DNA of 64,000 nt from Sphingomonadales bacterium. Lineage in GTDB: Bacteria; Pseudomonadota; Alphaproteobacteria; Sphingomonadales; Sphingomonadaceae. The translations under genes and the position numbers were made by a program. Positions 1-64,000 of this stretch are shown here, piece after piece; within the stretch, counting starts at the first letter, position 1; the number at the start of each line of letters is the position of its first letter. The stretch covers positions 124,001 through 188,000 of the forward strand of contig JAACPW010000003.1 of the NCBI GenBank assembly GCA_009995225.1, in the 5' to 3' direction. The notes beneath the pieces are model-generated. The model searched no databases. It worked only from the letters and a program-made list of their open reading frames with translations, and was not told the origin of the DNA.

Positions 1-339
1 AATGGCGAGATCGAAATCGCGCCAATCGCCTTCATGCGCGGGCGCACGCTGGCAGACAGTTTCATCATCCTTGATGAAGCGCAGAACACCACCAAGGAAC
101 AGATGAAGATGTTCCTCACCCGCTTTGGCCAGAACAGCCGGATGGTGGTGTGCGGCGATCCGCGGCAGGTCGACATTCCGGGCGGGCCGCGCATGAGCGG
201 GTTGAACGATGCGGTCGAAAAGCTGGAGGGTGTCGCTGGCTTCGGCACGATCCGCTTCACCGCCGCCGATGTGGTGCGCCACCCGATCGTGGGCCGCATC
301 GTGGAGGCTTATGAGGGCGGTGGCGAAGACGCCTCTTGA
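1..339 (+). CDS. phoH: PhoH family ATPase, C-terminal part
   Basis: The reading frame is open from base 1, so the gene begins to the left of the window; 112 residues are visible. They carry the Walker B-like stretch [11 protein letters not shown] and the GDPRQVDIP motif that mark the PhoH (PhoH/YbeZ) family of cytoplasmic ATPases. In the related YbeZ-YbeY pair the ATPase works with the endoribonuclease YbeY in RNA and ribosome maintenance, and the two genes are normally adjacent. Here ybeY lies almost 5 kb downstream, after a four-gene efflux operon. Family assignment is firm; the 5' end and Walker A are not visible. Confidence 0.93.
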
Positions 340-352
340 TCGATGAGCGATG

Positions 353-396
353 CAGTCCGCCCGACGAAACCGTGTTGTGCGGAACCGGGCGGACTG
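353..396 (+). terminator. Perfect inverted repeat after phoH
   Basis: CAGTCCGCCCG (353-363) and CGGGCGGACTG (386-396) form a perfect 11-bp stem with a 22-nt loop, 13 bases after the phoH stop. The T-run that follows is weak. It probably ends the phoH transcript or separates it from the efflux operon. Confidence 0.45.
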
Positions 397-524
397 TTAG
401 CAACATGATGATTTTTATACCGAGCTTGGCGCGGTAACGGTTCGGAGCGGAACGCCCCGACCAAATGACGCCGGGCCGGGAAAGGGGGCGCAACCGTGAT
501 TCTACAACAGGGCAGCGACAGGTC

Positions 525-1988
525 ATGACGGTTTCCGGCAATAGAGGCCGGTCAGCAACGCGCCGGGGCGGTGCATCGCTTTCATTTGCCGCGCTGGCAC
601 TGGCACTGGCAGGTTGCGCGATTCCGCGTGACGCGCCTCCGCCGATGGCCAGCGTCCAAGCCATTCCGGAGCGCTGGGTGCTGGCCGAACCGGCGGGCGC
701 GGATATTCCGATTGATCGCTATTGGCTGCTGCTGGATGATCCGCTGGTCGCGGATTTCGTGGCGGATGCGCAGGGCGGCAATCTCGATCTGGCGCAGGCC
801 GTAACCCGGCTGCGCGCAGCACGCGCGGGCCTGCGCCAAGCCCGCGCCGCCCGCCTGCCGCAAATCAGCGGCAGTGGCGGGGCTGGCCGGGATGTCGGCG
901 ATTTTGCCAGCGACGATGTGCTTTTGTCGATCGGCGGCGATGTGGCGTGGGAAGTGGACGTGTTTGGCCGGCTGGGTGCTTCGGTCGATGCGGCGCGCGC
1001 CGATCTTCAGGCAGCAGGCTATTCCGTGGGCGATCTGGAACGGCTGATCGTGGCGCAGGTGGCCAGTCAGGTTGTGTCCGCCCGATCACTGGCGGAGCAG
1101 CTTGCGATTGCGCGCGAGACGCTCGCCAATCAGGACGACAATCTCCAGATTGCCCGCTGGCGCAACCAGGCCGGGCTGGTCGCCAGCCTCGATGTGGAAC
1201 AGGCCCGCACCCAGCGTGCGCAGACGGCCGCTACGATTCCGCTGCTGCAGGGCGATCTGGTCGCCGTTTCCAATGCCATTTCGACCCTGATCGGCGAGCC
1301 GCCTGGCCGCGTCTATCGCGCGCTGACCGAAACACCGCGCGATGTGCCCGCGCCCCCCACTCAGATCGCGCTGTCCGTGCCGGCCGATATGCTGCGCCGC
1401 CGTCCCGATGTCAGCGCGTCCGAAGCCCGGCTGGCCGCCGATCTCGACCGTGTCGGCGTCGCCCGCGCGCAGCTTTATCCGCTGGTGCGCCTGAGCGGTA
1501 CGGTCGGCACCAGCGCAACCAATGTCGGCAACCTGTTCGATATCGTCACCGGCAATGTGTTCGCGGGCCTGACCCAACTGATTTTCGATGGAGGCCGCGT
1601 GCGCGGGCAGATCGAGGGGGCGCAGGCCATCGCGGATGGATCGCTGGCGGCGTGGCGGCAGAGCATCCTCATCGCGCTGGAGGAGGTCGAAAGCTCGGCG
1701 GTTGATCTGGAAACCAGTGGTGAGCGGGTGGTCGCGCTCAATGAAGCCAGCGACGGCGCGCAGAACGCGGCGCTGTTGGCGCGCAGCCAGTATCAGGCCG
1801 GTCTGATCGACTTTCAGACGTTGCTGGTGATCGAAAGCCAGTTGCTGAGCACACGCACTGCCGAAGTAAACGCCGAAGCCGCGCGGGCGCTTGCCTTTAT
1901 CAGCCTGGCACGCGCGCTGGGCGGCGGATGGTCTGTGCCTGAAGGCGCCGGCATCGAAGACATTGCGGCGAGGGGGCCGAGCGAGTGA
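525..1988 (+). CDS. NodT/TolC-type outer-membrane efflux lipoprotein
   Basis: 487 residues. The N-terminus has arginines, a hydrophobic stretch and the lipobox LAGC with Cys31, so the mature protein is a lipoprotein. The rest has the two-fold, alanine-rich amphipathic pattern of OEP (outer-membrane efflux) proteins, including the PADMLRRRPDV stretch typical of NodT-type factors. It should form the outer-membrane channel of the tripartite pump encoded by the next three genes. The ATG at 525 is preferred because it puts a signal peptide of normal length before the lipobox; an in-frame codon at 465 adds 20 unlikely residues. Its last bases overlap the next start (GTGA), which indicates translational coupling. 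Confidence 0.88.
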   Translation: MTVSGNRGRSATRRGGASLSFAALALALAGCAIPRDAPPPMASVQAIPERWVLAEPAGADIPIDRYWLLLDDPLVADFVADAQGGNLDLAQAVTRLRAARAGLRQARAARLPQISGSGGAGRDVGDFASDDVLLSIGGDVAWEVDVFGRLGASVDAARADLQAAGYSVGDLERLIVAQVASQVVSARSLAEQLAIARETLANQDDNLQIARWRNQAGLVASLDVEQARTQRAQTAATIPLLQGDLVAVSNAISTLIGEPPGRVYRALTETPRDVPAPPTQIALSVPADMLRRRPDVSASEARLAADLDRVGVARAQLYPLVRLSGTVGTSATNVGNLFDIVTGNVFAGLTQLIFDGGRVRGQIEGAQAIADGSLAAWRQSILIALEEVESSAVDLETSGERVVALNEASDGAQNAALLARSQYQAGLIDFQTLLVIESQLLSTRTAEVNAEAARALAFISLARALGGGWSVPEGAGIEDIAARGPSE

Positions 1989-3295
1989 GCGAATTGAACA
2001 ATCCGGTCGAACAGCCCAGCGTGGACGAATTTCTCGGCACCAAGCCGCGCCCGCGCTGGCGGCGGTGGATGAAGTACTGGCTGCCGGGGCTTGTCATCCT
2101 GTTGCTGGTGCTCGGTGTCGCGCAATGCGCCGGGGGAGCGCCCAAGCCCGATTATATCACCGCGCCGGTTGCGCAGGAATCGCTGTCGCTGTCGGTGACG
2201 GCCACGGGCAACCTGCGCCCGACCAATCAGGTCGAAGTCGGCGCGGAAGTCACCGGCCCGCTCGATTCCGTGCTCGTCGATGTGAACGACCGCGTGACCA
2301 AGGGGCAGGTGATCGCGGTGATCAACACCGAAATCATCGATCAGCAGATCGCGCAGGCCCGCGCCAATCTCAACGCTGCGCGCGCCGCGCGGTCGCAGGC
2401 GCAGGCGGTGCTGGATATCGACAAGGTGCAACTGGCCCGGTTGCAGGAGGTGCGGCGCCTTTCGGGCGGGCGCGTGCCCTCGCAAATCGAGGTCGAGCAG
2501 GCCGAAGCCGCTGTGGAGCGCGACAGCGCGGCGGTCGCGTCGGCCCGCGCCAATATCGAGGCGGCCGAGGCGTTGCTCCGGGGCAACCTCACCACCCGCA
2601 CCCGCGCCGTGATTCGCGCGCCTGTGACCGGCGTGGTGCTCGCCCGCCGGGTCGAGCCGGGTCAGACCGTGGTGGCCAGCTTCAACACTGTCACCCTGTT
2701 CGTGATTGCCGAGGACCTGTCCGAAATGCAGCTGCGCGTCTCGATCGACGAGGCCGACGTGGGGCAGGTCAAGGCCGGTCAGCAGGCGACCTTCACGGTC
2801 GATGCCTATCCCGGCCGCCGCTTCCCCGCGACGTTGCAACGCGTCGATCTGGCCTCGAGCAACACCGTGCAGGCACAGGCGGGCGCAGCGGCTTCGGCAG
2901 CGGGCGGATCGGTCGTCAGCTACGAGGCGCGGCTCACCGTGCAGAACGTCGATGGCCTGCTGCGTCCCGGCATGACCGCGACTGCGACGATCGCGACGCA
3001 GAACACCGGCAATGCAATGCTGGTCCCCAATGCCGCGCTGCGCTTCCGTCCGGAAGCCGAAGAGGAAGAGGGCGGGGGGGTGTTCCAACCGCAGATCGGG
3101 CTTGAGGATCAAAAGCAGCAGGCCAGCATCGGCGAAGGCAGCCGCCAGCAGGTGCAGGTTTTGCAGGCGGACGGCACATTGAAAGCGGTGGACGTCATCA
3201 CCGGCCGCAGCGACGGGCGCCGTACGGTGGTACAATCGGCCGAGCTGAAGCCGGGGATGAAGGTTGTCACCGGCATAAAGGCGGCGGGCCAGTGA
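1985..3295 (+). CDS. MacA-like periplasmic membrane-fusion protein
   Basis: 436 residues, GTG start overlapping the preceding stop by 4 bases. A short basic cytoplasmic head is followed by one membrane segment (about residues 32-48), a biotinyl/lipoyl-like half, an alanine-rich coiled hairpin (about 110-190), the second lipoyl half with the RAPVTGVVLARRVEPGQTV signature, and a beta-barrel domain. This is the RND/MFP (HlyD) adaptor architecture; it would link the ABC permease to the outer-membrane channel. Two low-complexity insertions stand out: an Ala/Gly loop near residue 300 and a Glu-rich stretch near 360. Substrate unknown. Confidence 0.88.
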   Translation: MSELNNPVEQPSVDEFLGTKPRPRWRRWMKYWLPGLVILLLVLGVAQCAGGAPKPDYITAPVAQESLSLSVTATGNLRPTNQVEVGAEVTGPLDSVLVDVNDRVTKGQVIAVINTEIIDQQIAQARANLNAARAARSQAQAVLDIDKVQLARLQEVRRLSGGRVPSQIEVEQAEAAVERDSAAVASARANIEAAEALLRGNLTTRTRAVIRAPVTGVVLARRVEPGQTVVASFNTVTLFVIAEDLSEMQLRVSIDEADVGQVKAGQQATFTVDAYPGRRFPATLQRVDLASSNTVQAQAGAAASAAGGSVVSYEARLTVQNVDGLLRPGMTATATIATQNTGNAMLVPNAALRFRPEAEEEEGGGVFQPQIGLEDQKQQASIGEGSRQQVQVLQADGTLKAVDVITGRSDGRRTVVQSAELKPGMKVVTGIKAAGQ

Positions 3296-4014
3296 CAGGC
3301 GAACCCCTGATCCAGCTTGAAGGCATCACCAAGACCTTCGGAAACGGGGCTGCGGCGTTTCAGGCGCTGAAGGGGATCGATCTCACCATCGACCGGGGTG
3401 AATTCGTGGCGATCATGGGGCCATCGGGTTCAGGCAAATCGACCACGATGAACATCCTGGGCTGTCTCGATGTGCCCACCGGCGGGGTCTTCCGGTTTCG
3501 CGGGGTGGAGGTGCAGAAGCTTGATCGCGACCAGCGCAGCCTGTTGCGCCGCCGTTACCTCGGCTTCGTGTTCCAGGGGTTCAACCTTTTGGCGCGCACG
3601 ACCGCGCTGGAGAATGTCGAACTGCCGCTGCTTTATCGCGGCGAGAGCAAGGCGCAGCGGCGCGAATCTGCTCTGCGCGCGCTCGATCAGGTGGGTTTGG
3701 TGCCGTGGGCCTCGCACAGCCCGGCAGAGCTTTCAGGCGGCCAGCAACAACGCGTCGCCATTGCGCGCGCGCTGGTGACGCAGCCCGATGTGCTGCTGGC
3801 GGATGAGCCGACCGGCAATCTCGACAGTGAACGGTCGGTGGAAATCATGCTGCTGCTGCAACGGCTGAACAGCGAAGGCATCACGGTGCTGATGGTCACC
3901 CACGAAGAGGAGATGGCCTCCTACGCCAAGACCATCGTGCGGTTTCGTGATGGCCTGGTCGAAACAATCGAACGCGATGCGCGCGTGCTGGCGCCCGAAG
4001 GCGGGGCTGTCTGA
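3292..4014 (+). CDS. MacB/LolD-type ABC transporter ATPase
   Basis: 240 residues, GTG start, 4-base overlap with the adaptor gene. Walker A is GPSGSGKST, the Q-loop is in FVFQGFNLL, the ABC signature is LSGGQQQR, Walker B is [12 protein letters not shown], and the H-loop is in VMVTHEEE. This pattern belongs to the MacB/LolD/FtsE branch of ABC ATPases. In classical MacB the ATPase and permease are one chain; here they are two genes, as is common outside enterobacteria. It would energise the efflux permease that follows. Confidence 0.92.
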
Positions 4015-5210
4015 TGTTCGGATCGACACTCCTTCTGGCGCTGCGCGAAATTCGCCGCCACATCCTGCGGTCGATCCTGACAACGCTCGGCATCATCATA
4101 GGCGTCGCGGCAGTGGTGACGATGGTGACGCTGGGCAACGGTGTCACGGCGTCGGTGCAGGAAGAAATCTCCTCGCTCGGTGCGAGCAACTTCATCATTT
4201 TCCCGGTGCGCACCACACGCGGCACAATCCGGCCCTTCGATGAAGCGGACGTGCGCGCAGTGGAACAGCAGATCGCCGGGGTCGATCTGGCAGCAGGCAG
4301 TGTCGGTGCGCCCACCACTGCGTTTTATAACGGTCAGGATTGGGACACCCGCGTGGAGGGAGGAACCAATGACCTGCTCGAAGCGCAGTCGATCACAATC
4401 GCGGAAGGCCGGCCCTTCAGCGCGGACGAGGAGCAAGCCGGCAAGAATGTCTGCCTGCTTGGTCTCAAGGTGCGCGACGCGATCTTCCCGTCCGCCACCA
4501 GCCCGATCGGCGCAAATATGCGTCTGGGCGATATTCCCTGCCAAGTGATCGGTGTGATGGAAGAGCGGGGGCAGGGCGGCGGCGGCGCGGATGACGACGA
4601 TGTCGTGTTCATGCCACTGAAAACCGTCCAGCGGCGCTTCAGGGGCAATGACAATCTCGATTATTTCGTGGTCAAGTATGATGCCGCCTACGCCGCGGCC
4701 GCCATTCAGGATTCACTTGTGGACCTGCTGCGCGAACGGCGGCTTTTGCAGGGTGACGAGCCCAATGATTTCAACGTGATCGACACCGCGCAGATCAATC
4801 AGGCGCTGGGCGCGGCCACAGGGGCGTTGACCGCGATGGTCGCGGTGATCGCCTCGATCAGCCTGCTGGTGGGCGGTATCGGGATCATGAACATCATGCT
4901 CGTGTCCGTCACCGAGCGCACCCGCGAAATCGGCATCCGCCTGGCCATCGGCGCGCTTGCGCGCGAGGTGCGCCTGCAGTTCCTGACCGAAGCTGTGGTG
5001 CTGTGCGCTCTGGGCGGGTTGGTGGGGATTGCGCTGGGCTTTGGCGCCTCGATCGGGTTGGCGGCGCTGATCGATGTGCCCTTCGTGTTCGATCCGATGA
5101 TCAACATCGTCAGCTTCCTGTTTGCCGCCGGGATGGGGATCGTGTTCGGATATTACCCCGCCAGCCGCGCCTCCAAACTCGATCCGATCGACGCGCTGCG
5201 CCACGAATAG
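4014..5210 (+). CDS. MacB-type ABC transporter permease
   Basis: 398 residues, start overlapping the ATPase stop (ATGA). One membrane segment near residues 20-42, a large periplasmic MacB_PCD domain (about 45-255), then the FtsX domain with three membrane segments and the conserved GIGIMNIMLVSVTERTREIG stretch. This is the mechanotransmission fold of type VII ABC systems. With the three preceding genes it makes a complete tripartite pump (macrolide, peptide, lipid or siderophore export cannot be told apart here). It ends 61 bases before ybeY, so read-through into ybeY and corC is likely. Confidence 0.9.
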   Translation: MFGSTLLLALREIRRHILRSILTTLGIIIGVAAVVTMVTLGNGVTASVQEEISSLGASNFIIFPVRTTRGTIRPFDEADVRAVEQQIAGVDLAAGSVGAPTTAFYNGQDWDTRVEGGTNDLLEAQSITIAEGRPFSADEEQAGKNVCLLGLKVRDAIFPSATSPIGANMRLGDIPCQVIGVMEERGQGGGGADDDDVVFMPLKTVQRRFRGNDNLDYFVVKYDAAYAAAAIQDSLVDLLRERRLLQGDEPNDFNVIDTAQINQALGAATGALTAMVAVIASISLLVGGIGIMNIMLVSVTERTREIGIRLAIGALAREVRLQFLTEAVVLCALGGLVGIALGFGASIGLAALIDVPFVFDPMINIVSFLFAAGMGIVFGYYPASRASKLDPIDALRHE

Positions 5211-5271
5211 AGCGCCGGCTGCATGCCCGGCATTTCGCGCGCCGGCAAATCGCGCTAAGGGGCGGCGCATC

Positions 5272-5751
5272 ATGGATCTGGACATCGACATCGAGGATTG
5301 GCCCGCAGGCGCGTGGGAGGCGCTGGCGGTCCGCGCCGCGCAGGCAGCGGGGCAGGGCGAACCGCTGCTGGTCAACCCCCGCCTGATTGCCAGTATCCTG
5401 TTCACGTCGGACGCCGAAGTCCACACGCTGAACCGCGAATGGCGCGAACGTGACAAGCCCACCAATGTGCTCAGCTTCCCGATGCTTGAACGCAGCATGT
5501 TGGAAAATCTCGGCCCCGATGGCGCGCCGGTGATGCTGGGCGATATCGCGCTGGCGCAGGAAACCTGCGCGTGCGAAGCCGCGCAAAAGGGCGTCACTTT
5601 GGAAGAACATGCCACGCATCTGATCATCCACGGCCTGCTGCATCTGGCAGGTCACGACCATGTCGACAGCGACGAACAGGCCGAGGCGATGGAGTCGCTG
5701 GAAACAGCGATACTTGCCAAACTGGGTATCGCTGACCCATATGGCGACTGA
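5272..5751 (+). CDS. ybeY: Endoribonuclease YbeY (rRNA maturation factor)
   Basis: 159 residues, the usual size. The zinc site is complete: HGLLHLAGHDH, with His120, His124 and His130. YbeY is a single-strand endoribonuclease needed for 16S rRNA 3'-end maturation and ribosome quality control. The ATG at 5272 is chosen because AAGGGG lies just upstream and because homologues begin here; the frame is open further upstream but that stretch overlaps the permease gene. Its normal partner phoH is separated from it by the efflux operon. Confidence 0.95.
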   Translation: MDLDIDIEDWPAGAWEALAVRAAQAAGQGEPLLVNPRLIASILFTSDAEVHTLNREWRERDKPTNVLSFPMLERSMLENLGPDGAPVMLGDIALAQETCACEAAQKGVTLEEHATHLIIHGLLHLAGHDHVDSDEQAEAMESLETAILAKLGIADPYGD

Positions 5752-5778
5752 AACCGCGTAGGAGCCACACGCAAGGCC

Positions 5779-6708
5779 ATGGCCGATTCCCATTCTCCCG
5801 CATCTCAATCCGGAGACGCGGACAGTAGCAGCGGGCTTTGGCCTGCCTTACGCAAGATCCTCGGCCTCGAAGCCGCGCGTTCCTTACGCGAACAGCTCGA
5901 AGAAGCTATCGACGACCACGAGGATGAAAACGGCGCCTCGGGTTCCGATGCCGGCGGCAATAGCGGCGGCGATCTTTCCCGGGTCGAGCGGCAGATGCTG
6001 CGCAATCTGCTCCATTTTTCCGAACATGACGCCGATGACGTTGCGGTGCCGCGCGGCAAGATCATCGCAGTTGACGCCGGGATAAGCTGGGAGGCGATGG
6101 TCGCGGCGTTCAGCGAACACGGCCATTCACGGATGCCGGTCTATCGCGAGACGCTGGATAGCGTCGTGGGCATGATGCATATCAAGGATGTCTTCCCTTT
6201 CCTCGCCAACGGCACGCCGCCGCCGGCTGACTGGACCACGCTGATGCGCCAGCCGCTGTATGTGCCCCAGGCGCGCGGGGCACTGGATGTGCTGGCGGAC
6301 ATGCGCACCCAGCGCGTGCATCTGGCGATCGTGCTGGACGAGTTTTCGGGTACAGACGGGCTGATCACCATCGAAGATCTGGTCGAGGAGATCGTCGGCG
6401 ATATCGAGGATGAACACGATGATGCGCCGGAGGAACTGATCACGCCGATCGGGGAAGGCATGTGGGATTGCGATGCCCGCGCCGAGCTTGACGATGTGGC
6501 CAAGCTGGTCGACCCGCGTTTGGCTGAAGTTGCAGAATCGGTCGATACGCTGGGGGGCCTTGCCTTTGTCCTTGCAGAGCATGTGCCGCCGGTGGGGACC
6601 GTGCTGGAACATCCCAGCGGCTGGCGCATTGAAGTGACCGCAGGGGATGAAACCCACGTTACGCGGTTACGCCTGCACCCCCCCGAAGATGCGAACGACG
6701 TGCAATAG
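5779..6708 (+). CDS. corC: CorC/HlyC-type CBS-domain protein
   Basis: 309 residues. An acidic N-terminal stretch is followed by a CBS pair (about 75-205; MPVYRETLDSVVGMMHIKDV and the second repeat ending TIEDLVEEIVGDI) and a C-terminal CorC_HlyC transporter-associated domain. CorC proteins are linked to magnesium/cobalt efflux. There is no membrane domain, as in E. coli CorC. The ybeY-corC order is conserved, but lnt, which often follows, is absent; a LysR gene comes next. Confidence 0.9.
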   Translation: MADSHSPASQSGDADSSSGLWPALRKILGLEAARSLREQLEEAIDDHEDENGASGSDAGGNSGGDLSRVERQMLRNLLHFSEHDADDVAVPRGKIIAVDAGISWEAMVAAFSEHGHSRMPVYRETLDSVVGMMHIKDVFPFLANGTPPPADWTTLMRQPLYVPQARGALDVLADMRTQRVHLAIVLDEFSGTDGLITIEDLVEEIVGDIEDEHDDAPEELITPIGEGMWDCDARAELDDVAKLVDPRLAEVAESVDTLGGLAFVLAEHVPPVGTVLEHPSGWRIEVTAGDETHVTRLRLHPPEDANDVQ

Positions 6709-6719
6709 GCGCAAGCAAT

Positions 6720-6739
6720 CGCCGCATTTGGCGTTTTTT
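6720..6739 (+). terminator. Possible terminator after corC
   Basis: CGCC (6720-6723) and GGCG (6730-6733) frame a 6-base loop and are followed directly by six T. The stem is short, so the call is tentative, but the position just after corC and before the LysR gene fits. Confidence 0.35.
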
Positions 6740-6801
6740 CTTCGATTTTTTGCATCCGGTCCGCGTTTCAGGCGTATCTCCTGCGACCAAGGAGAGATTT
6801 C

Positions 6802-7686
6802 ATGCCTGCACGCCGTTTGCCCCCTTTGCGCGCGCTCGAAGCCTTCATGCGCACGGTTCGTCTGGGTTCGGCCCGCGCAGCGGCGGAGGAGATCGGGCTC
6901 AGCCCGTCGGCGCTGTCGCGGCGGATCAGCAATCTGGAAGAATTCGTTGGCAAAAAGCTGTTCACCCGCGCGCGTCAGTCGATGCAACTGACGGACGAGG
7001 GGCAGGCCTTTTATGAAGCGGTGAACCCGCATATGGAGGCGCTGGCCCGCGCGGTGGAAAGCCAGTCCGACAACATCGCGCTGCTGCGCCTGCGGCTTGG
7101 TGTGCTGCCGATGTTCGGCAGCCAGCGGCTGTTTCCGCGGCTCGGCGAGCTGCGCAAGCGCCATCCGCTGCTGCACATCGACATCGACACCGCGCCGCAT
7201 CTGGAAGACCGGGTGGGCGATACGCTCGATGCCGCGATTATTCTGTCGCGCGGCCCGGCGAGCGGGCTTCATGCGGTGCGGCTTGACCACAATCTCGTTC
7301 ATGCGATCTGCTCGAAAGATACCGCCCGCGCAATCGGCACGGATATTACGCCGGAAGTGATGACGAAGCAGACATTCCTGATTCACAACGAGTTGCCTGA
7401 AAGCTTTATGGCGTGGAAAAAAGCCAACGCGCTCGAAACGATGGATCCCGCGGCGATTGACCATTATGATTCGGGCGCATTGATGCTGGAAGCGGCCGCG
7501 CAGGGTCTCGGAATTGCGATCATGCACGACGATCACCTGCGCCGCGCCAATGACAACCGGCTGACCAATCTGCCGGGCAATCCGGTCGAAAGTCCCTATT
7601 CCTATTGGTTCGTGTGCAAGCCGGTGGCGCTGGAAAGCCGCCCGGTGCGGATCTTCCACGATTGGCTGGTCAGGGCCGGGCTTTAG
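6802..7686 (+). CDS. LysR family transcriptional regulator
   Basis: 294 residues. Winged helix-turn-helix at residues 5-65 (LPPLRALEAF, GLSPSALSRRISNLEEFVGKKLF) followed by a LysR substrate-binding domain (about 90-290). The start has a strong ribosome binding site (AAGGAG, 10 bases upstream). The RLPPLRALEAF opening is typical of the GcvA-like branch. No neighbour is divergently transcribed, so the target is not evident. Its 3' end converges on plsC across about 220 bases. Confidence 0.9.
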   Translation: MPARRLPPLRALEAFMRTVRLGSARAAAEEIGLSPSALSRRISNLEEFVGKKLFTRARQSMQLTDEGQAFYEAVNPHMEALARAVESQSDNIALLRLRLGVLPMFGSQRLFPRLGELRKRHPLLHIDIDTAPHLEDRVGDTLDAAIILSRGPASGLHAVRLDHNLVHAICSKDTARAIGTDITPEVMTKQTFLIHNELPESFMAWKKANALETMDPAAIDHYDSGALMLEAAAQGLGIAIMHDDHLRRANDNRLTNLPGNPVESPYSYWFVCKPVALESRPVRIFHDWLVRAGL

Positions 7687-7908
7687 CGGTCCGTCGCGCT
7701 TTGCCGCGCTGCCACGGGCGGCTTTCCTACCGGGTATTCAGGTGCCAATGCCAGACGCATGATGTGTCTCGCCCGTTTGATTTCCGGTCTGCGTCGTCTC
7801 TACGCCGCACTCGCAGCGCGACCGACCGGGCAGCGGTTTTTCGGTTTCTGGACAGTGTCTCATGTGTCTCCAACACGCCGTGTTCCGCCAACCGGCGCAC
7901 ATGGCCTG
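7687..7908. other. Convergent intergenic region, nothing recognised
   Basis: 222 bases between the LysR stop and the plsC stop. I see no coding sequence, clear hairpin or repeat. Confidence 0.5.
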
Positions 7909-8775
7909 TCAGGACATGGGCTGATGATCGGCTTTCGCTTCGTATCGCACCGGCGGCACCGTGTGCGCAAAGGTGCGCAGCGGGCGGCCCATGATCGCAA
8001 CCAGGGCTTCCTCGATCCGGCGGCGCGACTCCATGCTGATGGCCTTGCGACCGCGGAAGTCTTCGGGGCTGAAGGGTTCGAGATAGTGCAGACGAACCTT
8101 GAAGCTGCCCTTGCGCGATAGAACCCGTTTGGCGTTGTTCAGACCGGTTTCCTCCCCGATCCACCCGATCCATTCGGCAACCGCGCCATAGTCAACGATC
8201 ACTGGCTGCACCAGCACGCCGGGTGGCGGCGGTTCAAGCACGGAGAGCATCGATGTCTTGAAGGGCAACAGCGACTGGCCATCGGTGGTGGTGCCTTCGG
8301 GAAAGACCGTGACGGACCAGTTATCGACCAGTGCTTCTTTCAGCGCATTGATCTGCTCGGCAACGCCCATGCGGTTCTCGCGTTTGACGAAGACCGTGCG
8401 GTTAAGGCTGGCGAGCCAGCCCACCATCGGCGCTTCGGCCAGTTCCGCCTTGGCGACGAAAGCGGTGCCGCTCGCGCCGGCCAGTGCCAGAATGTCGACC
8501 CACGAGATATGGTTGGCGACAAAGAACACGTCGCGCTTCAGATGCGTGCCGATGACCTCGACCCGCGCGCCGCAGACCCGCGCAGCATAGCGCAGGAACA
8601 GCATCGGGAAGGGCGAGCCATAGGACAGCACCCGGTAAAGGTAATGCAACGGCACAAAGACCACGATCAGCGCAAGCAGCGCCAGCGCGCGGCAAACAAG
8701 GCGCACCCAGCCGATAGCCGAGAGCGGCGTCGTCTCACCGCGTGCGGCGGCCTGCCGCAATTCCCAATCAGTCAT
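7909..8775 (-). CDS. plsC: 1-acyl-sn-glycerol-3-phosphate acyltransferase
   Basis: 288 residues. A hydrophobic N-terminal segment (VCRALALLALIVVFVPL) is followed by the acyltransferase motifs NHISWVD (NHxxxxD active site) and FPEGTTTDG (acceptor binding). The enzyme makes phosphatidic acid from lysophosphatidic acid at the inner membrane. The ATG at 8775 is chosen because it overlaps the end of fur by 8 bases and gives the expected start MTDWELRQ; the frame is open further upstream inside fur. Co-transcribed with fur, an arrangement common in this order. Confidence 0.88.
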   Translation of the reverse strand: MTDWELRQAAARGETTPLSAIGWVRLVCRALALLALIVVFVPLHYLYRVLSYGSPFPMLFLRYAARVCGARVEVIGTHLKRDVFFVANHISWVDILALAGASGTAFVAKAELAEAPMVGWLASLNRTVFVKRENRMGVAEQINALKEALVDNWSVTVFPEGTTTDGQSLLPFKTSMLSVLEPPPPGVLVQPVIVDYGAVAEWIGWIGEETGLNNAKRVLSRKGSFKVRLHYLEPFSPEDFRGRKAISMESRRRIEEALVAIMGRPLRTFAHTVPPVRYEAKADHQPMS

Positions 8776-9208
8776 TGCGGGACAGGCGTACGCCGTAAAG
8801 CTCCATGCGGTGATCGACGAGGCGATAGCCCAGCCGCTCGGCAATCTGGCGTTGCAGGGCCTCGACCTCGGGATCGACGAATTCGACCACCTTGCCCGTT
8901 TCGACATCGATCAGGTGATCGTGATGCGCTTCGGGCACGGGTTCGTAACGCGAGCGTCCGTCCCCAAAATCATGGCGGTCGAGGATGCCTGCTTCTTCGA
9001 ACAGGCGCACGGTGCGGTAGACCGTGGCAATCGAAATCCGCGCATCAACCGCCGCGGCGCGGCTGTGGAGCAGTTCCACATCGGGGTGGTCGTCACTGTC
9101 CGAAAGAACCTTGGCGATGACCCGACGCTGTTCGGTAATGCGCAAGCCTTTTTCGGCACACAATTGTTCGAGATCGATTTTCTGGTTCAAGGAACACTCC
9201 ATCGCCAA
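8768..9208 (-). CDS. fur: Fur family metal-responsive regulator
   Basis: 146 residues. N-terminal winged helix with ISIATVYRTVRLFEEAGIL (recognition helix) and a C-terminal dimerisation domain with the HHDHLID metal motif. It is the expected ferric-uptake-type regulator. Unlike many Fur proteins it has no CxxC pairs: only Cys5 and Cys17 are present, so the structural Cys4 zinc site is missing, as in many alphaproteobacterial Fur/Mur proteins. A start at the third codon (MECSLN) is equally possible. Overlaps plsC. Confidence 0.88.
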   Translation of the reverse strand: MAMECSLNQKIDLEQLCAEKGLRITEQRRVIAKVLSDSDDHPDVELLHSRAAAVDARISIATVYRTVRLFEEAGILDRHDFGDGRSRYEPVPEAHHDHLIDVETGKVVEFVDPEVEALQRQIAERLGYRLVDHRMELYGVRLSRND

Positions 9209-9244
9209 GTGCGCCGCCCCGAAGAGATGCGATCGCCCAAAAGC

Positions 9245-9281
9245 AAGACAGCCTCCTCCCTACAGGGACGAGGCTGCTTGC
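9245..9281 (-). terminator. Rho-independent terminator of mucR
   Basis: Long interrupted hairpin: CAAG, CAGCCTC and TCCCT on one arm (9245-9262) pair with AGGGA, GAGGCTG and CTTG on the other (9265-9281), with a 2-base loop. On the minus strand it is followed by a T-rich stretch (CTTTTG). It lies between mucR and fur and should end the mucR transcript. Confidence 0.75.
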
Positions 9282-9353
9282 TCAAGCGGGCCTTCCGCCC
9301 TCTCAACAGGGGCGGATTGGCCAACTGGGGGTGATGCGACCGAGAAGCGGGCG

Positions 9354-9806
9354 TTACGCTGGCTTTTTCGGACGACGCGCCTTGGGCGTCACGGTGGTGC
9401 CGGGCTTGCGGCCCAGACCAATCTTCTTGGCAAGATCCCGGCGCTTTTCAGCATAGTTGGGCGCAACCATCGGATAATCGGCAGCCAGGCCCCAACGTGC
9501 GCGGTATTCTTCGGGCGTCATGTCGAAATTGGTGCGAAGATAGCGCTTCAGCATCTTCAGCTTTTTGCCATCTTCAAGGCAGACGATGTAATCCGGCTTG
9601 ATCGAATTACGGATCGCAACCGCAGGCTGTGGCTTAGGTTCTTCAACTTCAACCTTTTCACCAAGACTGGCAAGCGCGCCATAAACGTTGGTGATGAGAC
9701 CAGGTAGATCGGTGACGGCGACATCATTATTGCTGACATGCGCTGCGACGATGTCGCTGGTTAGCGTTATCAGGGTTTCTTTCATATTGATTTCCAGATC
9801 CTGCAT
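9354..9806 (-). CDS. Ros/MucR family transcriptional regulator
   Basis: 150 residues with the family hallmarks VCLEDGKKLKMLKRYL, MTPEEYRARWGL and DYPMVAPNYAEKR. MucR proteins are H-NS-like regulators that bind AT-rich promoters and control the envelope, cell cycle and virulence in alphaproteobacteria. Where classical members have Cys2-His2 or Cys-Asp-His-His zinc ligands, this one has Cys, Asp, Tyr and Asn, so only the first ligand and the Asp remain. The ATG at 9806 has a good ribosome binding site (AGAGGAA); the next ATG at 9785 is an alternative. A terminator follows the gene. Confidence 0.9.
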   Translation of the reverse strand: MQDLEINMKETLITLTSDIVAAHVSNNDVAVTDLPGLITNVYGALASLGEKVEVEEPKPQPAVAIRNSIKPDYIVCLEDGKKLKMLKRYLRTNFDMTPEEYRARWGLAADYPMVAPNYAEKRRDLAKKIGLGRKPGTTVTPKARRPKKPA

Positions 9807-9922
9807 GAGTTCCTCTTTGGCGGCGTTCAATATGCGCCGGTTACTATGCCATGTATCAAAGCGCCAATCTTGGCAACCGGTGCGCACCCTCTAGTCACCA
9901 GTTTGCGATGAATGGAGCTTTA

Positions 9923-10441
9923 CTAGATTGAGCGAGCGAAAGTAATGGCGTCGATACGCTCGCCATTGGCCATGCGGTAATAGTTACGCCGCTCGCCGAT
10001 CGGTTCAAAACCAAACTTGCGATACAATTCGATGGCAGGATTGCCGCGCCGCATTTCCAGAAAGATGCGCGTAACGCCGCGCATTTGGGCTGCAGTAAAG
10101 AGAAGTTCAATCAGCGCCGCCCCGACACCGCGTCGCCGTGCGCCGGGAATGACGGCAATCAACAGCAGTTCTTCCTCGTCGAGCACATGGCGGGTCAGCA
10201 CGAAGCCCGCCGGCGTTTGAGACGCCCCTGATCCGCTTGAGCCATCGTCTCTGTCCAGAATGGGCTTTCCGTCTGCATCGACCACCACGGCATGGGTGCT
10301 GGACAGGGTCAGCGCATCGGCCACCTGCCGCCGGTTCCAGCCCTCGCCATAAGCGGGATCAAAGGCGGCTTCCATCACCGCCATGATCCGGTCGACAAGC
10401 GCCGAGGCCGGCGCTGGGCTGGGAGCGGGGCGGGTGGTCAT
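9923..10441 (-). CDS. rimI: Ribosomal protein alanine N-acetyltransferase RimI-like
   Basis: 172 residues of GNAT fold. The acetyl-CoA loop is VIPGARRRGVGAAL (R/Q-x-x-G-x-G/A), followed by FLEMRRGNPAIELYRKFGFE, the RimI-type C-terminal signature. It overlaps tsaB by 4 bases; the tsaB-rimI coupling supports the name. An inserted charged loop (about residues 60-75) is unusual. Likely cytoplasmic, acetylating the N-terminus of ribosomal protein S18 or other proteins. Confidence 0.87.
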   Translation of the reverse strand: MTTRPAPSPAPASALVDRIMAVMEAAFDPAYGEGWNRRQVADALTLSSTHAVVVDADGKPILDRDDGSSGSGASQTPAGFVLTRHVLDEEELLLIAVIPGARRRGVGAALIELLFTAAQMRGVTRIFLEMRRGNPAIELYRKFGFEPIGERRNYYRMANGERIDAITFARSI

Positions 10442-11067
10442 CCCGGTTTGCGTTCTGCCATCGGGGTCGCATCGGCGCCGCGCCCGTAAATCGGGGCAAG
10501 ATGGCCTGTAAGCAACGCTTCGGGCACGCAGGCAATCTTCGCTGCATCGGGTAGAAGGCTTAGGGCCCTATCAGGATTGCCCAGGAGGGCAGCGAATTCG
10601 TCAGCACGGTTTCCGGCGACGCGTTCTTGCGCCCCGCAGACGACCGCGGCATCCGGTGCGAGCGAGCGCAAATCGTTGGTCGGCAGGCCATCGGCGGCGA
10701 AATCCTGGACGAACCATTCCCCGTGTCCGCCGTTCATACACACCGTGACAGGCGCGCCGGGATGAAGGTGCAGCGCCTGCGCTGCGACAAGGGCCAGCGT
10801 CGGATAACCACGCACCTCGGCTCCCCAGGCAAATCCCAGCGCGCGCGCCGTGGCAAGGCCAATACGCACGCCAGTAAAGCTGCCCGGCCCGAGCGACACA
10901 AGAACGCAATCGGCGCGCCCCTTTTCAGGCAGCGCGCCGATCATTGGCACCAGCGCTTCGGCATGGCCCCGCCCCATCACGCGGTGTTCGTGCGCAATCA
11001 GGCGCCCATCGTCAAACAGGGCGACGCAGCAAGCCTCTGAGGCGGTTTCGACGGCAAGCATCCGCAT
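10438..11067 (-). CDS. tsaB: tRNA t6A synthesis protein TsaB
   Basis: 209 residues of the ASKHA fold: MLAVETASEACCVALFDDG at the N-terminus and the TsaB/TsaD signature SLGPGSFTGVRIGLATA. TsaB is the scaffold partner of TsaD in N6-threonylcarbamoyladenosine modification of tRNA. Located between the nitroreductase and rimI, the usual order in sphingomonads. The tsaB start is about 50 bases after the nitroreductase stop. Confidence 0.93.
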   Translation of the reverse strand: MRMLAVETASEACCVALFDDGRLIAHEHRVMGRGHAEALVPMIGALPEKGRADCVLVSLGPGSFTGVRIGLATARALGFAWGAEVRGYPTLALVAAQALHLHPGAPVTVCMNGGHGEWFVQDFAADGLPTNDLRSLAPDAAVVCGAQERVAGNRADEFAALLGNPDRALSLLPDAAKIACVPEALLTGHLAPIYGRGADATPMAERKPG

Positions 11068-11118
11068 GACGCCCGCCGATGCCTCACACGGCGCGTGCGC
11101 GCAAGCGCCAGATTCGCA

Positions 11119-11727
11119 TCAGGCGACCCGGTTGAACTTGGCGAATTCGGGGCGCGGGCTGCGATCGAAGATGCTTTCTGTGTCGCCATAGCCAATCGAG
11201 CAAATGAAATTGACGCGGTGGCGCGGTTCATCTGCAAAGAAAGCGGCTGTGACGGCCTCGGCATCGAAGCCCGACATCGGGCCGCAATCCAGTCCGACTG
11301 CGCGTGCCGCCAACATCAGATAGGCGCCCTGCAAGGATGAATTGCGGAACGCGCCTTCCTTGCGCCCCTCTTCATCACCATCGAACCAGCTTTTCGCGTC
11401 GGTGTGCGGAAACAGCCAGGGCAGTTCTTCGTGGAAGTCGATATCGTATCCGATCACAGCGGTGACAGGCGCGGCCGCGATCTTGTCCTTGTTGCCGTCC
11501 GAGGCGCATTCGACCAGCTTGGCCTTGGCTTCGTCCGATTTCACCCACACAATCCGCGCCGGCTGCATATTGGCCGAAGTTGGTGCCATCTTCAGCAAAT
11601 CCCAGATGGCGTGGAGCTGTTCGTCGGTCACGTCGCGGTCCAGCCAGTCATTATAGCTGCGCGCTTCGTTGAACAGTTGATCGAGGGCCGCGTCCGACAG
11701 GACATGGTCGTGGAATTGCTTGGTCAT
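11119..11727 (-). CDS. Nitroreductase family protein (RutE/malonic semialdehyde reductase type)
   Basis: 202 residues. The TKQFHDHVLSDAALDQLFNEAR start, AIWDLLKMAPTSANMQPARIVWV and AVGLDCGPMSGFD match the RutE/HadB branch of FMN-dependent nitroreductases. RutE reduces malonic semialdehyde to 3-hydroxypropionate in uracil degradation, but no rut genes are nearby, so a general NAD(P)H:enal or quinone reductase role is as likely. The ATG at 11727 follows GGGGAT and matches homologue starts. It sits in the nfuA-to-tsaB run and is probably co-transcribed with it. Confidence 0.82.
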   Translation of the reverse strand: MTKQFHDHVLSDAALDQLFNEARSYNDWLDRDVTDEQLHAIWDLLKMAPTSANMQPARIVWVKSDEAKAKLVECASDGNKDKIAAAPVTAVIGYDIDFHEELPWLFPHTDAKSWFDGDEEGRKEGAFRNSSLQGAYLMLAARAVGLDCGPMSGFDAEAVTAAFFADEPRHRVNFICSIGYGDTESIFDRSPRPEFAKFNRVA

Positions 11728-11758
11728 GGGAAATCCCCGTAGTTGTGAAAGTGAATAA

Positions 11759-12343
11759 TCAGGCTGCCCTGACTTCAACCACTTCGGGGACATAATGTTT
11801 CAACAGGCCTTCGATCCCGTGCTTCAAGGTCGCGGTGCTCGACGGGCAGCCTGCGCATGAGCCCTGGAGGGTCAGATAGACCACTCCGTCGCGGAAACCG
11901 CGATAGGCAATGTCGCCGCCGTCGCCTGCCACGGCCGGACGCACGCGGGTTTCGAGCAGTTCGTGTATGGCAGCGATGATCTCGGCATCCTCGGGGCGTT
12001 CTTCCACCACAGCTTCGTCCTCTGGCGGAACCGCAATCCCGTTGCCCGCTGCCGTCACGAACAGCGGCGCTTCCGAGACAAAATGATCGAGCAGGATAGA
12101 GACGACCTGCGACTTCAACACGCTCCAGTCCACGCCCGGCGCAGCGGTGACGCTGACGAAGTCAGTGCCGAAGAACACGTTGACTACTTCGCCCGTGTCG
12201 AAGATCGCTTGCGCCAGCGGGCTGGCTTCGGCCGCTTCGGGCGACGCAAATTCGCGGCTGCCGGATGGCATGACAGTCATGCCGGGCAGGAATTTCAGCG
12301 CAGACGGGTTCGGGGTGGTTTCGGTTTCTATGTACATGGCCAT
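11759..12343 (-). CDS. nfuA: NfuA-like iron-sulfur cluster carrier
   Basis: 194 residues: an Nfu N-terminal domain (YIETETTPNPSALKFLPG, residues 4-90) and a NifU C-terminal domain with the cluster-binding CAGC motif in LTLQGSCAGCPSSTATLKHG. It carries 4Fe-4S clusters to target enzymes. ATGs at 12343 and 12337 are both possible starts. First gene of the minus-strand run through fur; it diverges from the M16 peptidase gene over 81 bases that must hold both promoters. Confidence 0.92.
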   Translation of the reverse strand: MAMYIETETTPNPSALKFLPGMTVMPSGSREFASPEAAEASPLAQAIFDTGEVVNVFFGTDFVSVTAAPGVDWSVLKSQVVSILLDHFVSEAPLFVTAAGNGIAVPPEDEAVVEERPEDAEIIAAIHELLETRVRPAVAGDGGDIAYRGFRDGVVYLTLQGSCAGCPSSTATLKHGIEGLLKHYVPEVVEVRAA

Positions 12344-12424
12344 GATTTAGGTGGCCTCGCCGCGCGGGGCAAGGGCGCGCCGATCCAGAAGCATTCACTA
12401 TCGCTTCAGACTTTGCCGGACTAT

Positions 12425-15400
12425 ATGCACAGGATGAAGTCGATTTTCCGCGCGACCAGCGCACTCGCCATCCTGCTCGTTCCGTTTGCGCTGGTGCAGC
12501 CGTTGCTCGCCCAGCAAACGCCGGCGCCCGCACCGGCGCAGGCGCCGGCCCAACCGCCAGTCCCTCAGCCCCAATCGCTGCAGACGGGCAGCGAGGTTCC
12601 CTGGCTGTATCGCGGATCGGATGTGCCGGTTGATGACCAGTGGCTGTTCGGGGAGATGAAGAACGGTTTGCGCTATGCCGTGCGCCGCAATGGCGTCCCG
12701 CCGCGCCAGGTTTCAATCCGCGTGCGGGTCGATGCAGGGTCGCTGCATGAAACCGATGCCGAACAGGGCTATGCTCACCTTCTCGAACATCTCCTGTTCC
12801 GTGAGAGCAAGTATCTTGGCAAGGCAGAGGCGATCTCGGCATGGCAGCGGCTGGGCGCGACCTTTGGCAGCGATGCCAATGCCGAAACCACGCCGACCCA
12901 CACCGCTTACAAACTCGACATTCCCAATATCGATTCGGCCAAGCTGGCGGAAAGCTTCAAGCTGCTTTCGGGAATGATCCGCGAACCCGTGCTCGATGAT
13001 GCCAATGTGTCGGCAGAACGCCCCATCGTGCTCGCTGAAAAGCGCGAACGCGGCGGAGCGGGTCTGCGAATGGCTGACCTGACACGCCAGACCTTCTTTG
13101 CCGGACAGAGGCTGGCCACCCGCAGCCCCATTGGCACGGACGAGACGTTGCGGGCAGCCAACGGCAAGGACGTAAAAGCGTTCTATGATCGCTGGTATCG
13201 CCCGGAAAACACGGTGATCGTGGTGGTGGGCGATGCCGATCCGATGGAGCTGGCCGGGCTGGTGGAGCAATGGTTCGGTGACTGGGATGGCACCGGCCAG
13301 CCTGGCACTGCGCCCGACTTCGGCGATCCTGTACCGCCCGCACAGGCGCAGGATGACGCGGTGACCGGGGCGCCAATTGGCCAGTTGGCAGTGGGCGTCG
13401 AACCCGATCTGCCGCGCAGCCTGACCTATGCGGTGATGCGCCCGTGGCGGCCGGTCGATGATACCATCGCCTACAACGAAGGCCTGCTGACCGATGCGCT
13501 CGCACAGGCAATCATCAACCGCCGGCTTGAATCGCGCGCGCGCGCCGGTGGCAGCTATCTGTATGCGCAGGTCCAGCAGGACGATGTGTCGCGTTCGACA
13601 GATGCAACGTTCGTGACCTTCGCGCCCCTGACGGGCGACTGGCAGGCGGCGCTGGCCGATGTCCGCAGCGTCATCGCCGATGCGCTTGCAACGCCGCCGA
13701 CGCAGGAGGAAATCGACCGCGAAGTTGCTGAGTTCGATGTTGTCTTTGCAAACGGGGTCGAACAGGAAACCGTGCAATCGGCGTCTGACCTGGCCAACAA
13801 TATCGTCAATGCGGTCGATATCCGCGAAACCGTGGCATCGCCCAAGGTGGTGCTCGATGTGTTCCGCGGCATGAAGCCACGCCTCACCCCCGAAGTGGTG
13901 CTGGAACGCACCCGCGGCTTGTTTGAAGGCACGGTCACGCGCTCGGTCTATGTCACCCCGACTGCGGGTGAGGCAGATGTCGCCGCGCTGCGTCTGGCGC
14001 TGGCGACCGAGGCAATGGTCGACGGGACGGCCCGGCTTGCCGCGCAGAGCATCTCGTTTGATGATTTGCCGCCGGTGGGTACGCCTGGCACTCTCACCTC
14101 GCAAAAGCCGCTAGGTGTGCTGGAGATCGAGCAGGTTGATTTCGCCAATGGGGTGAAGGCGCTGGTGTGGGCCAATGATGCCGAACCGGGCCGTGTGACG
14201 GTGCGCGTACGCTTTGGTGCGGGCTACCGCGCGTTTGACAGCGACAATGCGGTGTATGCCGCACTGGGGCAGGGCGCGCTGGTCGGATCAGGCCTCGGCG
14301 AATTGGGCCAGAACGAGATCGACCGGCTGGCGACGGGCCGCAAGCTGGGCTTCGACTTCGCGATCGACGAAGCGGTGTTCACCTTCACCGCGCAGACCCG
14401 GTCGGAAGATGTTAACGATCAGCTTTACCTATTTGCCGCAAAGCTGGGGATGCCGCGCTGGGACAAGGATCCCGTGATCCGCGCCAAGGCTGCGGCGGAA
14501 CTGGCCTACAACACCTATTCCACCAGCCCCGGCGGCATTCTCAACCGCGATCTCGAATATTTGGTGACGGGCGGCGACGAACGTTTTGCTACCCCCGATC
14601 CGGCGGCGCTGAAGGCCGTGACTCCCGAAGGTTTCCGCGACGTGTGGGAGCCGCTGCTGAAACAGGGGCCGATCGAGGTGCTGGTGTTTGGCGAATTCGA
14701 CCAGGCTGCCGTCATTGAACAGTTGCGCCAAACCTTCGGCGCGCTCCCGCCGCGTGAACCGATTGCGCCCGAAATTGCCGCGCGTGTACCGACTTTTGCT
14801 CCGGATTCGCCGACTCCGTCAGTCGTCACGCACAGGGGCGATGCCAATCAGGCCGCAGCTGTTGTCGCCTGGCCAAGCGGGGGCGGAGTCGCGTCCCTGC
14901 GCGAAAGCCGCCAGCTGGAAATCCTCACCCAGCTATTCAACAATCGCTTGTTGGAAGCCCTGCGCGAGCGAGCCGGGGCGAGCTATTCGCCGCAGGTGTT
15001 CTCCAGTTGGCCGACAGATCTGGCGAGCGGCGGTCGTATCACGGCGCTCGCGCAGCTTGAGCCGGAATTTGTCCCGGTGTTCTTCACCGAAGCCCAGCGA
15101 ATCGCACAGGATCTTGCTGCCACTCCGCCCACCGCCGATGAACTTGCGCGGGTAACAGAGCCGCTCAGCCAGCTGATCCGCCGCGCATCAACGGGCAATC
15201 AGTTCTGGCTCTACAACCTCGAAGGGGCCACGCAGGATTCCCAGCGCACAGCGTTGCTGCGTACGCTTCTGGCGGATTATTCGCAGACGACGCCGGAGGT
15301 CATGCAATTCCTCGCCGATCGCTATCTTTCCAAGTCCCTGCCGTTCCGCCTTGCGGTCATTCCCGAAGGCCAGACCCTTGCTGAGGCGCCGTCTGGCAAT

Positions 15401-15442
15401 GCCAGCGCCAATGCGGCCAGTGCCATGCCTGCGGGGCGCTGA
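12425..15442 (+). CDS. M16 family zinc metallopeptidase, two-domain, exported
   Basis: 1005 residues. A signal peptide (about 1-34, ending LAQQ) and a Pro/Ala/Gln linker precede the first peptidase half with the inverted zinc motif HLLEH (His118, Glu121, His122). A second, probably non-catalytic, half starts near residue 560 and resembles the first in fold (VDFANGVKALVWAN). This is the insulinase/pitrilysin architecture; it should degrade peptides in the periplasm. Codons at 12425 and 12434 are both candidate starts; the frame is open far upstream but overlaps nfuA antisense, so longer starts are rejected. Confidence 0.9.
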   Translation: MHRMKSIFRATSALAILLVPFALVQPLLAQQTPAPAPAQAPAQPPVPQPQSLQTGSEVPWLYRGSDVPVDDQWLFGEMKNGLRYAVRRNGVPPRQVSIRVRVDAGSLHETDAEQGYAHLLEHLLFRESKYLGKAEAISAWQRLGATFGSDANAETTPTHTAYKLDIPNIDSAKLAESFKLLSGMIREPVLDDANVSAERPIVLAEKRERGGAGLRMADLTRQTFFAGQRLATRSPIGTDETLRAANGKDVKAFYDRWYRPENTVIVVVGDADPMELAGLVEQWFGDWDGTGQPGTAPDFGDPVPPAQAQDDAVTGAPIGQLAVGVEPDLPRSLTYAVMRPWRPVDDTIAYNEGLLTDALAQAIINRRLESRARAGGSYLYAQVQQDDVSRSTDATFVTFAPLTGDWQAALADVRSVIADALATPPTQEEIDREVAEFDVVFANGVEQETVQSASDLANNIVNAVDIRETVASPKVVLDVFRGMKPRLTPEVVLERTRGLFEGTVTRSVYVTPTAGEADVAALRLALATEAMVDGTARLAAQSISFDDLPPVGTPGTLTSQKPLGVLEIEQVDFANGVKALVWANDAEPGRVTVRVRFGAGYRAFDSDNAVYAALGQGALVGSGLGELGQNEIDRLATGRKLGFDFAIDEAVFTFTAQTRSEDVNDQLYLFAAKLGMPRWDKDPVIRAKAAAELAYNTYSTSPGGILNRDLEYLVTGGDERFATPDPAALKAVTPEGFRDVWEPLLKQGPIEVLVFGEFDQAAVIEQLRQTFGALPPREPIAPEIAARVPTFAPDSPTPSVVTHRGDANQAAAVVAWPSGGGVASLRESRQLEILTQLFNNRLLEALRERAGASYSPQVFSSWPTDLASGGRITALAQLEPEFVPVFFTEAQRIAQDLAATPPTADELARVTEPLSQLIRRASTGNQFWLYNLEGATQDSQRTALLRTLLADYSQTTPEVMQFLADRYLSKSLPFRLAVIPEGQTLAEAPSGNASANAASAMPAGR

Positions 15443-15578
15443 TCGGAGCCGTCGCTGACAGTGGGCGGGAAATAAAGTTGTCCGAAACGGTATTGCAGCT
15501 TTACAATTCAAACGCGCCTCTTGTAGCGGGCGGCCCCGCGCATGATTGCGCGCGTATCTGAAGAGAAAGAGTTCAACT

Positions 15579-16964
15579 GTGCCTGAGACTTGGACCCCGG
15601 AAAGCTGGAAGGCTCACGAAGCGCGCCATTTGCCGCAGTACGAAGATGCGGCCGAACTGGCGGAAGCGGAGAAAACCCTTTCGCATTATCCCCCGCTGGT
15701 CTTCGCGGGTGAGGCGCGCGCGCTGAAAGCCGATCTGGCACAGGTTGCAAACGGTCACGGTTTCCTTCTGCAAGGCGGTGACTGCGCGGAAAGTTTTGCC
15801 GAGTTTCACCCTAACAATATCCGCGATACCTTCCGCGTGCTGTTGCAGATGGCGGTGGTGATGACCTTCGCCAGCAAGCGTCCGGTGATCAAGGTCGGCC
15901 GCATGGCCGGCCAGTTCGCCAAGCCGCGCTCCGCCCCGACCGAGACGATCAACGGCGTGACACTGCCGAGCTACCTTGGCGATAATATCAACGGAATCGA
16001 TTTCGATCCGGTATCGCGCCGCAATGATCCGCAGCGCATGGTGCGCGCCTATTCGCAGGCTGCCGCCACGCTCAACCTGCTGCGCGCCTTTGCGGGCGGC
16101 GGGTATGCCAACCTGCGCCAGGTGCACCAGTGGACGCTCGATTTCATGGGCCGCACTCCGTGGACCGAGAAGTTCAGCCAGATGGCCGACCGCATCGGTG
16201 AGGCGCTGGATTTCATGGAAGCATGCGGGATCGACCCCGGCACCGTGCCGCAGCTGAAGGGCACCAGCTTCTACACCAGCCACGAAAGCCTGTTGCTGCC
16301 TTACGAACAGGCGATGACGCGGCAGGATTCGCTGACCGGCGATTGGTACGCCACCAGCGCGCATATGCTATGGATCGGGGATCGCACGCGGTTCCCCGGC
16401 AGCGCGCATATCGAATACGCGCGCGGTATCGGCAATCCGCTGGGGATGAAATGCGGACCTTCGCTGGAGCCCGACGCGCTGCTGACGCTGCTCGATCAGT
16501 TGAACCCGAAACGTGAGGCCGGGCGCATCACGCTCATCAGCCGCTTTGGCCATGACAAGGTCGAAGATGGCCTGCCTAGGCTGATCCGTGCGGTTCAGCG
16601 TGAGGGGCACCCGGTGGTGTGGAGCTGCGACCCCATGCACGGCAACGTCGTGAAGTCCGACACCGGCTTCAAGACCCGCCCGTTCGACCGTATCACCCGC
16701 GAGGTGAAGGGCTTCTTCGCCGTCCACCGCGCCGAAGGTTCGCATCCCGGCGGCATCCATATCGAGATGACCGGACAGGACGTGACTGAGTGTGTCGGCG
16801 GCGCCGTGGCGATCACCGAGGAACGCCTTGGCGACCGCTACCACACCCATTGCGATCCGCGCCTCAACGCCGAACAATCGCTCGAACTGGCGTTCCTTGT
16901 GGCCGAGATGCTCAATGAGGCAGCGGGCACACGCGATTCCGAAGTCAACGCCCACGCTGCATGA
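15579..16964 (+). CDS. aroG: Class II 3-deoxy-7-phosphoheptulonate (DAHP) synthase
   Basis: 461 residues with class II signatures: [18 protein letters not shown], the metal/phosphate loop [27 protein letters not shown] and WSCDPMHGN. It condenses phosphoenolpyruvate and erythrose 4-phosphate, the first step of the shikimate pathway. A GTG at 15579, 6 bases after a GAGAAAGAG ribosome binding site, gives the normal N-terminus and is preferred to the ATG at 15546. Stand-alone gene with its own upstream region. Confidence 0.93.
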
Positions 16965-17151
16965 GGTTGCGTCTTTCGCACGCAATTTCAACGCGATCGG
17001 GTGTGAAAAGCTGATCCTTGTTATGATGCAAGGCGTGCGACTGGACTAACTTGCTCGCCGCTTCATGGAACAATGCACGGGCAAACGTCTTTCCTGTATC
17101 ATTACGGACGGCTATCGTCAGCAACCGGGCCATGCGAGGTCAGGAGAGCAC

Positions 17152-18420
17152 GTGCATCGCAGCGAACATCACAAGCCCGCCATCCGGAATGACCATGTTC
17201 CCCTTGGCCAAGCCTTCCGCGCCACGCGTGCGCTGACCGAGGCACTCGTTGCACCCCTCAGCGATGCCGATGCCTCTATCCAGTCGATGGAGGACGCCAG
17301 CCCCGCCAAGTGGCATCTTGCCCACACGACATGGTTCTGGGAAACCTTCCTGCTGCGCGAACACGCGCCCGGTTACAGCCTGTTCCGCGAGGATTGGCCC
17401 TTCCTGTTCAATTCCTACTACGAGTCCGAAGGCGCACGGATCAGCCGCACCGCGCGCGGGATGCTGTCGCGCCCGACGCTGGACGAAGTGCTTGAATGGC
17501 GGGGGATCGTGAATGACGCCATGACGCCCCTGCTTGATGATCCGGCATTTGGCGATCTGATTGCACTTGGCGTGGCGCATGAACAGCAGCACACCGAATT
17601 GCTGCTGACCGATATCAAGCACGCCCTGTTCCAGAACCCGCTTGGCCCGGCGATGTGGGAGGGATCGGCCCCCGCATCAGGTTCAACGGCGCCTATGGAC
17701 TGGCACCAGCACCCCGGCGGCATCGCGCTGGTCGGGCATGACGCTGACAGTTTCGCCTTCGACAATGAAGGCCCGCGCCACCGCGTTCTGCTTGAACCCT
17801 TCACGCTGGCCGACCGGCTGGTCACCAATGGCGAATGGGACGCTTTCATTGCCGATGGCGGCTATGCCGATGCACGGCTGTGGCTTTCCGATGGCTGGGC
17901 CTGGGTGCAACGCGAAGGGATCGCCGGACCGCTGTACTGGCGTGAGGGCGAGCATTTTATCCATCAGGGCTGGCAGGCGCGCGATCCGAACGCCCCTGTC
18001 ACACACATCTCCCACTTCGAAGCCGATGCCTTCGCCACTTGGGCAGGCGCGCGGCTTCCCACCGAATTTGAATGGGAAGCGATCGCGCGCGGGCAGGACG
18101 GCAGTTCGTCCGCGCCCGCGCATGATCCGACCGGCGGCAACCAGCTTGATAGCGCCGCGCCGCCGCTTCCGACGGGCGGCCCCGATCTGTTCGGCGATTG
18201 CTGGCAATTCACCCGTTCGTCCTACCTGCCCTATCCCGGCTTCCGCCCGGCGGCAGGCGCGGTGGGCGAATACAACGGCAAGTTCATGAGCGGGCAGGTC
18301 ATCCTGCGCGGTGCTTCCTGCGCCACCGTGCGCGGCCATTCGCGTGCCTCCTATCGCAATTTCTTCTACCCCCATCAGCGCTGGCAATTCACCGGGCTGA
18401 GACTGGCCAAGGATGCCTGA
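17152..18420 (+). CDS. egtB: Ergothioneine biosynthesis protein EgtB (iron sulfoxide synthase)
   Basis: 422 residues. An N-terminal DinB-like domain holds the three-histidine iron site: His58 in HLAHTTW and His143/His147 in HEQQHTE. The C-terminal half is an FGE/C-type-lectin fold (RLPTEFEWEAIARG, GDCWQFTRSSYLPYPGF, LRGASCATV). EgtB joins hercynine to a thiol donor (gamma-glutamylcysteine or cysteine) using oxygen. The GTG at 17152 has an AGGAG five bases upstream and gives the family length; an ATG at 17065 adds an unrelated 29 residues. egtD follows immediately. Confidence 0.93.
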   Translation: MHRSEHHKPAIRNDHVPLGQAFRATRALTEALVAPLSDADASIQSMEDASPAKWHLAHTTWFWETFLLREHAPGYSLFREDWPFLFNSYYESEGARISRTARGMLSRPTLDEVLEWRGIVNDAMTPLLDDPAFGDLIALGVAHEQQHTELLLTDIKHALFQNPLGPAMWEGSAPASGSTAPMDWHQHPGGIALVGHDADSFAFDNEGPRHRVLLEPFTLADRLVTNGEWDAFIADGGYADARLWLSDGWAWVQREGIAGPLYWREGEHFIHQGWQARDPNAPVTHISHFEADAFATWAGARLPTEFEWEAIARGQDGSSSAPAHDPTGGNQLDSAAPPLPTGGPDLFGDCWQFTRSSYLPYPGFRPAAGAVGEYNGKFMSGQVILRGASCATVRGHSRASYRNFFYPHQRWQFTGLRLAKDA

Positions 18421-18421
18421 A

Positions 18422-19408
18422 ATGACATCGAACACAGGTCTTCAACTGGTAAATCGCGATGAGGGCGGGGTCGATCTGGCGTTTCGCGCCGACGTATTGG
18501 CCGGTCTCGCCGCGCCGCAAAAGGCGATCCCTGCGCGGTGGTTCTATGACGATGTCGGATCGCAATTGTTCGAGGATATCACCCAGCTTCCCGAATATTA
18601 CCCGACCCGTGCCGAAGCCGCGATTCTCGCCGGCCAGTCGGGCGAGATTGCGGATCTGGTCGGGCCGGGCCGTGCGGTGGTCGAATTCGGATCGGGCTCA
18701 TCGGTGAAGACCCCGCTGCTGCTGTCAGCCATTCAACCGTCTGCCTATGTCCCGCTCGACATCGCAGGCGATTTCCTGCGTGCGTCCTCTGCCGCGCTGG
18801 CCGCGAAGTTTCCGGGTCTTCCCGTCCATCCGGTCGAAGCCGATTTCATGCGTCGCGTGGAATTGCCGGTCGAAGTCGCGAATCTTTCCAAGCTCGGTTT
18901 TTTCCCCGGTTCCACCATCGGCAACATGATCGCCCGCACCGCCACCGATCTGCTGCGTTCGATGCGCGAAACGCTGGGTGAGGGTGCGCTGCTGCTGATC
19001 GGGATGGATCTGGTGAAGGACGAGGACGTATTGCTCGCCGCCTACGACGATGCGGCAGGCGTTACCGCGCAGTTCAATCTCAACCTTCTGACGCGCATCA
19101 ATCATGAGCTTGATGGCGATATTCCGGTTGGTGCCTTCCGTCACGAAGCGCGCTGGAATGACACCTTCGCGCGGATCGAGATGCATCTGGTCGCGGGTAC
19201 TGATGTGACCTTCAGCGTCAGCGAGCAGACATTCACGATGCGTGCGGGTGAAAGCATCCACACCGAAAACAGCCATAAGTTCACCATACGTTCGAGCCAG
19301 ACGCTGCTGGCTGCCGGAGGATGGGAACCACGCGCGCGCTGGACGGATGAAGGCAAGCAGTTTTCGCTGCTGCTGGCGGAAGCCTGCGCGCCGCGGTCTG
19401 CGCCCTGA
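18422..19408 (+). CDS. egtD: L-histidine N-alpha-methyltransferase EgtD
   Basis: 328 residues. The SAM-dependent methyltransferase fold shows RWFYDDVGSQLFEDITQLPEYYPTR in pieces, VEFGSGSSVKT (SAM loop) and LGFFPGSTIGN, all hallmarks of EgtD. It trimethylates histidine to hercynine, the substrate of EgtB. The ATG at 18422 is 8 bases after AAGGA; an ATG at 18413 inside the end of egtB is also possible. With egtB it forms a two-gene ergothioneine operon. Confidence 0.94.
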   Translation: MTSNTGLQLVNRDEGGVDLAFRADVLAGLAAPQKAIPARWFYDDVGSQLFEDITQLPEYYPTRAEAAILAGQSGEIADLVGPGRAVVEFGSGSSVKTPLLLSAIQPSAYVPLDIAGDFLRASSAALAAKFPGLPVHPVEADFMRRVELPVEVANLSKLGFFPGSTIGNMIARTATDLLRSMRETLGEGALLLIGMDLVKDEDVLLAAYDDAAGVTAQFNLNLLTRINHELDGDIPVGAFRHEARWNDTFARIEMHLVAGTDVTFSVSEQTFTMRAGESIHTENSHKFTIRSSQTLLAAGGWEPRARWTDEGKQFSLLLAEACAPRSAP

Positions 19409-19454
19409 CACTTGCAGGGCTGAAACTTCACCGCGCCCCGTGCGTTGCCGCGGC

Positions 19455-20423
19455 ATGGACAACTATTGTGATATTCTGATTATCGGCGGCGGGATGGCGG
19501 GTCTTTCTGCCGCCACTGCCTTGGCCGCTTGCGGGCGACGGATCATCGTGCTCGACAAGGGGCGCGGCCCCGGCGGGCGGATGGCTGCACGGCGCGCGGA
19601 CATTGCGGGCGATACCGTGGGCTTCGATCACGGCGCGCAATATTTCACCGCGCGCGACCCCGCCTTCCGTGGCACCGTCGCAGCCTGGGAAGCGGCAGGC
19701 GTGGCCGCACGCTGGCCCGCTGCGGGCGAAGACGCTTGGGTAGGAACGCCGGGGATGAATGCTTGCGTGAAGGTGATGGCGGCGGCGTTGGATGTGCGTT
19801 GGGGTGTGCGGGCCGAACGGATTACACCGACGCCCGAAGGCTGGAAGGTGCATGCAGGGGACCACACCCTTCACGCCGGAACAGTGCTCGTCGCGGTCCC
19901 CGCTGAACAAGCTGCCGTGCTGCTGGCCGAGACAGCGCCCGATCTGGCGGCGTTGGCGGGAAGCGTCGAATCTGCGCCGTGCTGGGCGGCGATGGCGGGC
20001 TTTGGCGCATCGCTGCCATACACCGATGATACCTTTCGCAGCGAGGCCGGCCCGATCAGCTGGGCGGCGCGCAACTCGGCCAAGCCGGGGCGCAGCGGGG
20101 CCGAGACATGGGTGATCCACGCGTCCCAAACCCGCAGCCGTGCCATCATTGAGCTACCCAAGGATGAAGCTGCGCAAGTCCTGCTGGCCGATTTCTTCGC
20201 CGCCACGGGCACTGCGCCCGTCGCCCCGCTGCATCTCGACGCGCATCGCTGGCTCTATGCATTGCCGCAGGCGCTCAAGGGGGAGGGCGCACGCTTCGAT
20301 CCGGCGCTCAGCCTGGGCATCGCGGGCGATTATTTGCACAGCCCCCGTGTCGAAGGGGCGTGGCTGTCAGGTCAGGCCTTGGCCCGGCAGGTACTCCAGG
20401 CACGGGTGGCCAGCACGTCGTAG
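19455..20423 (+). CDS. Renalase-like FAD-dependent oxidoreductase
   Basis: 322 residues. The N-terminal dinucleotide fold IIGGGMAGLSAATAL, the LDKGRGPGGRMAARR loop and FDHGAQYFTARD are typical of the renalase/amine-oxidase-like flavoproteins, which oxidise isomeric forms of NAD(P)H or amines. The C-terminus has the FAD-closing GIAGDYLHSPRVEGAWLSG. It starts 46 bases after egtD and may be co-transcribed. Its last 52 bases overlap the convergent FkbM gene. Confidence 0.83.
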   Translation: MDNYCDILIIGGGMAGLSAATALAACGRRIIVLDKGRGPGGRMAARRADIAGDTVGFDHGAQYFTARDPAFRGTVAAWEAAGVAARWPAAGEDAWVGTPGMNACVKVMAAALDVRWGVRAERITPTPEGWKVHAGDHTLHAGTVLVAVPAEQAAVLLAETAPDLAALAGSVESAPCWAAMAGFGASLPYTDDTFRSEAGPISWAARNSAKPGRSGAETWVIHASQTRSRAIIELPKDEAAQVLLADFFAATGTAPVAPLHLDAHRWLYALPQALKGEGARFDPALSLGIAGDYLHSPRVEGAWLSGQALARQVLQARVASTS

Positions 20424-21205
20424 TGATGCCCGCGCCCGTATTTGGCAAAATGGGTGAAGCCGGTCGCGCGTAGCACGGCTTCGATTGCGCCTGCGTTGGC
20501 CCAGCGGTCGTCGACTTCGTAGAAAATCGCCTGAACGCGGGCGAAGGCGTGAGTCTTGGCCAGCTCCCCAATCACCACCGCCTCCAGGCCTTCCACGTCG
20601 ATCTTGACGAACATGGGGAGGTTCCCCGCCAGCAGCGGATCGACCAGCGCAGCGTCAATCGTCTGGATCATTACGCCGCCGCCGCTCTGACCTTCGCGCC
20701 CCGCCAGTGTTGCGGTGCCCGTGTGATCGGCCGCCACACTGATCTCGACTGCGCCCACGCTGTCCGCGATGGCGAGCTGGTGCAGAACCGTCCGCTCGGC
20801 CCCGCCGTTGAGCGTTACGTTGGCCGCCAGCCGGGCATGGGTGGCGGGCACCGGCTCGAAGGCGATGATCGTGCGGCATTTGGGGTTTTGCGCCGCGATG
20901 AGCGAATAGAGTCCCTGATTGGCACCGATATCGACGAACACGAAGTCATCGCGCTGGCCCGCCAACAGATCGGACAGATCGCGGCCATAGGTGCCGAAAA
21001 TGCAATAGCGGAAGGTCGTGTCCTGCCAGTTGGGCGTCATCAGCACGCCGTAGGCCGAGCGCACCGGACCATCGCCGCGCGCTGCCAGCACCGGCGACAA
21101 GGCCGCAGCCTTCCATTTGCGAAGCGTCTTGACCACGCCGTAACGCCAGAAAGCCGTGAGATTAGCCAAGGGTGGTCTTTCCTTCGAGAAATGCAGTGAT
21201 CGCAT
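20372..21205 (-). CDS. FkbM family methyltransferase
   Basis: 277 residues. SAM-binding FVDIGANQGLYSLIA and the FkbM signatures AFEPVPATHARLAANV and FVKIDVEGLEAVVIG are clear. FkbM enzymes O-methylate sugars and other small molecules. The ATG at 21205 overlaps the preceding gene by 44 bases; a TTG at 21169, behind an AAGGAAA site and overlapping the preceding stop by 8 bases, is an attractive alternative start. Last gene of the four-gene surface-polymer operon, so methylation of that polymer is the likely job. Confidence 0.86.
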   Translation of the reverse strand: MRSLHFSKERPPLANLTAFWRYGVVKTLRKWKAAALSPVLAARGDGPVRSAYGVLMTPNWQDTTFRYCIFGTYGRDLSDLLAGQRDDFVFVDIGANQGLYSLIAAQNPKCRTIIAFEPVPATHARLAANVTLNGGAERTVLHQLAIADSVGAVEISVAADHTGTATLAGREGQSGGGVMIQTIDAALVDPLLAGNLPMFVKIDVEGLEAVVIGELAKTHAFARVQAIFYEVDDRWANAGAIEAVLRATGFTHFAKYGRGHHYDVLATRAWSTCRAKA

Positions 21206-22334
21206 CCGCCGCCCGTTCGGCTGAGGGGCGGTCCGAAAGCGAGAAGGTCGCGTCGATCAATGCCGCTTGCGTGGGCGCATAGCCCGGATGCGAGGCGACC
21301 GCAGCATCAATCGCATCGAGCAGGCCATCTGTGCCGTCCAGCACCGAGCCTGCACGCCAATGCAGATAGTTGGGGTCATCCTGCCACGCGGTGCCATGCG
21401 AGTTCAGAAACAGGCAGGGGCGGGGCTTTCGCAGGAATTCATAGACCTGACTGCTGACATCGCCGAGGTAGATATCGGCCCGGTTGGTATAGCTCATGTC
21501 GCTGCTTGCCGCGCTGCCCGTGTCGACATGAATGCGCGGATCGGCGCAGGTTTCGGGGCCGGGAGGGGTGACGCGGGCAAGGCTGGGCGGGTCCACCGTA
21601 ACCACCCACTTGCGTTCGAACAGCATCACATGGGGCGCGAAGATCAGGTTGTAGCGATCCTGAGTGCGGAACGCCTCGATCACCGCCGCGCCATGCTTGA
21701 ACCAGCTCGACAACTTGGGGGAAGGGTGAGGGTTGTAGATGACCACCGGCCGCTGAGGCGCGGGAAAGGTGTCGGCGAAGCGATTTTCTGCGCACAGATC
21801 GAACTTGGGATAACCCACCAGCGCGATTTGTTCAGGCGAAAGTCCCGCATCGGCGATCAATCGGTTGCGGATCTTGGGGCCGGACACCAGCACAAGATCG
21901 AATCCTGCGCTCTCCTTGTTGAACCCGATTGCCCGGTCGCCCGCACCGTGGCGGGTGTGGATCAGCTTGAGGTTGCCAAGGCCGTAGCGCGACTTGAGCA
22001 GCAGCGTGGTTTTCTCCGAAACCACCACCGCATCGAAGCTGGCGAAGAAATCGAGATTGTCACGGTAGATGAGCAGCTTTGTCGCAGGCACCAGCCGTTC
22101 AAGCGCGCCGGCCAAGGCTTGCGAGCCGCTGCGTTTGAGGCCGAGTTTCACCAGTTCCACCCGCGCCAGCAGCTCCGGTTCGGCCTGCCTCACAATCTCG
22201 TCGCGGATCGCATCCTTCACATAGGCCAGCACGATGCAGTGACGCCCCCGCGCCGCCAGCGCCAGCGCGATGGGCAGAGAATGGGCCAATTGATGCGTCT
22301 GATCGTGGTTGAAGAGAAAACAGATGCGCTTCAT
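21162..22334 (-). CDS. CDP-glycerol glycerophosphotransferase-like (surface polymer) transferase
   Basis: 390 residues. The C-terminal half has the TagB/TagF-like features LVGYPKFD, VIYNPHPSPKLSSWFKHG and YLGDVSSQVYEFL. Members transfer polyol phosphate from CDP-polyol to glycans or teichoic-acid chains. No membrane anchor is visible. The ATG at 22334 overlaps the HAD gene stop by 4 bases (ATGA), giving the start MKRICFLFNHDQ. Neighbouring nucleotidyltransferase and phosphatase genes fit synthesis of an activated polyol phosphate donor. The exact polyol is not readable from sequence. Confidence 0.75.
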   Translation of the reverse strand: MKRICFLFNHDQTHQLAHSLPIALALAARGRHCIVLAYVKDAIRDEIVRQAEPELLARVELVKLGLKRSGSQALAGALERLVPATKLLIYRDNLDFFASFDAVVVSEKTTLLLKSRYGLGNLKLIHTRHGAGDRAIGFNKESAGFDLVLVSGPKIRNRLIADAGLSPEQIALVGYPKFDLCAENRFADTFPAPQRPVVIYNPHPSPKLSSWFKHGAAVIEAFRTQDRYNLIFAPHVMLFERKWVVTVDPPSLARVTPPGPETCADPRIHVDTGSAASSDMSYTNRADIYLGDVSSQVYEFLRKPRPCLFLNSHGTAWQDDPNYLHWRAGSVLDGTDGLLDAIDAAVASHPGYAPTQAALIDATFSLSDRPSAERAADAITAFLEGKTTLG

Positions 22335-22993
22335 GCCGCGCTCCAGTCTGCCTGCGTCCAACCGTGCTGGGGCCTCGCATAGCGGCCCACAAGCACGCCT
22401 GCGTCCGCAAAGTTCAGGATCGGCGCATCGCTGGCGTGATCGGTGTAGGCGGTGATGTGGCAATCGGCACGGGAAAGGGCTTGGGCTGCCAGCCATTCCT
22501 CGATGCGAGCGACTTTCTGACCGCCATAATTGTTTTCGCCAGCAATCGCGGAGCGCAGGTTGCCGTGCTGGTCGCGCTGGTGATGGGTGGCGATACAGGC
22601 TTCAAAGCCAAGCGCCTTTGCCAAAGCCTCGGCGTAGATTTCGGGCGCAGCGGTGACGAGGACGAGCCGCACGCCGTTCGCACGGTCCGCGGCAATTTGC
22701 GCGCGCGCGCCGGGCTGGATATTGCGCGCCAGTTGCCGTGCCACAAAAGCATCGATCCGGGGCTGCAACCGGGCATTGCGCACCTCGCGCCCGACCAGCA
22801 AGCGCAGGCCGAATTGCTTGAGCGGCTTCCGGCCATAAAGCTTCGCCTTGTAGCCGAGCATCGCCACCACCCACAGCGGCACACCCAGCAGCCGCAGCGG
22901 ATTGCCGTTTGCCGCCATGTGGACCAGAAACGGCGTGAAGGTTGGCGCGCGGGTCACCGTCCGGTCAAGGTCGTAGAGGGCGATGCGTTGCAA
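22331..22993 (-). CDS. HAD-IB family phosphatase (SerB-like)
   Basis: 220 residues. Motif I is DLDRTVTR (Asp8 nucleophile, Asp10 acid), motif II is in LVLVTAAPE, and motif IV is YTDHASDAPIL. A cap region carries a hydrophobic segment (about 35-50). HAD-IB enzymes dephosphorylate small phosphate esters such as phosphoserine or glycerol phosphate. It starts 5 bases after the nucleotidyltransferase and overlaps the transferase gene, so it belongs to the polymer operon. Confidence 0.85.
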   Translation of the reverse strand: MQRIALYDLDRTVTRAPTFTPFLVHMAANGNPLRLLGVPLWVVAMLGYKAKLYGRKPLKQFGLRLLVGREVRNARLQPRIDAFVARQLARNIQPGARAQIAADRANGVRLVLVTAAPEIYAEALAKALGFEACIATHHQRDQHGNLRSAIAGENNYGGQKVARIEEWLAAQALSRADCHITAYTDHASDAPILNFADAGVLVGRYARPQHGWTQADWSAA

Positions 22994-22998
22994 GGCGC

Positions 22999-23793
22999 TT
23001 AGTCCCGTTCCGCCAACAGGCGTTCAGCGAGCGTATGATCTTCAACCTTGTCGACATCGACACCCATTCGCCCATCCGACAACAGCACGGGCGCCGCCGA
23101 CGCGCCCAGCCTGGCGCCCGCCGCTGCGAGGGCTTCGTGAACGGTCATGCGCCGCAGCAGCAGCTTTAGCATCAACACCGGGCCAAAATGCGCCGCGAGC
23201 CGCAGCACGGACTTGCGATCCTGTTCGACTTGCTCCCAGAAGGTCAGCGCGTTGCGTGCGGCCGGGGCCGACAGGGCAAACAGGTTCGCGCCCGTGTAAG
23301 CGCCGCCCTTGAAGGTCAGCCAGGTGCGCGTATTGGGGCCGACGGCGGCTTCCAGACGGCTGCGCTCCACCAACGCCACCGACACATCGCTTGTGCCCGC
23401 GCCTGCAACGAACTCGGCAAGCGTTGCGGGGGTCAGCATGACGTTATCGGCGGTTGTCACCAGCACCGGCAGGCCGATGGCCGGATCCCCAATCGCATCG
23501 CGCACCGACCCGCTGATGGTTCGGCCCGAGACACGGGCGGTGATGCGCGGTTCGGCGGCGGCCCAGGCAAGATCGGGATGGACGAGCAATTCAGGGGCGT
23601 TCTGCGCGAGCACGATGATCCGCGCGACCTGCGGCGCATCGGCCAGCGCCGTAAGCACCCGCCCCAGCATCGTTTCGCCTGCGACGGCGATGAGCGCCTT
23701 GGCCTCGACCCCGAAATGGGCCGCGACAGGATCCACGCCCGGCCGCTGTCCGGCCAGCACCAGCGCGGTCCAGCCGTGCGGTTCATGGGTCAT
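22999..23793 (-). CDS. Nucleotidyltransferase (MobA-like NTP transferase) family protein
   Basis: 264 residues. The N-terminal fold begins TALVLAGQRPGVDPVAAHFG and has a KALIAVAGETMLGRVL loop and the TTADNVMLTP metal-binding stretch, matching NTP transferase domains. The classical GGxGTR loop is replaced by GQRPG, which marks a distinct subfamily. First gene of the operon, so it may make the CDP- or other NDP-activated donor used by the CDP-glycerol-type transferase two genes on. Substrate inferred, not shown. Confidence 0.75.
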   Translation of the reverse strand: MTHEPHGWTALVLAGQRPGVDPVAAHFGVEAKALIAVAGETMLGRVLTALADAPQVARIIVLAQNAPELLVHPDLAWAAAEPRITARVSGRTISGSVRDAIGDPAIGLPVLVTTADNVMLTPATLAEFVAGAGTSDVSVALVERSRLEAAVGPNTRTWLTFKGGAYTGANLFALSAPAARNALTFWEQVEQDRKSVLRLAAHFGPVLMLKLLLRRMTVHEALAAAGARLGASAAPVLLSDGRMGVDVDKVEDHTLAERLLAERD

Positions 23794-23814
23794 GGCGGGA
23801 AACCTCGGCGGGAG

Positions 23815-23857
23815 AGCGGGGCGGGGCGACGGCTCCCCTTTCAGGCGCCGCCCCGCT
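23815..23857 (-). terminator. GC-rich hairpin between halogenase-like and polymer genes
   Basis: AGCGGGGCGG (23815-23824) pairs perfectly with CCGCCCCGCT (23848-23857) around a 23-base loop. It lies just after the halogenase-like gene on the minus strand. There is no good T-run, so termination is only probable. Confidence 0.4.
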
Positions 23858-23880
23858 TTGTCAAGAATCGCGCTTTGGTG

Positions 23881-25410
23881 TCATGCCGCCAGCGGAGCCG
23901 GACAATAGCGCGCCAGATAATCGCCGTGCCCCGGCATGGCCTGCACAAGATAGCGGATCGACTTTTCCATCTCGTCCACCTCGGTCCGGGTGGTGGCCGT
24001 ATCGAGCGAGTCGGCCATCGCGTTATGGCCGCCCATTTGGATGCCCTGGCCCATCATCACGGCAGCCCAGCTTGTTTCGGTAAACAGCTCGTCCTCCTCG
24101 CGGAAGATCTGGCCATTGGCGCGGAAGATTTCGACCTTTTCCTTGAGCGTGTCGGGCACGTCCATGGTGCGGACGTAGTTCCAGAAATCGGAGTCGGTGC
24201 GCTGCGTGGCGTTATAGTGCAGGATCAGGAAGTCGCGAATGCGGGCATATTCGCGGCCCGTCAGGCGGTTGAAGGTATCCTCCTGCACCTGCGTGATCCC
24301 GTCGAGCGATAGCAGCGAGATCAGCTTGTCGATCCCGGTGTTGATGAGGTGGATCGAGGTCGATTCCAGCGGTTCCATGAACCCGGCCGCAAGGCCGAGC
24401 GCGACCACGTTCTTGTTCCAGAATTTCCTGCGGCGCCCAGTGGTGAAGCGCAGCCAATTGGGCTCGGCCTGCGGCTTGCCCGCGATATTGCCGAGCAGGA
24501 TGTCGAGCGCCGGTTGGTCTTCCATATAGGACGAGCAATAGACGTGACCGTTGCCGTTGCGGTGCTGGAGCGGCACCTGCCATTGCCAGCCTGCGCTGTG
24601 GGCGGTGGCGCGGGTGAAGGGCGGGGGCGGGCTGCCATCCTCGCGTTGGCAGGGGAGCGCAACGGCGCGATTGCACGGCAGATAACGGCTCCAGTCGTCA
24701 TAACCGGTCTTCAGCGCCTGTTCGATCAGCAGGCCGCGGAAGCCCGAGCAATCCACGAACAGATCGCCCGCAAACTTCCGCCCGTCCTCCAGCGTGACGC
24801 CTGTGACGAAGCCGGTTTCACCATCCAGCGCCACATCGTCCACCTTGCCTTCCTGGCGTACGACACCGCGCGTTTCGGCAAAGCGGCGCAGGAAGGCGGC
24901 GTAGCGGCCCGCATCGAGGTGATAGGCGTAATTGACTGGCGGCAGATCGTCGCGCTTGAAGTCTTGAGTGCGGGCGAACTTGCCGAAATAGGCCGCCATG
25001 GTTTCCACGTTGAAGACCTGGATCGGGCGTTTGTCTCCGGCGCGGTTCATGCGATGCCAGATGTGGTGAAAGCTGATCCCCCCCATCGTGTAACCATAGG
25101 CGCCGAAGGGGTGGATGTAGCTGTCGCCCAGCTTGCCCCAGTTTTCAAACTGAATACCCAGTTTGAAGGTACCGCCGACTTCGGCCAGCATCTCGCTTTC
25201 CGTGATGCCCAGCAGATCGTTGAAGCCGACAAAGGGGGGAATCGTGGCTTCGCCCACGCCGACCGTCCCGATGGTTTCGGATTCGATCAGCGTGATTTCC
25301 ACAGCCCTGCCAGCCTTGATGCGCGACAGGGCGGCCGCTGCCATCCAACCGGCCGTGCCGCCGCCGACGATGATAATCCGTTCAATTGCCACGTTTTCCT
25401 CGATCCCCAT
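23881..25410 (-). CDS. Flavin-dependent tryptophan-halogenase-like protein
   Basis: 509 residues. FAD-binding GGGTAGW near the start, GVGEATIPPF, a lysine in TFKLGIQFENW where halogenases have the catalytic Lys, and a WQWQVP version of the WxWxIP motif. The fold is that of tryptophan halogenases. Members next to TonB receptors of sugar loci in Caulobacter and sphingomonads have no proven halogenase activity. It diverges from the TonB receptor gene, with a LacI-type palindrome between, so it is probably co-regulated with the glucan locus. The ATG at 25410 is chosen from AGAGG upstream and the normal start just before the FAD loop. Confidence 0.85.
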   Translation of the reverse strand: MGIEENVAIERIIIVGGGTAGWMAAAALSRIKAGRAVEITLIESETIGTVGVGEATIPPFVGFNDLLGITESEMLAEVGGTFKLGIQFENWGKLGDSYIHPFGAYGYTMGGISFHHIWHRMNRAGDKRPIQVFNVETMAAYFGKFARTQDFKRDDLPPVNYAYHLDAGRYAAFLRRFAETRGVVRQEGKVDDVALDGETGFVTGVTLEDGRKFAGDLFVDCSGFRGLLIEQALKTGYDDWSRYLPCNRAVALPCQREDGSPPPPFTRATAHSAGWQWQVPLQHRNGNGHVYCSSYMEDQPALDILLGNIAGKPQAEPNWLRFTTGRRRKFWNKNVVALGLAAGFMEPLESTSIHLINTGIDKLISLLSLDGITQVQEDTFNRLTGREYARIRDFLILHYNATQRTDSDFWNYVRTMDVPDTLKEKVEIFRANGQIFREEDELFTETSWAAVMMGQGIQMGGHNAMADSLDTATTRTEVDEMEKSIRYLVQAMPGHGDYLARYCPAPLAA

Positions 25411-25494
25411 AAGGCCTCTGCCGGCCACGCAGGCATGGGATACATCACCCCGCCAAGTGTTGCCAGAATGCAATATGAACATAAGATTACAAGT

Positions 25495-25512
25495 CTTGAG
25501 AACGCTCTCAAG
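25495..25512. promoter_or_regulatory. LacI-type operator in divergent promoter region
   Basis: CTTGAGAACGCTCTCAAG is an 18-base palindrome with 7-base arms and a CG-containing centre, the form of LacI/GalR operators. It lies 85 bases upstream of the halogenase-like start and 75 bases upstream of the TonB receptor start, so it could control both. A related site precedes the GH3 gene. Confidence 0.75.
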
Positions 25513-25586
25513 ATCAGTTAGAAGCGTCTCGCAGACCGCAGGGGCAGGCACGAATCTGTCGCGCGGCAAGGGGAGAGTGAAATATA

Positions 25587-28500
25587 ATGAACATCGCACC
25601 TGTTGCGCCGCGTCGGCGCCTGTTCGCTCTTGGTACGGCATCCGCACTGGCGATTACCGCTGCCACTGCTGCCCCGGCTTGGGCGCAGGACGTCGAAGAT
25701 ACCGCGCCGGACGTTGCCGAAGCCGCCGAGGAAGACGAGAACGCGATTATCGTCACCGGTTTTCGCGCGTCCTTGCAGTCTGCGCAAAACATCAAGCGCG
25801 ATGCCGACACATTTGTCGATGTCATCACCGCCGAGGACATTGGCGCGCTCCCCGACCGCTCTGTCGCCGAGGCGCTTCAGCGCGTGCCGGGCGTCAACAT
25901 CGGCCGCTTTGAAAAGGCGTCTGACCCCGACCGCTTCTCGGTCGAGGGCACGGGCGTCATCATCCGCGGGCTCAATTTCGTACGCTCGGAATTGAATGGC
26001 CGCGATATCTTCTCGGCCAATGGCGGAACGGTGCTGAGCTTCAACGAAATCTCGCCCGAACTGCTGGGCCGGGTCGAAGTGTTCAAGAACCTGACCGCCG
26101 ACATGGTCGAAGGCGGCATTGCCGGGACGGTCAACCTTGTCACCCGCAAGCCGCTCGACCGGCGCGGCACGCATCTGTCGGGCACGGTCGAAACCAATGT
26201 CGGCGATCTGGCCGACGAATGGTCGCCCGGCTTCTCGATGCTCGGCTCGACCACGCTTGAAGGGGATCGCGGTTCGCTCGGCCTGCAACTGGGCTATGCT
26301 CGCTCGGAACTGGTCAGCCGTACCGATGCCTCACAGATCGCCGACCCGTGCTATCGCCCCTCCACCCTCGATGGCGCCTGCTTCCGCGTCCGGCCCGTCG
26401 GCAGCGGCGGGATCAGTGGGGGCCCACAGTTCACGCCCGACAACTTCCCGCCCGCAGGCGCGCTGGTCGTGCCCAAAGGGGCAGGCGTGCGCAGCACCGA
26501 TCTGGAACGCGACCGCGAAGCCTGGTCGGGCGTGGTCCAGTATGAAAGCCCGAACCGCGATTTCCTCGTCACGTTCGAATGGTTGAAGGCCGACACGACC
26601 TTCTTCACCAAGGAAAATGCGGCCGTCGCGCTGGTCAATGATGACCTGCTGTTCCCCGTCCCGGCGGCAGGCAGCACCTGGGAGTTCGACGAAAACGGCC
26701 AGTTCGTTCGCGGTGTGCTGAGCCAGCGGATTGGCGATGCCTATGCCAACCCGTTTGGCCGAGGCGGCATCCCGCTCGAGCTGCTGCGGTTCGAACGCGA
26801 AACGCGGTCGTCCACCAAGGACATCTCGATCGACATCGACTGGAGCGTCACCGACCGCTTCCGGGTCAATTTCGAGGCGCAGCATATCGAATCGACCCAG
26901 AACCAGGATTCGATCATCGGCACGATGAGCACCTGGGCGAATATTGATCTCGATGTGAGCGGCAAGGTGCCGCAGGTCCAGTTCCTCGCGCCTCCGGGCG
27001 CGCCGGCGGACTATTTCACCTCGGGCGAGAACACCTACTACTGGTTCCTGCTGGACAGCATCGCCCGCAACGAGGGCGCGCTGGATACCCTGCGCTTCGA
27101 TGGCGAATACGACATCAGCGACGACGGCTTCTTCAAGAAAATCAAGTTCGGTGCGCGCTGGTCGGAACGCGATCAGACCACGCGGGACACCAACTTCAGC
27201 ACATGGGGCAACCTTTCGGCCGTGTGGGCGGGCCGGGCAGGGTGCGCACCGTGGAACGCCGGACCAGGTTGTGCCGCCACCGGCGGTTTCCAGCCGGGGC
27301 GCTATTTCACTGGCTTGCCGGGTCAGGAAAACGCGATTGCGGGCGGCGCCTTCGTCGATGAATTCCCCGGATTTTCCAACCTGCGCGATCCCTTTGGCGA
27401 CGGCTTCCAGCGTGGCAATTCTCCCGCCCCGTTGCCGGGTGGCGGGTTCTTCTTTGGCGGGGACGATTTCCTTGGCGAATACCTGTCGGGCGAATCCGCA
27501 CGTCAGGCGGGTGAACTCAACACCTTCTCGCAGACGCCCAACCCGTTCTTCGGGGTGCGCAATCGCTCGTTCTTCAATAACGTCACGCAGCAAAACACCG
27601 TCTGCGATCCGTTCTGCGAACCGGAGATCAGCACCACCGCCGAAACCACGAAGGCTGCTTATGCGCGTCTGGATTACGGCACGGATTTCGACAACGGCTG
27701 GTCGTTGAGGGGCAACTTCGGCCTTCGCTACATCGAAACCGAAGTGCTGGCCGAGGGCCTGATCGGTCTTCCCAACCCGTTCTTCTTCGATAATCCCGAA
27801 GCGGGCGGAAATGGCGACGGGACGGTGCAAGTCTCTGAAATCGCTGCTTCGTGTGACCGTGCGCAGAATCTCCCGGCTGACCAGCGACCTGCGTTCTGCG
27901 GCCTATCGGAAGCGCGTCGGGCCGAGTTCGCATCGAAATACACCGGCGAAATCATTACCATCGATGATCCGGTCACCTTCGACAACTGGCTGCCCAGCTT
28001 CAATGCGTTGCTCGATACCGGAAATGGCCTGTTGTTCCGCGCAGCCGTATCCAAGGGCATTTCGCGGCCCGATCTTGCAGACTTCCGTTCGGGCGGCGGT
28101 ATCGGCGACAACACCGGCAACCTGCGTGCCGCAGGCACTCTGGATACAGGCCCGCTGTTCCAGCTATCTACCGGCAATCGCAATTTGATCCCGGTGGAAT
28201 CCTGGAACTACGACCTTTCGGTGGAATGGTATTTCGCCGCCGTCGGATCCTTGACGGTCAATGCCTTCATGAAAGACATCAAGGGCGTGGTGAACCGGGG
28301 AGTCGATCTCACCACCTTTACATCGCCCAGCGGCGTCGATGTCGAGGTTGAGCGGACCGGCCCTTCGAACAGTCAGGACGGGACGCTCAAGGGCATCGAA
28401 TTTGCCTATCAGCATACCTTCGACTTCCTGCCCGGCCTGCTCAGCGGGTTCGGCACGCAGCTGACCTACACCTATGTCGATGGCGGCGAGTTCCGGAACA

Positions 28501-28883
28501 CCAATCCTGATGGCAATCAGAGCGACTTTGCGCCCTTCCAGCCGCTTGCCGGGATTTCGGAGCACACCGTCAACGCGACGCTGTTCTATGAAAAGGACTG
28601 GCTGTCGGCCCGTGCCGCCTACAACTGGCGTTCGGCCTATCTGATCACACCACGCGATGACATTTTCCCGTTCTCGCCAATCTGGGGTGAAGATACGGGA
28701 CAGCTCGACGCGTCGGTCTTTGTCAGCGTGATGGACGGGCTCAAGCTTGGCATGCAGGGCGTCAACCTGCTCGACGAGGTGTTCACCACCAGTCAGGTGA
28801 TCGACTTTGACGGGACGCGGGTGCAGCGTTCGGCGTTCCGAAACGACCGCCGCTTCACCTTCCTGGCGCGGTTCGACTTTTAA
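25587..28883 (+). CDS. TonB-dependent receptor (Caulobacter-type, glucan locus)
   Basis: 1098 residues. Signal peptide ending in AWAQ, a TonB-box-like IIVTGFRASL, plug domain with ALPDRSVAEALQRVPGVNI, then a long beta-barrel ending in a C-terminal phenylalanine (FLARFDF). The plug motifs and size are those of the TonB receptors used by Caulobacter and sphingomonads for carbohydrate oligomers. It is the first gene of a plus-strand run with GH16, LacI, MFS and GH3 genes, so it probably imports beta-glucan oligosaccharides across the outer membrane. A LacI-type operator lies upstream. GH16 follows after 12 bases. Confidence 0.9.
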   Translation: MNIAPVAPRRRLFALGTASALAITAATAAPAWAQDVEDTAPDVAEAAEEDENAIIVTGFRASLQSAQNIKRDADTFVDVITAEDIGALPDRSVAEALQRVPGVNIGRFEKASDPDRFSVEGTGVIIRGLNFVRSELNGRDIFSANGGTVLSFNEISPELLGRVEVFKNLTADMVEGGIAGTVNLVTRKPLDRRGTHLSGTVETNVGDLADEWSPGFSMLGSTTLEGDRGSLGLQLGYARSELVSRTDASQIADPCYRPSTLDGACFRVRPVGSGGISGGPQFTPDNFPPAGALVVPKGAGVRSTDLERDREAWSGVVQYESPNRDFLVTFEWLKADTTFFTKENAAVALVNDDLLFPVPAAGSTWEFDENGQFVRGVLSQRIGDAYANPFGRGGIPLELLRFERETRSSTKDISIDIDWSVTDRFRVNFEAQHIESTQNQDSIIGTMSTWANIDLDVSGKVPQVQFLAPPGAPADYFTSGENTYYWFLLDSIARNEGALDTLRFDGEYDISDDGFFKKIKFGARWSERDQTTRDTNFSTWGNLSAVWAGRAGCAPWNAGPGCAATGGFQPGRYFTGLPGQENAIAGGAFVDEFPGFSNLRDPFGDGFQRGNSPAPLPGGGFFFGGDDFLGEYLSGESARQAGELNTFSQTPNPFFGVRNRSFFNNVTQQNTVCDPFCEPEISTTAETTKAAYARLDYGTDFDNGWSLRGNFGLRYIETEVLAEGLIGLPNPFFFDNPEAGGNGDGTVQVSEIAASCDRAQNLPADQRPAFCGLSEARRAEFASKYTGEIITIDDPVTFDNWLPSFNALLDTGNGLLFRAAVSKGISRPDLADFRSGGGIGDNTGNLRAAGTLDTGPLFQLSTGNRNLIPVESWNYDLSVEWYFAAVGSLTVNAFMKDIKGVVNRGVDLTTFTSPSGVDVEVERTGPSNSQDGTLKGIEFAYQHTFDFLPGLLSGFGTQLTYTYVDGGEFRNTNPDGNQSDFAPFQPLAGISEHTVNATLFYEKDWLSARAAYNWRSAYLITPRDDIFPFSPIWGEDTGQLDASVFVSVMDGLKLGMQGVNLLDEVFTTSQVIDFDGTRVQRSAFRNDRRFTFLARFDF

Positions 28884-28895
28884 GAGGGTAGATCG

Positions 28896-29894
28896 ATGAT
28901 GATGGCAGGGCTGCGACAGGCGGGAACGCTATGCGCGGCCCTGCTTCTTTTAAACGGGTGTGCGGCTGCGGGTGATCCGCTGATCGCCACCACCCCGCTT
29001 GCCGTGGCCCCGCTCGAAGGGGCGGGTTGGGACCTGGTCTGGGCTGATGAGTTCGCCGGCAATAGTCTCGACCGGACGAAGTGGACGCCCGAAGTCTCGT
29101 GCTGGGGCGGCGGCAATAACGAGCGCCAATGCTATACCGACCGGCCCGATAACATCGCGGTGGAAAACGGAATGCTGGTGCTGAAGGCCCGCGCGGAGCC
29201 TTTCACTGGCCCCGCGCGCCCGCCCGAAATCGCGGACAATCCCAACTCCCGCGTGACGCAGCCCTACACTTCGGGAAAAGTGCGCACCATCGGGCTTCAT
29301 GCGTGGCGTTACGGCCGTATCGAGGTGCGCGCCAAAGTGCCGCCGGGGCAGGGCACATGGCCTGCGGTGTGGATGATGCCGCAGGATAACGCCTATGGCG
29401 CGTGGCCGCGCTCGGGCGAGATCGACATTCTCGAAGCGGTCAACATGGGCGCCGCTTGCAAGGAATGTGACGGCGGGCGCGGCGAGAACCGCACCATCAG
29501 CGCCTTGCATTTCGGCGATTTTGCCCCGGCCAACCGCTATATCGACAACCGGACCGCGCTGTCCGATCTGGCGCTGCCATCGGATGATTTCCATGTCTAT
29601 TCCGTCGAGTGGGGCGAAGGGCTCATCCGCTTTTTGGTGGATGATCGGGTGCACCTCACCGTCACCGCCGATCAGTGGGACACTGCCAGCCCGCTGGCCA
29701 AGGGCAAGCCCGCCGCACCCTTCGATCAGCCCTTCTACGTCATGGCCAATCTGGCCGTGGGCGGCGGATTGTCGGAAAAAAACAACGCCAAGGGGGTTGC
29801 CGCGGGCAGCTTTCCCGCGCAGTTCGCTATCGACTGGATCAGGGTTTATCAGTGCGCCAGCGATCCCGAGACGGGAAGGGCCTGCATCAGGTAG
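28896..29894 (+). CDS. GH16 family beta-glucanase, lipoprotein
   Basis: 332 residues. Lipobox LLNGC with Cys22, then a GH16 jelly roll: WDLVWADEFAG at the start, GRIEVRAKVPPGQGTWPAVWM, and the catalytic motif EIDILE (nucleophile Glu175, assisting Asp177, acid/base Glu180). The presence of ExDxxE without the extra residue of the ExDxxxE form is typical of 1,3-1,4-glucanases and some other GH16 subgroups, and laminarinases use related motifs, so the exact linkage is uncertain. It would trim beta-glucan at the cell surface for the adjacent receptor. Confidence 0.88.
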   Translation: MMMAGLRQAGTLCAALLLLNGCAAAGDPLIATTPLAVAPLEGAGWDLVWADEFAGNSLDRTKWTPEVSCWGGGNNERQCYTDRPDNIAVENGMLVLKARAEPFTGPARPPEIADNPNSRVTQPYTSGKVRTIGLHAWRYGRIEVRAKVPPGQGTWPAVWMMPQDNAYGAWPRSGEIDILEAVNMGAACKECDGGRGENRTISALHFGDFAPANRYIDNRTALSDLALPSDDFHVYSVEWGEGLIRFLVDDRVHLTVTADQWDTASPLAKGKPAAPFDQPFYVMANLAVGGGLSEKNNAKGVAAGSFPAQFAIDWIRVYQCASDPETGRACIR

Positions 29895-29933
29895 GCGTGC
29901 ACGGGTGACAGGCGGGGCGGGAACGGACAGCTA

Positions 29934-31013
29934 ATGGCGCGGGTGCGCAAGACAGTCACGATCAGGGACGTGGCGGAAGATGCGGGCGTTTCGCTCCAGA
30001 CGGTAAGCCGGGTTGTGAACGGCGGGCCCAACGTGCGCCCCGAAATGCGCGACAAGGTGCGCGCTTCGATCGACCGGCTGGGTTATGTGCCGAGCCTGGC
30101 GGCGCAGCGGATGAGCGGTTCACGCTCTTACATCATTCTCGCCATCAACGACCGCGAACGCACGCTGGCCGATTGGCGCGCGCGGCTCGGGACGGACTGG
30201 GTCGACCAGATGTTGCTGGGCGGCATCCTGACCTGCTCGCAGCACGGCTACCGGATGATGGTGGAACTGGTCGATACCCACTCCGACCATGTCGAGCGGG
30301 AACTGGGCGCAACGCTGTCCGCCTTGCAGCCCGATGGCGTGATCCTGACCCCACCACACTCGGAGAACCAGCTGATTACGGCGCTGCTGGCCGAACGCAA
30401 GATTCCCTTTGCGCGGATCGGATCGAACGCGCCCGGACCGGGGATCGCGCTAACCATGGGGGATGAAGGCGCGGCGCATCTCGCCACCAGTCACCTGATT
30501 GCCCTGGGCCATGACCGCATCGCGATGATCGCGGGACCAACGCAATACAGCCTCAGTGGATGGCGGATCGAGGGCTGGAAGCGCGCCATGGCCGCGGCCG
30601 GGCTCCCGCATGATAGCCTGCTGGAGGTGGGGGATTTCGGGTACGAATCCGGGACTCGCGCGGCGCGCGCATTGCTTGATCGCAATCCCGATCTGACCGC
30701 GATCATCGCCTCGTCCGACCAGATGGCGCTCGCCGCGCTCGAAGTGGCGCGCGAACGCGGGCTGGCCGTGCCGCACGATCTGTCGCTGATTTCCTTCGAC
30801 AACACCCCGATCGTGCGCTTCTCGCAGCCGCCGCTGACCGCGATCGACCAGCCGATTGCCGAGACTGTCAGCCGCGCGGTGGAACAGTTGATTGCGCGCG
30901 GTCCGGATGGGGATGCGGACGCCGTGATCGAAGTGGCCGCGGGGCTGGTCGAGCGGTCCTCCACGGCCCGCCCACCGGCGAGGCCCGGCGTCACGGCATC
31001 GGGCCGGGCTTGA
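29934..31013 (+). CDS. LacI family transcriptional regulator
   Basis: 359 residues. Helix-turn-helix and hinge: TIRDVAEDAGVSLQTVSRVV at residues 8-27, then SLAAQRMSGSRS; a periplasmic-binding-protein-like sugar-sensing domain follows (about 65-335). Located inside the glucan locus and overlapping the MFS gene by 4 bases, it is the obvious regulator of the locus. The two LacI-type palindromes at 25495 and 32254 are its likely targets. The inducer is probably a glucan-derived sugar. Confidence 0.92.
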   Translation: MARVRKTVTIRDVAEDAGVSLQTVSRVVNGGPNVRPEMRDKVRASIDRLGYVPSLAAQRMSGSRSYIILAINDRERTLADWRARLGTDWVDQMLLGGILTCSQHGYRMMVELVDTHSDHVERELGATLSALQPDGVILTPPHSENQLITALLAERKIPFARIGSNAPGPGIALTMGDEGAAHLATSHLIALGHDRIAMIAGPTQYSLSGWRIEGWKRAMAAAGLPHDSLLEVGDFGYESGTRAARALLDRNPDLTAIIASSDQMALAALEVARERGLAVPHDLSLISFDNTPIVRFSQPPLTAIDQPIAETVSRAVEQLIARGPDGDADAVIEVAAGLVERSSTARPPARPGVTASGRA

Positions 31014-32209
31014 TCGCCGACCCCGCCGCCGCACCACCCGAACGCCAGCCGGTCTGGTTCCTCGCGCTGTTCGCGCTCGCTTCCGCCGGGGGGGCGGTTG
31101 CCTACGTGCCGCTGCTGACCGTGCTGTTGCCGCAACGCATTGCCGACCTGCAAGGAAGCGAGGATGTCGCCGCGCTGGCGCAGGTCACCTTCCTCGGCGC
31201 GGTCATGGCGAGCCTCGCCAATATCGCCGTGGGCATCCTGAGCGATCGCAGCCGCACCCGCAGGCCGTGGATCATCGCCGGGCTGATTGCATCCAACCTG
31301 ACGCTGCTGGCGGTGGGGGAGGCTACCTCCGTGTCGGACATCATCGTGCTGGTGATGGTCTGGCAGGTGGCGCTGAACCTGATGCTGTCGCCGCTGATGG
31401 CCTGGGCGGGGGATTGCTTCCCGGACGCGCAAAAGGGTGTGCTGGGCGGCGCCCTGGCGCTTGCGCCGGCTTTGGGAGCGGTTGCCGGATCGCTTGTCAC
31501 CTTTGCCGGGCTGGTCGATCCGGCGGTGCGGCTGGGGTTCGTCGCGCTGCTGGTAAGCGCGATGGTGCTTCCCGCTGTGCTCTTCGGCAAGGGGCGGGTG
31601 CGCCCCGGCCTGATGATACCGGCACCGCGACCGGCCCACCCGCTGCCGTTTCGCCAGCGGGTTGTGGTGCGGATGTGGGCGGCGCGGTTGCTGGTGCAGG
31701 TGGCCGAAGGCGGAATGTTCGCCTTCCTGCTCTATTGGCTGCGCTCGCTTGCGCCGGATTATCCCGAAAACGGGGCGGCCAATATCTTCAGCTTCGTACT
31801 GATCTGCGCGGTGCCCTTGTCGCTGGTACTGGGCCGCTGGTCCGACCGGCATCGCCGCCCGATCCTGCCGCTGGTGGCTGCGGCGGTGCTGTGTGCCTGC
31901 GGGATGCTGGTGATGGCGGCGGCGGCCACCTTGACGCTCGCCATTGCCGGCTATGTCCTCTTTGCGATTGCGGCGGCGATTTTCCTTTCGCTGCATTCCG
32001 GGCAGACCCTGCGCGTGCTGCCCGCGCCCCAGAACCGCGCGCGCGATCTGGGCGTGTTCAACCTCACCAACACCGTGCCGGGGATGGTCATGCCGTGGCT
32101 GACCGTGCTGTTGGTGCCGCGCTTCGGCTATGACGCGCTGTTCGTGCTGTTTGCCGCGCTGTCACTGGCAAGCGCGGTGCTGCTGGCAGGCTTCATGCGC
32201 CGTCCGTGA
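31010..32209 (+). CDS. MFS transporter, probable sugar importer
   Basis: 399 residues with about twelve hydrophobic segments. The loop between segments 2 and 3 carries GILSDRSRTRRPWI, the MFS motif A form seen in the glycoside-pentoside-hexuronide and sucrose-type transporters. A TTG start overlaps the LacI stop by 4 bases (TTGA). It would carry glucose or short glucosides across the inner membrane. Its placement between regulator and GH3 gene supports a role in the glucan pathway. Confidence 0.82.
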   Translation: MIADPAAAPPERQPVWFLALFALASAGGAVAYVPLLTVLLPQRIADLQGSEDVAALAQVTFLGAVMASLANIAVGILSDRSRTRRPWIIAGLIASNLTLLAVGEATSVSDIIVLVMVWQVALNLMLSPLMAWAGDCFPDAQKGVLGGALALAPALGAVAGSLVTFAGLVDPAVRLGFVALLVSAMVLPAVLFGKGRVRPGLMIPAPRPAHPLPFRQRVVVRMWAARLLVQVAEGGMFAFLLYWLRSLAPDYPENGAANIFSFVLICAVPLSLVLGRWSDRHRRPILPLVAAAVLCACGMLVMAAAATLTLAIAGYVLFAIAAAIFLSLHSGQTLRVLPAPQNRARDLGVFNLTNTVPGMVMPWLTVLLVPRFGYDALFVLFAALSLASAVLLAGFMRRP

Positions 32210-32253
32210 GGGCGATGCTTGATGCTTGCCAAAGCGCATGAGCGACGGCATAG

Positions 32254-32271
32254 TTTGATAACGTTCACAAA
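32254..32271. promoter_or_regulatory. LacI-type operator upstream of GH3 gene
   Basis: TTTGATAACGTTCACAAA has arms TTTG/CAAA around a central AACGTT; only the two bases between arm and centre break the symmetry. It shares the pattern TTGAnAACGnTCnCAA with the palindrome at 25495 and lies 33 bases before the GH3 start. This points to one LacI protein acting at both sites. Confidence 0.7.
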
Positions 32272-32303
32272 GAAAATTTGCGGTCTTGGGAGGGACTGAC
32301 GGC

Positions 32304-34682
32304 ATGGCACAATACGGGTTTGCGCAACTGGCGTGCGGAGCGGCTCTGGCGGCACTACTGGCTGGATGCAGCACCGCGTCTCAACCCCGCATGGCGAGCG
32401 ATGCGACTCCGGCTTCGGTTGATGCCAAGACGCCCGAAGCCCTGCTCGCGCGCATGAGCGTGGAACGCAAGGTCGCCCAGCTCGTGATGCCCGATATCGG
32501 CTCCATCACCCCCGCCGATGTGCGCGAATACCGGTTCGGCACGATCCTCAATGGCGGCAATTCCGGCCCCTATGGCAATGACAAGGCACCGGCGGCAGAC
32601 TGGCTGAAACTGGCCGATGAATATTGGGAAGCCTCCACCGCGCCGCTGGCCAATGGCGAACCGGTGATTCCGGCCGTGTGGGCCACCGATGCCGTGCATG
32701 GCCACGCCAACGTCATCGGCGCGACCGTTTTCCCGCACAATATCGGCCTTGGCGCGACCGGCGATGCCGATCTCATCCGCCGCATCGGCTCGGCCACTGC
32801 GGCCGAGATCGAAGTGACCGGGATCGACTGGACGTTCGCACCCACCATCGCGGTTGCACGCGACGATCGCTGGGGCCGGACATATGAGAGCTATTCCGAA
32901 GACCCGGCGCTGGTCAGCCGGTTGGGCGCAGCGATGGTCGAAGGGCTACAGGGCCGTCCCGGCGAACCGGGCTTCCTGGGGGAAGGCAAGGTCGCAGCCA
33001 CGGCCAAACACTTCTTTGGAGACGGAGGCACTGCGCAGGGCGTCGATCAGGGCGACGTCAACGGCGATATCAAGACGCTGATGGCAATCCACGCCGCACC
33101 CTATCCCGCCGCAATAGGTTCAGGGGTTGCCAGCGTCATGGCCAGCTTCAATTCGATCAACGGCACCAAGATGCACGGCAATGGCCCGCTGTTGACGGGT
33201 GAATTGCGCGGCAATCTGGGCTTTGGCGGACTGGTCGTGGGCGACTGGAACGGCCACGGGCAAGTTCAGGGCTGCACCAATTCCGATTGCCCGCAGGCGC
33301 TGCTGGCGGGTCTTGATGTTTACATGGTGCCCGAAGACTGGAAGGCGCTCCACGCCAGCCTTGTGGCGCAGGTCAAGGATGGCACGATTCCGATGGCGCG
33401 GCTTGATGAAGCGGTGCTGCGCGTTCTGCGCCTCAAGGAGCAGCTGGGCACCTTCGATGGCGAGGTAAAGCCTTCGGCGCGCGCGCTGGGCGGAAAGTGG
33501 GAGATGCTCGGCTCGCCCGAACACCGCGCCATCGCCCGCGAAGCGGTCGCCAAATCGCAGGTGCTGTTAAAGAACTCGGGCGTTCTGCCTCTGCAGGCAG
33601 GCGCGCGGATCGAAGTGGCGGGCGCGGCGGCTGACAATATTCCGCAGCAGGCGGGCGGGTGGTCGGTGACATGGCAGGGCGGCGCCGATCTGACCGCAGC
33701 CGATTTCCCCGGCGCGACCTCGATCTACGCAGGCATTGCAGCCGCCGCGAGGGCAGGCGGCGGAGAAGCGGTGCTGGCCGCACAGGGCAGCGCCGACAGC
33801 AAGCCTGACGCCGCTATCGTCATCTTCGGGGAAGAACCCTATGCCGAGTTCGTCGGGGACCGGAAGGATTTGGCCTTCCGCGATGAAGAGGGTCTGAGCC
33901 TGCTCAAAGCCTACCGCGCGCGCGGCATCCCGACCGTGGCGGTGTTCCTTTCGGGTCGACCGATGTGGGTGAACCGCGAGCTCAACGCCGCCGATGCCTT
34001 CATTGCCGCGTGGCTTCCGGGCAGCGAGGGGGCGGGCGTGGCAGACGTGTTGTTCGGGGCGCGGCCTGCCACCGGGCGGCTGTCGTTCAGTTGGCCAGCG
34101 CAATGTGACGGTACGCCGGTCAATGGCCCGCAAGGCGCGCTGTTCCCGCTAGGATTCGGGCTGGATTTCGGTGCCGCCACGCGGTTCACGCCGCTCGATG
34201 AAACCTGCGCTGCGCTCACTGCGGATGCCGGTGCGGCATGGTTTGCCAGTGGCAAGCTGGGGATGCAGGTGCAGGCGGTGGCGGACAATGCCTTGCTGCC
34301 GGACTTGCGGGGCACGGGCAACGGCATCACAGCCACTGGACTTGACCGCAACGCGCAAGAGGATGCACGCCGGATCGCCTTTGCTTCGGGTTCGAAGCTG
34401 ACCCTGACCGGGCCGGACAGCGATGCCGCGTGGAGGATCGCCTATCAGGTCAATGCCCGTCCCGGCGCGCCCGTGATGGTGACGGCAGGCGGCAAACCGC
34501 TCGATATCACGCAGGGGCTGTCTGTCGCGGAAGGCAAGGGCTGGCGCGAAATGGTGCTGACCTCAGCCTGCCTCGGCACGACCGGCGGCACGCTGACCTT
34601 CGCCTCGCAAGGCGCCTTCACGCTCCAGATCAGCGAGATCACCCGTGATGAAGGCGCCGTTAGCGCGGAGTGTTCGTTCTAG
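32304..34682 (+). CDS. GH3 family beta-glucosidase, lipoprotein
   Basis: 792 residues. Lipobox LLAGC with Cys22. The GH3 N-terminal barrel shows DAVHGHANVIGATVFPHNIG, KHFFGDGGT and the nucleophile Asp314 in VVGDWNGH; the second domain starts near residue 410, and a C-terminal beta-sandwich follows. Family members of this type release glucose from 1,3/1,4-beta-glucans or cello-oligosaccharides. The ATG at 32304 has GGAGGGA 9 bases upstream. The stop codon TAG lies in CTAG, whose reverse strand supplies the stop of the convergent DUF1501 gene. Confidence 0.9.
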   Translation: MAQYGFAQLACGAALAALLAGCSTASQPRMASDATPASVDAKTPEALLARMSVERKVAQLVMPDIGSITPADVREYRFGTILNGGNSGPYGNDKAPAADWLKLADEYWEASTAPLANGEPVIPAVWATDAVHGHANVIGATVFPHNIGLGATGDADLIRRIGSATAAEIEVTGIDWTFAPTIAVARDDRWGRTYESYSEDPALVSRLGAAMVEGLQGRPGEPGFLGEGKVAATAKHFFGDGGTAQGVDQGDVNGDIKTLMAIHAAPYPAAIGSGVASVMASFNSINGTKMHGNGPLLTGELRGNLGFGGLVVGDWNGHGQVQGCTNSDCPQALLAGLDVYMVPEDWKALHASLVAQVKDGTIPMARLDEAVLRVLRLKEQLGTFDGEVKPSARALGGKWEMLGSPEHRAIAREAVAKSQVLLKNSGVLPLQAGARIEVAGAAADNIPQQAGGWSVTWQGGADLTAADFPGATSIYAGIAAAARAGGGEAVLAAQGSADSKPDAAIVIFGEEPYAEFVGDRKDLAFRDEEGLSLLKAYRARGIPTVAVFLSGRPMWVNRELNAADAFIAAWLPGSEGAGVADVLFGARPATGRLSFSWPAQCDGTPVNGPQGALFPLGFGLDFGAATRFTPLDETCAALTADAGAAWFASGKLGMQVQAVADNALLPDLRGTGNGITATGLDRNAQEDARRIAFASGSKLTLTGPDSDAAWRIAYQVNARPGAPVMVTAGGKPLDITQGLSVAEGKGWREMVLTSACLGTTGGTLTFASQGAFTLQISEITRDEGAVSAECSF

Positions 34683-35845
34683 GCGCGCACGATGCCTGAC
34701 AGCGGAACAGCGTCGCGGCCTGGGAACAGCCGCGCCATGGCGCGCGCCGGATCCAGCCGCAGATGCTCGGCCACGGCACCTGCCAGCACGCTTTCCATCG
34801 CGATGGTGGGTGCAAGGTCGCGGCCGTCGTAAAGCTGGCTGGCCGCAAGGCCTGGCCAGTCTGCGATCACCCGTCCACCGCGGACCGCGCCGCCCATCAC
34901 CAGTGCGGCGGACGCCGTGCCGTGATCTGTGCCGCCGGTGCCGTTCAATCTTGCGGTGCGGCCAAACTCGGTCGCCACCAACACCATCGTATCGGACCAG
35001 CCTGTTCCCATGCCGGTCTTGTAGGCTGCAAGCAGCGCATCAAGTTGGCGGGCCGAACGGGCGAAGGCACCGCGCTGGTTGGCATGGGTGTCCCACCCGC
35101 CTAGCTCCACCATCCCGATCCGCGCCCCTCCTTCGCCGCGCATCAGCGATGCTGTCAGCTCGCCCGCCGCGCTGGCATCGCGCAGGTTGTTGAGGCCATC
35201 ATCACTGGCCATCGCCTTGGTTTCGAGCGCGCGGGCCCACAGCGGGCCAAGTTCGGTGTCCGCGCCATAAAGCTGGCTGACGCGGGCCAGCAAATCCTCG
35301 CTCGCCTGTGGCAAGGCCGATGGCGCATAGTTCGAAACCGGCGCACTCCCGCGCAGCGCAAGCGGAACCGCCTGCGCAATCGCCAGGGCGCGCAAGGGGG
35401 CAGGTGCGCCTTCGTTGATCAGCCCGGCCAGCCGGTTGAGCCAGCCGTCCTTCGTGGCATAAGGGGCCGTTCCCCCACTCTCGATCAGGTTCTGTCCATC
35501 GAAGTGCGAGCGTTCCCGGTAAGCGGTTGCGGCGGCATGGACGAACACTACCTCGCCCGCCTCCGCCGCAATGGCGATCTGAGCGAGTGCCGGGTGGACC
35601 GCGAAGAAACTGCCAATCCGTGGTGCGCCATCATAATCGGCAAGGCTCGCCCCGCGCAAAGAATCGAACCCGGGATCGCCAACGGGAGCGAGCATCGCCA
35701 TGCCATCCGCCGCGCCGCGCAGCAGCACGAACAGCAGATTGCGGTTGCCTGCACCTTGGGCAAAGGCGATCCGGGGAAGGGCAAGGCTGCCCGCGCCCAA
35801 TACAAGAGATCCGGTCAACAGCGATCGGCGGTCAAAGGACGTCAT
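34679..35845 (-). CDS. DUF1501 domain protein, exported
   Basis: 388 residues. An N-terminal DRRSLLTG then hydrophobic LVLGAGSLALPRIAFAQG looks like a Tat-type signal. The body has the sulfatase-like DUF1501 features GWDTHANQ and ATEFGRTARLNGTGGTDHG. DUF1501 proteins are found next to DUF1800 genes in many phyla; function unproven, with links to secreted polymers. The gene follows DUF1800 with a 5-base gap, so they are one operon. Its stop shares CTAG with the GH3 stop. Confidence 0.88.
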   Translation of the reverse strand: MTSFDRRSLLTGSLVLGAGSLALPRIAFAQGAGNRNLLFVLLRGAADGMAMLAPVGDPGFDSLRGASLADYDGAPRIGSFFAVHPALAQIAIAAEAGEVVFVHAAATAYRERSHFDGQNLIESGGTAPYATKDGWLNRLAGLINEGAPAPLRALAIAQAVPLALRGSAPVSNYAPSALPQASEDLLARVSQLYGADTELGPLWARALETKAMASDDGLNNLRDASAAGELTASLMRGEGGARIGMVELGGWDTHANQRGAFARSARQLDALLAAYKTGMGTGWSDTMVLVATEFGRTARLNGTGGTDHGTASAALVMGGAVRGGRVIADWPGLAASQLYDGRDLAPTIAMESVLAGAVAEHLRLDPARAMARLFPGRDAVPLSGIVRA

Positions 35846-35850
35846 GGCGA

Positions 35851-37317
35851 TTATCTCCGCATCATTTCCGGCGAAACCAGCAGGAGCGCAAGCGCCTGAT
35901 GGCCGCTTTCGGCGCGTTTCAATTGCATCAGGGTTTGCTCGCTCAGCGCGCCGGGAAAGGCGGCTTGGGCGCGTGCGATCACACCGTCTGGGGGGACGTT
36001 GCGGGCGATGCGTTCGGCAAGATCGACCCTGCGGATAAGCGCGTCCGGCCCGGCCCAGCTTGCAGCAAAATCGTCATACCCGGCGGGCGAGGGGGCACGC
36101 CATGGGGACTGCCCCAATTCCGCCAGCGCGCCGACAATGCGCTGCGGCGGTAGCGTCGTTATGGCAGTCAGGCGCAACGCAGCCACAAGCCATTCAAACG
36201 GGGCACGGAACTTCACCGGCCCTTGCGTCCACGCTTCGGGTGCGTCGATCAGGGTACGGGTAAGACTGGCCAGATCGCCACCGGTTTTGAGGAAATCGGC
36301 CTCCAGCCGCGCAATCAGCGCGGGCGGGGGGGTGTCACCGGCAAAGTGGCGCGCGAACTTGGTGGCGATATGGCGTGCGGTTGCAGGGTGCCCGGCCAGA
36401 TCGTCAAGGATCGCCAACGCCTGTTCGGCCTGTCCCGCCGCGTAGGTTCGCCCCAGCACCTGGCGCGGGCCCGGTTCATGCACCAGCGCGACAAAGGCAG
36501 CGCCGCTCGTCTGTTCTTCGGCAAAGCGACCGACCCTGCCGACCCCCGGCACCGTCCAGCCGGTGAGCGCGCGGGCCAGTTCGGTCACGTCGGCTTGGGC
36601 GTAGCCACCATCAACACCCAGCGTGTGCAGTTCCAGCACCTCGCGCGCGAGGTTCTCGTTCAGACCACGCGGGCGTTGCGGATTGTCACCTCCGCGCCGT
36701 CCACGCCGCTGCGAAAACGGAGCATTGGGGCCGATCGACTGGAACTGGTCGAGATAGATCAGCATCGCCGGGTGCAGCACCGCCGCGCTCAGCATATCGG
36801 CAAAACGGCCCAGCACGTGCGGGCGGATGGCAGTGAATTCGTGCGGGCCGGCTTCGAATTGGGTGCCTGGCTTGCCTACCGAGACGCTGAAATGGTTTGA
36901 CCAGAAATGCACGAGCCGCTCGACCATCGGGGCGGGGCTGGTGAGGGCAAGGTTCACGCGGACGGCAATGTCACCGGCCAGCACCCGGCGCGCCTCTGTC
37001 AATTTGTCGCGGTATTCAGGCGGCAGGCCCGCAAGCGCAGCAGCACGCGGATCTTCGTCCCGCATTGCTTCGGCCATGTTGGGCGCGTTGGCCTGCTCCA
37101 TGGCGGCAAGCGCCTTGGTGTCCTGCCGCAACCGGCGCAGCAGTTCCAGCGTCTCGCCGGTCTTGGCGCGGGTGTTGACGCGCGCGGTGATTGTAGCGGG
37201 GGCAGGATCGAAGAGATCGAATTGTCGCAGCAGATAGCGACGCGGGTCAGCCGGCGGGCTATCGCCTGCGGCCAAACCGTAGCCGAAACGGTTCATCGCG
37301 ATGCTGGCCGCAGTCAT
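35851..37317 (-). CDS. DUF1800 domain protein
   Basis: 488 residues. The opening SIAMNRFGYGLAAGD and the central MVERLVHFWSNHFSVS, NENLAREVLELHTLGVDGGY and ALTGWTVPG stretches are diagnostic of DUF1800. No clear signal peptide is seen. It is paired with DUF1501 in a two-gene operon. The ATG at 37317 is chosen because homologues begin just before the MNRFGYG motif; an in-frame codon at 37332 adds five residues. Biochemical role unknown. Confidence 0.87.
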   Translation of the reverse strand: MTAASIAMNRFGYGLAAGDSPPADPRRYLLRQFDLFDPAPATITARVNTRAKTGETLELLRRLRQDTKALAAMEQANAPNMAEAMRDEDPRAAALAGLPPEYRDKLTEARRVLAGDIAVRVNLALTSPAPMVERLVHFWSNHFSVSVGKPGTQFEAGPHEFTAIRPHVLGRFADMLSAAVLHPAMLIYLDQFQSIGPNAPFSQRRGRRGGDNPQRPRGLNENLAREVLELHTLGVDGGYAQADVTELARALTGWTVPGVGRVGRFAEEQTSGAAFVALVHEPGPRQVLGRTYAAGQAEQALAILDDLAGHPATARHIATKFARHFAGDTPPPALIARLEADFLKTGGDLASLTRTLIDAPEAWTQGPVKFRAPFEWLVAALRLTAITTLPPQRIVGALAELGQSPWRAPSPAGYDDFAASWAGPDALIRRVDLAERIARNVPPDGVIARAQAAFPGALSEQTLMQLKRAESGHQALALLLVSPEMMRR

Positions 37318-37450
37318 CGGCAGATCGCGCAAATGGGTGTTACACTCATGACATCACGTCCCGATCCGGTCGCATGGCAGGACAATTCGCCATGCCGCGC
37401 CTGATCAACGTGTGAACGCGCCCAATCCTTCGCGCCGGGTTGCCCAAATC

Positions 37451-39427
37451 TCAAGGCATAACGATGTCAAAGCCTTGCGGCAGTGGGTCGAGCGCGTCGA
37501 TCAGCGCCTGAAGCGCCGCCTCATCGCCTTCGACTTGAAGCCCCGCGCCCTGCATCGCGCTGACCGGCTGCTTGAGGAACATTAGACCCAGCAGCAGTGC
37601 GCGCGGGCCACGGATGGTAACATCGGGGGCAGGGGACAAAGCCCCGACGCGGCCGATCATCACCGGGCCGTAAGCCTCGATCATCGCCTGCTCCTTGCGA
37701 TCGGTCAGTTCGATCGCCACCGTCACGCGGCGGCCTGCGAAGCGTTCCGGAGCAAAGCGGGTCGCGGCGGAACCGAGCAACTCCTGCGTTGCCAAAGCCG
37801 CAATCAGATCGGTGCTTTGCGCAGCGTTCATCTGCGGGCGGCCTTGCGCAAGGTCATTCGCGGCGGCGAGGAACTGGTTGCGCCAGATGGCGCTTTCGGC
37901 CTGATAGCCCTGCTGCCGGTAACTGGCCGCCAGCATTGCCTTGGCCGCCGCATTGTCGGGTGCGGCGAAGACGAGGCTCTGGAGCAAGTCCGACGCCCAG
38001 CGGTAATCGCCCGCCGCCATCGCGTTTTCGGCCAGTGCGCGCGTGCGTTCCGGCCCGCCGAGTGCAGCGATCAGCCGCCTTGCTCGTTCAACCGGCGGGT
38101 GGGCATGAAGGTTGGCCGGGACGGCATCATACCAGCCGAGATAGAACTGGTAGATCGCCTTCACGTTGTGGCTGACGGTGCCGTAATAGCCATGGGTCGA
38201 CCATTCCGCCGCCAGCTCGGGCGGGATTGACGCTTCGAGGCTTTCGGCGATTTCGTGCATCGTCTCGCCGCGGTTCATGCGCCGCACGGTCTGATCGTGA
38301 AGCCAGCGATAATTGTCGCGCTGCGCCGTCAGCCACGCCGTCCCCGCCTCGCGACCGAAAATCGGCCAGCAATGGCTGGAAATCACGGTCTCGCTTTGGG
38401 GGGCATAGCGGGTTGCGGCTTCATCGAGATAATGCGCCCAGGCCCGCGCATCGCGCACCTTGGCGCCGCGCGGGGTGAGGATGTTGTGCAAGGTGCAGGT
38501 TGCGATCTCGGCGGCGAGGAAGGTCCTTTCGGGCGCGATGAAGACGTTGAATTCCGCCGGTGCTTCGCTGCCCGATACGATCTGGAAGGTAAGCGGGACG
38601 CCGTCCACCACCCGCGTGTCCCCCGTGGCAGCGATCGTGGCATTGGGTGCGATCAGCGATAGCGTTCCGGCCGAAACCGCCATGCCGATCCCGCTGCCCA
38701 TCTGGCCTTGCGGGCCGGGTTCCATGCCGATAGCGAACTGATAGGCTGCGCGCCGCAGCATCGCGCCGCCGGCCATGACGTTTTCGGACGTTGCCTCTTC
38801 CATGAAGCTTTCGGGCGCGATCACGCTGACGCGGCCTGACGCCGCCTCGCCCGCGTCGATCACGCCGCGCACGCCGCCGAAATGGTCGGCATGGCTGTGG
38901 GAATAGATCACCGCGCTGACCGGCCGCGCGCCCAGCGTGGCGTTGACGAGCTCCATCGCGGCTTTTGCTGTCTCCACGCTGGTCAGCGGGTCGATCACGA
39001 TCCAGCCGGTCTGGCCGCGGATGATCGTCATGTTCGCCAGATCGAACCCGCGCACCTGCCACACGTTGGGCGTCACCTGATACAGCCCGTGGTGCTTCAG
39101 ATGCGTCATGTGTCGCCACAGGCTGGGGTTCACGGTATCGGGCGCGGGGCCTTGCACGAAGGCATAGGCGGCAAGGTTCCAGACGGGCTTGCCCGCCGCG
39201 TTCAGAATAACCGGATCAGCGCGGGTGGCGAGGAAGCCGCGGGTGGCAAACGCGCCGTCGCGCGTGCCATCGGCCGGAAGCCTTGCGGCCATATCGGCTT
39301 GCGCGGTGCGGGTCGCCTCGCTTGCAGCAGGCGGCGTGTCGGTGTCCTGCGCGGCAAGCATCTGCGCGCCCGTCATCGGCCCCAACAACGCGATTGCCGC
39401 CGCTGTCCGCAAGTGTGCCTTCATCAT
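37451..39427 (-). CDS. SdsA1-type alkylsulfatase (metallo-beta-lactamase fold), exported
   Basis: 658 residues. A signal peptide ends near residue 26 (MLAAQ). The metallo-beta-lactamase domain has YSHSHADHFGG (His177, His179, Asp181, His182) and the second metal-site region FLAAEIATCTLHN; an alkylsulfatase dimerisation domain (about 410-530) and a C-terminal SCP2-like domain follow. SdsA1-type enzymes hydrolyse long-chain alkyl sulfates such as SDS. The gene is monocistronic between the DUF1800 gene and the SulP gene; a strong hairpin lies upstream. Confidence 0.88.
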   Translation of the reverse strand: MMKAHLRTAAAIALLGPMTGAQMLAAQDTDTPPAASEATRTAQADMAARLPADGTRDGAFATRGFLATRADPVILNAAGKPVWNLAAYAFVQGPAPDTVNPSLWRHMTHLKHHGLYQVTPNVWQVRGFDLANMTIIRGQTGWIVIDPLTSVETAKAAMELVNATLGARPVSAVIYSHSHADHFGGVRGVIDAGEAASGRVSVIAPESFMEEATSENVMAGGAMLRRAAYQFAIGMEPGPQGQMGSGIGMAVSAGTLSLIAPNATIAATGDTRVVDGVPLTFQIVSGSEAPAEFNVFIAPERTFLAAEIATCTLHNILTPRGAKVRDARAWAHYLDEAATRYAPQSETVISSHCWPIFGREAGTAWLTAQRDNYRWLHDQTVRRMNRGETMHEIAESLEASIPPELAAEWSTHGYYGTVSHNVKAIYQFYLGWYDAVPANLHAHPPVERARRLIAALGGPERTRALAENAMAAGDYRWASDLLQSLVFAAPDNAAAKAMLAASYRQQGYQAESAIWRNQFLAAANDLAQGRPQMNAAQSTDLIAALATQELLGSAATRFAPERFAGRRVTVAIELTDRKEQAMIEAYGPVMIGRVGALSPAPDVTIRGPRALLLGLMFLKQPVSAMQGAGLQVEGDEAALQALIDALDPLPQGFDIVMP

Positions 39428-39455
39428 CCTGTGTTTCCCCCTCTTCTCCCGCGAC

Positions 39456-39486
39456 CTTGATGCCCGCGTTACGGGCGGGCATCAAG
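39456..39486. repeat. Perfect 12-bp inverted repeat upstream of alkylsulfatase
   Basis: CTTGATGCCCGC (39456-39467) and GCGGGCATCAAG (39475-39486) with a 7-base spacer. It lies 29 bases before the sulfatase start and after the sulP terminator. No T-run follows on the minus strand, so an operator or mRNA-structure role for the sulfatase gene is as likely as termination. Confidence 0.5.
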
Positions 39487-39542
39487 CATGGCGCAATGGG
39501 CAGCGGAGAAGCGACAGGCTATCCGTGTTCGCAGACAGCAAA

Positions 39543-39575
39543 ACGGCTGCGGCAGGCTTTGCGCGCCGCAGCCGT
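39543..39575 (-). terminator. Rho-independent terminator of the sulP operon
   Basis: ACGGCTGCGGC (39543-39553) and GCCGCAGCCGT (39565-39575) form a perfect 11-bp stem with an 11-base loop. On the minus strand the stem is followed by TTTTG. It sits about 40 bases after the sulP stop. Confidence 0.75.
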
Positions 39576-39615
39576 AAGGAAGTGCCTCCGCGCGGATGCG
39601 GCGTGGCAGGCGGGG

Positions 39616-41178
39616 TCAGGTGGCGGGACGTGCCGTCAGGCCGGGGATGTCGGTCTTTTCTTCTGAACGGCGGCCATAGCGTTCAACCAATTCATGCCAT
39701 TCGACAATTAGCGTGCCACCCGTGCTCTGGTGCAGCTTCTCCCACGAAGACAGCATTTCCAGACAGGCATGGTCAATATAGTCGAGCGCCTCGACATGGA
39801 TGTGGACTTCCGACCCGAAGGGCGAGCTTTCCAGCGCCTTGCCCAGCTGCGGGATCGAGAAAAACGTCGCCGAACCCTTCATCCACAGGTCGACGCGGTT
39901 TGTCGTCTCGTCATGTTCACGCCGGATTTCAAGGTGCGAGAAGGTGTAGACCAGTTTCAGTGTCGCCAACGCAAAGCCCAGGATCACGCCGCTCAACAGG
40001 TCGATCGCCACAACCCCGATCAGGGTTGCGAAATAGATCACCAGTTCCTGCCGGCCGAATTCGGCAATCTTGCGGATCTGCGCCACGTTGACCAGCTTGT
40101 AGCCGGTATAGACGAGGATCGCGGCGAGCACCGATGTCGGGATTTCATTGAGCACGAAGGGGAAGGCCACTACCGCCAGCAGCAGCCAGCCGCCGTGCAG
40201 GATCGCCGAAATGCGGGTGGTTGCCCCGGCTTCGACATTGGCCGCCGAACGCACGATGACGCCCGTCATCGGCAGCGCGCCAAGCGCACCGCAGATCATG
40301 TTGCCGATGCCTTGCCCGCGCAGTTCCTTGTCATAATCGGTGCGCGCGCCGATGTGCATTTTATCGACCGCGGTCGCGCACAGCAGCGTTTCGGCGCTGG
40401 CGACAAAAGCGAAGACAAGACCAAGGGTCAGGATATCGGGATCGGTGAACCCTGCCAGCGCGTCGCCGGTGGGAATGTTGAGGCCGCTCGCCAGATTGGC
40501 GGGCAGTTCAACCAAGGTGATCGGAAGGGCGAAGATCAGCGCGAAGATCGTACCCACGATCACACCCAGCAAGGGTCCGGGCAGGAGCGCCAGCTTCTTG
40601 GGCTTGAACTGGGTCCACAGCACGATCGTGATGATCGTCACGATCCCCGCCATGGCCGCAAGGTGATGCACCGAACCGTCAACGGGGAAGACCTTCATGA
40701 AGGCTTCCGGGATGGCTGCGATGTTCAGCAGGCCGCTGGCGCGAGGGGCGTCATCCAGCATCACGTGAATCTGCGACACGAAGATCAGAACGCCGATCCC
40801 TGCCAGCATCCCGTGGATCACCGAAGGCGAGATCGCCCGGAACCACTGGCCCAGCTTGAAGACGCCGGCCAGTAGCTGGAGCGCCCCGGCGATCAGGCCG
40901 ACGACGCCGAGCATGATCAACCCGTGTTCCTGCACCAGCTGATAGACCAGCACCGCCATGCCCGCAGCCGGGCCGCTGACCTGCAAAGGTGATCCGGCGA
41001 TCACCCCAACCACCAGCCCGCCGACGATCCCGGTGATCAGCCCCAGCGCAGGCGGTGCGCCTGACGCAATGGCAACACCCATGCACAGCGGCAAAGCCAC
41101 GAGAAAGACCACGATAGACGCGAGAAAATCGCGTCCGATCACGGCTGAGGTTAATTTGTCAGTCGTTCGAGCGAGCAT
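39616..41178 (-). CDS. SulP family permease with STAS domain, probable bicarbonate transporter
   Basis: 520 residues. A membrane domain (about 15-400) with many segments (LASIVVFLVALPLCMGVAIA, SGPAAGMAVLVYQL, ALGALPMTGVIVRSAANVEAG) is followed by a C-terminal STAS domain with LDYIDHACLEMLSSW. The TGVIVRSAANVEAGATTR stretch and the neighbouring beta-carbonic anhydrase place it with SulP/carbonic-anhydrase systems, where bicarbonate is the likely substrate; sulfate cannot be ruled out. It is the last gene of an arsR-CA-sulP run and is followed by a good terminator. Confidence 0.85.
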   Translation of the reverse strand: MLARTTDKLTSAVIGRDFLASIVVFLVALPLCMGVAIASGAPPALGLITGIVGGLVVGVIAGSPLQVSGPAAGMAVLVYQLVQEHGLIMLGVVGLIAGALQLLAGVFKLGQWFRAISPSVIHGMLAGIGVLIFVSQIHVMLDDAPRASGLLNIAAIPEAFMKVFPVDGSVHHLAAMAGIVTIITIVLWTQFKPKKLALLPGPLLGVIVGTIFALIFALPITLVELPANLASGLNIPTGDALAGFTDPDILTLGLVFAFVASAETLLCATAVDKMHIGARTDYDKELRGQGIGNMICGALGALPMTGVIVRSAANVEAGATTRISAILHGGWLLLAVVAFPFVLNEIPTSVLAAILVYTGYKLVNVAQIRKIAEFGRQELVIYFATLIGVVAIDLLSGVILGFALATLKLVYTFSHLEIRREHDETTNRVDLWMKGSATFFSIPQLGKALESSPFGSEVHIHVEALDYIDHACLEMLSSWEKLHQSTGGTLIVEWHELVERYGRRSEEKTDIPGLTARPAT

Positions 41179-41222
41179 GGCGTGCGGACTTTCAAGTCAG
41201 AAAAGGGAGAAGGGGCGCAGAG

Positions 41223-41888
41223 TCAGCCGGGGTTCTGGTCGCCCATGATTTCGAGAAGTTCGCCGGCATAACGTTCCTCGACGGAAATCCAGGTGTTGCT
41301 ATCGTCGTCATAGGCCGACACTTCGCCGGTTTTGATGTCATAGACCCAGCCGTGAAGCGTCACTTCACCCTTGGCCATCGCAACGGCAACCGTCGGGTGG
41401 GTCTTGAGATGCTGCAATTGCAACATGACGTTTTGTTCGAGCAGCATCTTCATCTTGCCGGCGTCATCCAGATCGGCGCCCAAGGCTTGGGTGATGTCGA
41501 CCGCGCCCTGTGAATAGCCCAGCCATTCGCGCACGTGCGGCAGCGTGGTAAGCCCTTCGCGGTTTATCGCCCCCTTCATCGCGCCGCATTCGGTGTGGCC
41601 GCAGATCACGATATGCGGGATCTTGAGCGCGCCGATCGCGAATTCGATCGATGCGGTCATGCCGCCGGTCTGGTTGGTATGCGGCGGCACGATGTTGCCC
41701 GCATTGCGGCAGATGAACAGCTCGCCCGGATCGGTCTGGGTGAGCATTGCGGTTTCGATCCGGCTGTCCGAGCAGGTGATGAACAGGGCTTCGGGGCTCT
41801 GTCCGGTGCTGAGTTTCTCGAACAGCTCGGCCTTGCCGGGATAGATATCGCGCTGGAACTTGACCACGCCGTGAGCGAAATGGGGCAT
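41223..41888 (-). CDS. Beta-class carbonic anhydrase
   Basis: 221 residues. Zinc ligands are Cys39 and Asp41 in CSDSR and His98 and Cys101 in GHTECG. The enzyme interconverts carbon dioxide and bicarbonate in the cytoplasm. The ATG at 41888 follows AAGGAAT and lies 14 bases after the ArsR stop; an upstream in-frame start (41936) would lie inside arsR. Paired with the SulP permease, it would hold or use imported bicarbonate. Confidence 0.94.
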   Translation of the reverse strand: MPHFAHGVVKFQRDIYPGKAELFEKLSTGQSPEALFITCSDSRIETAMLTQTDPGELFICRNAGNIVPPHTNQTGGMTASIEFAIGALKIPHIVICGHTECGAMKGAINREGLTTLPHVREWLGYSQGAVDITQALGADLDDAGKMKMLLEQNVMLQLQHLKTHPTVAVAMAKGEVTLHGWVYDIKTGEVSAYDDDSNTWISVEERYAGELLEIMGDQNPG

Positions 41889-41902
41889 TGGGGGTATTCC
41901 TT

Positions 41903-42268
41903 TCAATGTTTTGAACGGGAGTCCGCTGCGGTCCACAGGGCGCGTGCGGTATCGATGTGGTCGTTATCGTCCAGCCGCGTGCGGATATCGACGAACGGCA
42001 GCGCATCGAGAATCCAGTCGGCCAGACGCGGATTTGTGAGATGATAAAAGTGGGAGCGACCATGACGGCGTTCTTCGACCAGGCGATGCGCGCGCAACAG
42101 CGACAAGTGCTGCGACACGCGGGTCGCTGGCAATTCCAGCGCCACGGCCAGCCCGCTCACATCCTTTTCGCCCGCCCGCAGCTCCTCGATCAGCCGCAGC
42201 CGATCGCTGTGGGCCAGCAGTTTCAGCAATTCTGCAAGATCGCGCGACACGATCAGCCGACTTGGCAT
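41903..42268 (-). CDS. ArsR family regulator without cysteine
   Basis: 121 residues. Winged helix: LAHSDRLRLIEELRAGEKDV, ELPATRVSQHLSLLRAHRLV, EERRHGRSHFYHL. It is the first gene of the run with carbonic anhydrase and SulP, so it likely controls them. It has no cysteine at all, so it cannot use the CxC metal sites of ArsR/SmtB sensors; the C-terminal DNDHIDTAR could be a His/Asp site, or the protein may sense a non-metal signal. ATG at 42268, GGAGAG upstream. Confidence 0.88.
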   Translation of the reverse strand: MPSRLIVSRDLAELLKLLAHSDRLRLIEELRAGEKDVSGLAVALELPATRVSQHLSLLRAHRLVEERRHGRSHFYHLTNPRLADWILDALPFVDIRTRLDDNDHIDTARALWTAADSRSKH

Positions 42269-42499
42269 GGTTCTCTCCAAAACCTGCAAAGTTGCGCAGG
42301 CTTGAATGTGGAGAGCTATTGAAGTTGCCGCATCGGGTCAAGCGCGCTTGCGTTCGGCTGTGTCCAGCCGACCTGACGCCGAGATGGCCCGCAGGCGCGC
42401 TCAAATGGCCCCCTCGCAAATCTCGCGGGTGACAGGCTGCGTATTGTGTGGTGTCAGGGACGCGCCCAACAATCGCAGCGCAAAAGCAGGGACAGACAG

Positions 42500-43666
42500 A
42501 TGATTTTCGAACTCAGCCACGAACATGTCATGCTGAAGGATCTGGTGGCAAAGTTCGTGCGTGATCAGCTGATGCCGCTGGAGGCGTCCGTCATGGCGCG
42601 GGAAACTTCGGGTCAAGGCACATACCTCAATGCCGAGGAAACCGCTGCGGTGGATGCGGTCAGCCGCGAATTGGGCCTGTGGGGGCTCGACGCGCCCGAG
42701 GAAGTGGGCGGCATGAACCTGCCGATGGTGGCGATGGTGGGCGTGAACGAGGAACTGGGCCGCTGCGTCGTGCCCTATTACCTGCCGCCCGATTCCCCCA
42801 ATCTGCGAATGCTGATGGTCGCTGCCGATGAACGCCAGCGCGAAGCTTACCTTGAACCCTACGTGCGCGGTGAGACGATCAGCGCGATCGGCATTTCGGA
42901 ACCGGGTGCGGGCGCCGACCCGCAATTGATGAAGACATCGGCCGTGCAGGACGGGGACGACTGGATCATCAATGGCCGCAAGATCTGGATCACCAAAGGC
43001 GATCAGGCGCATTTCACGATCCTGATGGCCGTTACCGACAAGAACCCCAATGGCCGAAACGGTATGTCGGCCTTCTTGGTCGACCGCGACACCCCCGGCT
43101 TCAACGTGCTGCGCAAGATCCCGATGATCGATGGCACCGCCACCTATGAAATCGCGCTCGACGATTGCCGCGTGCCGGGGTGGAAGCTGTTGGGCACGCG
43201 GGGGCAGGGCTTTGCGCCGATGCAGGTGCGGCTCGGCACCCGGCGGATCGAGATGGCGTCCTGGGCGATCGGCATGGCGCAGCGCGCGCTCGATATGATG
43301 ATCGACTATGCCCCGCAGCGCACCACCTTTGGCAAGCCGCTGTCGTCGCGACAGACGGTGCAGAACTGGGTCAGCGATGCTGCGACCAAGATTCACGCGA
43401 TGCGCCTGATGACCTATGATTGCGCCTGGAAGATCGACGAAGGCCGCGACACGCGCAGCGAGATTTCGATGATCAAGTCTTTCTGCATCGAGAATGCCTA
43501 CGAGATCGTCGACCATGCGATGCAATTGTACGGCGGGATGGGGATGACGCGTGAGCTGCCGCTGTATCTCATGTCGAACAAGCTGCGCACCATGCGCATC
43601 TATGACGGGCCGAGCGAAATCCACAACTGGGTGGTCGCTCGCGCACTGCTGGGCACGTACGACTGA
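42500..43666 (+). CDS. Acyl-CoA dehydrogenase family protein
   Basis: 388 residues. All-alpha N-domain, middle beta domain with AIGISEPGAGADPQLM and FLVDRDTPGF, and C-terminal helical domain with QLYGGMGMTRELPLYL. Oxidises an acyl-CoA to the enoyl-CoA with FAD. ATG at 42500 follows GCAGGGACAG. The gene stands alone between arsR (divergent) and a TonB receptor (convergent), with a strong bidirectional terminator after it. Substrate cannot be assigned. Confidence 0.9.
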   Translation: MIFELSHEHVMLKDLVAKFVRDQLMPLEASVMARETSGQGTYLNAEETAAVDAVSRELGLWGLDAPEEVGGMNLPMVAMVGVNEELGRCVVPYYLPPDSPNLRMLMVAADERQREAYLEPYVRGETISAIGISEPGAGADPQLMKTSAVQDGDDWIINGRKIWITKGDQAHFTILMAVTDKNPNGRNGMSAFLVDRDTPGFNVLRKIPMIDGTATYEIALDDCRVPGWKLLGTRGQGFAPMQVRLGTRRIEMASWAIGMAQRALDMMIDYAPQRTTFGKPLSSRQTVQNWVSDAATKIHAMRLMTYDCAWKIDEGRDTRSEISMIKSFCIENAYEIVDHAMQLYGGMGMTRELPLYLMSNKLRTMRIYDGPSEIHNWVVARALLGTYD

Positions 43667-43672
43667 TGAAAG

Positions 43673-43706
43673 AGTGGGCGGGACCGCCTGAACGGTCCCG
43701 CCCACT
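43673..43706. terminator. Bidirectional hairpin terminator
   Basis: AGTGGGCGGGACCG (43673-43686) pairs without mismatch with CGGTCCCGCCCACT (43693-43706) around a 6-base loop. It lies between the convergent acyl-CoA dehydrogenase and TonB receptor genes and should stop both. Confidence 0.8.
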
Positions 43707-43731
43707 ATGGTTCAGGCCCGGAGGCATCCCG

Positions 43732-46700
43732 TCACATCGATGCGCGCAAGCCCAGGTAGAAGAACGTCCCCACCGGGCTGACCGGGAAGGCCTGTTCCGT
43801 GATGAAGGGCTTCTTGTTGAAGACGTTGTTCACCCCGCCATAGATGCTGAACCGATCGCTTGCGTCGTAGCTGAAGGCGATATCGTGAATGAAGGTGTCA
43901 CTCGCGACGCCGTTTTCGGGTGAGAAGCTGTCGCTTCCGGTGGGGCCGACCGTTTCGATTTCCACGCTGCGCAGCGCCTGCCGGTCCAACCAGGTGGTCG
44001 ACCACGTCAGCGCGACACCCTTCCAATCCCACGTCAACGCCCCTTGCACGGCCCATTCGGGCCGCTGGATTTCGCCCAGTTCGGGGTCAATGAGCGTAAG
44101 GTCAGAGGGATCGAAGAAGTTGTCGAGCTTTTCCACCCAGGTGCCGTTGGCATTGAGCGTGAAGCCATGATCGCCCAGGTCGATCCCGTATCGTAGGGCC
44201 GCTTCGACGCCCGAGGTTTCCTGCCGGGCAAAGTTGACCGAGGTCTGGCGCAGGAACCGGAAACCGCCCGTGGTGGGAAGGCGGTCAAACAGCGCGCAGA
44301 AGCCGTTGTCGATGCTGGCACTGTCGACGCAGTTGTCGACAATGTCCTGCGCCGCCACGGCGTTGATCGCGTCTTCCAGCTCGATATTGTAGTAATCGAC
44401 GCTGACGATCAGGCCCGGAATGAAGGTCGGCGTGATCTGCGTGCCGACGGTCCAGGTGGTGGCGGTTTCCTCGTTCAAAGCCGGGTTGCCGCTGATCGAG
44501 CCGGAGAACCGCGCGGTGAGCGGATCGACATAGACATAGGGGCTGTTGGGGCCAATTGGGGTGACGCCGTCGGCCTCAAACCCGTCACCATTGGGGTCAC
44601 GCGGGTCAAAATCGATGCTGCCGAAGAATGCGGTGCAGTTGGCCTGGCGCAAAGCGGGATCTTCCGCCTCGACAAGATTGCCGACATCGCAGGGATCATT
44701 GGGGCGGAAGAACGCGCCCTGTGGCGGGTTGAACAATTCATTGATGTTAGGCGCGCGCACCGCGACGGCGTAGGTGCCGCGGAACAGGATGTCCCGTGTC
44801 GGCGCATAGAGCCCGCCGACGTTCCAGGTGAAGGTGCTGCCCACGGTCGAATAGTTAGAATACCGCGCAGCCCCGCTCAGTTCGAGCGTTTCGGCAAAGG
44901 GCATCCCTGCAAGGATCGGAATGCGCACTTCGCCGAACACATCATAGACGGTGAACTCGCCCCCGGCATTGCTGGTCGCGGTCGAAGGGTCGAATACCAG
45001 CGAATTCTGCACCCCGCCGGTGGCGTCGCCCACCTGTTGCCCTGCGTCTCCGAAAGCGGTCGTCACCGGAATGACCCCGCGCACCAGCGGATCGAAGGTG
45101 GAACGGCTTTTTTCCTCGCGGAATTCAAAGCCTGTCGCAAAGCCGATTGGGCCGCCGGGCAGTTCGAGAAACGCGCCGGTATCACCGGTGAAGATCATGT
45201 CGAACACCATCTGTTCGAGCCTGAATTGGTTGGTCACCGTCGCGGTGATGAAGTTGATCGCGTCCGGGCTGATCGCGCCTACACCGCCCAGGAGGTTGGC
45301 CGGCCTGCACTGCCCGTCGCCCGGATTGAAGGTGTAGAAGCCCGGATCGCCGGCCGGAATGCCGAACGGTGTGGTCGCTGGCGGGGTGGGGTCGATGTCC
45401 GAACGGCAGATCGGGTTGCCCCCCGGCCCGGCCACCGCGTCGATCGCGGCGAAGAAGCGATCCGTGATGACTCGGTTGTTGTCGATGCTGGTCTGATTGA
45501 ACCGGCCATAATTGCCACTTATCTCGTAAGCGAAATGATCGGTGATGTCGCCGCGAACCCCGGCAACGAAACGATAGGTCTCGAATTCGTTGCGGTCGCG
45601 GTTGGGGCCGAGGTCAGCGGGGTCGCGGGTGATGTAAAGCCCGTCCTGCGTCCCGTCTCCGAAGAACAGCTCACTCACAAACGGGGCAAGCTGCGGCGTG
45701 ATGTAGGGGTTGTCGCCGCGAATGGTGAGAAGATCATAGAAGGTGTTCGGCTGGCCCTGGAACTCCGCCGTGTTCGACACATACTTGCCTTCAAAGAACA
45801 GTTCAGCCTCTGTCGAAATCTCGAACGAGAGATTGAGATTGACGGAATAGCGTTCGGTTTCCGGGATCAGCGAGGTCTGGTTAAAGCCATTGGGAATGCC
45901 TGGCCCGCCAAAGGCGTTGAACAATCCGGTGATCGCGCCGTCCTGCAATACGCCCAGTGACCCGTCGGCATTGATGACCGCACATCCGCCGGCAAGGCCG
46001 AACGCGTCGTTGTTGAAGGTGGAATTGAAGCCGACCGAGCTTTCAAGGCAATCGGGAATGCCATTGCCATTGATGTCCGGCCCGTCCGACAGGCCGATCG
46101 ATCCGGGCGCAATCACACCGCCCGCCGACGAAAGCGAGAAGGTGGGGTTGCGCGCGATGAACCGGCGCGGGGCGTTGGTGGCGCGGTCGATCAAGGCCTG
46201 TTCGGCCGCCGTGAAAACCGGTGGGGCGCCGAATTCGGCCTCGTAATCGTCGATGAAGTCGTCAACCCCGGTTCCGGACGGGATCAGGAATCCGGTCGGG
46301 AACCCGCGCACCCCCACTGCGAAGAAATCGCGGAAATTCGGGGTGCTGTCGCCGATATCGCCGGTCTGAAAGCGCAGCGCAGGATTGTTCTGATCGTCGG
46401 CGATGTTGTTGTCGCGCGAAAAGCCGCGGTCGCCCAGCAACAGCTCGTCATTGCGCGCATATTCGCCCGAAAGGGTGATATTCCCGCGACCATCGGCAAA
46501 GTTGGCGCCCCAAGTGAGATCGCCATTGATGCGCCACGCATCGCCTTGTGACGATAGGCCGGTCTGGATATTGCCTTGGATCCCCTCGAAATCATCTTTC
46601 AGCACGAAGTTCACCACGCCAGTCACCGCGTCCGCGCCATAGATTGACGAAGCCCCGCCGGTCAGCACCTCGACCCGTTCGATCAAAGCGGTAGGGATCG

Positions 46701-47148
46701 AGTTCACATCGACCGCCTGTTCGCCTGCCACGCCCGAGACATGGCGGCGGCCATTGACCAGCACCAGCGTGCGATTGGCCCCCAACCCGCGCAGGTTGAG
46801 CACTGCCTGGCCAACGCTTTCCGAAAACACCCCATCGATCGAGCCTTCTGTGGACGTCGAAGTCGACAGCGAAGGAATGTCGCGCAGGGTATCCACCACA
46901 TCGGATGTGCCGGCGCGCTGCAATTGCTCGGCCGTCACGGCAAGGATCGGCGCGGGCGAACCCAGATTGGGGTCACGGGCGATCCGCGAACCGGTGACGA
47001 CGATCTGGTCTTCGGGTGTATTCGCGGTATCATCCTCCGCCACGCTGTCTTGCGCGCTGGCCTGCACGGGGAAAAATCCCGCCACAAGGAGCGCCGCGGC
47101 GATGGCGGGAAGCGACGACGAATGGAGAGAGAGCTTCGTGATACGCAT
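43732..47148 (-). CDS. TonB-dependent receptor, large
   Basis: 1138 residues. Signal peptide (to about residue 34, VQASAQ), TonB-box-like QIVVTGSRIA, plug domain (STSTSTEGSIDGVFSESVGQ, NLRGLGANRTLVLVNGRRH), and a long beta-barrel ending in a C-terminal methionine after FFYLGLRAS. The LGANRTLVLVNGRRH plug is characteristic of the proteobacterial receptors with a long extracellular region. ATG at 47148 has GAGGTC upstream. Flanked by two acyl-CoA dehydrogenase genes on the other strand; ligand unknown. Confidence 0.88.
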   Translation of the reverse strand: MRITKLSLHSSSLPAIAAALLVAGFFPVQASAQDSVAEDDTANTPEDQIVVTGSRIARDPNLGSPAPILAVTAEQLQRAGTSDVVDTLRDIPSLSTSTSTEGSIDGVFSESVGQAVLNLRGLGANRTLVLVNGRRHVSGVAGEQAVDVNSIPTALIERVEVLTGGASSIYGADAVTGVVNFVLKDDFEGIQGNIQTGLSSQGDAWRINGDLTWGANFADGRGNITLSGEYARNDELLLGDRGFSRDNNIADDQNNPALRFQTGDIGDSTPNFRDFFAVGVRGFPTGFLIPSGTGVDDFIDDYEAEFGAPPVFTAAEQALIDRATNAPRRFIARNPTFSLSSAGGVIAPGSIGLSDGPDINGNGIPDCLESSVGFNSTFNNDAFGLAGGCAVINADGSLGVLQDGAITGLFNAFGGPGIPNGFNQTSLIPETERYSVNLNLSFEISTEAELFFEGKYVSNTAEFQGQPNTFYDLLTIRGDNPYITPQLAPFVSELFFGDGTQDGLYITRDPADLGPNRDRNEFETYRFVAGVRGDITDHFAYEISGNYGRFNQTSIDNNRVITDRFFAAIDAVAGPGGNPICRSDIDPTPPATTPFGIPAGDPGFYTFNPGDGQCRPANLLGGVGAISPDAINFITATVTNQFRLEQMVFDMIFTGDTGAFLELPGGPIGFATGFEFREEKSRSTFDPLVRGVIPVTTAFGDAGQQVGDATGGVQNSLVFDPSTATSNAGGEFTVYDVFGEVRIPILAGMPFAETLELSGAARYSNYSTVGSTFTWNVGGLYAPTRDILFRGTYAVAVRAPNINELFNPPQGAFFRPNDPCDVGNLVEAEDPALRQANCTAFFGSIDFDPRDPNGDGFEADGVTPIGPNSPYVYVDPLTARFSGSISGNPALNEETATTWTVGTQITPTFIPGLIVSVDYYNIELEDAINAVAAQDIVDNCVDSASIDNGFCALFDRLPTTGGFRFLRQTSVNFARQETSGVEAALRYGIDLGDHGFTLNANGTWVEKLDNFFDPSDLTLIDPELGEIQRPEWAVQGALTWDWKGVALTWSTTWLDRQALRSVEIETVGPTGSDSFSPENGVASDTFIHDIAFSYDASDRFSIYGGVNNVFNKKPFITEQAFPVSPVGTFFYLGLRASM

Positions 47149-47557
47149 GATGTGACCTCGCATGGGTGTGACCGGAGCGGGGCTTGCGATGCTGCTTGGC
47201 ATGGCAATACCCTGTTGTCGTCGTCAGATGAGCCGCCACCGGGAAGCGATTGCTCCTGCCCCAGCGGCCCTCTTACGGTCCTTCCTGCGCGAGATCGGGA
47301 GGCCGGGTCTGATGCCCGTTACCTGTCCGCCCCGTTGACATAATCTGCGCCAGATCAAAGCCTGAGCCCACCTGGTATTACGGGCCGGCGAATCCGGGGT
47401 AAGTGGTCATTCTACGTATATGCAGACCCAAACTGCACTGTCGGCGCGCGGATGTTGCCCGAAAGCAACACGTGCAAGCGGCAGTCGGTTTTCTCCGTAG
47501 CCACCCTGCCATTTTGCGGCTTCGCCTGTGTGCCCCGCCTCTGCTAGCATCCACGCC
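47149..47557. promoter_or_regulatory. 409-base divergent intergenic region with an inverted repeat
   Basis: No gene seen. It must hold the promoters of the TonB receptor (minus) and mcd (plus). TGTTGC (47453-47458) and GCAACA (47465-47470), six bases apart, form an operator-like inverted repeat 87 bases upstream of the mcd start. A TTGACA lies near 47336, without a convincing partner hexamer. Confidence 0.4.
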
Positions 47558-49216
47558 ATGAACGAATGGATCCAGGCAGCGCGCGCATCCCTGATGGCGG
47601 CGCGCAAGTATTCCGAATGTGTGCAGGCGCGCGTGGCCGCAGTGGTGGCACCGGGCGGCGCGATTGATCCCGCCCTGCTGGTGCGTGAGCAGCATCGGGT
47701 TCACGGATTTGCCTGGATTGCAGCGAGCGTTGCGGCGCTGGACGCCACACTTGATTGGGCTTTGCGGGCTGAGGCCGCCGGGCGGTTTGGCGCGGCAGAA
47801 GAACTCACACTGCGGATCGGCTTTGGCGAATATTGCGCGCAGATCGCCGCCGGATTGCCGATGAGCGCCAGCGAGATTGTGCGCCCTTGCGCTTTCGGCA
47901 CCGAGGCCGAGGCGCGCACCTTTGCCGCCCGCCCCGCCGTCGCCCGGATGCTGACACACGGCAACTCACCCGAAACCCGCGCCGCGTTGGCTGCGCTGCT
48001 GGCCGATGGCGGGCGGCCCTGTGATGCCTTGGGTGATGACGCGCTCGATCAGGTGCGCGTGTCGCTGCGCGATTTCACCGCTGACGCGATCACGCCCCAT
48101 GCACACCAATGGCATCTGGACGACGCGCTGATCCCGGACGCTGTGATTGCCGAGATGGCCGCACTTGGCGTGTTCGGCGTGTGCATCCCCGAAGAACACG
48201 GCGGGCTGGGGCTGGGCAAGCTGGCAATGGCCGTGGTGTCCGAAGAATTGTCACGAGGCTGGATCTGCGCAGGCTCGTTGGGCACCCGTTCGGAAATCGC
48301 AGGCGAATTGATCGCGGAAAACGGGACGCCGGAACAAAAAGCCCGCTTCTTGCCGCGCATTGCCGATGGTTCGTGCTTGCCCACCGCCGTGTTTACCGAG
48401 CCCGATACCGGCTCGGACCTTGCCGCCGTCCGCACCCGCGCGCAGTTGCAGCCTGATGGCCGCTGGCAGGTGACGGGTGCGAAAACCTGGATCACCCACG
48501 CAGCCCGCGCTGACCTGATGACGATGCTGGTGCGCACCGATCCGGCGGTGCCGGGCTATGGCGGTTTGTCGATGTTGCTCGCGCAGAAGACCCGCGCCAC
48601 CGGCAGCACCCCGTTCCCTGATGCCGGGATCGACGGGAGCGAGATTGCCGTGCTCGGCTACCGCGGCATGAAGGAATATGCGTTGGGGCTGGATGGCTTC
48701 GCGGTCAGCGCGGACGGCTTGCTTGGGGGCGAGCAAGGGCAGGGGTTCAAGCAGTTGATGCGCACCTTCGAAGGCGCCCGCATCCAGACCGCCGCCCGAG
48801 CGGTTGGCGTGGCGTGGAACGCGTTTGATCTCGCGCTGGATTATGCGCTGGGCCGTGAGCAGTTCGGGCAAGCGCTGGTGGCCTTTCCGCGCGTTGCCGA
48901 CAAGCTTGCGCTCATGGCGGCCGAAATCGTCATGGCACGGGAACTGACCTACGCCTCTGCGCGCGCCAAGGATTGCGGCGCACGTTGCGATATCGAAGCC
49001 GGGATGGCCAAGCTGCTCGCTGCGCGAACCGCGTGGAGCGCCGCCGACAACGCAGTGCAGATCCATGGTGGCAACGGCTACGCGCTCGAATATCCTATCA
49101 GCCGCGTGCTGTGCGATGCGAGGATTCTCAACATCTTCGAAGGCGCAGCTGAGATTCAGGCGCAGGTGATCGGGCGCGGGCTGTTGACGGCGCAGGCGGG
49201 CTCGGTCGCTGCTTAA
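47558..49216 (+). CDS. mcd: (2S)-methylsuccinyl-CoA dehydrogenase
   Basis: 552 residues, the length of characterised Mcd. An N-terminal helical extension (about 1-155) precedes the acyl-CoA dehydrogenase core with PTAVFTEPDTGSDLAAV, TGAKTWITHAARADLMTMLV and VQIHGGNGYALEYPISRVL. Mcd oxidises (2S)-methylsuccinyl-CoA to mesaconyl-CoA in the ethylmalonyl-CoA pathway for acetyl-CoA assimilation. The other pathway genes are not in the window. ATG at 47558 gives the family length. Its TAA stop lies in TTAA shared with the convergent response regulator stop. Confidence 0.88.
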   Translation: MNEWIQAARASLMAARKYSECVQARVAAVVAPGGAIDPALLVREQHRVHGFAWIAASVAALDATLDWALRAEAAGRFGAAEELTLRIGFGEYCAQIAAGLPMSASEIVRPCAFGTEAEARTFAARPAVARMLTHGNSPETRAALAALLADGGRPCDALGDDALDQVRVSLRDFTADAITPHAHQWHLDDALIPDAVIAEMAALGVFGVCIPEEHGGLGLGKLAMAVVSEELSRGWICAGSLGTRSEIAGELIAENGTPEQKARFLPRIADGSCLPTAVFTEPDTGSDLAAVRTRAQLQPDGRWQVTGAKTWITHAARADLMTMLVRTDPAVPGYGGLSMLLAQKTRATGSTPFPDAGIDGSEIAVLGYRGMKEYALGLDGFAVSADGLLGGEQGQGFKQLMRTFEGARIQTAARAVGVAWNAFDLALDYALGREQFGQALVAFPRVADKLALMAAEIVMARELTYASARAKDCGARCDIEAGMAKLLAARTAWSAADNAVQIHGGNGYALEYPISRVLCDARILNIFEGAAEIQAQVIGRGLLTAQAGSVAA

Positions 49217-49674
49217 ATCGGGCGCCGGGCCACGCCGACCGACATCGTCAGACGCTCCGGCTCCAAACCCACCGCGCTTTTCAGATCGACATGACGCGGA
49301 CGGTTGCCGCGCAGCCTGAGGATCCGCGCCACGCGGCGTGTCAGATCATGTGGCGCATATGGTTTGCTGATGAAATCCTGCGCCCCGGCATAAATCGCCT
49401 GAAAGGCATCCTGTTCGCCGCTCATCGCGGTGAACATGATGACCGGCAGATCGTAGAATTCGGAGGAGCGGCGCAGGCGGCGCAGCAATGTCATGCCGGA
49501 TTCGCCGGGCATCGACTGGTCCAGCAACAGGACATCGGGTCGCTTGCGCTGCAAGCAGGCCCAGGCCGCCGCCGCCGAAGTGACCCAGCCACAGGCATGC
49601 CCGGCATCGATCAGGGTTTCGCTCGCCAGTTCGGCGATCAGTTCATCATCATCGGCAATCAGGATACGGGCCAT
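49213..49674 (-). CDS. Receiver-domain response regulator
   Basis: 153 residues: a single receiver domain with acidic pocket Asp8-Asp10, phosphorylation site Asp52, Thr82 and Lys104 all in place, and a C-terminal tail with no DNA-binding or enzymatic domain. Such stand-alone regulators signal through protein-protein contacts. There is no partner histidine kinase in the window. The ATG at 49674 gives a start immediately before ILIADDDE. Stop codon shared with mcd in TTAA. Confidence 0.87.
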   Translation of the reverse strand: MARILIADDDELIAELASETLIDAGHACGWVTSAAAAWACLQRKRPDVLLLDQSMPGESGMTLLRRLRRSSEFYDLPVIMFTAMSGEQDAFQAIYAGAQDFISKPYAPHDLTRRVARILRLRGNRPRHVDLKSAVGLEPERLTMSVGVARRPI

Positions 49675-49827
49675 GGTGTGCGGGCCTTGTGCTTGGCGAC
49701 AGGTTGGGAAATGCCCGATTAACCAAAAGCTCTTCCGACGCGCTTGGCCTGACCCCTCGCAATGCCACCTAGATGCGGCCAGACCCTGCCTTGCCCCTCT
49801 CTTGCAGGGCTGTAAGGGTGCTATGCC

Positions 49828-50643
49828 ATGAGCAGCGATTCTTTCGGCCAAGCGCCCAACAACGACCGTATCGGCCCCTTTTATGTTACCCAAGGCATTC
49901 ATAATCTTCGCGATTATGGCGGATATGCCGTACCGGGAGCGGGCCGTGTGCGCAGCGGCGTGCTGTTCCGGTCGGGACAGCATATGGAAGCCTCGGATGC
50001 GGATCTCGCCTTGATCGACGCGCTCGATATTCGCACCGTGATCGACCTTCGCGGAACCAGCGAGCGCGCGGGTTTCCCGTGCAGACGCCATCCGAAGTTT
50101 ACGGCGCAAGTGATTGCTCATGATGGCGAAACCAGCAATTCTCCGCCGCACGAAGGCGGGGGCGGTCAGGTGGTGATGACGCCGCAAAAAGCGCGTGAGC
50201 GGATGTTGGCAGTCTACACGCGGATGCCGGTCAACCCCGCCATGCTCGCAATGTTCACACGGTATTTCAATGCGTTGGATGAAAATGACGGCGGAAGCCT
50301 CGTCCATTGCTTTGCCGGTAAGGACCGGACCGGCATCGCGGTGGCGTTGCTGCTCCATACCCTCGGCGTGCATCACGATGATATCGTTGCCGAATTTCTC
50401 CTGACCAATGATGCGCCGACGCGCGAGATCCTTGAACGCCAGTCGCTCCCCCGGATGGCGGCGCATTATGGCGCAATCGCACCTGAAGCGTTGCATAATC
50501 TGATGGGGGTTTTGTCTGAATATATCGATACTTACATGGCAGAGGTGACACGCGATCACGGATCGCTTGATACCTATCTCGCCACACAATTGGGTGTGGA
50601 CGGGCCCAAAAAAGAGCGGCTCCGCACCAAGCTGGTGGCGTGA
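49828..50643 (+). CDS. Tyrosine/serine protein phosphatase
   Basis: 271 residues. The P-loop HCFAGKDRTG has Cys161 and Arg167 (CX5R), and the N-terminal GIHNLRDYGGY and VLFRSGQ stretches are typical of the IphP/LipA-type tyrosine-protein phosphatases. Dephosphorylates proteins or lipids. It lies directly upstream of trxB with 55 bases between. Divergent from the response regulator by about 150 bases. Confidence 0.88.
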   Translation: MSSDSFGQAPNNDRIGPFYVTQGIHNLRDYGGYAVPGAGRVRSGVLFRSGQHMEASDADLALIDALDIRTVIDLRGTSERAGFPCRRHPKFTAQVIAHDGETSNSPPHEGGGGQVVMTPQKARERMLAVYTRMPVNPAMLAMFTRYFNALDENDGGSLVHCFAGKDRTGIAVALLLHTLGVHHDDIVAEFLLTNDAPTREILERQSLPRMAAHYGAIAPEALHNLMGVLSEYIDTYMAEVTRDHGSLDTYLATQLGVDGPKKERLRTKLVA

Positions 50644-50698
50644 CAATCCGCCGATCAATCCCCATATCGAACCCCTGAAATTGACCAGAGGCAATCCC

Positions 50699-51670
50699 AT
50701 GGCGACCCATACCACCAAGATGCTCATCATCGGCTCCGGCCCGGCGGGCTATTCCGCTGCCATTTATGCCGCCCGTGCCATGCTGGAACCCATTGTTGTA
50801 CAAGGGCTTCAGCCGGGCGGACAGCTGACCATCACCACGGATGTCGAGAATTATCCCGGCTTTCGCGATGTGGTGCAGGGCCCGTGGCTGATGCAGGAAA
50901 TGCAGGCGCAGGCCGAGCATGTCGGCACGCGGATGATGTGGGACACGATCGTTACGGTCGATCTCGAACATGGCTCGCCCTTCCGCGCGATCGGTGACAG
51001 CGGAGACGAATATATCGCCGATTGCCTCGTTATCTGCACCGGCGCGCAGGCCAAGTGGCTCGGCGCTCCGGGCGAGATGGAACTCGGCGGCAAGGGCGTT
51101 AGCGCCTGTGCAACCTGTGACGGGTTTTTCTATCGCGGCAAGACGGTGGCCGTGATCGGAGGAGGCAACACGGCGGTTGAAGAGGCGCTTTACCTCACCA
51201 ATCATTCCGACAACGTTACTCTGATCCATCGCCGCGACAGCCTCCGTGCGGAAAAGATCCTGCAGGAACGGCTTTTCGCCAACCCCAAGATCTCCGTGGT
51301 GTGGAATAAGGCGGTCGACAGCTTCGAAGCGGGCGCAAACGGTATGCTCCACCACCTTGCGTTGACCGACACGGTGACGGGCGAGGCGTCGACGTTGGAA
51401 GTAGACGGCGCTTTCGTTGCTATCGGCCACGCGCCGGCGACGTCGCTGTTTGTGGACAAGCTACCGATGGACGAGAACGGCTATCTGCTGACCGACCCTG
51501 GCACTCCCAAGACCGTGATCCCCGGCGTGTTCGCGGCCGGTGATGTGACCGATCATGTCTACCGGCAGGCTGTGACAGCGGCCGGCATGGGGTGCATGGC
51601 TGCTCTCGACGGGGAGCGGTTCCTCGCCGAACGCGAATATGCCGTGCAGGAAGCCGAAGCGGCGGAGTAA
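50699..51670 (+). CDS. trxB: Thioredoxin reductase
   Basis: 323 residues. FAD-binding GSGPAGYSAAIYAAR, redox pair Cys137/Cys140 in ACATCDGFF, NADPH-binding GGGNTAVEEA and the C-terminal FAAGDVTDHVYRQAVTAAG. Reduces thioredoxin with NADPH. The ATG at 50699 follows AGAGG 9 bases upstream and gives the normal start; the frame is open back into the phosphatase gene. The stop codon falls in the loop of a hairpin terminator. Confidence 0.95.
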   Translation: MATHTTKMLIIGSGPAGYSAAIYAARAMLEPIVVQGLQPGGQLTITTDVENYPGFRDVVQGPWLMQEMQAQAEHVGTRMMWDTIVTVDLEHGSPFRAIGDSGDEYIADCLVICTGAQAKWLGAPGEMELGGKGVSACATCDGFFYRGKTVAVIGGGNTAVEEALYLTNHSDNVTLIHRRDSLRAEKILQERLFANPKISVVWNKAVDSFEAGANGMLHHLALTDTVTGEASTLEVDGAFVAIGHAPATSLFVDKLPMDENGYLLTDPGTPKTVIPGVFAAGDVTDHVYRQAVTAAGMGCMAALDGERFLAEREYAVQEAEAAE

Positions 51671-51683
51671 ACCCTCCGCCGCT
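51658..51683. terminator. Bidirectional hairpin spanning the trxB stop
   Basis: AGCGGCGGAG (51658-51667) and CTCCGCCGCT (51674-51683) form a perfect 10-bp stem; the 6-base loop contains the trxB TAA. It lies between convergent trxB and MAPEG genes. Confidence 0.6.
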
Positions 51684-51690
51684 GCCGGTT

Positions 51691-52119
51691 TCAGAATACC
51701 GCCAGCGCGGCGTGCAGGATGAGCGCCATCAACATCAGCGACGACAGCGCATACAACGCAAATCGCACGATTACGCGGTTGATTGTTGCCTGAACGATGC
51801 TGTGTGCCACCCGCAGGACCACATAGGCCCAGGCGAGCATGCTGTTAAAACCATCACCCTGTCCGATGATCGCAAGCACGATCGCAACCGCATAAAACAC
51901 TGTAGGTGCTTCGTGCAAATGGTTGTAATTATCCGCTTTCCAACTGACTGTGTCGGGCAGTTTGGCTCTCAGACTTGCGCCATCGCTACCGACGAGGTTC
52001 CTGGCATCAATCCCGGCTTTGTTCATTGCCGGAATGCGCGTGGCATACATCCATACCCACATCACCATCGTCCAGGCTAACAGCGCCACCACGGGCTGAA
52101 GAATGCTGGTGCCGATCAT
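51691..52119 (-). CDS. MAPEG family membrane protein
   Basis: 142 residues with four hydrophobic segments (residues 6-26, 75-90, 95-110, 118-140) and the MAPEG pattern NYNHLHEAPTVFYAVAIVLA and LRVAHSIVQATIN. Membrane-associated glutathione/eicosanoid family; in bacteria the substrate is rarely known. It follows a paralogue by 12 bases on the same strand. Confidence 0.85.
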   Translation of the reverse strand: MIGTSILQPVVALLAWTMVMWVWMYATRIPAMNKAGIDARNLVGSDGASLRAKLPDTVSWKADNYNHLHEAPTVFYAVAIVLAIIGQGDGFNSMLAWAYVVLRVAHSIVQATINRVIVRFALYALSSLMLMALILHAALAVF

Positions 52120-52131
52120 TGTCGTGTCTCC

Positions 52132-52581
52132 TCAAGCAGGCAGAGCGGAAGGGTCGGCCAGCACGGTCGCCATCACGGCGCGCACGCCCAGAAACAGCAG
52201 CGCGAAGGTCGAGACGATGAACAGCACGAAGCGCATTGGCACCTTGTTGACGGTGGATTGCCAAATCGAATGGATGATCCGCAAGCCAACATAGGCCCAC
52301 GCCGCCAGCACGTCGCCAGCACCCGCTCCCATGATCGCCAGGATCACAACCGCTGCATAGAAGACCGTCGGTTGCTCCATAAGGTGCGCATAATTGTGCG
52401 CAGGCCAGTTGATGCGCGGTTCAACCTGACCTTCCAGATCCTGTCCGCGGCCACCGGGCCGTGCGCCAAGATCGATCCCAGCTTTCTTGAGCGCGGGCAG
52501 GCGCACGCCGGCCATCCAGAACAGCATGATGACCGACCACACCACCAGCACGGCGGCGGGCGCGAGTATTTGCGCTTGCAT
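52132..52581 (-). CDS. MAPEG family membrane protein, paralogue
   Basis: 149 residues, four hydrophobic segments, NYAHLMEQPTVFYAAVVILA and LRIIHSIWQSTVNKVPMRF. It resembles the following gene throughout, so the two arose by tandem duplication and have since diverged. ATG at 52581 has GGGGATC upstream; the frame is open further upstream but the normal start is here. Possible glutathione-dependent peroxidase or isomerase role. Confidence 0.85.
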   Translation of the reverse strand: MQAQILAPAAVLVVWSVIMLFWMAGVRLPALKKAGIDLGARPGGRGQDLEGQVEPRINWPAHNYAHLMEQPTVFYAAVVILAIMGAGAGDVLAAWAYVGLRIIHSIWQSTVNKVPMRFVLFIVSTFALLFLGVRAVMATVLADPSALPA

Positions 52582-52860
52582 TGATGATCCCCTTGAAGAG
52601 CGTGGCTCTGTGCGCAGACTGCGAGGGCGCGAAAGGATTGTCAAACGCAACCCATCATTCGCGCCGCAAACAAGAAGGCGGCACAAAGACAGGCGTTCAG
52701 CACCACCGGCTCAGATGATATCGACCATCCGCAGTCAGGGCTTGATGGTTTCGAACGCCTCAGGCGAGCACTGCAAAAGTGAGGAAGACGAGACTGAGAT
52801 CAGCCCGCGCGCGTCCACCGGTCCAGCCTTGGCGCTCATCTCAGCCGCGCGCGGGCTCAT

Positions 52861-53075
52861 CCCCAGCCGCAGCAGCCCCAGCAGCCCCAGCACCACCAGC
52901 ATCACGCCCGACAGCGCGGCGAGCGTGATCGCCGCTTCCCAGTATTCTGCGGATCCCGGCGCAGCGACCGCGCCCGCTGCGCTCGCCGTCATCAGCGAGA
53001 CCACCGCGACGGGGCCGACCGACAATGTGCGGCTCTTACCGAATACGGCATAGGCGAACAGCGGCAGGATCGAAG
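52861..53075 (-). pseudogene. SulP permease internal fragment
   Basis: The translation SILPLFAYAVFG, KSRTLSVGPVAVVSLMTA and ITLAALSGVMLVVLGLL corresponds to an internal part of a SulP permease (just after the N-terminal SILPL motif). It lacks its start, the rest of the membrane domain and the STAS domain. It is cut at about 53073 where an ArsR fragment on the other strand begins. It is closer to the classical SulP type (AVGPVAVVSLMTA) than the intact SulP at 39616, so it is not a duplicate of that gene. Confidence 0.75.
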
Positions 53076-53263
53076 TTGGCGAGATCGAGCACGTCATCGG
53101 CATCGCGCAGCTGGGACTGTCCCGGCAACTCGCCGGGCTGCGCAAGGCAGGACTGGTCGAAACTCGCAGGGACGCCAAACTGGTGTTTTACGCGATCGCC
53201 GGGGTGCAAATCGAAATGCTGCTGGACGCCATTGCAGACCTTGCGCCCAATTCCGCTGCGAGA
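53072..53263 (+). pseudogene. ArsR regulator C-terminal fragment
   Basis: In frame EVGEIEHVIGIAQLGLSRQL then RKAGLVETRRDAKLVFYAIAG: the recognition helix and wing of an ArsR family regulator. The first helices are missing and a stop (TAG, 53051) lies just upstream; no genuine C-terminal stop is found. It abuts the SulP fragment on the other strand at 53073, so both were truncated at one rearrangement point. Confidence 0.7.
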
Positions 53264-53467
53264 CGCGGCGCACCCAAACCTGCAAGCGCACCGGCAGTCC
53301 CCGGGGTCGCAAACTTTGCGCGAATGTTCCGACAGCTGATTGGCTTTGACATGTCGCGTCACAGATGCCGAAGGGCGGCAAATGACTGCGCCGATCAGGC
53401 TGCGCGCCTCACGCCAATTTTCGGCGTGTCATTCAAACACCAGCTCAAGGGATCGGTCCGGCCAGGC
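53264..53467. other. Remaining debris region, nothing recognised
   Basis: About 200 bases between the ArsR fragment and the third TonB receptor stop. Together with 52582-52860 this makes about 900 bases with no intact gene. Confidence 0.5.
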
Positions 53468-55555
53468 TTAAAAACTGACCCGCAAGCTTGCGCGGACCTG
53501 CCGCGGTTCAACCGGATGAAAATGCCGATCTTCCACTCCGCTCGCTTCGCCAGGGAGCCGGGATTCGTAGAAATAGGTGATGTCGGCATCGCGGGTGTCG
53601 AACAGGTTGAACACCTCGATACCAAGGCGCAGCGGCCCCAGATCGTAATAGCCTGCCAGATTGACCAATGTCGTTGGGTCGGAACGGACCGAGCGGTCTT
53701 CGATCAACGGCGCCCTGCCGAAATGGCGAAGGCGCGCGGTGACTGTGAGCTCGGGCACGGGGCTGACTGCGATCCCGGCGGCAATCACCTCGGGAACCGC
53801 GCCGGGAATGGCGTTGGCCCCGGCACCCGGTCCTACGAACTTGGCATCGGTGTAAGCATAGGCGACATCGATCACCACGGTGGGAATGGGGCGCCAGAAC
53901 ACGTTGGCCTCGACCCCATAGCGCCGCGATCCGTCATTCGGCTCGGTTGCACCGCCATCGCCGATGAAGACCAATTCGGAATCGAGTTCGAGCCAGAAGC
54001 CGATCAATGACGCATCGATTGTTGCCGTTTCCAGTCGTGCGCCCAGCTCTGCCCCCTCGGCCCGGACCAGCAGGGGCACCCGCTCCGCCGCATTGCCGCT
54101 CACCGGGTCAAAAGCGATAGTGGCGCCGCGCGCATCGTTGGAGTGAAAGGACTGGCCGTAATTGGCGTATAGTTCGATTCCTTTTCCGGCCTGCCATGCC
54201 AGACCGAACTTGGGGGCGAACAGATCGTCATCAGCGTTGCCCGAATTGGCAGCGAGATCGGAGCGCACGTCGACTGTCTGGTAGTCAAATCTGAGGCCGG
54301 CAAAGCCGCGCAAACGGGGTGCGATTGTGATCTGGCTATCGACGTAGAGCCCAATCCCGGTCTGGTCGATCGCATCGCGCCGCACGGTATCGACCGCGAC
54401 TGCATCGACGCTGCCGAACAGGCCGACCTCGCCAATCGCGTCGTGCCGCAGATCAGCACCAAGGTTCACGGCTAATGGTCCACGCTCAAACCGGTGCGCG
54501 ACAGCGCCACCAAGCACCCAGCGTTCGTCACGCTGCAAGAATTCGTCACCGCGTACAGGATCTTCGAGGAAATAGGTGAAGTTGGACACCAGCTCGAATT
54601 CGTATCGTGTGGCATAGGCTGAAAAGGTGGTGTCGCCGACCGCCCCGCCCACAACTGCGCCAAGGCGCGTCGTACTTCCGCCAAGGTCGTCGTCGACATT
54701 GCCGAACCTGTCGATCAGCCCGCTGGCGATGGCACGTTCGGGCACCTGATCGGTCGATGTCCACCGCGCGTCATAGGCGTTAAGCTGTAGGGAAAAGCGG
54801 CTGTTCTCACCGCCGAAGGAATACTTCACCAAACCCGAAAATCGCTTAAGATCTTCGGCAAGAACCCAAGGCCCGTCGTAAAATTGCGCATCGCCCACGA
54901 TCAGCAGATCGCCGCTACCAAGTTCGGAACTCCCGCCCGCAACGCCCCGAACAAAGCCGAACTCGCCCACCTGCACGTCGGCAAAGGGGCGCAAAGTGTC
55001 GGCGGTTGTGAAGGCGGCGGTGCCGGCTGCGCTGAAATCTCCGACATCAGCAAAATAGGGGCCTTTGCGAAAGTCGATCCGCTCAACCGCTTCGGGGATC
55101 AGAAAATTGAAATCAAGATAACCCTGCCCGTGGCCGTGCGAACGCATGTTGATGGGGACACCATCGACAAATCCCGCAAAGTCGGTGCCGTGATCGAGGT
55201 TGAAACCGCGCAGGAAAAACTGGTTGGCCTTGCCGCTGCCGGAATGCTGCGTGGCAATCAGGCCGGGGACATTTTCCAGCAACTCACCGACCCGTGAGAT
55301 GGGGATGGCGTCGAAATCTGCATAGCCGACCGTTCCTTGCGATCCCGACCGTGCAATGCCGATTTCATCCAGCGCGCGGCCGTAAACCACGATCTGCTGG
55401 GGTTCGGTTGCTGCGTCGCTTTCACGGCTCGCCGGCTCCGTTTCGATGGGAGGCACTGACTGTGCGGCCACAGTGGAAGCAAAACAGCTGGCGGCGATCC
55501 CCGCAAGCCAGATCGGCAGCGTCCGGGGCAGTGGCGACGGAGCATTTTCAGACAT
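53468..55555 (-). CDS. TonB-dependent receptor with His-rich plug loop (HupE-linked)
   Basis: 695 residues. Signal peptide (to about residue 31, TVAAQ), QQIVVYGRAL, plug with GELLENVPGLIATQHSGSGK, FFLRGFNLDHGTDFAGFVDG and MRSHGHGQGYLDFNFLIPE, and a barrel ending VRASLRVSF (C-terminal Phe). The histidine-rich plug loop (HGHGQG) marks a receptor subgroup; such loops suit metal or metal-chelate ligands but this is unproven. It is last in a run with DUF4331, TPR and HupE genes. Confidence 0.88.
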   Translation of the reverse strand: MSENAPSPLPRTLPIWLAGIAASCFASTVAAQSVPPIETEPASRESDAATEPQQIVVYGRALDEIGIARSGSQGTVGYADFDAIPISRVGELLENVPGLIATQHSGSGKANQFFLRGFNLDHGTDFAGFVDGVPINMRSHGHGQGYLDFNFLIPEAVERIDFRKGPYFADVGDFSAAGTAAFTTADTLRPFADVQVGEFGFVRGVAGGSSELGSGDLLIVGDAQFYDGPWVLAEDLKRFSGLVKYSFGGENSRFSLQLNAYDARWTSTDQVPERAIASGLIDRFGNVDDDLGGSTTRLGAVVGGAVGDTTFSAYATRYEFELVSNFTYFLEDPVRGDEFLQRDERWVLGGAVAHRFERGPLAVNLGADLRHDAIGEVGLFGSVDAVAVDTVRRDAIDQTGIGLYVDSQITIAPRLRGFAGLRFDYQTVDVRSDLAANSGNADDDLFAPKFGLAWQAGKGIELYANYGQSFHSNDARGATIAFDPVSGNAAERVPLLVRAEGAELGARLETATIDASLIGFWLELDSELVFIGDGGATEPNDGSRRYGVEANVFWRPIPTVVIDVAYAYTDAKFVGPGAGANAIPGAVPEVIAAGIAVSPVPELTVTARLRHFGRAPLIEDRSVRSDPTTLVNLAGYYDLGPLRLGIEVFNLFDTRDADITYFYESRLPGEASGVEDRHFHPVEPRQVRASLRVSF

Positions 55556-55589
55556 GAAGTATCTTCTGTAGGATGCAGGGGAGGAGGGA

Positions 55590-56849
55590 TCAGACCAGGC
55601 GGGGTCTGTCTGCGATCGTACGGCGGGCGATCACGATCACTCCGGCGGTAAGCACGCCGAAGAACACCAGTATCATGCCGGTTTCAACCACCGCCTCGAA
55701 AAGGGTGACGAAAGTCTCGGCAAGGCCAAAATAGCGATCCACCACCCAGATCGCTGCGATAACGGCGCACAACAATGCCAGCCCACTGCGCAGCCAGTGG
55801 TAGGCCCGTGTGGCAGCAATGGTGACGAGAGCCGGGACGATGGCCAGCGCAATGGCGATCTGGACCAGCTCGATCCCGAAATTGAATCCGATCAGGGTGC
55901 CGATATTGCGGGCTACCGATAAATCGGTGGAACTGAGATATCCCGCAAAGCCGAGGCCGTGAACCAGCCCAAAAAGCGTGGCAAACAAGGCCTCACGCTG
56001 CGGGAAAATCGGGCGGATCGCGTGGATCGCGGCAATCAGGACCGAAAGCGCGATCAATATTTCAACCAGCGTGCCGGGCAGGGTCAACCCGCCCAGCGAT
56101 GCCGCGAGCAGTGTGGCGCTGTGCCCCAGCGTGAAGCCCGAGATCAGGATCGCCGCTGAGCGGATGGTCGGTCTGCCCCCCCGCGCTTCGCGCCAGCGTG
56201 CGCCCCGCGCTATCAGCGGCAAGGGAAGCAACAGGGCGAGCAGGAATGCCAGATGATCGACGCCTCCCAGAATATGGCCCGCGCCCAGGCTGACCGCGTT
56301 GGCAAACGGCATCCACGGATGCGCCGCGCCGCGCTGGATCGCCAATGCTGTGCGATTTGCACGCAGGGTGCCGATGACATCGGGTTCATCGCCCAGTTTC
56401 GTCGCCGGATCGCGCCGCAGCATAACGAGCACGAAATGGTCGGGCACTGCGCCGATGACCGCGCGCCAATTCAGCGTGAAGTCACGCAGATCGGCCGGAT
56501 CTTGCGGCGTCAAGGAAAGCGTTGCGATGAGATCCTGGCTGCCATCTTGCGTGATGAATGCCAGGCGTTCCACCTGCGTCCGCCACAGCCCGCCGCCGCC
56601 GTTCGCCGCGATGGTGTCAGCAAGATAACGCTGCGCCTGTGCGTGGGCTGCGTCATCCTGTCCGACGCGGTGACCGCTGGCATAGGCATATTCCGCTGCC
56701 GGAATAACGACCTCCAGTTCGACATGGTCGGCCTGAAAATCGAGATAGGCCTCGCTGTTTGGGGCCTGATGCGCGCGCGCTGTGGCCGTCAGCGCGGTGA
56801 CAGCGATCAGCCATGCCATGACAATCCTAATCAGCCGTGTGCGAGCCAT
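55590..56849 (-). CDS. HupE/UreJ-type membrane protein with long periplasmic domain
   Basis: 419 residues. Signal or first hydrophobic segment (about 8-25), a soluble domain to about residue 185, then six membrane segments with the HupE/UreJ motifs GAGHILGGVDHLAFLLALL, FTLGHSATLL and FGLVHGLGFAGYL. HupE-family proteins are nickel/cobalt permeases in hydrogenase and urease operons; members with a long N-terminal domain have no assigned substrate. Overlaps the TPR gene by 19 bases, so one operon. Confidence 0.87.
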   Translation of the reverse strand: MARTRLIRIVMAWLIAVTALTATARAHQAPNSEAYLDFQADHVELEVVIPAAEYAYASGHRVGQDDAAHAQAQRYLADTIAANGGGGLWRTQVERLAFITQDGSQDLIATLSLTPQDPADLRDFTLNWRAVIGAVPDHFVLVMLRRDPATKLGDEPDVIGTLRANRTALAIQRGAAHPWMPFANAVSLGAGHILGGVDHLAFLLALLLPLPLIARGARWREARGGRPTIRSAAILISGFTLGHSATLLAASLGGLTLPGTLVEILIALSVLIAAIHAIRPIFPQREALFATLFGLVHGLGFAGYLSSTDLSVARNIGTLIGFNFGIELVQIAIALAIVPALVTIAATRAYHWLRSGLALLCAVIAAIWVVDRYFGLAETFVTLFEAVVETGMILVFFGVLTAGVIVIARRTIADRPRLV

Positions 56850-58162
56850 ATCAGCCTCGTTACTGGGTCATTGATCTTCGGATTGATGGACCAGGCTGTG
56901 TCGGTCGCGGCGGTCGCCGCGTCGGTTTCCCCCAGGATCGTCAGGGCCTGCGCCTTGATGGCAAACATCTGTGCGGAACGCCAACCGGATTGTTCAGCCA
57001 AGCCGATCTCCCTCAGCGCGGCACGCGGCCGGTCATTCGCAATCAGCGCCCGCGCGAGCAACAGCCGGGCTTCGCCGTAAGGGCGGGCCTTAGCGTTGAT
57101 CTGAGCCAGCCGCAAAGCCTGCGTGACTTCGCCGAACACCAATTCATGTTCGGCGGCGTGGGCTGCGAAGGCTGCGGGATATCTGCCTGCCCATGTTCTC
57201 CAGATTTCCCCGGCCTTTTTCGCCCAGATCTGGCTGCGGGCAATGTCACCTTGAACGCGCCACACCAGTGCCAGCATATCCATGGCCTCGGGCCGGGCGT
57301 GTTCTCGCGCCAGCTTTTCGAGATCCTTGATGGCGCTTTGCGTCTGGCCGTTGGCGAGCCGCCCCTCAGCGCGATAAAGCGCGGTGACCCAATGGCCGGG
57401 AAACAACGTTTCGGCGCGATCGTACCAGTCGTTCGCTGTGACATAATCACCGCGGGCGCTTGCGATCATGCCGGTTTGCAGCGCGATACCTGACAGAACC
57501 ACGGGGGTGTGCTTATCGGTTTGGGTGGCGCTGGCCAGCGTGGCGATGGCGTCATCGAACGCGCCTGAGACGCGTTGCAGGTTGGCGATGCGCAACGCCA
57601 CGCTGATATGTGAGTCGATCTGCGCTGCCTCTCGGTAGAGGCGGGCAGCCTCGTCATGATTGCCCGTGTAAAGTGCCAGATCGCCGCGCATGGCGGCCGC
57701 TTCCGACACAGTCTGAGTGTCCGGTGGGACACTGCCGCGCGATAAAATGTCGAGTTCCCGCGCCGCACCTGCCAGATCGTGCTGGGCCAGGTAAAGCTCG
57801 GCCCGCAACTCCGGTACGCCTGACGGCATCGGTGCCAGATTGCGCACTTCAGCGACCTGCGCGTCCGCCATGTCGAGATAGGCAATCTGGCCTGTCAGGC
57901 GGAACAGCGAAAGCGCCGCGGCACCTGCGCCAGCATGCGGGAGCCATTCGTCCGGTGTCCGTTTGATCCGGTCGAGCGAAAGCGCAAGGCGTTGGTTCGA
58001 CACCGCAACGAGATCACCATAGGTCGCCGGGCCGTAAGCGGGCCGTTCCATGGCGAAAGCCGGTGCAGGGTGGCTGTCGCTACGCTGCATCGCCCATTGC
58101 AAAAGCGACAGACACACAACTGCCAGCAATGAGAACAGCGGCCACCGGAGCAGTCTGGTCAT
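56831..58162 (-). CDS. TPR-repeat protein, membrane-anchored
   Basis: 443 residues. An N-terminal membrane segment (about 7-24) precedes a helical array of TPR-like repeats (for example GDLALYTGNHDEAARLYREA, GDYVTANDWYDRAE, QSAIKDLEKLARE). A periplasmic or inner-membrane-facing scaffold is likely. Placed between DUF4331 and HupE genes and overlapping the HupE gene. Specific partner unknown. Confidence 0.83.
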   Translation of the reverse strand: MTRLLRWPLFSLLAVVCLSLLQWAMQRSDSHPAPAFAMERPAYGPATYGDLVAVSNQRLALSLDRIKRTPDEWLPHAGAGAAALSLFRLTGQIAYLDMADAQVAEVRNLAPMPSGVPELRAELYLAQHDLAGAARELDILSRGSVPPDTQTVSEAAAMRGDLALYTGNHDEAARLYREAAQIDSHISVALRIANLQRVSGAFDDAIATLASATQTDKHTPVVLSGIALQTGMIASARGDYVTANDWYDRAETLFPGHWVTALYRAEGRLANGQTQSAIKDLEKLAREHARPEAMDMLALVWRVQGDIARSQIWAKKAGEIWRTWAGRYPAAFAAHAAEHELVFGEVTQALRLAQINAKARPYGEARLLLARALIANDRPRAALREIGLAEQSGWRSAQMFAIKAQALTILGETDAATAATDTAWSINPKINDPVTRLIWLAHG

Positions 58163-58186
58163 GGCGTCCTTCCTGCATTCATGTGG

Positions 58187-58221
58187 ACCGGGCAGGCCCT
58201 CTCAAAGCAGGCCTGCCCGGT
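58187..58221 (-). repeat. Perfect hairpin between DUF4331 and TPR genes
   Basis: ACCGGGCAGGCC (58187-58198) and GGCCTGCCCGGT (58210-58221) form a 12-bp stem with an 11-base loop in the 66-base gap between the two genes. No T-run follows on the minus strand, so attenuation, processing or transcript stability is more likely than full termination. Confidence 0.6.
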
Positions 58222-58228
58222 AGTGGCT

Positions 58229-58942
58229 TCAGTTGGCGCGAGCGCAGGGCGTGAGCCCGGCCCCAACCAGATCATCCGCGAGCGCGTTGGTCAGCCCCGT
58301 CAGCTGCGCGGTCAATTCCGGTACGAAGTCGCCAGCGACATCATTGGCTGGCGATACGTCGTTATAATTGTTTTTCAGGCCTGAGCCGATCAGCACGGTC
58401 GAAACCGCTGGCATCCCCATGCGATCGACGCGCGTGTAGGCGTTGGCATCATTGGTCCGGAAGGCGAAGCCTGAACCCGGTGAGGTCATGATTTGTGTGC
58501 CTTGTGCCGGCGCCAGGAACGGGAAACCCGCGGGGAACGCGACGTCATTGCGCGGCGGGTTCAACGGCAGACCAGCCAATGTCCCGGCACCGTTGCGGCT
58601 AAGATCGAGGAAAATCACCGCAAGGGTCACATCGATTACCGGATCGGCGAGCAATCGGCCATTGGGGAAGCCGGCATTGGCACCAAGGTTGAGCGTTAGC
58701 GTATCGGGTACCACTGCGCCCGCCACAGTCACGCCGCCGGTGCCGGGGATAACCTGATTGAGGCAAGGTCCCACATCGAAGCCGACCGGGCTGGGCGATG
58801 GGGAGGGTGTCGGCACCACGCCAACATCGGGGGGTTGGTTTGCGTCATCGCCGTCAAAACAGGCCGTCAACAGACCTGCGGCAGCAATCAGGGGCGCCGT
58901 TACCAAGACCCGGCGGAATGCGCTGGAATATGTGCGTGTCAT
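58229..58942 (-). CDS. DUF4331-type lipoprotein, C-terminal half
   Basis: 237 residues. Lipobox LLTAC near residue 28, then a Pro/Ser linker (VVPTPSPSPSP). The body has the DUF4331 stretches LTLNLGANAGFPNGRLLADPVIDV and RVDRMGMPAVSTVLIGSG. In single-chain DUF4331 proteins as I know them, the RMG part comes before the FPNGR part; here the order is reversed. Its ATG overlaps the stop of the previous gene (TAATG), so the two halves are translationally coupled. Confidence 0.8.
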   Translation of the reverse strand: MTRTYSSAFRRVLVTAPLIAAAGLLTACFDGDDANQPPDVGVVPTPSPSPSPVGFDVGPCLNQVIPGTGGVTVAGAVVPDTLTLNLGANAGFPNGRLLADPVIDVTLAVIFLDLSRNGAGTLAGLPLNPPRNDVAFPAGFPFLAPAQGTQIMTSPGSGFAFRTNDANAYTRVDRMGMPAVSTVLIGSGLKNNYNDVSPANDVAGDFVPELTAQLTGLTNALADDLVGAGLTPCARAN

Positions 58943-59607
58943 TACAATTGGCCTCCGAAACGGGCGGTGGTGGCCCATACGTCCACCAAATTGGCGCCAT
59001 TTTCGATCCGGCTACGTGGGATCGAGATGACAATTGCGGTCAGGTTCTGGCCGGCGAAGAAATCGCGCTGGTTGTTGAAACTCAAGGTTCCGGTGGAAAG
59101 CGTGTCGCGGAAGCCCTGAAGGTCGAAAAAGAACGGATCATCGAACAGCCCGGCCCGCACACGCACGCCATCCTTGCTGAGATCGCTCTCCACGGCCCCT
59201 TCGATGGCGCCGGTTACGCCCGGCAGGCCTCTGACCTGCACGCCGAAATTGTTGCTGCCAGCGCCTTGGCCGAAACGAATTTCGATAGGAATGTTGGGTG
59301 TCGTACGCGGCGAAGCGTTTGATACGTTGATTGTGTAAAGCACGTTGGGATCATAGACGGCCGGAAGGTTGGCAGCCTGTGGACCGGCAAAGGTCAGCAC
59401 AAGGTTGACATCGGTCGCGGTGTGCCATGCGAACACGTCGGCAATGTCGGCCGCCTTGTCCGGCGTGGCGTCGTTGGCTGGATTTGTCCGTCCGGGAGGG
59501 TCAAGGTGGTCAGCGGCGGTCAGACCGGCGCCCGCGAAGTAGAAAGCCCCCCCTGCCAGCGCCATTATGACCCCGGCTGACATGGGCAGTGCGTGTCTCA
59601 ATTTCAC
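58942..59607 (-). CDS. DUF4331 domain protein, N-terminal half
   Basis: 221 residues. An N-terminal hydrophobic segment (signal peptide or anchor) is followed by AADHLDPPGRTNPANDATPDKA in pieces, LYTINVSNASP, FFFDLQGFRDTL and LVDVWATTARF, which match the first half of DUF4331 and stop where the domain normally continues. A GTG at 59607 with AGGAG 7 bases upstream is the best start; in-frame codons further upstream lack this. Probably exported. First gene of the five-gene block that diverges from the ECF sigma factor gene. Confidence 0.82.
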   Translation of the reverse strand: MKLRHALPMSAGVIMALAGGAFYFAGAGLTAADHLDPPGRTNPANDATPDKAADIADVFAWHTATDVNLVLTFAGPQAANLPAVYDPNVLYTINVSNASPRTTPNIPIEIRFGQGAGSNNFGVQVRGLPGVTGAIEGAVESDLSKDGVRVRAGLFDDPFFFDLQGFRDTLSTGTLSFNNQRDFFAGQNLTAIVISIPRSRIENGANLVDVWATTARFGGQL

Positions 59608-59684
59608 CCGAATTCTCCTCGCGCAATGCATCAATAATACGGCTGCGCACGTTTCTGCGCCTAAGCCTTACGCCCAGGGACCGG

Positions 59685-59700
59685 GGTCGGTTTTGGTCGG
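59685..59700. promoter_or_regulatory. Tandem GGTCGG direct repeat in ECF/DUF4331 divergent promoter
   Basis: GGTCGG-TTTT-GGTCGG lies midway in the 178 bases between the divergent starts. A regulatory site is plausible but I cannot identify a matched pair of ECF promoter hexamers. Confidence 0.35.
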
Positions 59701-59784
59701 ATTGAAATATTTTTTAATAACTTGCCTTGATTGCTGCTGCCTTCATAGGTTGCAGCCGGCTGAAGCGGGAGATTGACGGCGGGC

Positions 59785-60342
59785 ATGGCCAGCGACCTAT
59801 ATAATGGTGAGCTTACTCAGATCCTTCTGGCGATGGCAGAGGGTGACAAAGAAGCAATGCATCGCCTTTACGTCCGAACGTCACGCGAGCTTTATTCACT
59901 GTGCTTCAGCTTCATTCAAAACCGGGAAGCCAGCGAAGACGTAGTGCATGAAGTCTACTTGAAAGCGTGGAATCGGGCGGCCAGTTACGACTACACCAAG
60001 GGTGCGCCAATGGCGTGGCTGACCAGAATTGCCCGTAACAGCGCAATCGACTGGATCAGAGCGCAAAAGCGTCGGCCAACGTCCGGTGATGACGAACTTA
60101 TCTTCATCGCTGACGAAAGTGAAACTGCAGAAGAAATGCTCATCCGAGTCGAACAATCGGACAATATCAGGCAGCAGGTGGACAATTTGGCATCAGCCGA
60201 TGCCAACCTTATCCGCAGCGCCTATCTACGCGGAATGACCTATTCCGAAGTGGCAAAGGAAACAGGCTTACCGCTTGGCACAGTTAAGACGCGAATCCGC
60301 AGGGGACTTCGTATCATGCGCGAAAGAATGATCCATGATTGA
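59785..60342 (+). CDS. ECF sigma factor (SigK/RpoE type)
   Basis: 185 residues. Sigma region 2 (LYSLCFSFIQNREASEDVVHE in pieces, VYLKAWNRAASYDYTKGAPM) and region 4 (RSAYLRGMTYSEVAKETGLP, GTVKTRIRRGLRIMRE). It directs RNA polymerase to a regulon, most obviously the divergent DUF4331-TPR-HupE-TonB receptor block. The next gene encodes an RskA-like anti-sigma factor that overlaps it by 8 bases. ATG at 59785 preferred over an in-frame TTG at 59773. Confidence 0.9.
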   Translation: MASDLYNGELTQILLAMAEGDKEAMHRLYVRTSRELYSLCFSFIQNREASEDVVHEVYLKAWNRAASYDYTKGAPMAWLTRIARNSAIDWIRAQKRRPTSGDDELIFIADESETAEEMLIRVEQSDNIRQQVDNLASADANLIRSAYLRGMTYSEVAKETGLPLGTVKTRIRRGLRIMRERMIHD

Positions 60343-61126
60343 CGACCCTGACACCCCGAACGATCCGGAGATGCTGGCAGCCGAATACGCGCTGGGATTG
60401 CTGGACGCCGAAGCGCACGCTGCGGCGGAAGCGCGGATCGCCACGGATCAGGATTTTTCTGCGCGTGTGGTGCGTTGGGAAGCGATCGGCCATGACTGGG
60501 CCAGCACCGCGCCTGTCGACACAGACTGGTCTGCCGATGATTTGTGGCGCCGGATGGAAGCCGGATTCCCTGTAAAGCCCGGCGCGCATGTTTTGCCCTT
60601 GCCCGCCAATGATACAGGCGCGCCGTCTAGACCGCGCCGTTCGGCGACCGGGTGGCGATTGGCCACGATGGCGGCGTCTATTGCCGCTGTGGTCTTGGCA
60701 GGTCTTTACTCTAGCGAACAGGGCCGGGTGCGGGAACTTGGCAAAAGGCTCGCCCTTGCTGAAGCGCAGACGGTAACTGCCGCGTCCGACATTCGGGTCG
60801 CGCAGGTGAGCCGGGCCGACGGTGCACCCGTGCTTACCGTGCTTTATGAGGGCGAGGGCGGACGCCTGACCGCTCGGATTGCATCGATTGTTGAGCAAAA
60901 TCTGGTACCGGAATTGTGGGTTATCGGTCCGGACGGAACGCCGCGTTCTTTGGGGCAGGGCATCAGCGGTTCGGTATTTGTCGTGGAGCTGACCGAACAG
61001 ATGCGCGCGGATATTGCCGCTGGAAGTTCGATTGCAATCTCGCTTGAAGTGGCGGCGGAAGAACCCAGTGCGCAGCCGACCGGCGATCGCATTCTGGGTG
61101 CCGCTCAACTCGCTCCGGTGACGTGA
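60335..61126 (+). CDS. RskA-like anti-sigma factor
   Basis: 263 residues. A cytoplasmic anti-sigma domain (about 1-90, AAEYALGLLDAEAHAAAEAR), one membrane segment (about 107-125) and a periplasmic RskA C-terminal domain with PELWVIGPDGTPRSLG. Overlaps the sigma gene by 8 bases. The protein should hold the sigma factor at the membrane and release it on a periplasmic signal. Followed by a strong terminator. Confidence 0.9.
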   Translation: MIDDPDTPNDPEMLAAEYALGLLDAEAHAAAEARIATDQDFSARVVRWEAIGHDWASTAPVDTDWSADDLWRRMEAGFPVKPGAHVLPLPANDTGAPSRPRRSATGWRLATMAASIAAVVLAGLYSSEQGRVRELGKRLALAEAQTVTAASDIRVAQVSRADGAPVLTVLYEGEGGRLTARIASIVEQNLVPELWVIGPDGTPRSLGQGISGSVFVVELTEQMRADIAAGSSIAISLEVAAEEPSAQPTGDRILGAAQLAPVT

Positions 61127-61220
61127 TTACCCGCCCGCCGGGGGGGCAATGACGTGTGTGAGATGAGGATCGCGCCGCGACAATTGCGCGGCACGGATCC
61201 GGGTGCAATCCGTTCCCTTG

Positions 61221-61267
61221 CCAACCGTCCATAATCTCCGCGATTATTGACGGTTGGCTGGGTTTTT
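61221..61267 (+). terminator. Rho-independent terminator of the ECF operon
   Basis: CCAACCGTC and ATAATC (61221-61236) pair with GATTAT and GACGGTTGG (61242-61257), with a 5-base loop and one C/T mismatch, and a GGGTTTTT tail. About 95 bases after the anti-sigma stop. Confidence 0.85.
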
Positions 61268-61335
61268 CCGCAAGCGCGTGTTGGATAAAAAGGGCAGGGC
61301 CGGCTGGCAGCATCAGGGCTCTATCTTCGCAATTC

Positions 61336-61902
61336 TTAGCTTTGGCGCATAAGGAACGGTTCGCCCGCCACGCGCGTCTGCTTGGTGATCAGTAACCGAT
61401 TGCCATCGCGCGTGAGGATCTTGCGTGCGTTCACGGTGCGGCCGTTTTCGAGGCTCTCGCCGTTGAGCACGATGGTGACAGAATCACCATCGGCCGAGGT
61501 GTGCGATTCAACCACGCGCCATTGATCCGGAACGTTGCGGCCGCTGGTGATGGTGAGCGTTTGCCCCGAAGCGTCGAAGGACCAGGCCTCCGATGAACGG
61601 ACCGTCTTGCCGGGGCCATCGTCGAACGTCCATGCGAGCATCGCGCCGTCGCTTTGAATCAGGGTGGGCAAGGTTTCGCAGGTGTCGTCACGATAATCGC
61701 GATAGTTGAGCGTGCCGGTCCAATCGCCCGCCAGCACCTTGGCGGTCACTGCTGCATTATCGGTGGTCGCGGTCAACAGGCTCTGAGCCACCGCAACCGG
61801 GCGCGACCGCACGGTCGCGCCCGGCTTCGAAATCGGCCAGAGTTGGCACAACCAATTGATCGACCGCAACGCCCTTGCCCGGAGCGAAGCTGGCGATGCC
61901 AT
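61336..61902 (-). CDS. Unrecognised protein, beta-rich; possibly 5'-truncated or frameshifted
   Basis: The confident part begins about residue 40 (AVAQSLLTATTDNAAVTAKV) and continues KVLAGDWTGTLNYRDYRDD, AWSFDASGQTLTITSGRN and VNARKILTRDGNRLLITKQT; the alternating pattern suggests a beta-barrel or lipocalin-like fold. The first 38 residues look like a shadow of another frame. The adjacent frame upstream has a protein-like sequence up to a perfect hairpin at 61799, so a frameshift or rearrangement may have broken the gene there. No function assigned. Confidence 0.45.
   Translation of the reverse strand: MASPASLRARALRSINWLCQLWPISKPGATVRSRPVAVAQSLLTATTDNAAVTAKVLAGDWTGTLNYRDYRDDTCETLPTLIQSDGAMLAWTFDDGPGKTVRSSEAWSFDASGQTLTITSGRNVPDQWRVVESHTSADGDSVTIVLNGESLENGRTVNARKILTRDGNRLLITKQTRVAGEPFLMRQS
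61799..61822. repeat. Perfect 11-bp inverted repeat at a frame break
   Basis: GGGCGCGACCG (61799-61809) and CGGTCGCGCCC (61812-61822) with a 2-base spacer. It lies at the point where the protein-like reading frame on the minus strand appears to shift. Confidence 0.6.
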
Positions 61903-62105
61903 TGCGGCTCCAGGCTTCGGGAGCGCGTACCTTGATGCCGCTGGCAGGCAGTTTCAGCAGGAAAATGCGCTTCGCAGTCGGCCCTTCGGCGCTGCCGCCG
62001 CATCGCCGCGCGGTTAATCGCCCCACGCCACAGCAGGACTGCCAGCACCAGGCCCTGCACGGCGCAAATCGACAGCGAAATGCTCATGGGCTCGAACGAA
62101 ATCAT
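61823..62105 (-). pseudogene. Broken gene pieces on the minus strand
   Basis: Two protein-like stretches in different frames. Near 62105-62010 the translation MSISLSICAVQGLVLAVLLW with RGAINRAA looks like the N-terminal membrane part of a membrane-bound regulator. Between about 61990 and 61823 another frame reads SGIKVRAPEAWSRNGIASFA followed by VDQLVVPTLADFEAG. Neither gives an intact gene, and they do not join in one frame. Low-confidence reading of a decayed or rearranged locus. Confidence 0.4.
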
Positions 62106-62417
62106 CACCGCTTCTATGCTGCAGCACAGGCCGTTTTGAAATATGCAGTTTGGATCAAAGCTGCGGCGTTTCATCCACCGGCGAACGTGGTGAGTTGCAC
62201 GCTTGCGAAACGGCCATATGGGAGTCGATTGGCCTGCGCATCCGGCGGCGCTTGCCTCAAATGAGGTTCTCGGCCCCAGAGGACTGCTATGGATGGCCGG
62301 TCATTGATTGTCGCAAGGCAATCGGCACATTCCGGCGCCCCGAACATTCACCGATCATTCAACCTCTAACCACCATCAAAGGGCCGGGAAATCGATAATA
62401 AACGGGAAACGCATCGC
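62106..62417. other. Intergenic region, nothing recognised
   Basis: 312 bases between the broken gene and the Cys-rich gene. I see no convincing coding sequence or hairpin; it includes the start region of the next gene. Confidence 0.45.
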
Positions 62418-62687
62418 ATGACGCAGAAACGGATCAGCAAATTTGCCCTGGGGATCAGCGCGATTTTCATGATGATGGGCGTGACGGGAACTGCGATTGC
62501 CGCCCCTGACCCTGGCAAGAAGGCTTGCGCAAAAGAGGCGCGCGTTCTGTGCCCGGCGGAGATGAAGGCACTGAGCCGCAAGCGCGTGGAAGCCTGCATG
62601 ATCAAGAATATCGAAAAGACATCGCCGACGTGCAAGGCGGCCATGCTGAGGATAAAGGCCGAACGCGAAGACGCAGGCAAAACTTGA
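62418..62687 (+). CDS. Small cysteine-rich exported protein
   Basis: 89 residues. Signal peptide (about 1-28, GTAIAAP), then a mature part with four cysteines spaced C-x7-C-x14-C-x11-C (ACAKEARVLC, VEACMIKN, SPTCKAAML) and many lysines and arginines. The spacing resembles cysteine-rich repeat proteins of the Golgi-protein-1 type found in small bacterial proteins. It converges on the ICMT gene with a 1-base gap. Function unknown. Confidence 0.7.
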   Translation: MTQKRISKFALGISAIFMMMGVTGTAIAAPDPGKKACAKEARVLCPAEMKALSRKRVEACMIKNIEKTSPTCKAAMLRIKAEREDAGKT

Positions 62688-62688
62688 A

Positions 62689-63183
62689 CTAGGATCTCTG
62701 GTTCGCATAGGCCGCATTTTCCGCGCGGATCCGAACCCATAACATCGCAGCATTGAGCGCCGAGTAGATGAGCGCCACCCAGATCAGGCCAAACATCAAA
62801 GGCAGCACCGCAATCTCGGCGATCACGACAAAATAGTTCGGATGGCGCATGAACCGGAATGGGCCGCGCACCACCAGCGGTTCGTTCTGCGGAACGATGA
62901 TCCGGGTGGTCCAGCGCCGTCCCAACGTTGCGAGCACCCAAATGCGAAAGAGCTGAAGCGCCGCAAATACGGCCAGCAGCGGCATGATGACGGGCTTGCC
63001 CGGGGCCATCGCCCACAGCGCTGCCAACCAGGATGCATGCATCAACACCATGACCGGATAATGCGATCGGCCGTGTTCAACAGCGCCGTTCGCGATGAGC
63101 GCTTTGGTGTTGATCTGCGCGATGACCAGTTCCGACGCTCTTTGCAGCGTCACAAAAATCATGATCGCGATTGGCAAGGTCAT
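62689..63183 (-). CDS. Isoprenylcysteine methyltransferase-like membrane enzyme
   Basis: 164 residues, about four hydrophobic segments and the ICMT motif RGPFRFMRHPNYFVV. Overlaps the type III polyketide synthase gene by 4 bases (ATGA). In phenolic-lipid clusters a methyltransferase of this family O-methylates the polyketide product, which is the best guess here. Confidence 0.85.
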   Translation of the reverse strand: MTLPIAIMIFVTLQRASELVIAQINTKALIANGAVEHGRSHYPVMVLMHASWLAALWAMAPGKPVIMPLLAVFAALQLFRIWVLATLGRRWTTRIIVPQNEPLVVRGPFRFMRHPNYFVVIAEIAVLPLMFGLIWVALIYSALNAAMLWVRIRAENAAYANQRS

Positions 63184-64000
63184 GCTGCGCTCCGCAAAGT
63201 AACCGAACTCGCCGTGAACCCGGGCCCCAGAGCGGTCATGACCGAGAGTGGCGGCAGCCCGGTCTTGCGCGCACGGTCCAGAACAAACAGGGCGGTGGGG
63301 GCGGACATGTTGCCGTGCAACCGCAGCACTTCGCGCTCATCATTGAGCGCGCCTAGCGGAAGCGAAAGCGCCGTTTCGATCGCATCAACCACCTTTGCGC
63401 CGCCGGGATGGCAGATGAACCGGTCCACATCGCCGATCTGCAAGCCCAGCGGTGCCAACATGGCTTCGACCGCGCCGCGGAATTCCTTTCGCGCAAACGT
63501 CGGAATGGCCCGGTTCAGAACGACACCCAATCCGGCTGGCTCCATCTGCCAACCCATGATGTCGAGCGTGTCGGGCCAGGTCCTTTCGGCGCTGCCGATG
63601 ATGACCGCAAATCCTTCGTCGCCGGGTCGGATCACACAAGCCGCCGCGCCGTCACCAAACAGAGCGGTCGAGACGATGTCCGCCTTGCCGACATTTTCCG
63701 TGCGCAACGCCAAACTGCATAACTCCACCGTGACAAACAGCACAGTAGCGCCCTGATCCACCCTTGCCAGCTTCGCAGCCAGTCCAAGCCCGGTGACTCC
63801 GCCAGCGCAGCCTAGGCCGAACACGGGCACTCTGCCAACGTTGTCGCGGAACCCCATCCGGGCCATCGCGCGCGCCTCAAGACTGGGTGTGGCGATGCCG
63901 GTGGACGATACGGTGACAATTGCGTCCACGTCGGACGCTGCGATGCCTGCGTCATCCAAGGCTTTTTGCGCCGCTTCAACAAACAGGTCGAGCGCCACTT
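63180..64000 (-). CDS. Type III polyketide synthase, C-terminal part
   Basis: The gene runs off the right edge; 273 residues are visible out of about 350. Catalytic triad by spacing: Cys64 in FGLGCAGG, His197 in FICHPGG and Asn230 in HGNMSAPT (numbering from the codon at 63998), with the His-Asn spacing of 33 seen in chalcone synthases. The end TALGPGFTASSV is also typical. Alkylpyrone or alkylresorcinol synthesis is likely given the following ICMT-like gene. The 5' end is outside the window. Confidence 0.9.
   Translation of the reverse strand, partial: VALDLFVEAAQKALDDAGIAASDVDAIVTVSSTGIATPSLEARAMARMGFRDNVGRVPVFGLGCAGGVTGLGLAAKLARVDQGATVLFVTVELCSLALRTENVGKADIVSTALFGDGAAACVIRPGDEGFAVIIGSAERTWPDTLDIMGWQMEPAGLGVVLNRAIPTFARKEFRGAVEAMLAPLGLQIGDVDRFICHPGGAKVVDAIETALSLPLGALNDEREVLRLHGNMSAPTALFVLDRARKTGLPPLSVMTALGPGFTASSVTLRSAA

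Follow-up and report, generated by a model that had tools for sequence, protein, structure and literature searches.

What does a DUF4331 protein do when its gene is accompanied on the same strand by a TPR protein, a HupE-type permease and a TonB-dependent receptor, and lies beside a divergent ECF sigma/anti-sigma pair? Such a row is found in a 64,000-nucleotide stretch of a Sphingomonadales genome (GCA_009995225.1, contig JAACPW010000003.1), hereafter the window. DUF4331 is listed in Pfam as a domain of unknown function, and a literature search on DUF4331/PF14224 found no paper; nor was a paper found pairing HupE/UreJ with a sigma factor, or HupE with sigma, anti-sigma and tetratricopeptide, in searches outside of which most subscription papers lay. 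The features discussed here are as follows.

53468..55555, minus strand: TonB-dependent receptor (barrel 101 bits, cut-off 27; plug 55 bits, cut-off 23.9)
55121..55138, minus strand: HGHGQG plug loop of the receptor, from the sequence
55590..56849, minus strand: HupE/UreJ_2 permease with Ang-like periplasmic domain (HupE_UreJ_2, PF13795, C-terminal; 125 bits, cut-off 24.5)
56325..56771, minus strand: Ang-like domain, permease residues 27-175 (fold match on a predicted model)
56831..58162, minus strand: TPR protein (TPR_19, 44.6 bits; N-terminal signal or anchor by eye; same slot as in relatives, with a profile match)
58229..58942, minus strand: DUF4331 C part, a lipoprotein with an LTAC lipobox (DUF4331, 56.9 bits, cut-off 27)
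58942..59634, minus strand: DUF4331 N part (start and middle of PF14224; 51.3 bits, Pfam cut-off 27)
59627..59655, plus strand: candidate ECF promoter TGCATCA-N16-CGTTTC facing the sigma gene (weak, single-site)
59773..60342, plus strand: ECF sigma factor, SigK-like (sigma region 2, 63 bits, cut-off 24)
60335..61126, plus strand: RskA-type anti-sigma factor (RskA_C, 42.5 bits, cut-off 29.4)

The gene row and its recurrence

All seven genes are present in the order and on the strands given by an earlier sequence-only reading, including the touching DUF4331 genes, where the ATG of the C part overlaps the TAA of the N part (TAATG), and the overlapping TPR and HupE genes (19 bases). The receptor gene follows HupE after 34 bases, and these small gaps and overlaps suggest that the five minus-strand genes form a single transcript. 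A chance cluster was ruled out, since the same neighbours are found in other genera and classes.

Recurrence was surveyed in 197 genomes of the order, 19 of which encode DUF4331 (all 19 neighbourhoods read, approximately 7.5 kb on each side), and in 397 genomes sampled across Pseudomonadota, 25 of which do so: 3 seen before, 18 with a full-length single gene (17 read) and 4 weak (3 read). Most DUF4331 loci of the order hold a split DUF4331 pair (16/19 loci, window genome included), accompanied by TPR in 16/16, HupE in 9, an adjacent sigma/RskA pair in 7 and a TonB receptor in 2. Two further loci of the order (L050, L051) combine a single-gene DUF4331 with TPR, HupE and sigma/RskA; together with the 17 from the wider sample they make 19 single-gene loci, with TPR in 15, HupE in 15, in-row sigma/RskA in 13 (excluding L072 and L073, where the pair lies three genes off) and a receptor in 4. 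No partner was seen in the neighbourhoods of the divergent DUF4331 loci L052 and L075-L077, of which L076 ends at a contig edge. Over all 39 loci, TPR occurs in 31, HupE in 24, sigma/RskA in 20 and the receptor in 6. A profile comparison between TPR proteins from split loci and those from single-gene loci gave a match at 97.9% over 350 columns, which indicates kinship of the repeats at least. Co-location elsewhere, on which the sequence-only reading had staked its proposal, is thus borne out for DUF4331, TPR and HupE, with sigma/RskA present in about half of the loci. Its complete outer- to inner-membrane uptake route is not supported as written: HupE is absent from 7 of the 16 split loci, and no HupE_UreJ_2 match was obtained anywhere in 6 of the 7 genomes concerned.

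The constancy of DUF4331-TPR in split loci, set against the missing HupE genes, also favors a module for envelope stress or surface assembly, with DUF4331 and TPR doing the work and HupE serving as an anchor or as a common but non-essential addition. SigK/RskA pairs elsewhere control MPT83-type lipoproteins, and their activating signal is reported as unknown in the available text (PMC7509140). We nevertheless consider this module quite unlikely, given that HupE is in the row at 15/19 single-gene loci, that His and Asp residues of the permease transport part are invariant and that a metal-type domain is kept.

The TonB receptor, taken by the sequence-only reading as the outer-membrane step, is not a constant member of the row. 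Receptors of this family (matches at E 1e-60 or better) were found in 16/37 DUF4331 genomes and in 14/92 DUF4331-lacking genomes of the order (Fisher p 0.0012), or in 8/19 versus 14/92 within the order (p 0.022); the DUF4331-lacking matches divide into 0/12 from the same genus and 14/80 from others, the 80 control genomes being hand-picked rather than randomly drawn. The receptor is an enriched but optional partner, and its presence in only 6/39 loci makes it unlikely as a general signal carrier. The plug loop H[GA]HGQG is conserved in 25/25 compared receptors, and DHGTD is kept in all loops shown. Against curated NCBIfam models, the window receptor falls below the siderophore (75 versus 223.5) and B12 (26.6 versus 599.7) cut-offs. 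Among 18 receptor loci read away from DUF4331, no partner occurs in more than 5. A recurring gene family of ~380-430 aa adjoins the receptor in 5 (L090, L091, L092, L094, L096), and in 3 others (L086, L097, L098) a recurring 126-145 aa gene, with a larger one after it, is located close to the receptor, an arrangement that presumably resembles BlaI/BlaR pairs.

Two known regulatory arrangements invite comparison. FecI-FecR-FecA exemplifies the control of metal uptake by an ECF pair near a TonB receptor; the window shares this proximity but differs in its RskA-type anti-sigma factor. The SigK-RskA-mpt83 cassette, as described in the accessible portion of its source, likewise sets an ECF/RskA pair beside an exported protein whose gene has a sigma site, Gram-negatives included, although the target there is an MPT83-type lipoprotein rather than a DUF4331-TPR-HupE row (PMC7509140).

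Like permeases also occur with another partner: in six plasmid loci outside Pseudomonadota (L079, L080, L081, L082, L122, L123), from Deinococcus, Hymenobacter, Spirosoma, Acidisarcina and Paenibacillus (the last by BLAST cluster only), the permease lies one or two genes downstream of a DUF3500 gene in 6/6 cases, with DUF3500 in place of DUF4331 and TPR. This row is perhaps a parallel system. The Hymenobacter locus additionally contains a sigma/FecR pair, a cytochrome c peroxidase and a TonB receptor.

A split and permuted DUF4331

A single DUF4331 chain in profile order 1-421 does not occur in the window, where the domain is spread over two genes. A frameshift artefact was ruled out by the recurrence of the two-gene form in 16/19 DUF4331 genomes of the order, and an origin of the two parts as paralogues is unsupported (N versus C profile comparison at most 3.9%). 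Mapped onto aligned single-gene DUF4331 proteins (n = 19), the first gene spans columns 1-301, while the second spans columns 440-510 and then 317-373. The second gene was thus rightly assigned to DUF4331 by the sequence-only reading but is not the plain C-half described there, as its two segments stand in reversed order. The swap is present in 14/14 second-gene proteins with both segments readable (of 16, a Croceicoccus plasmid copy included), and Pfam coordinates display it as well, with profile segment 361-420 preceding 248-301, a permutation relative to single-gene DUF4331. The predicted structure model of the C part is of poor quality. At one position of this protein, the database entry has Leu where the window has Pro (bracketed in FPNGRLLAD[P]VIDV).

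The start of the second gene, including the lipobox, resembles a small separate lipoprotein of single-gene loci (profile comparison, 88% over 37 columns), where a small lipoprotein-like gene follows DUF4331 in 13/19 cases (10 by cluster, 3 by eye). We infer that a lipoprotein anchor was fused into the second DUF4331 gene, and the likeness may reflect a shared signal region only. The N part probably starts at the GTG at 59607, since its homologues, among the matches listed, are mostly 219-221 aa long.

DUF4331 proteins keep a His directly after the signal region, as A-S-S-H-R-E-A-P in most single-gene forms and A-A-D-H-L-D-P-P in most split N parts; in the window, a possible mature N-terminus is Ala-Asp-His. 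Cleavage leaving X-X-His is possible by the -3/-1 rule in 33/33 readable DUF4331 genes (in 3 more of the 36, the His is located before the scanned stretch) and in 118/120 homologues among the matches listed. Under a uniform rule on hydrophobic N-termini, X-X-His fits 31/32 DUF4331 genes versus 43/586 other genes, and 98/114 homologues. Such an end could form an ATCUN site, an idea we keep as a hypothesis because alternative cleavage is also allowed (His1 in 17/18 single-gene forms, His2 in 11/15 N parts) and the role of the conserved H-x-E/D may be structural. A more elaborate and, in our judgment, doubtful proposal is that DUF4331 is a periplasmic Cu(II)/Ni(II) carrier that would hold the ion at its X-X-His end and hand it to the Ang-domain His1 of the permease encoded with it, so that two N-terminal histidines would act as a relay controlled by a single ECF factor. 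On this view, the Erythrobacteraceae carrier would have been split, and its second half permuted and fitted with the lipoprotein anchor that other loci encode as a small gene of its own.

The permease and its metal

Metal handling by the permease, proposed in the sequence-only reading, gains support from the predicted structure of its periplasmic domain, which matches the Ang beta-sandwich fold (9GCE) and whose best VIA match is Cu-loaded Ang-1. The resemblance to the Ang-1/Ang-2 "anglerase" HupE/UreJ-2 permeases extends to the signal peptide, the His immediately after it and the C-terminal PF13795. The neighbours differ: those named in the available text are DUF4198, indigoidine-A-like proteins, PfkB kinases, metallophosphatases and DUF916, and the words "sigma" and "TPR" are absent from the main text as available (PMC12537917). 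In the window, His27 is preceded by A-R-A, a plausible signal end by the -3/-1 rule. An alignment of the window permease with 59 hand-chosen sequences of the 120 HupE matches listed contains His at this position in 57/57 ungapped rows, and the Glu53 position is acidic in 51/58 (compare Ang-1 Asn41 and Ang-2 Asp33, second metal ligand). His192, Asp198-His199, His243 and His297-Gly298 of the permease are invariant in 60/60 rows. Searching the PDB by sequence with HupE, the DUF4331 C part and single-gene DUF4331 gave nothing useful, and a HupE scan of genome contigs returned two weak loci only.

As the predicted fold of the permease domain resembles that of a known copper-binding domain, copper or nickel is the likely metal captured by the row. 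By analogy with Ang-1, copper would be the first choice, with zinc possible from the fold; the one Ang-1 domain with a solved structure prefers copper to nickel, according to the accessible part of the report (PMC12537917). A zinc route would have the Ang-like domain bind zinc in the manner of ZrgA/PA4063, with the HupE part moving it, but the best structural match is copper-loaded, a His just after the signal region is an Ang feature and Ang-1 is slightly destabilised by zinc in the part of the report available (PMC12537917). We regard zinc as distinctly improbable.

An uptake route for nickel (or cobalt), as the HupE name and the sequence-only reading suggest, is not favored and appears unlikely to us. 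HupE/UreJ relatives are known as nickel permeases. The published Ang-1 domain also binds nickel (220 nM; PMC12537917, available text), and in the available account of Sphingobium sp. ba1 a HupE/UreJ-like gene was the most nickel-induced, although in an RND/NreB cluster (PMC5557971). PF04955, the hydrogenase/urease nickel permease HupE/UreJ family, has no match in the window permease up to E 0.1. Nickel enzymes were sought in 37 genomes, all those with DUF4331 (41) except for 4 with weak matches. The 16 split-DUF4331 genomes contain no NiFe hydrogenase and no convincing urease (one partial match, 26.8 bits), and the window's own genome has no match to either. Strong urease matches occur in 9 of the other 21 genomes (9/37 overall), and NiFe hydrogenase exceeds its cut-off in 3/37. 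The lack of nickel enzymes thus lowers the case for nickel in the split-DUF4331 clade only. Ni-SOD gave no match in the 37 genomes, a result that says nothing, as its control was silent too.

Sigma control and a proposed mechanism

Although SigK-like, the window sigma factor scores below the SigK model cut-off (NF007228, 122.9 versus 226). Upstream of many single-gene DUF4331 genes lies the motif TGCATCC-N16-CGTW. In the relaxed form GCAYCY-N15-17-CGTW, it precedes 17/36 DUF4331 genes (14/19 single-gene, 3/17 split or divergent; the set omits L047 and includes the divergent L052 and the Croceicoccus plasmid locus L078) and 7/27 sigma genes, compared with 13/464 of the remaining genes in those loci. 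Enumerating spaced 5-mers gave a weaker signal than did the motif found by eye (best 5/14 loci versus 3 in shuffles). A matrix trained on the 14 single-gene DUF4331 sites and applied to unseen sets detected enrichment before sigma genes of single-gene loci (19 genes, p 2.4e-4) and split DUF4331 genes (17 genes, p 0.0022), and none before sigma genes of split loci (n = 8, p 0.27) or in-row genes (n = 101, p 0.26). In 12 genomes, a longer motif has 21 sites versus 13 for a reversed control, with 7 preceding DUF4331 and 3 its sigma gene; the remaining 11 do not exceed the control and give no sign of a wider regulon in those genomes. The longer motif also precedes a CHRD-domain and an NHL-repeat protein gene, in one genome each (L106 and L104, respectively), such extras being no more frequent than in the reversed control.

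In the window, the DUF4331 start has a matrix score of 2.6, equalled or beaten by 64% of control genes. The sigma side carries TGCATCA-N16-CGTTTC (59627-59655), with a score of 15.7 that 1.1% of control genes reach; this site is weak evidence, because the genome itself contains 6 TGCATCM-N16-CGTW sites (1 for the reversed pattern). ECF control of the row, as claimed by the sequence-only reading, therefore finds support in the promoter-like motif shared by relatives, while the window's own DUF4331 start has no match; for the system it is supported, and for the window copy it is only suggestive.

On these grounds, we propose, with confidence and doubt about equal, that the row beside the divergent ECF sigma/RskA pair captures a periplasmic transition metal, most probably copper(II), and feeds it to the permease under sigma control. 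By family resemblance, RskA would free the ECF factor on an envelope signal, and the factor would read TGCATCC-N16-CGTW-like promoters before DUF4331 and its own gene, as the motif conserved in part of the relatives suggests (the window has a near-match before the sigma gene only). Where present, the TonB receptor, with its invariant plug His loop, could carry a metal complex over the outer membrane. Exported DUF4331, possibly with an X-X-His start, would bind or buffer the metal while held by the lipoprotein part and the TPR protein. The Ang-like domain is predicted to take the metal, presumably copper, at His27 (the His1 site); transfer onward, probably inward, would fall to the HupE part and its invariant His and Asp residues.

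The association of DUF4331 with an ECF/RskA pair, a promoter-like motif and a permease bearing a domain type with a solved copper site makes its role testable. For the recently named anglerase permeases, it provides a recurrent gene context with a likely regulator among Gram-negative bacteria, and the SigK/RskA-like pair gains a new target set.

Beside the row lie a 147-aa fragment of a sulfate permease of the SulP type (52735-53178, minus strand; profile 36-105 of 380) and a faint ArsR-like remnant (53081-53338, plus strand; 14 bits, below the cut-off of 22), which look like decayed genes. Farther along are two tandem related minus-strand genes of the same BLAST cluster (51691-52119 and 52132-52584), the second of which belongs to the MAPEG family.
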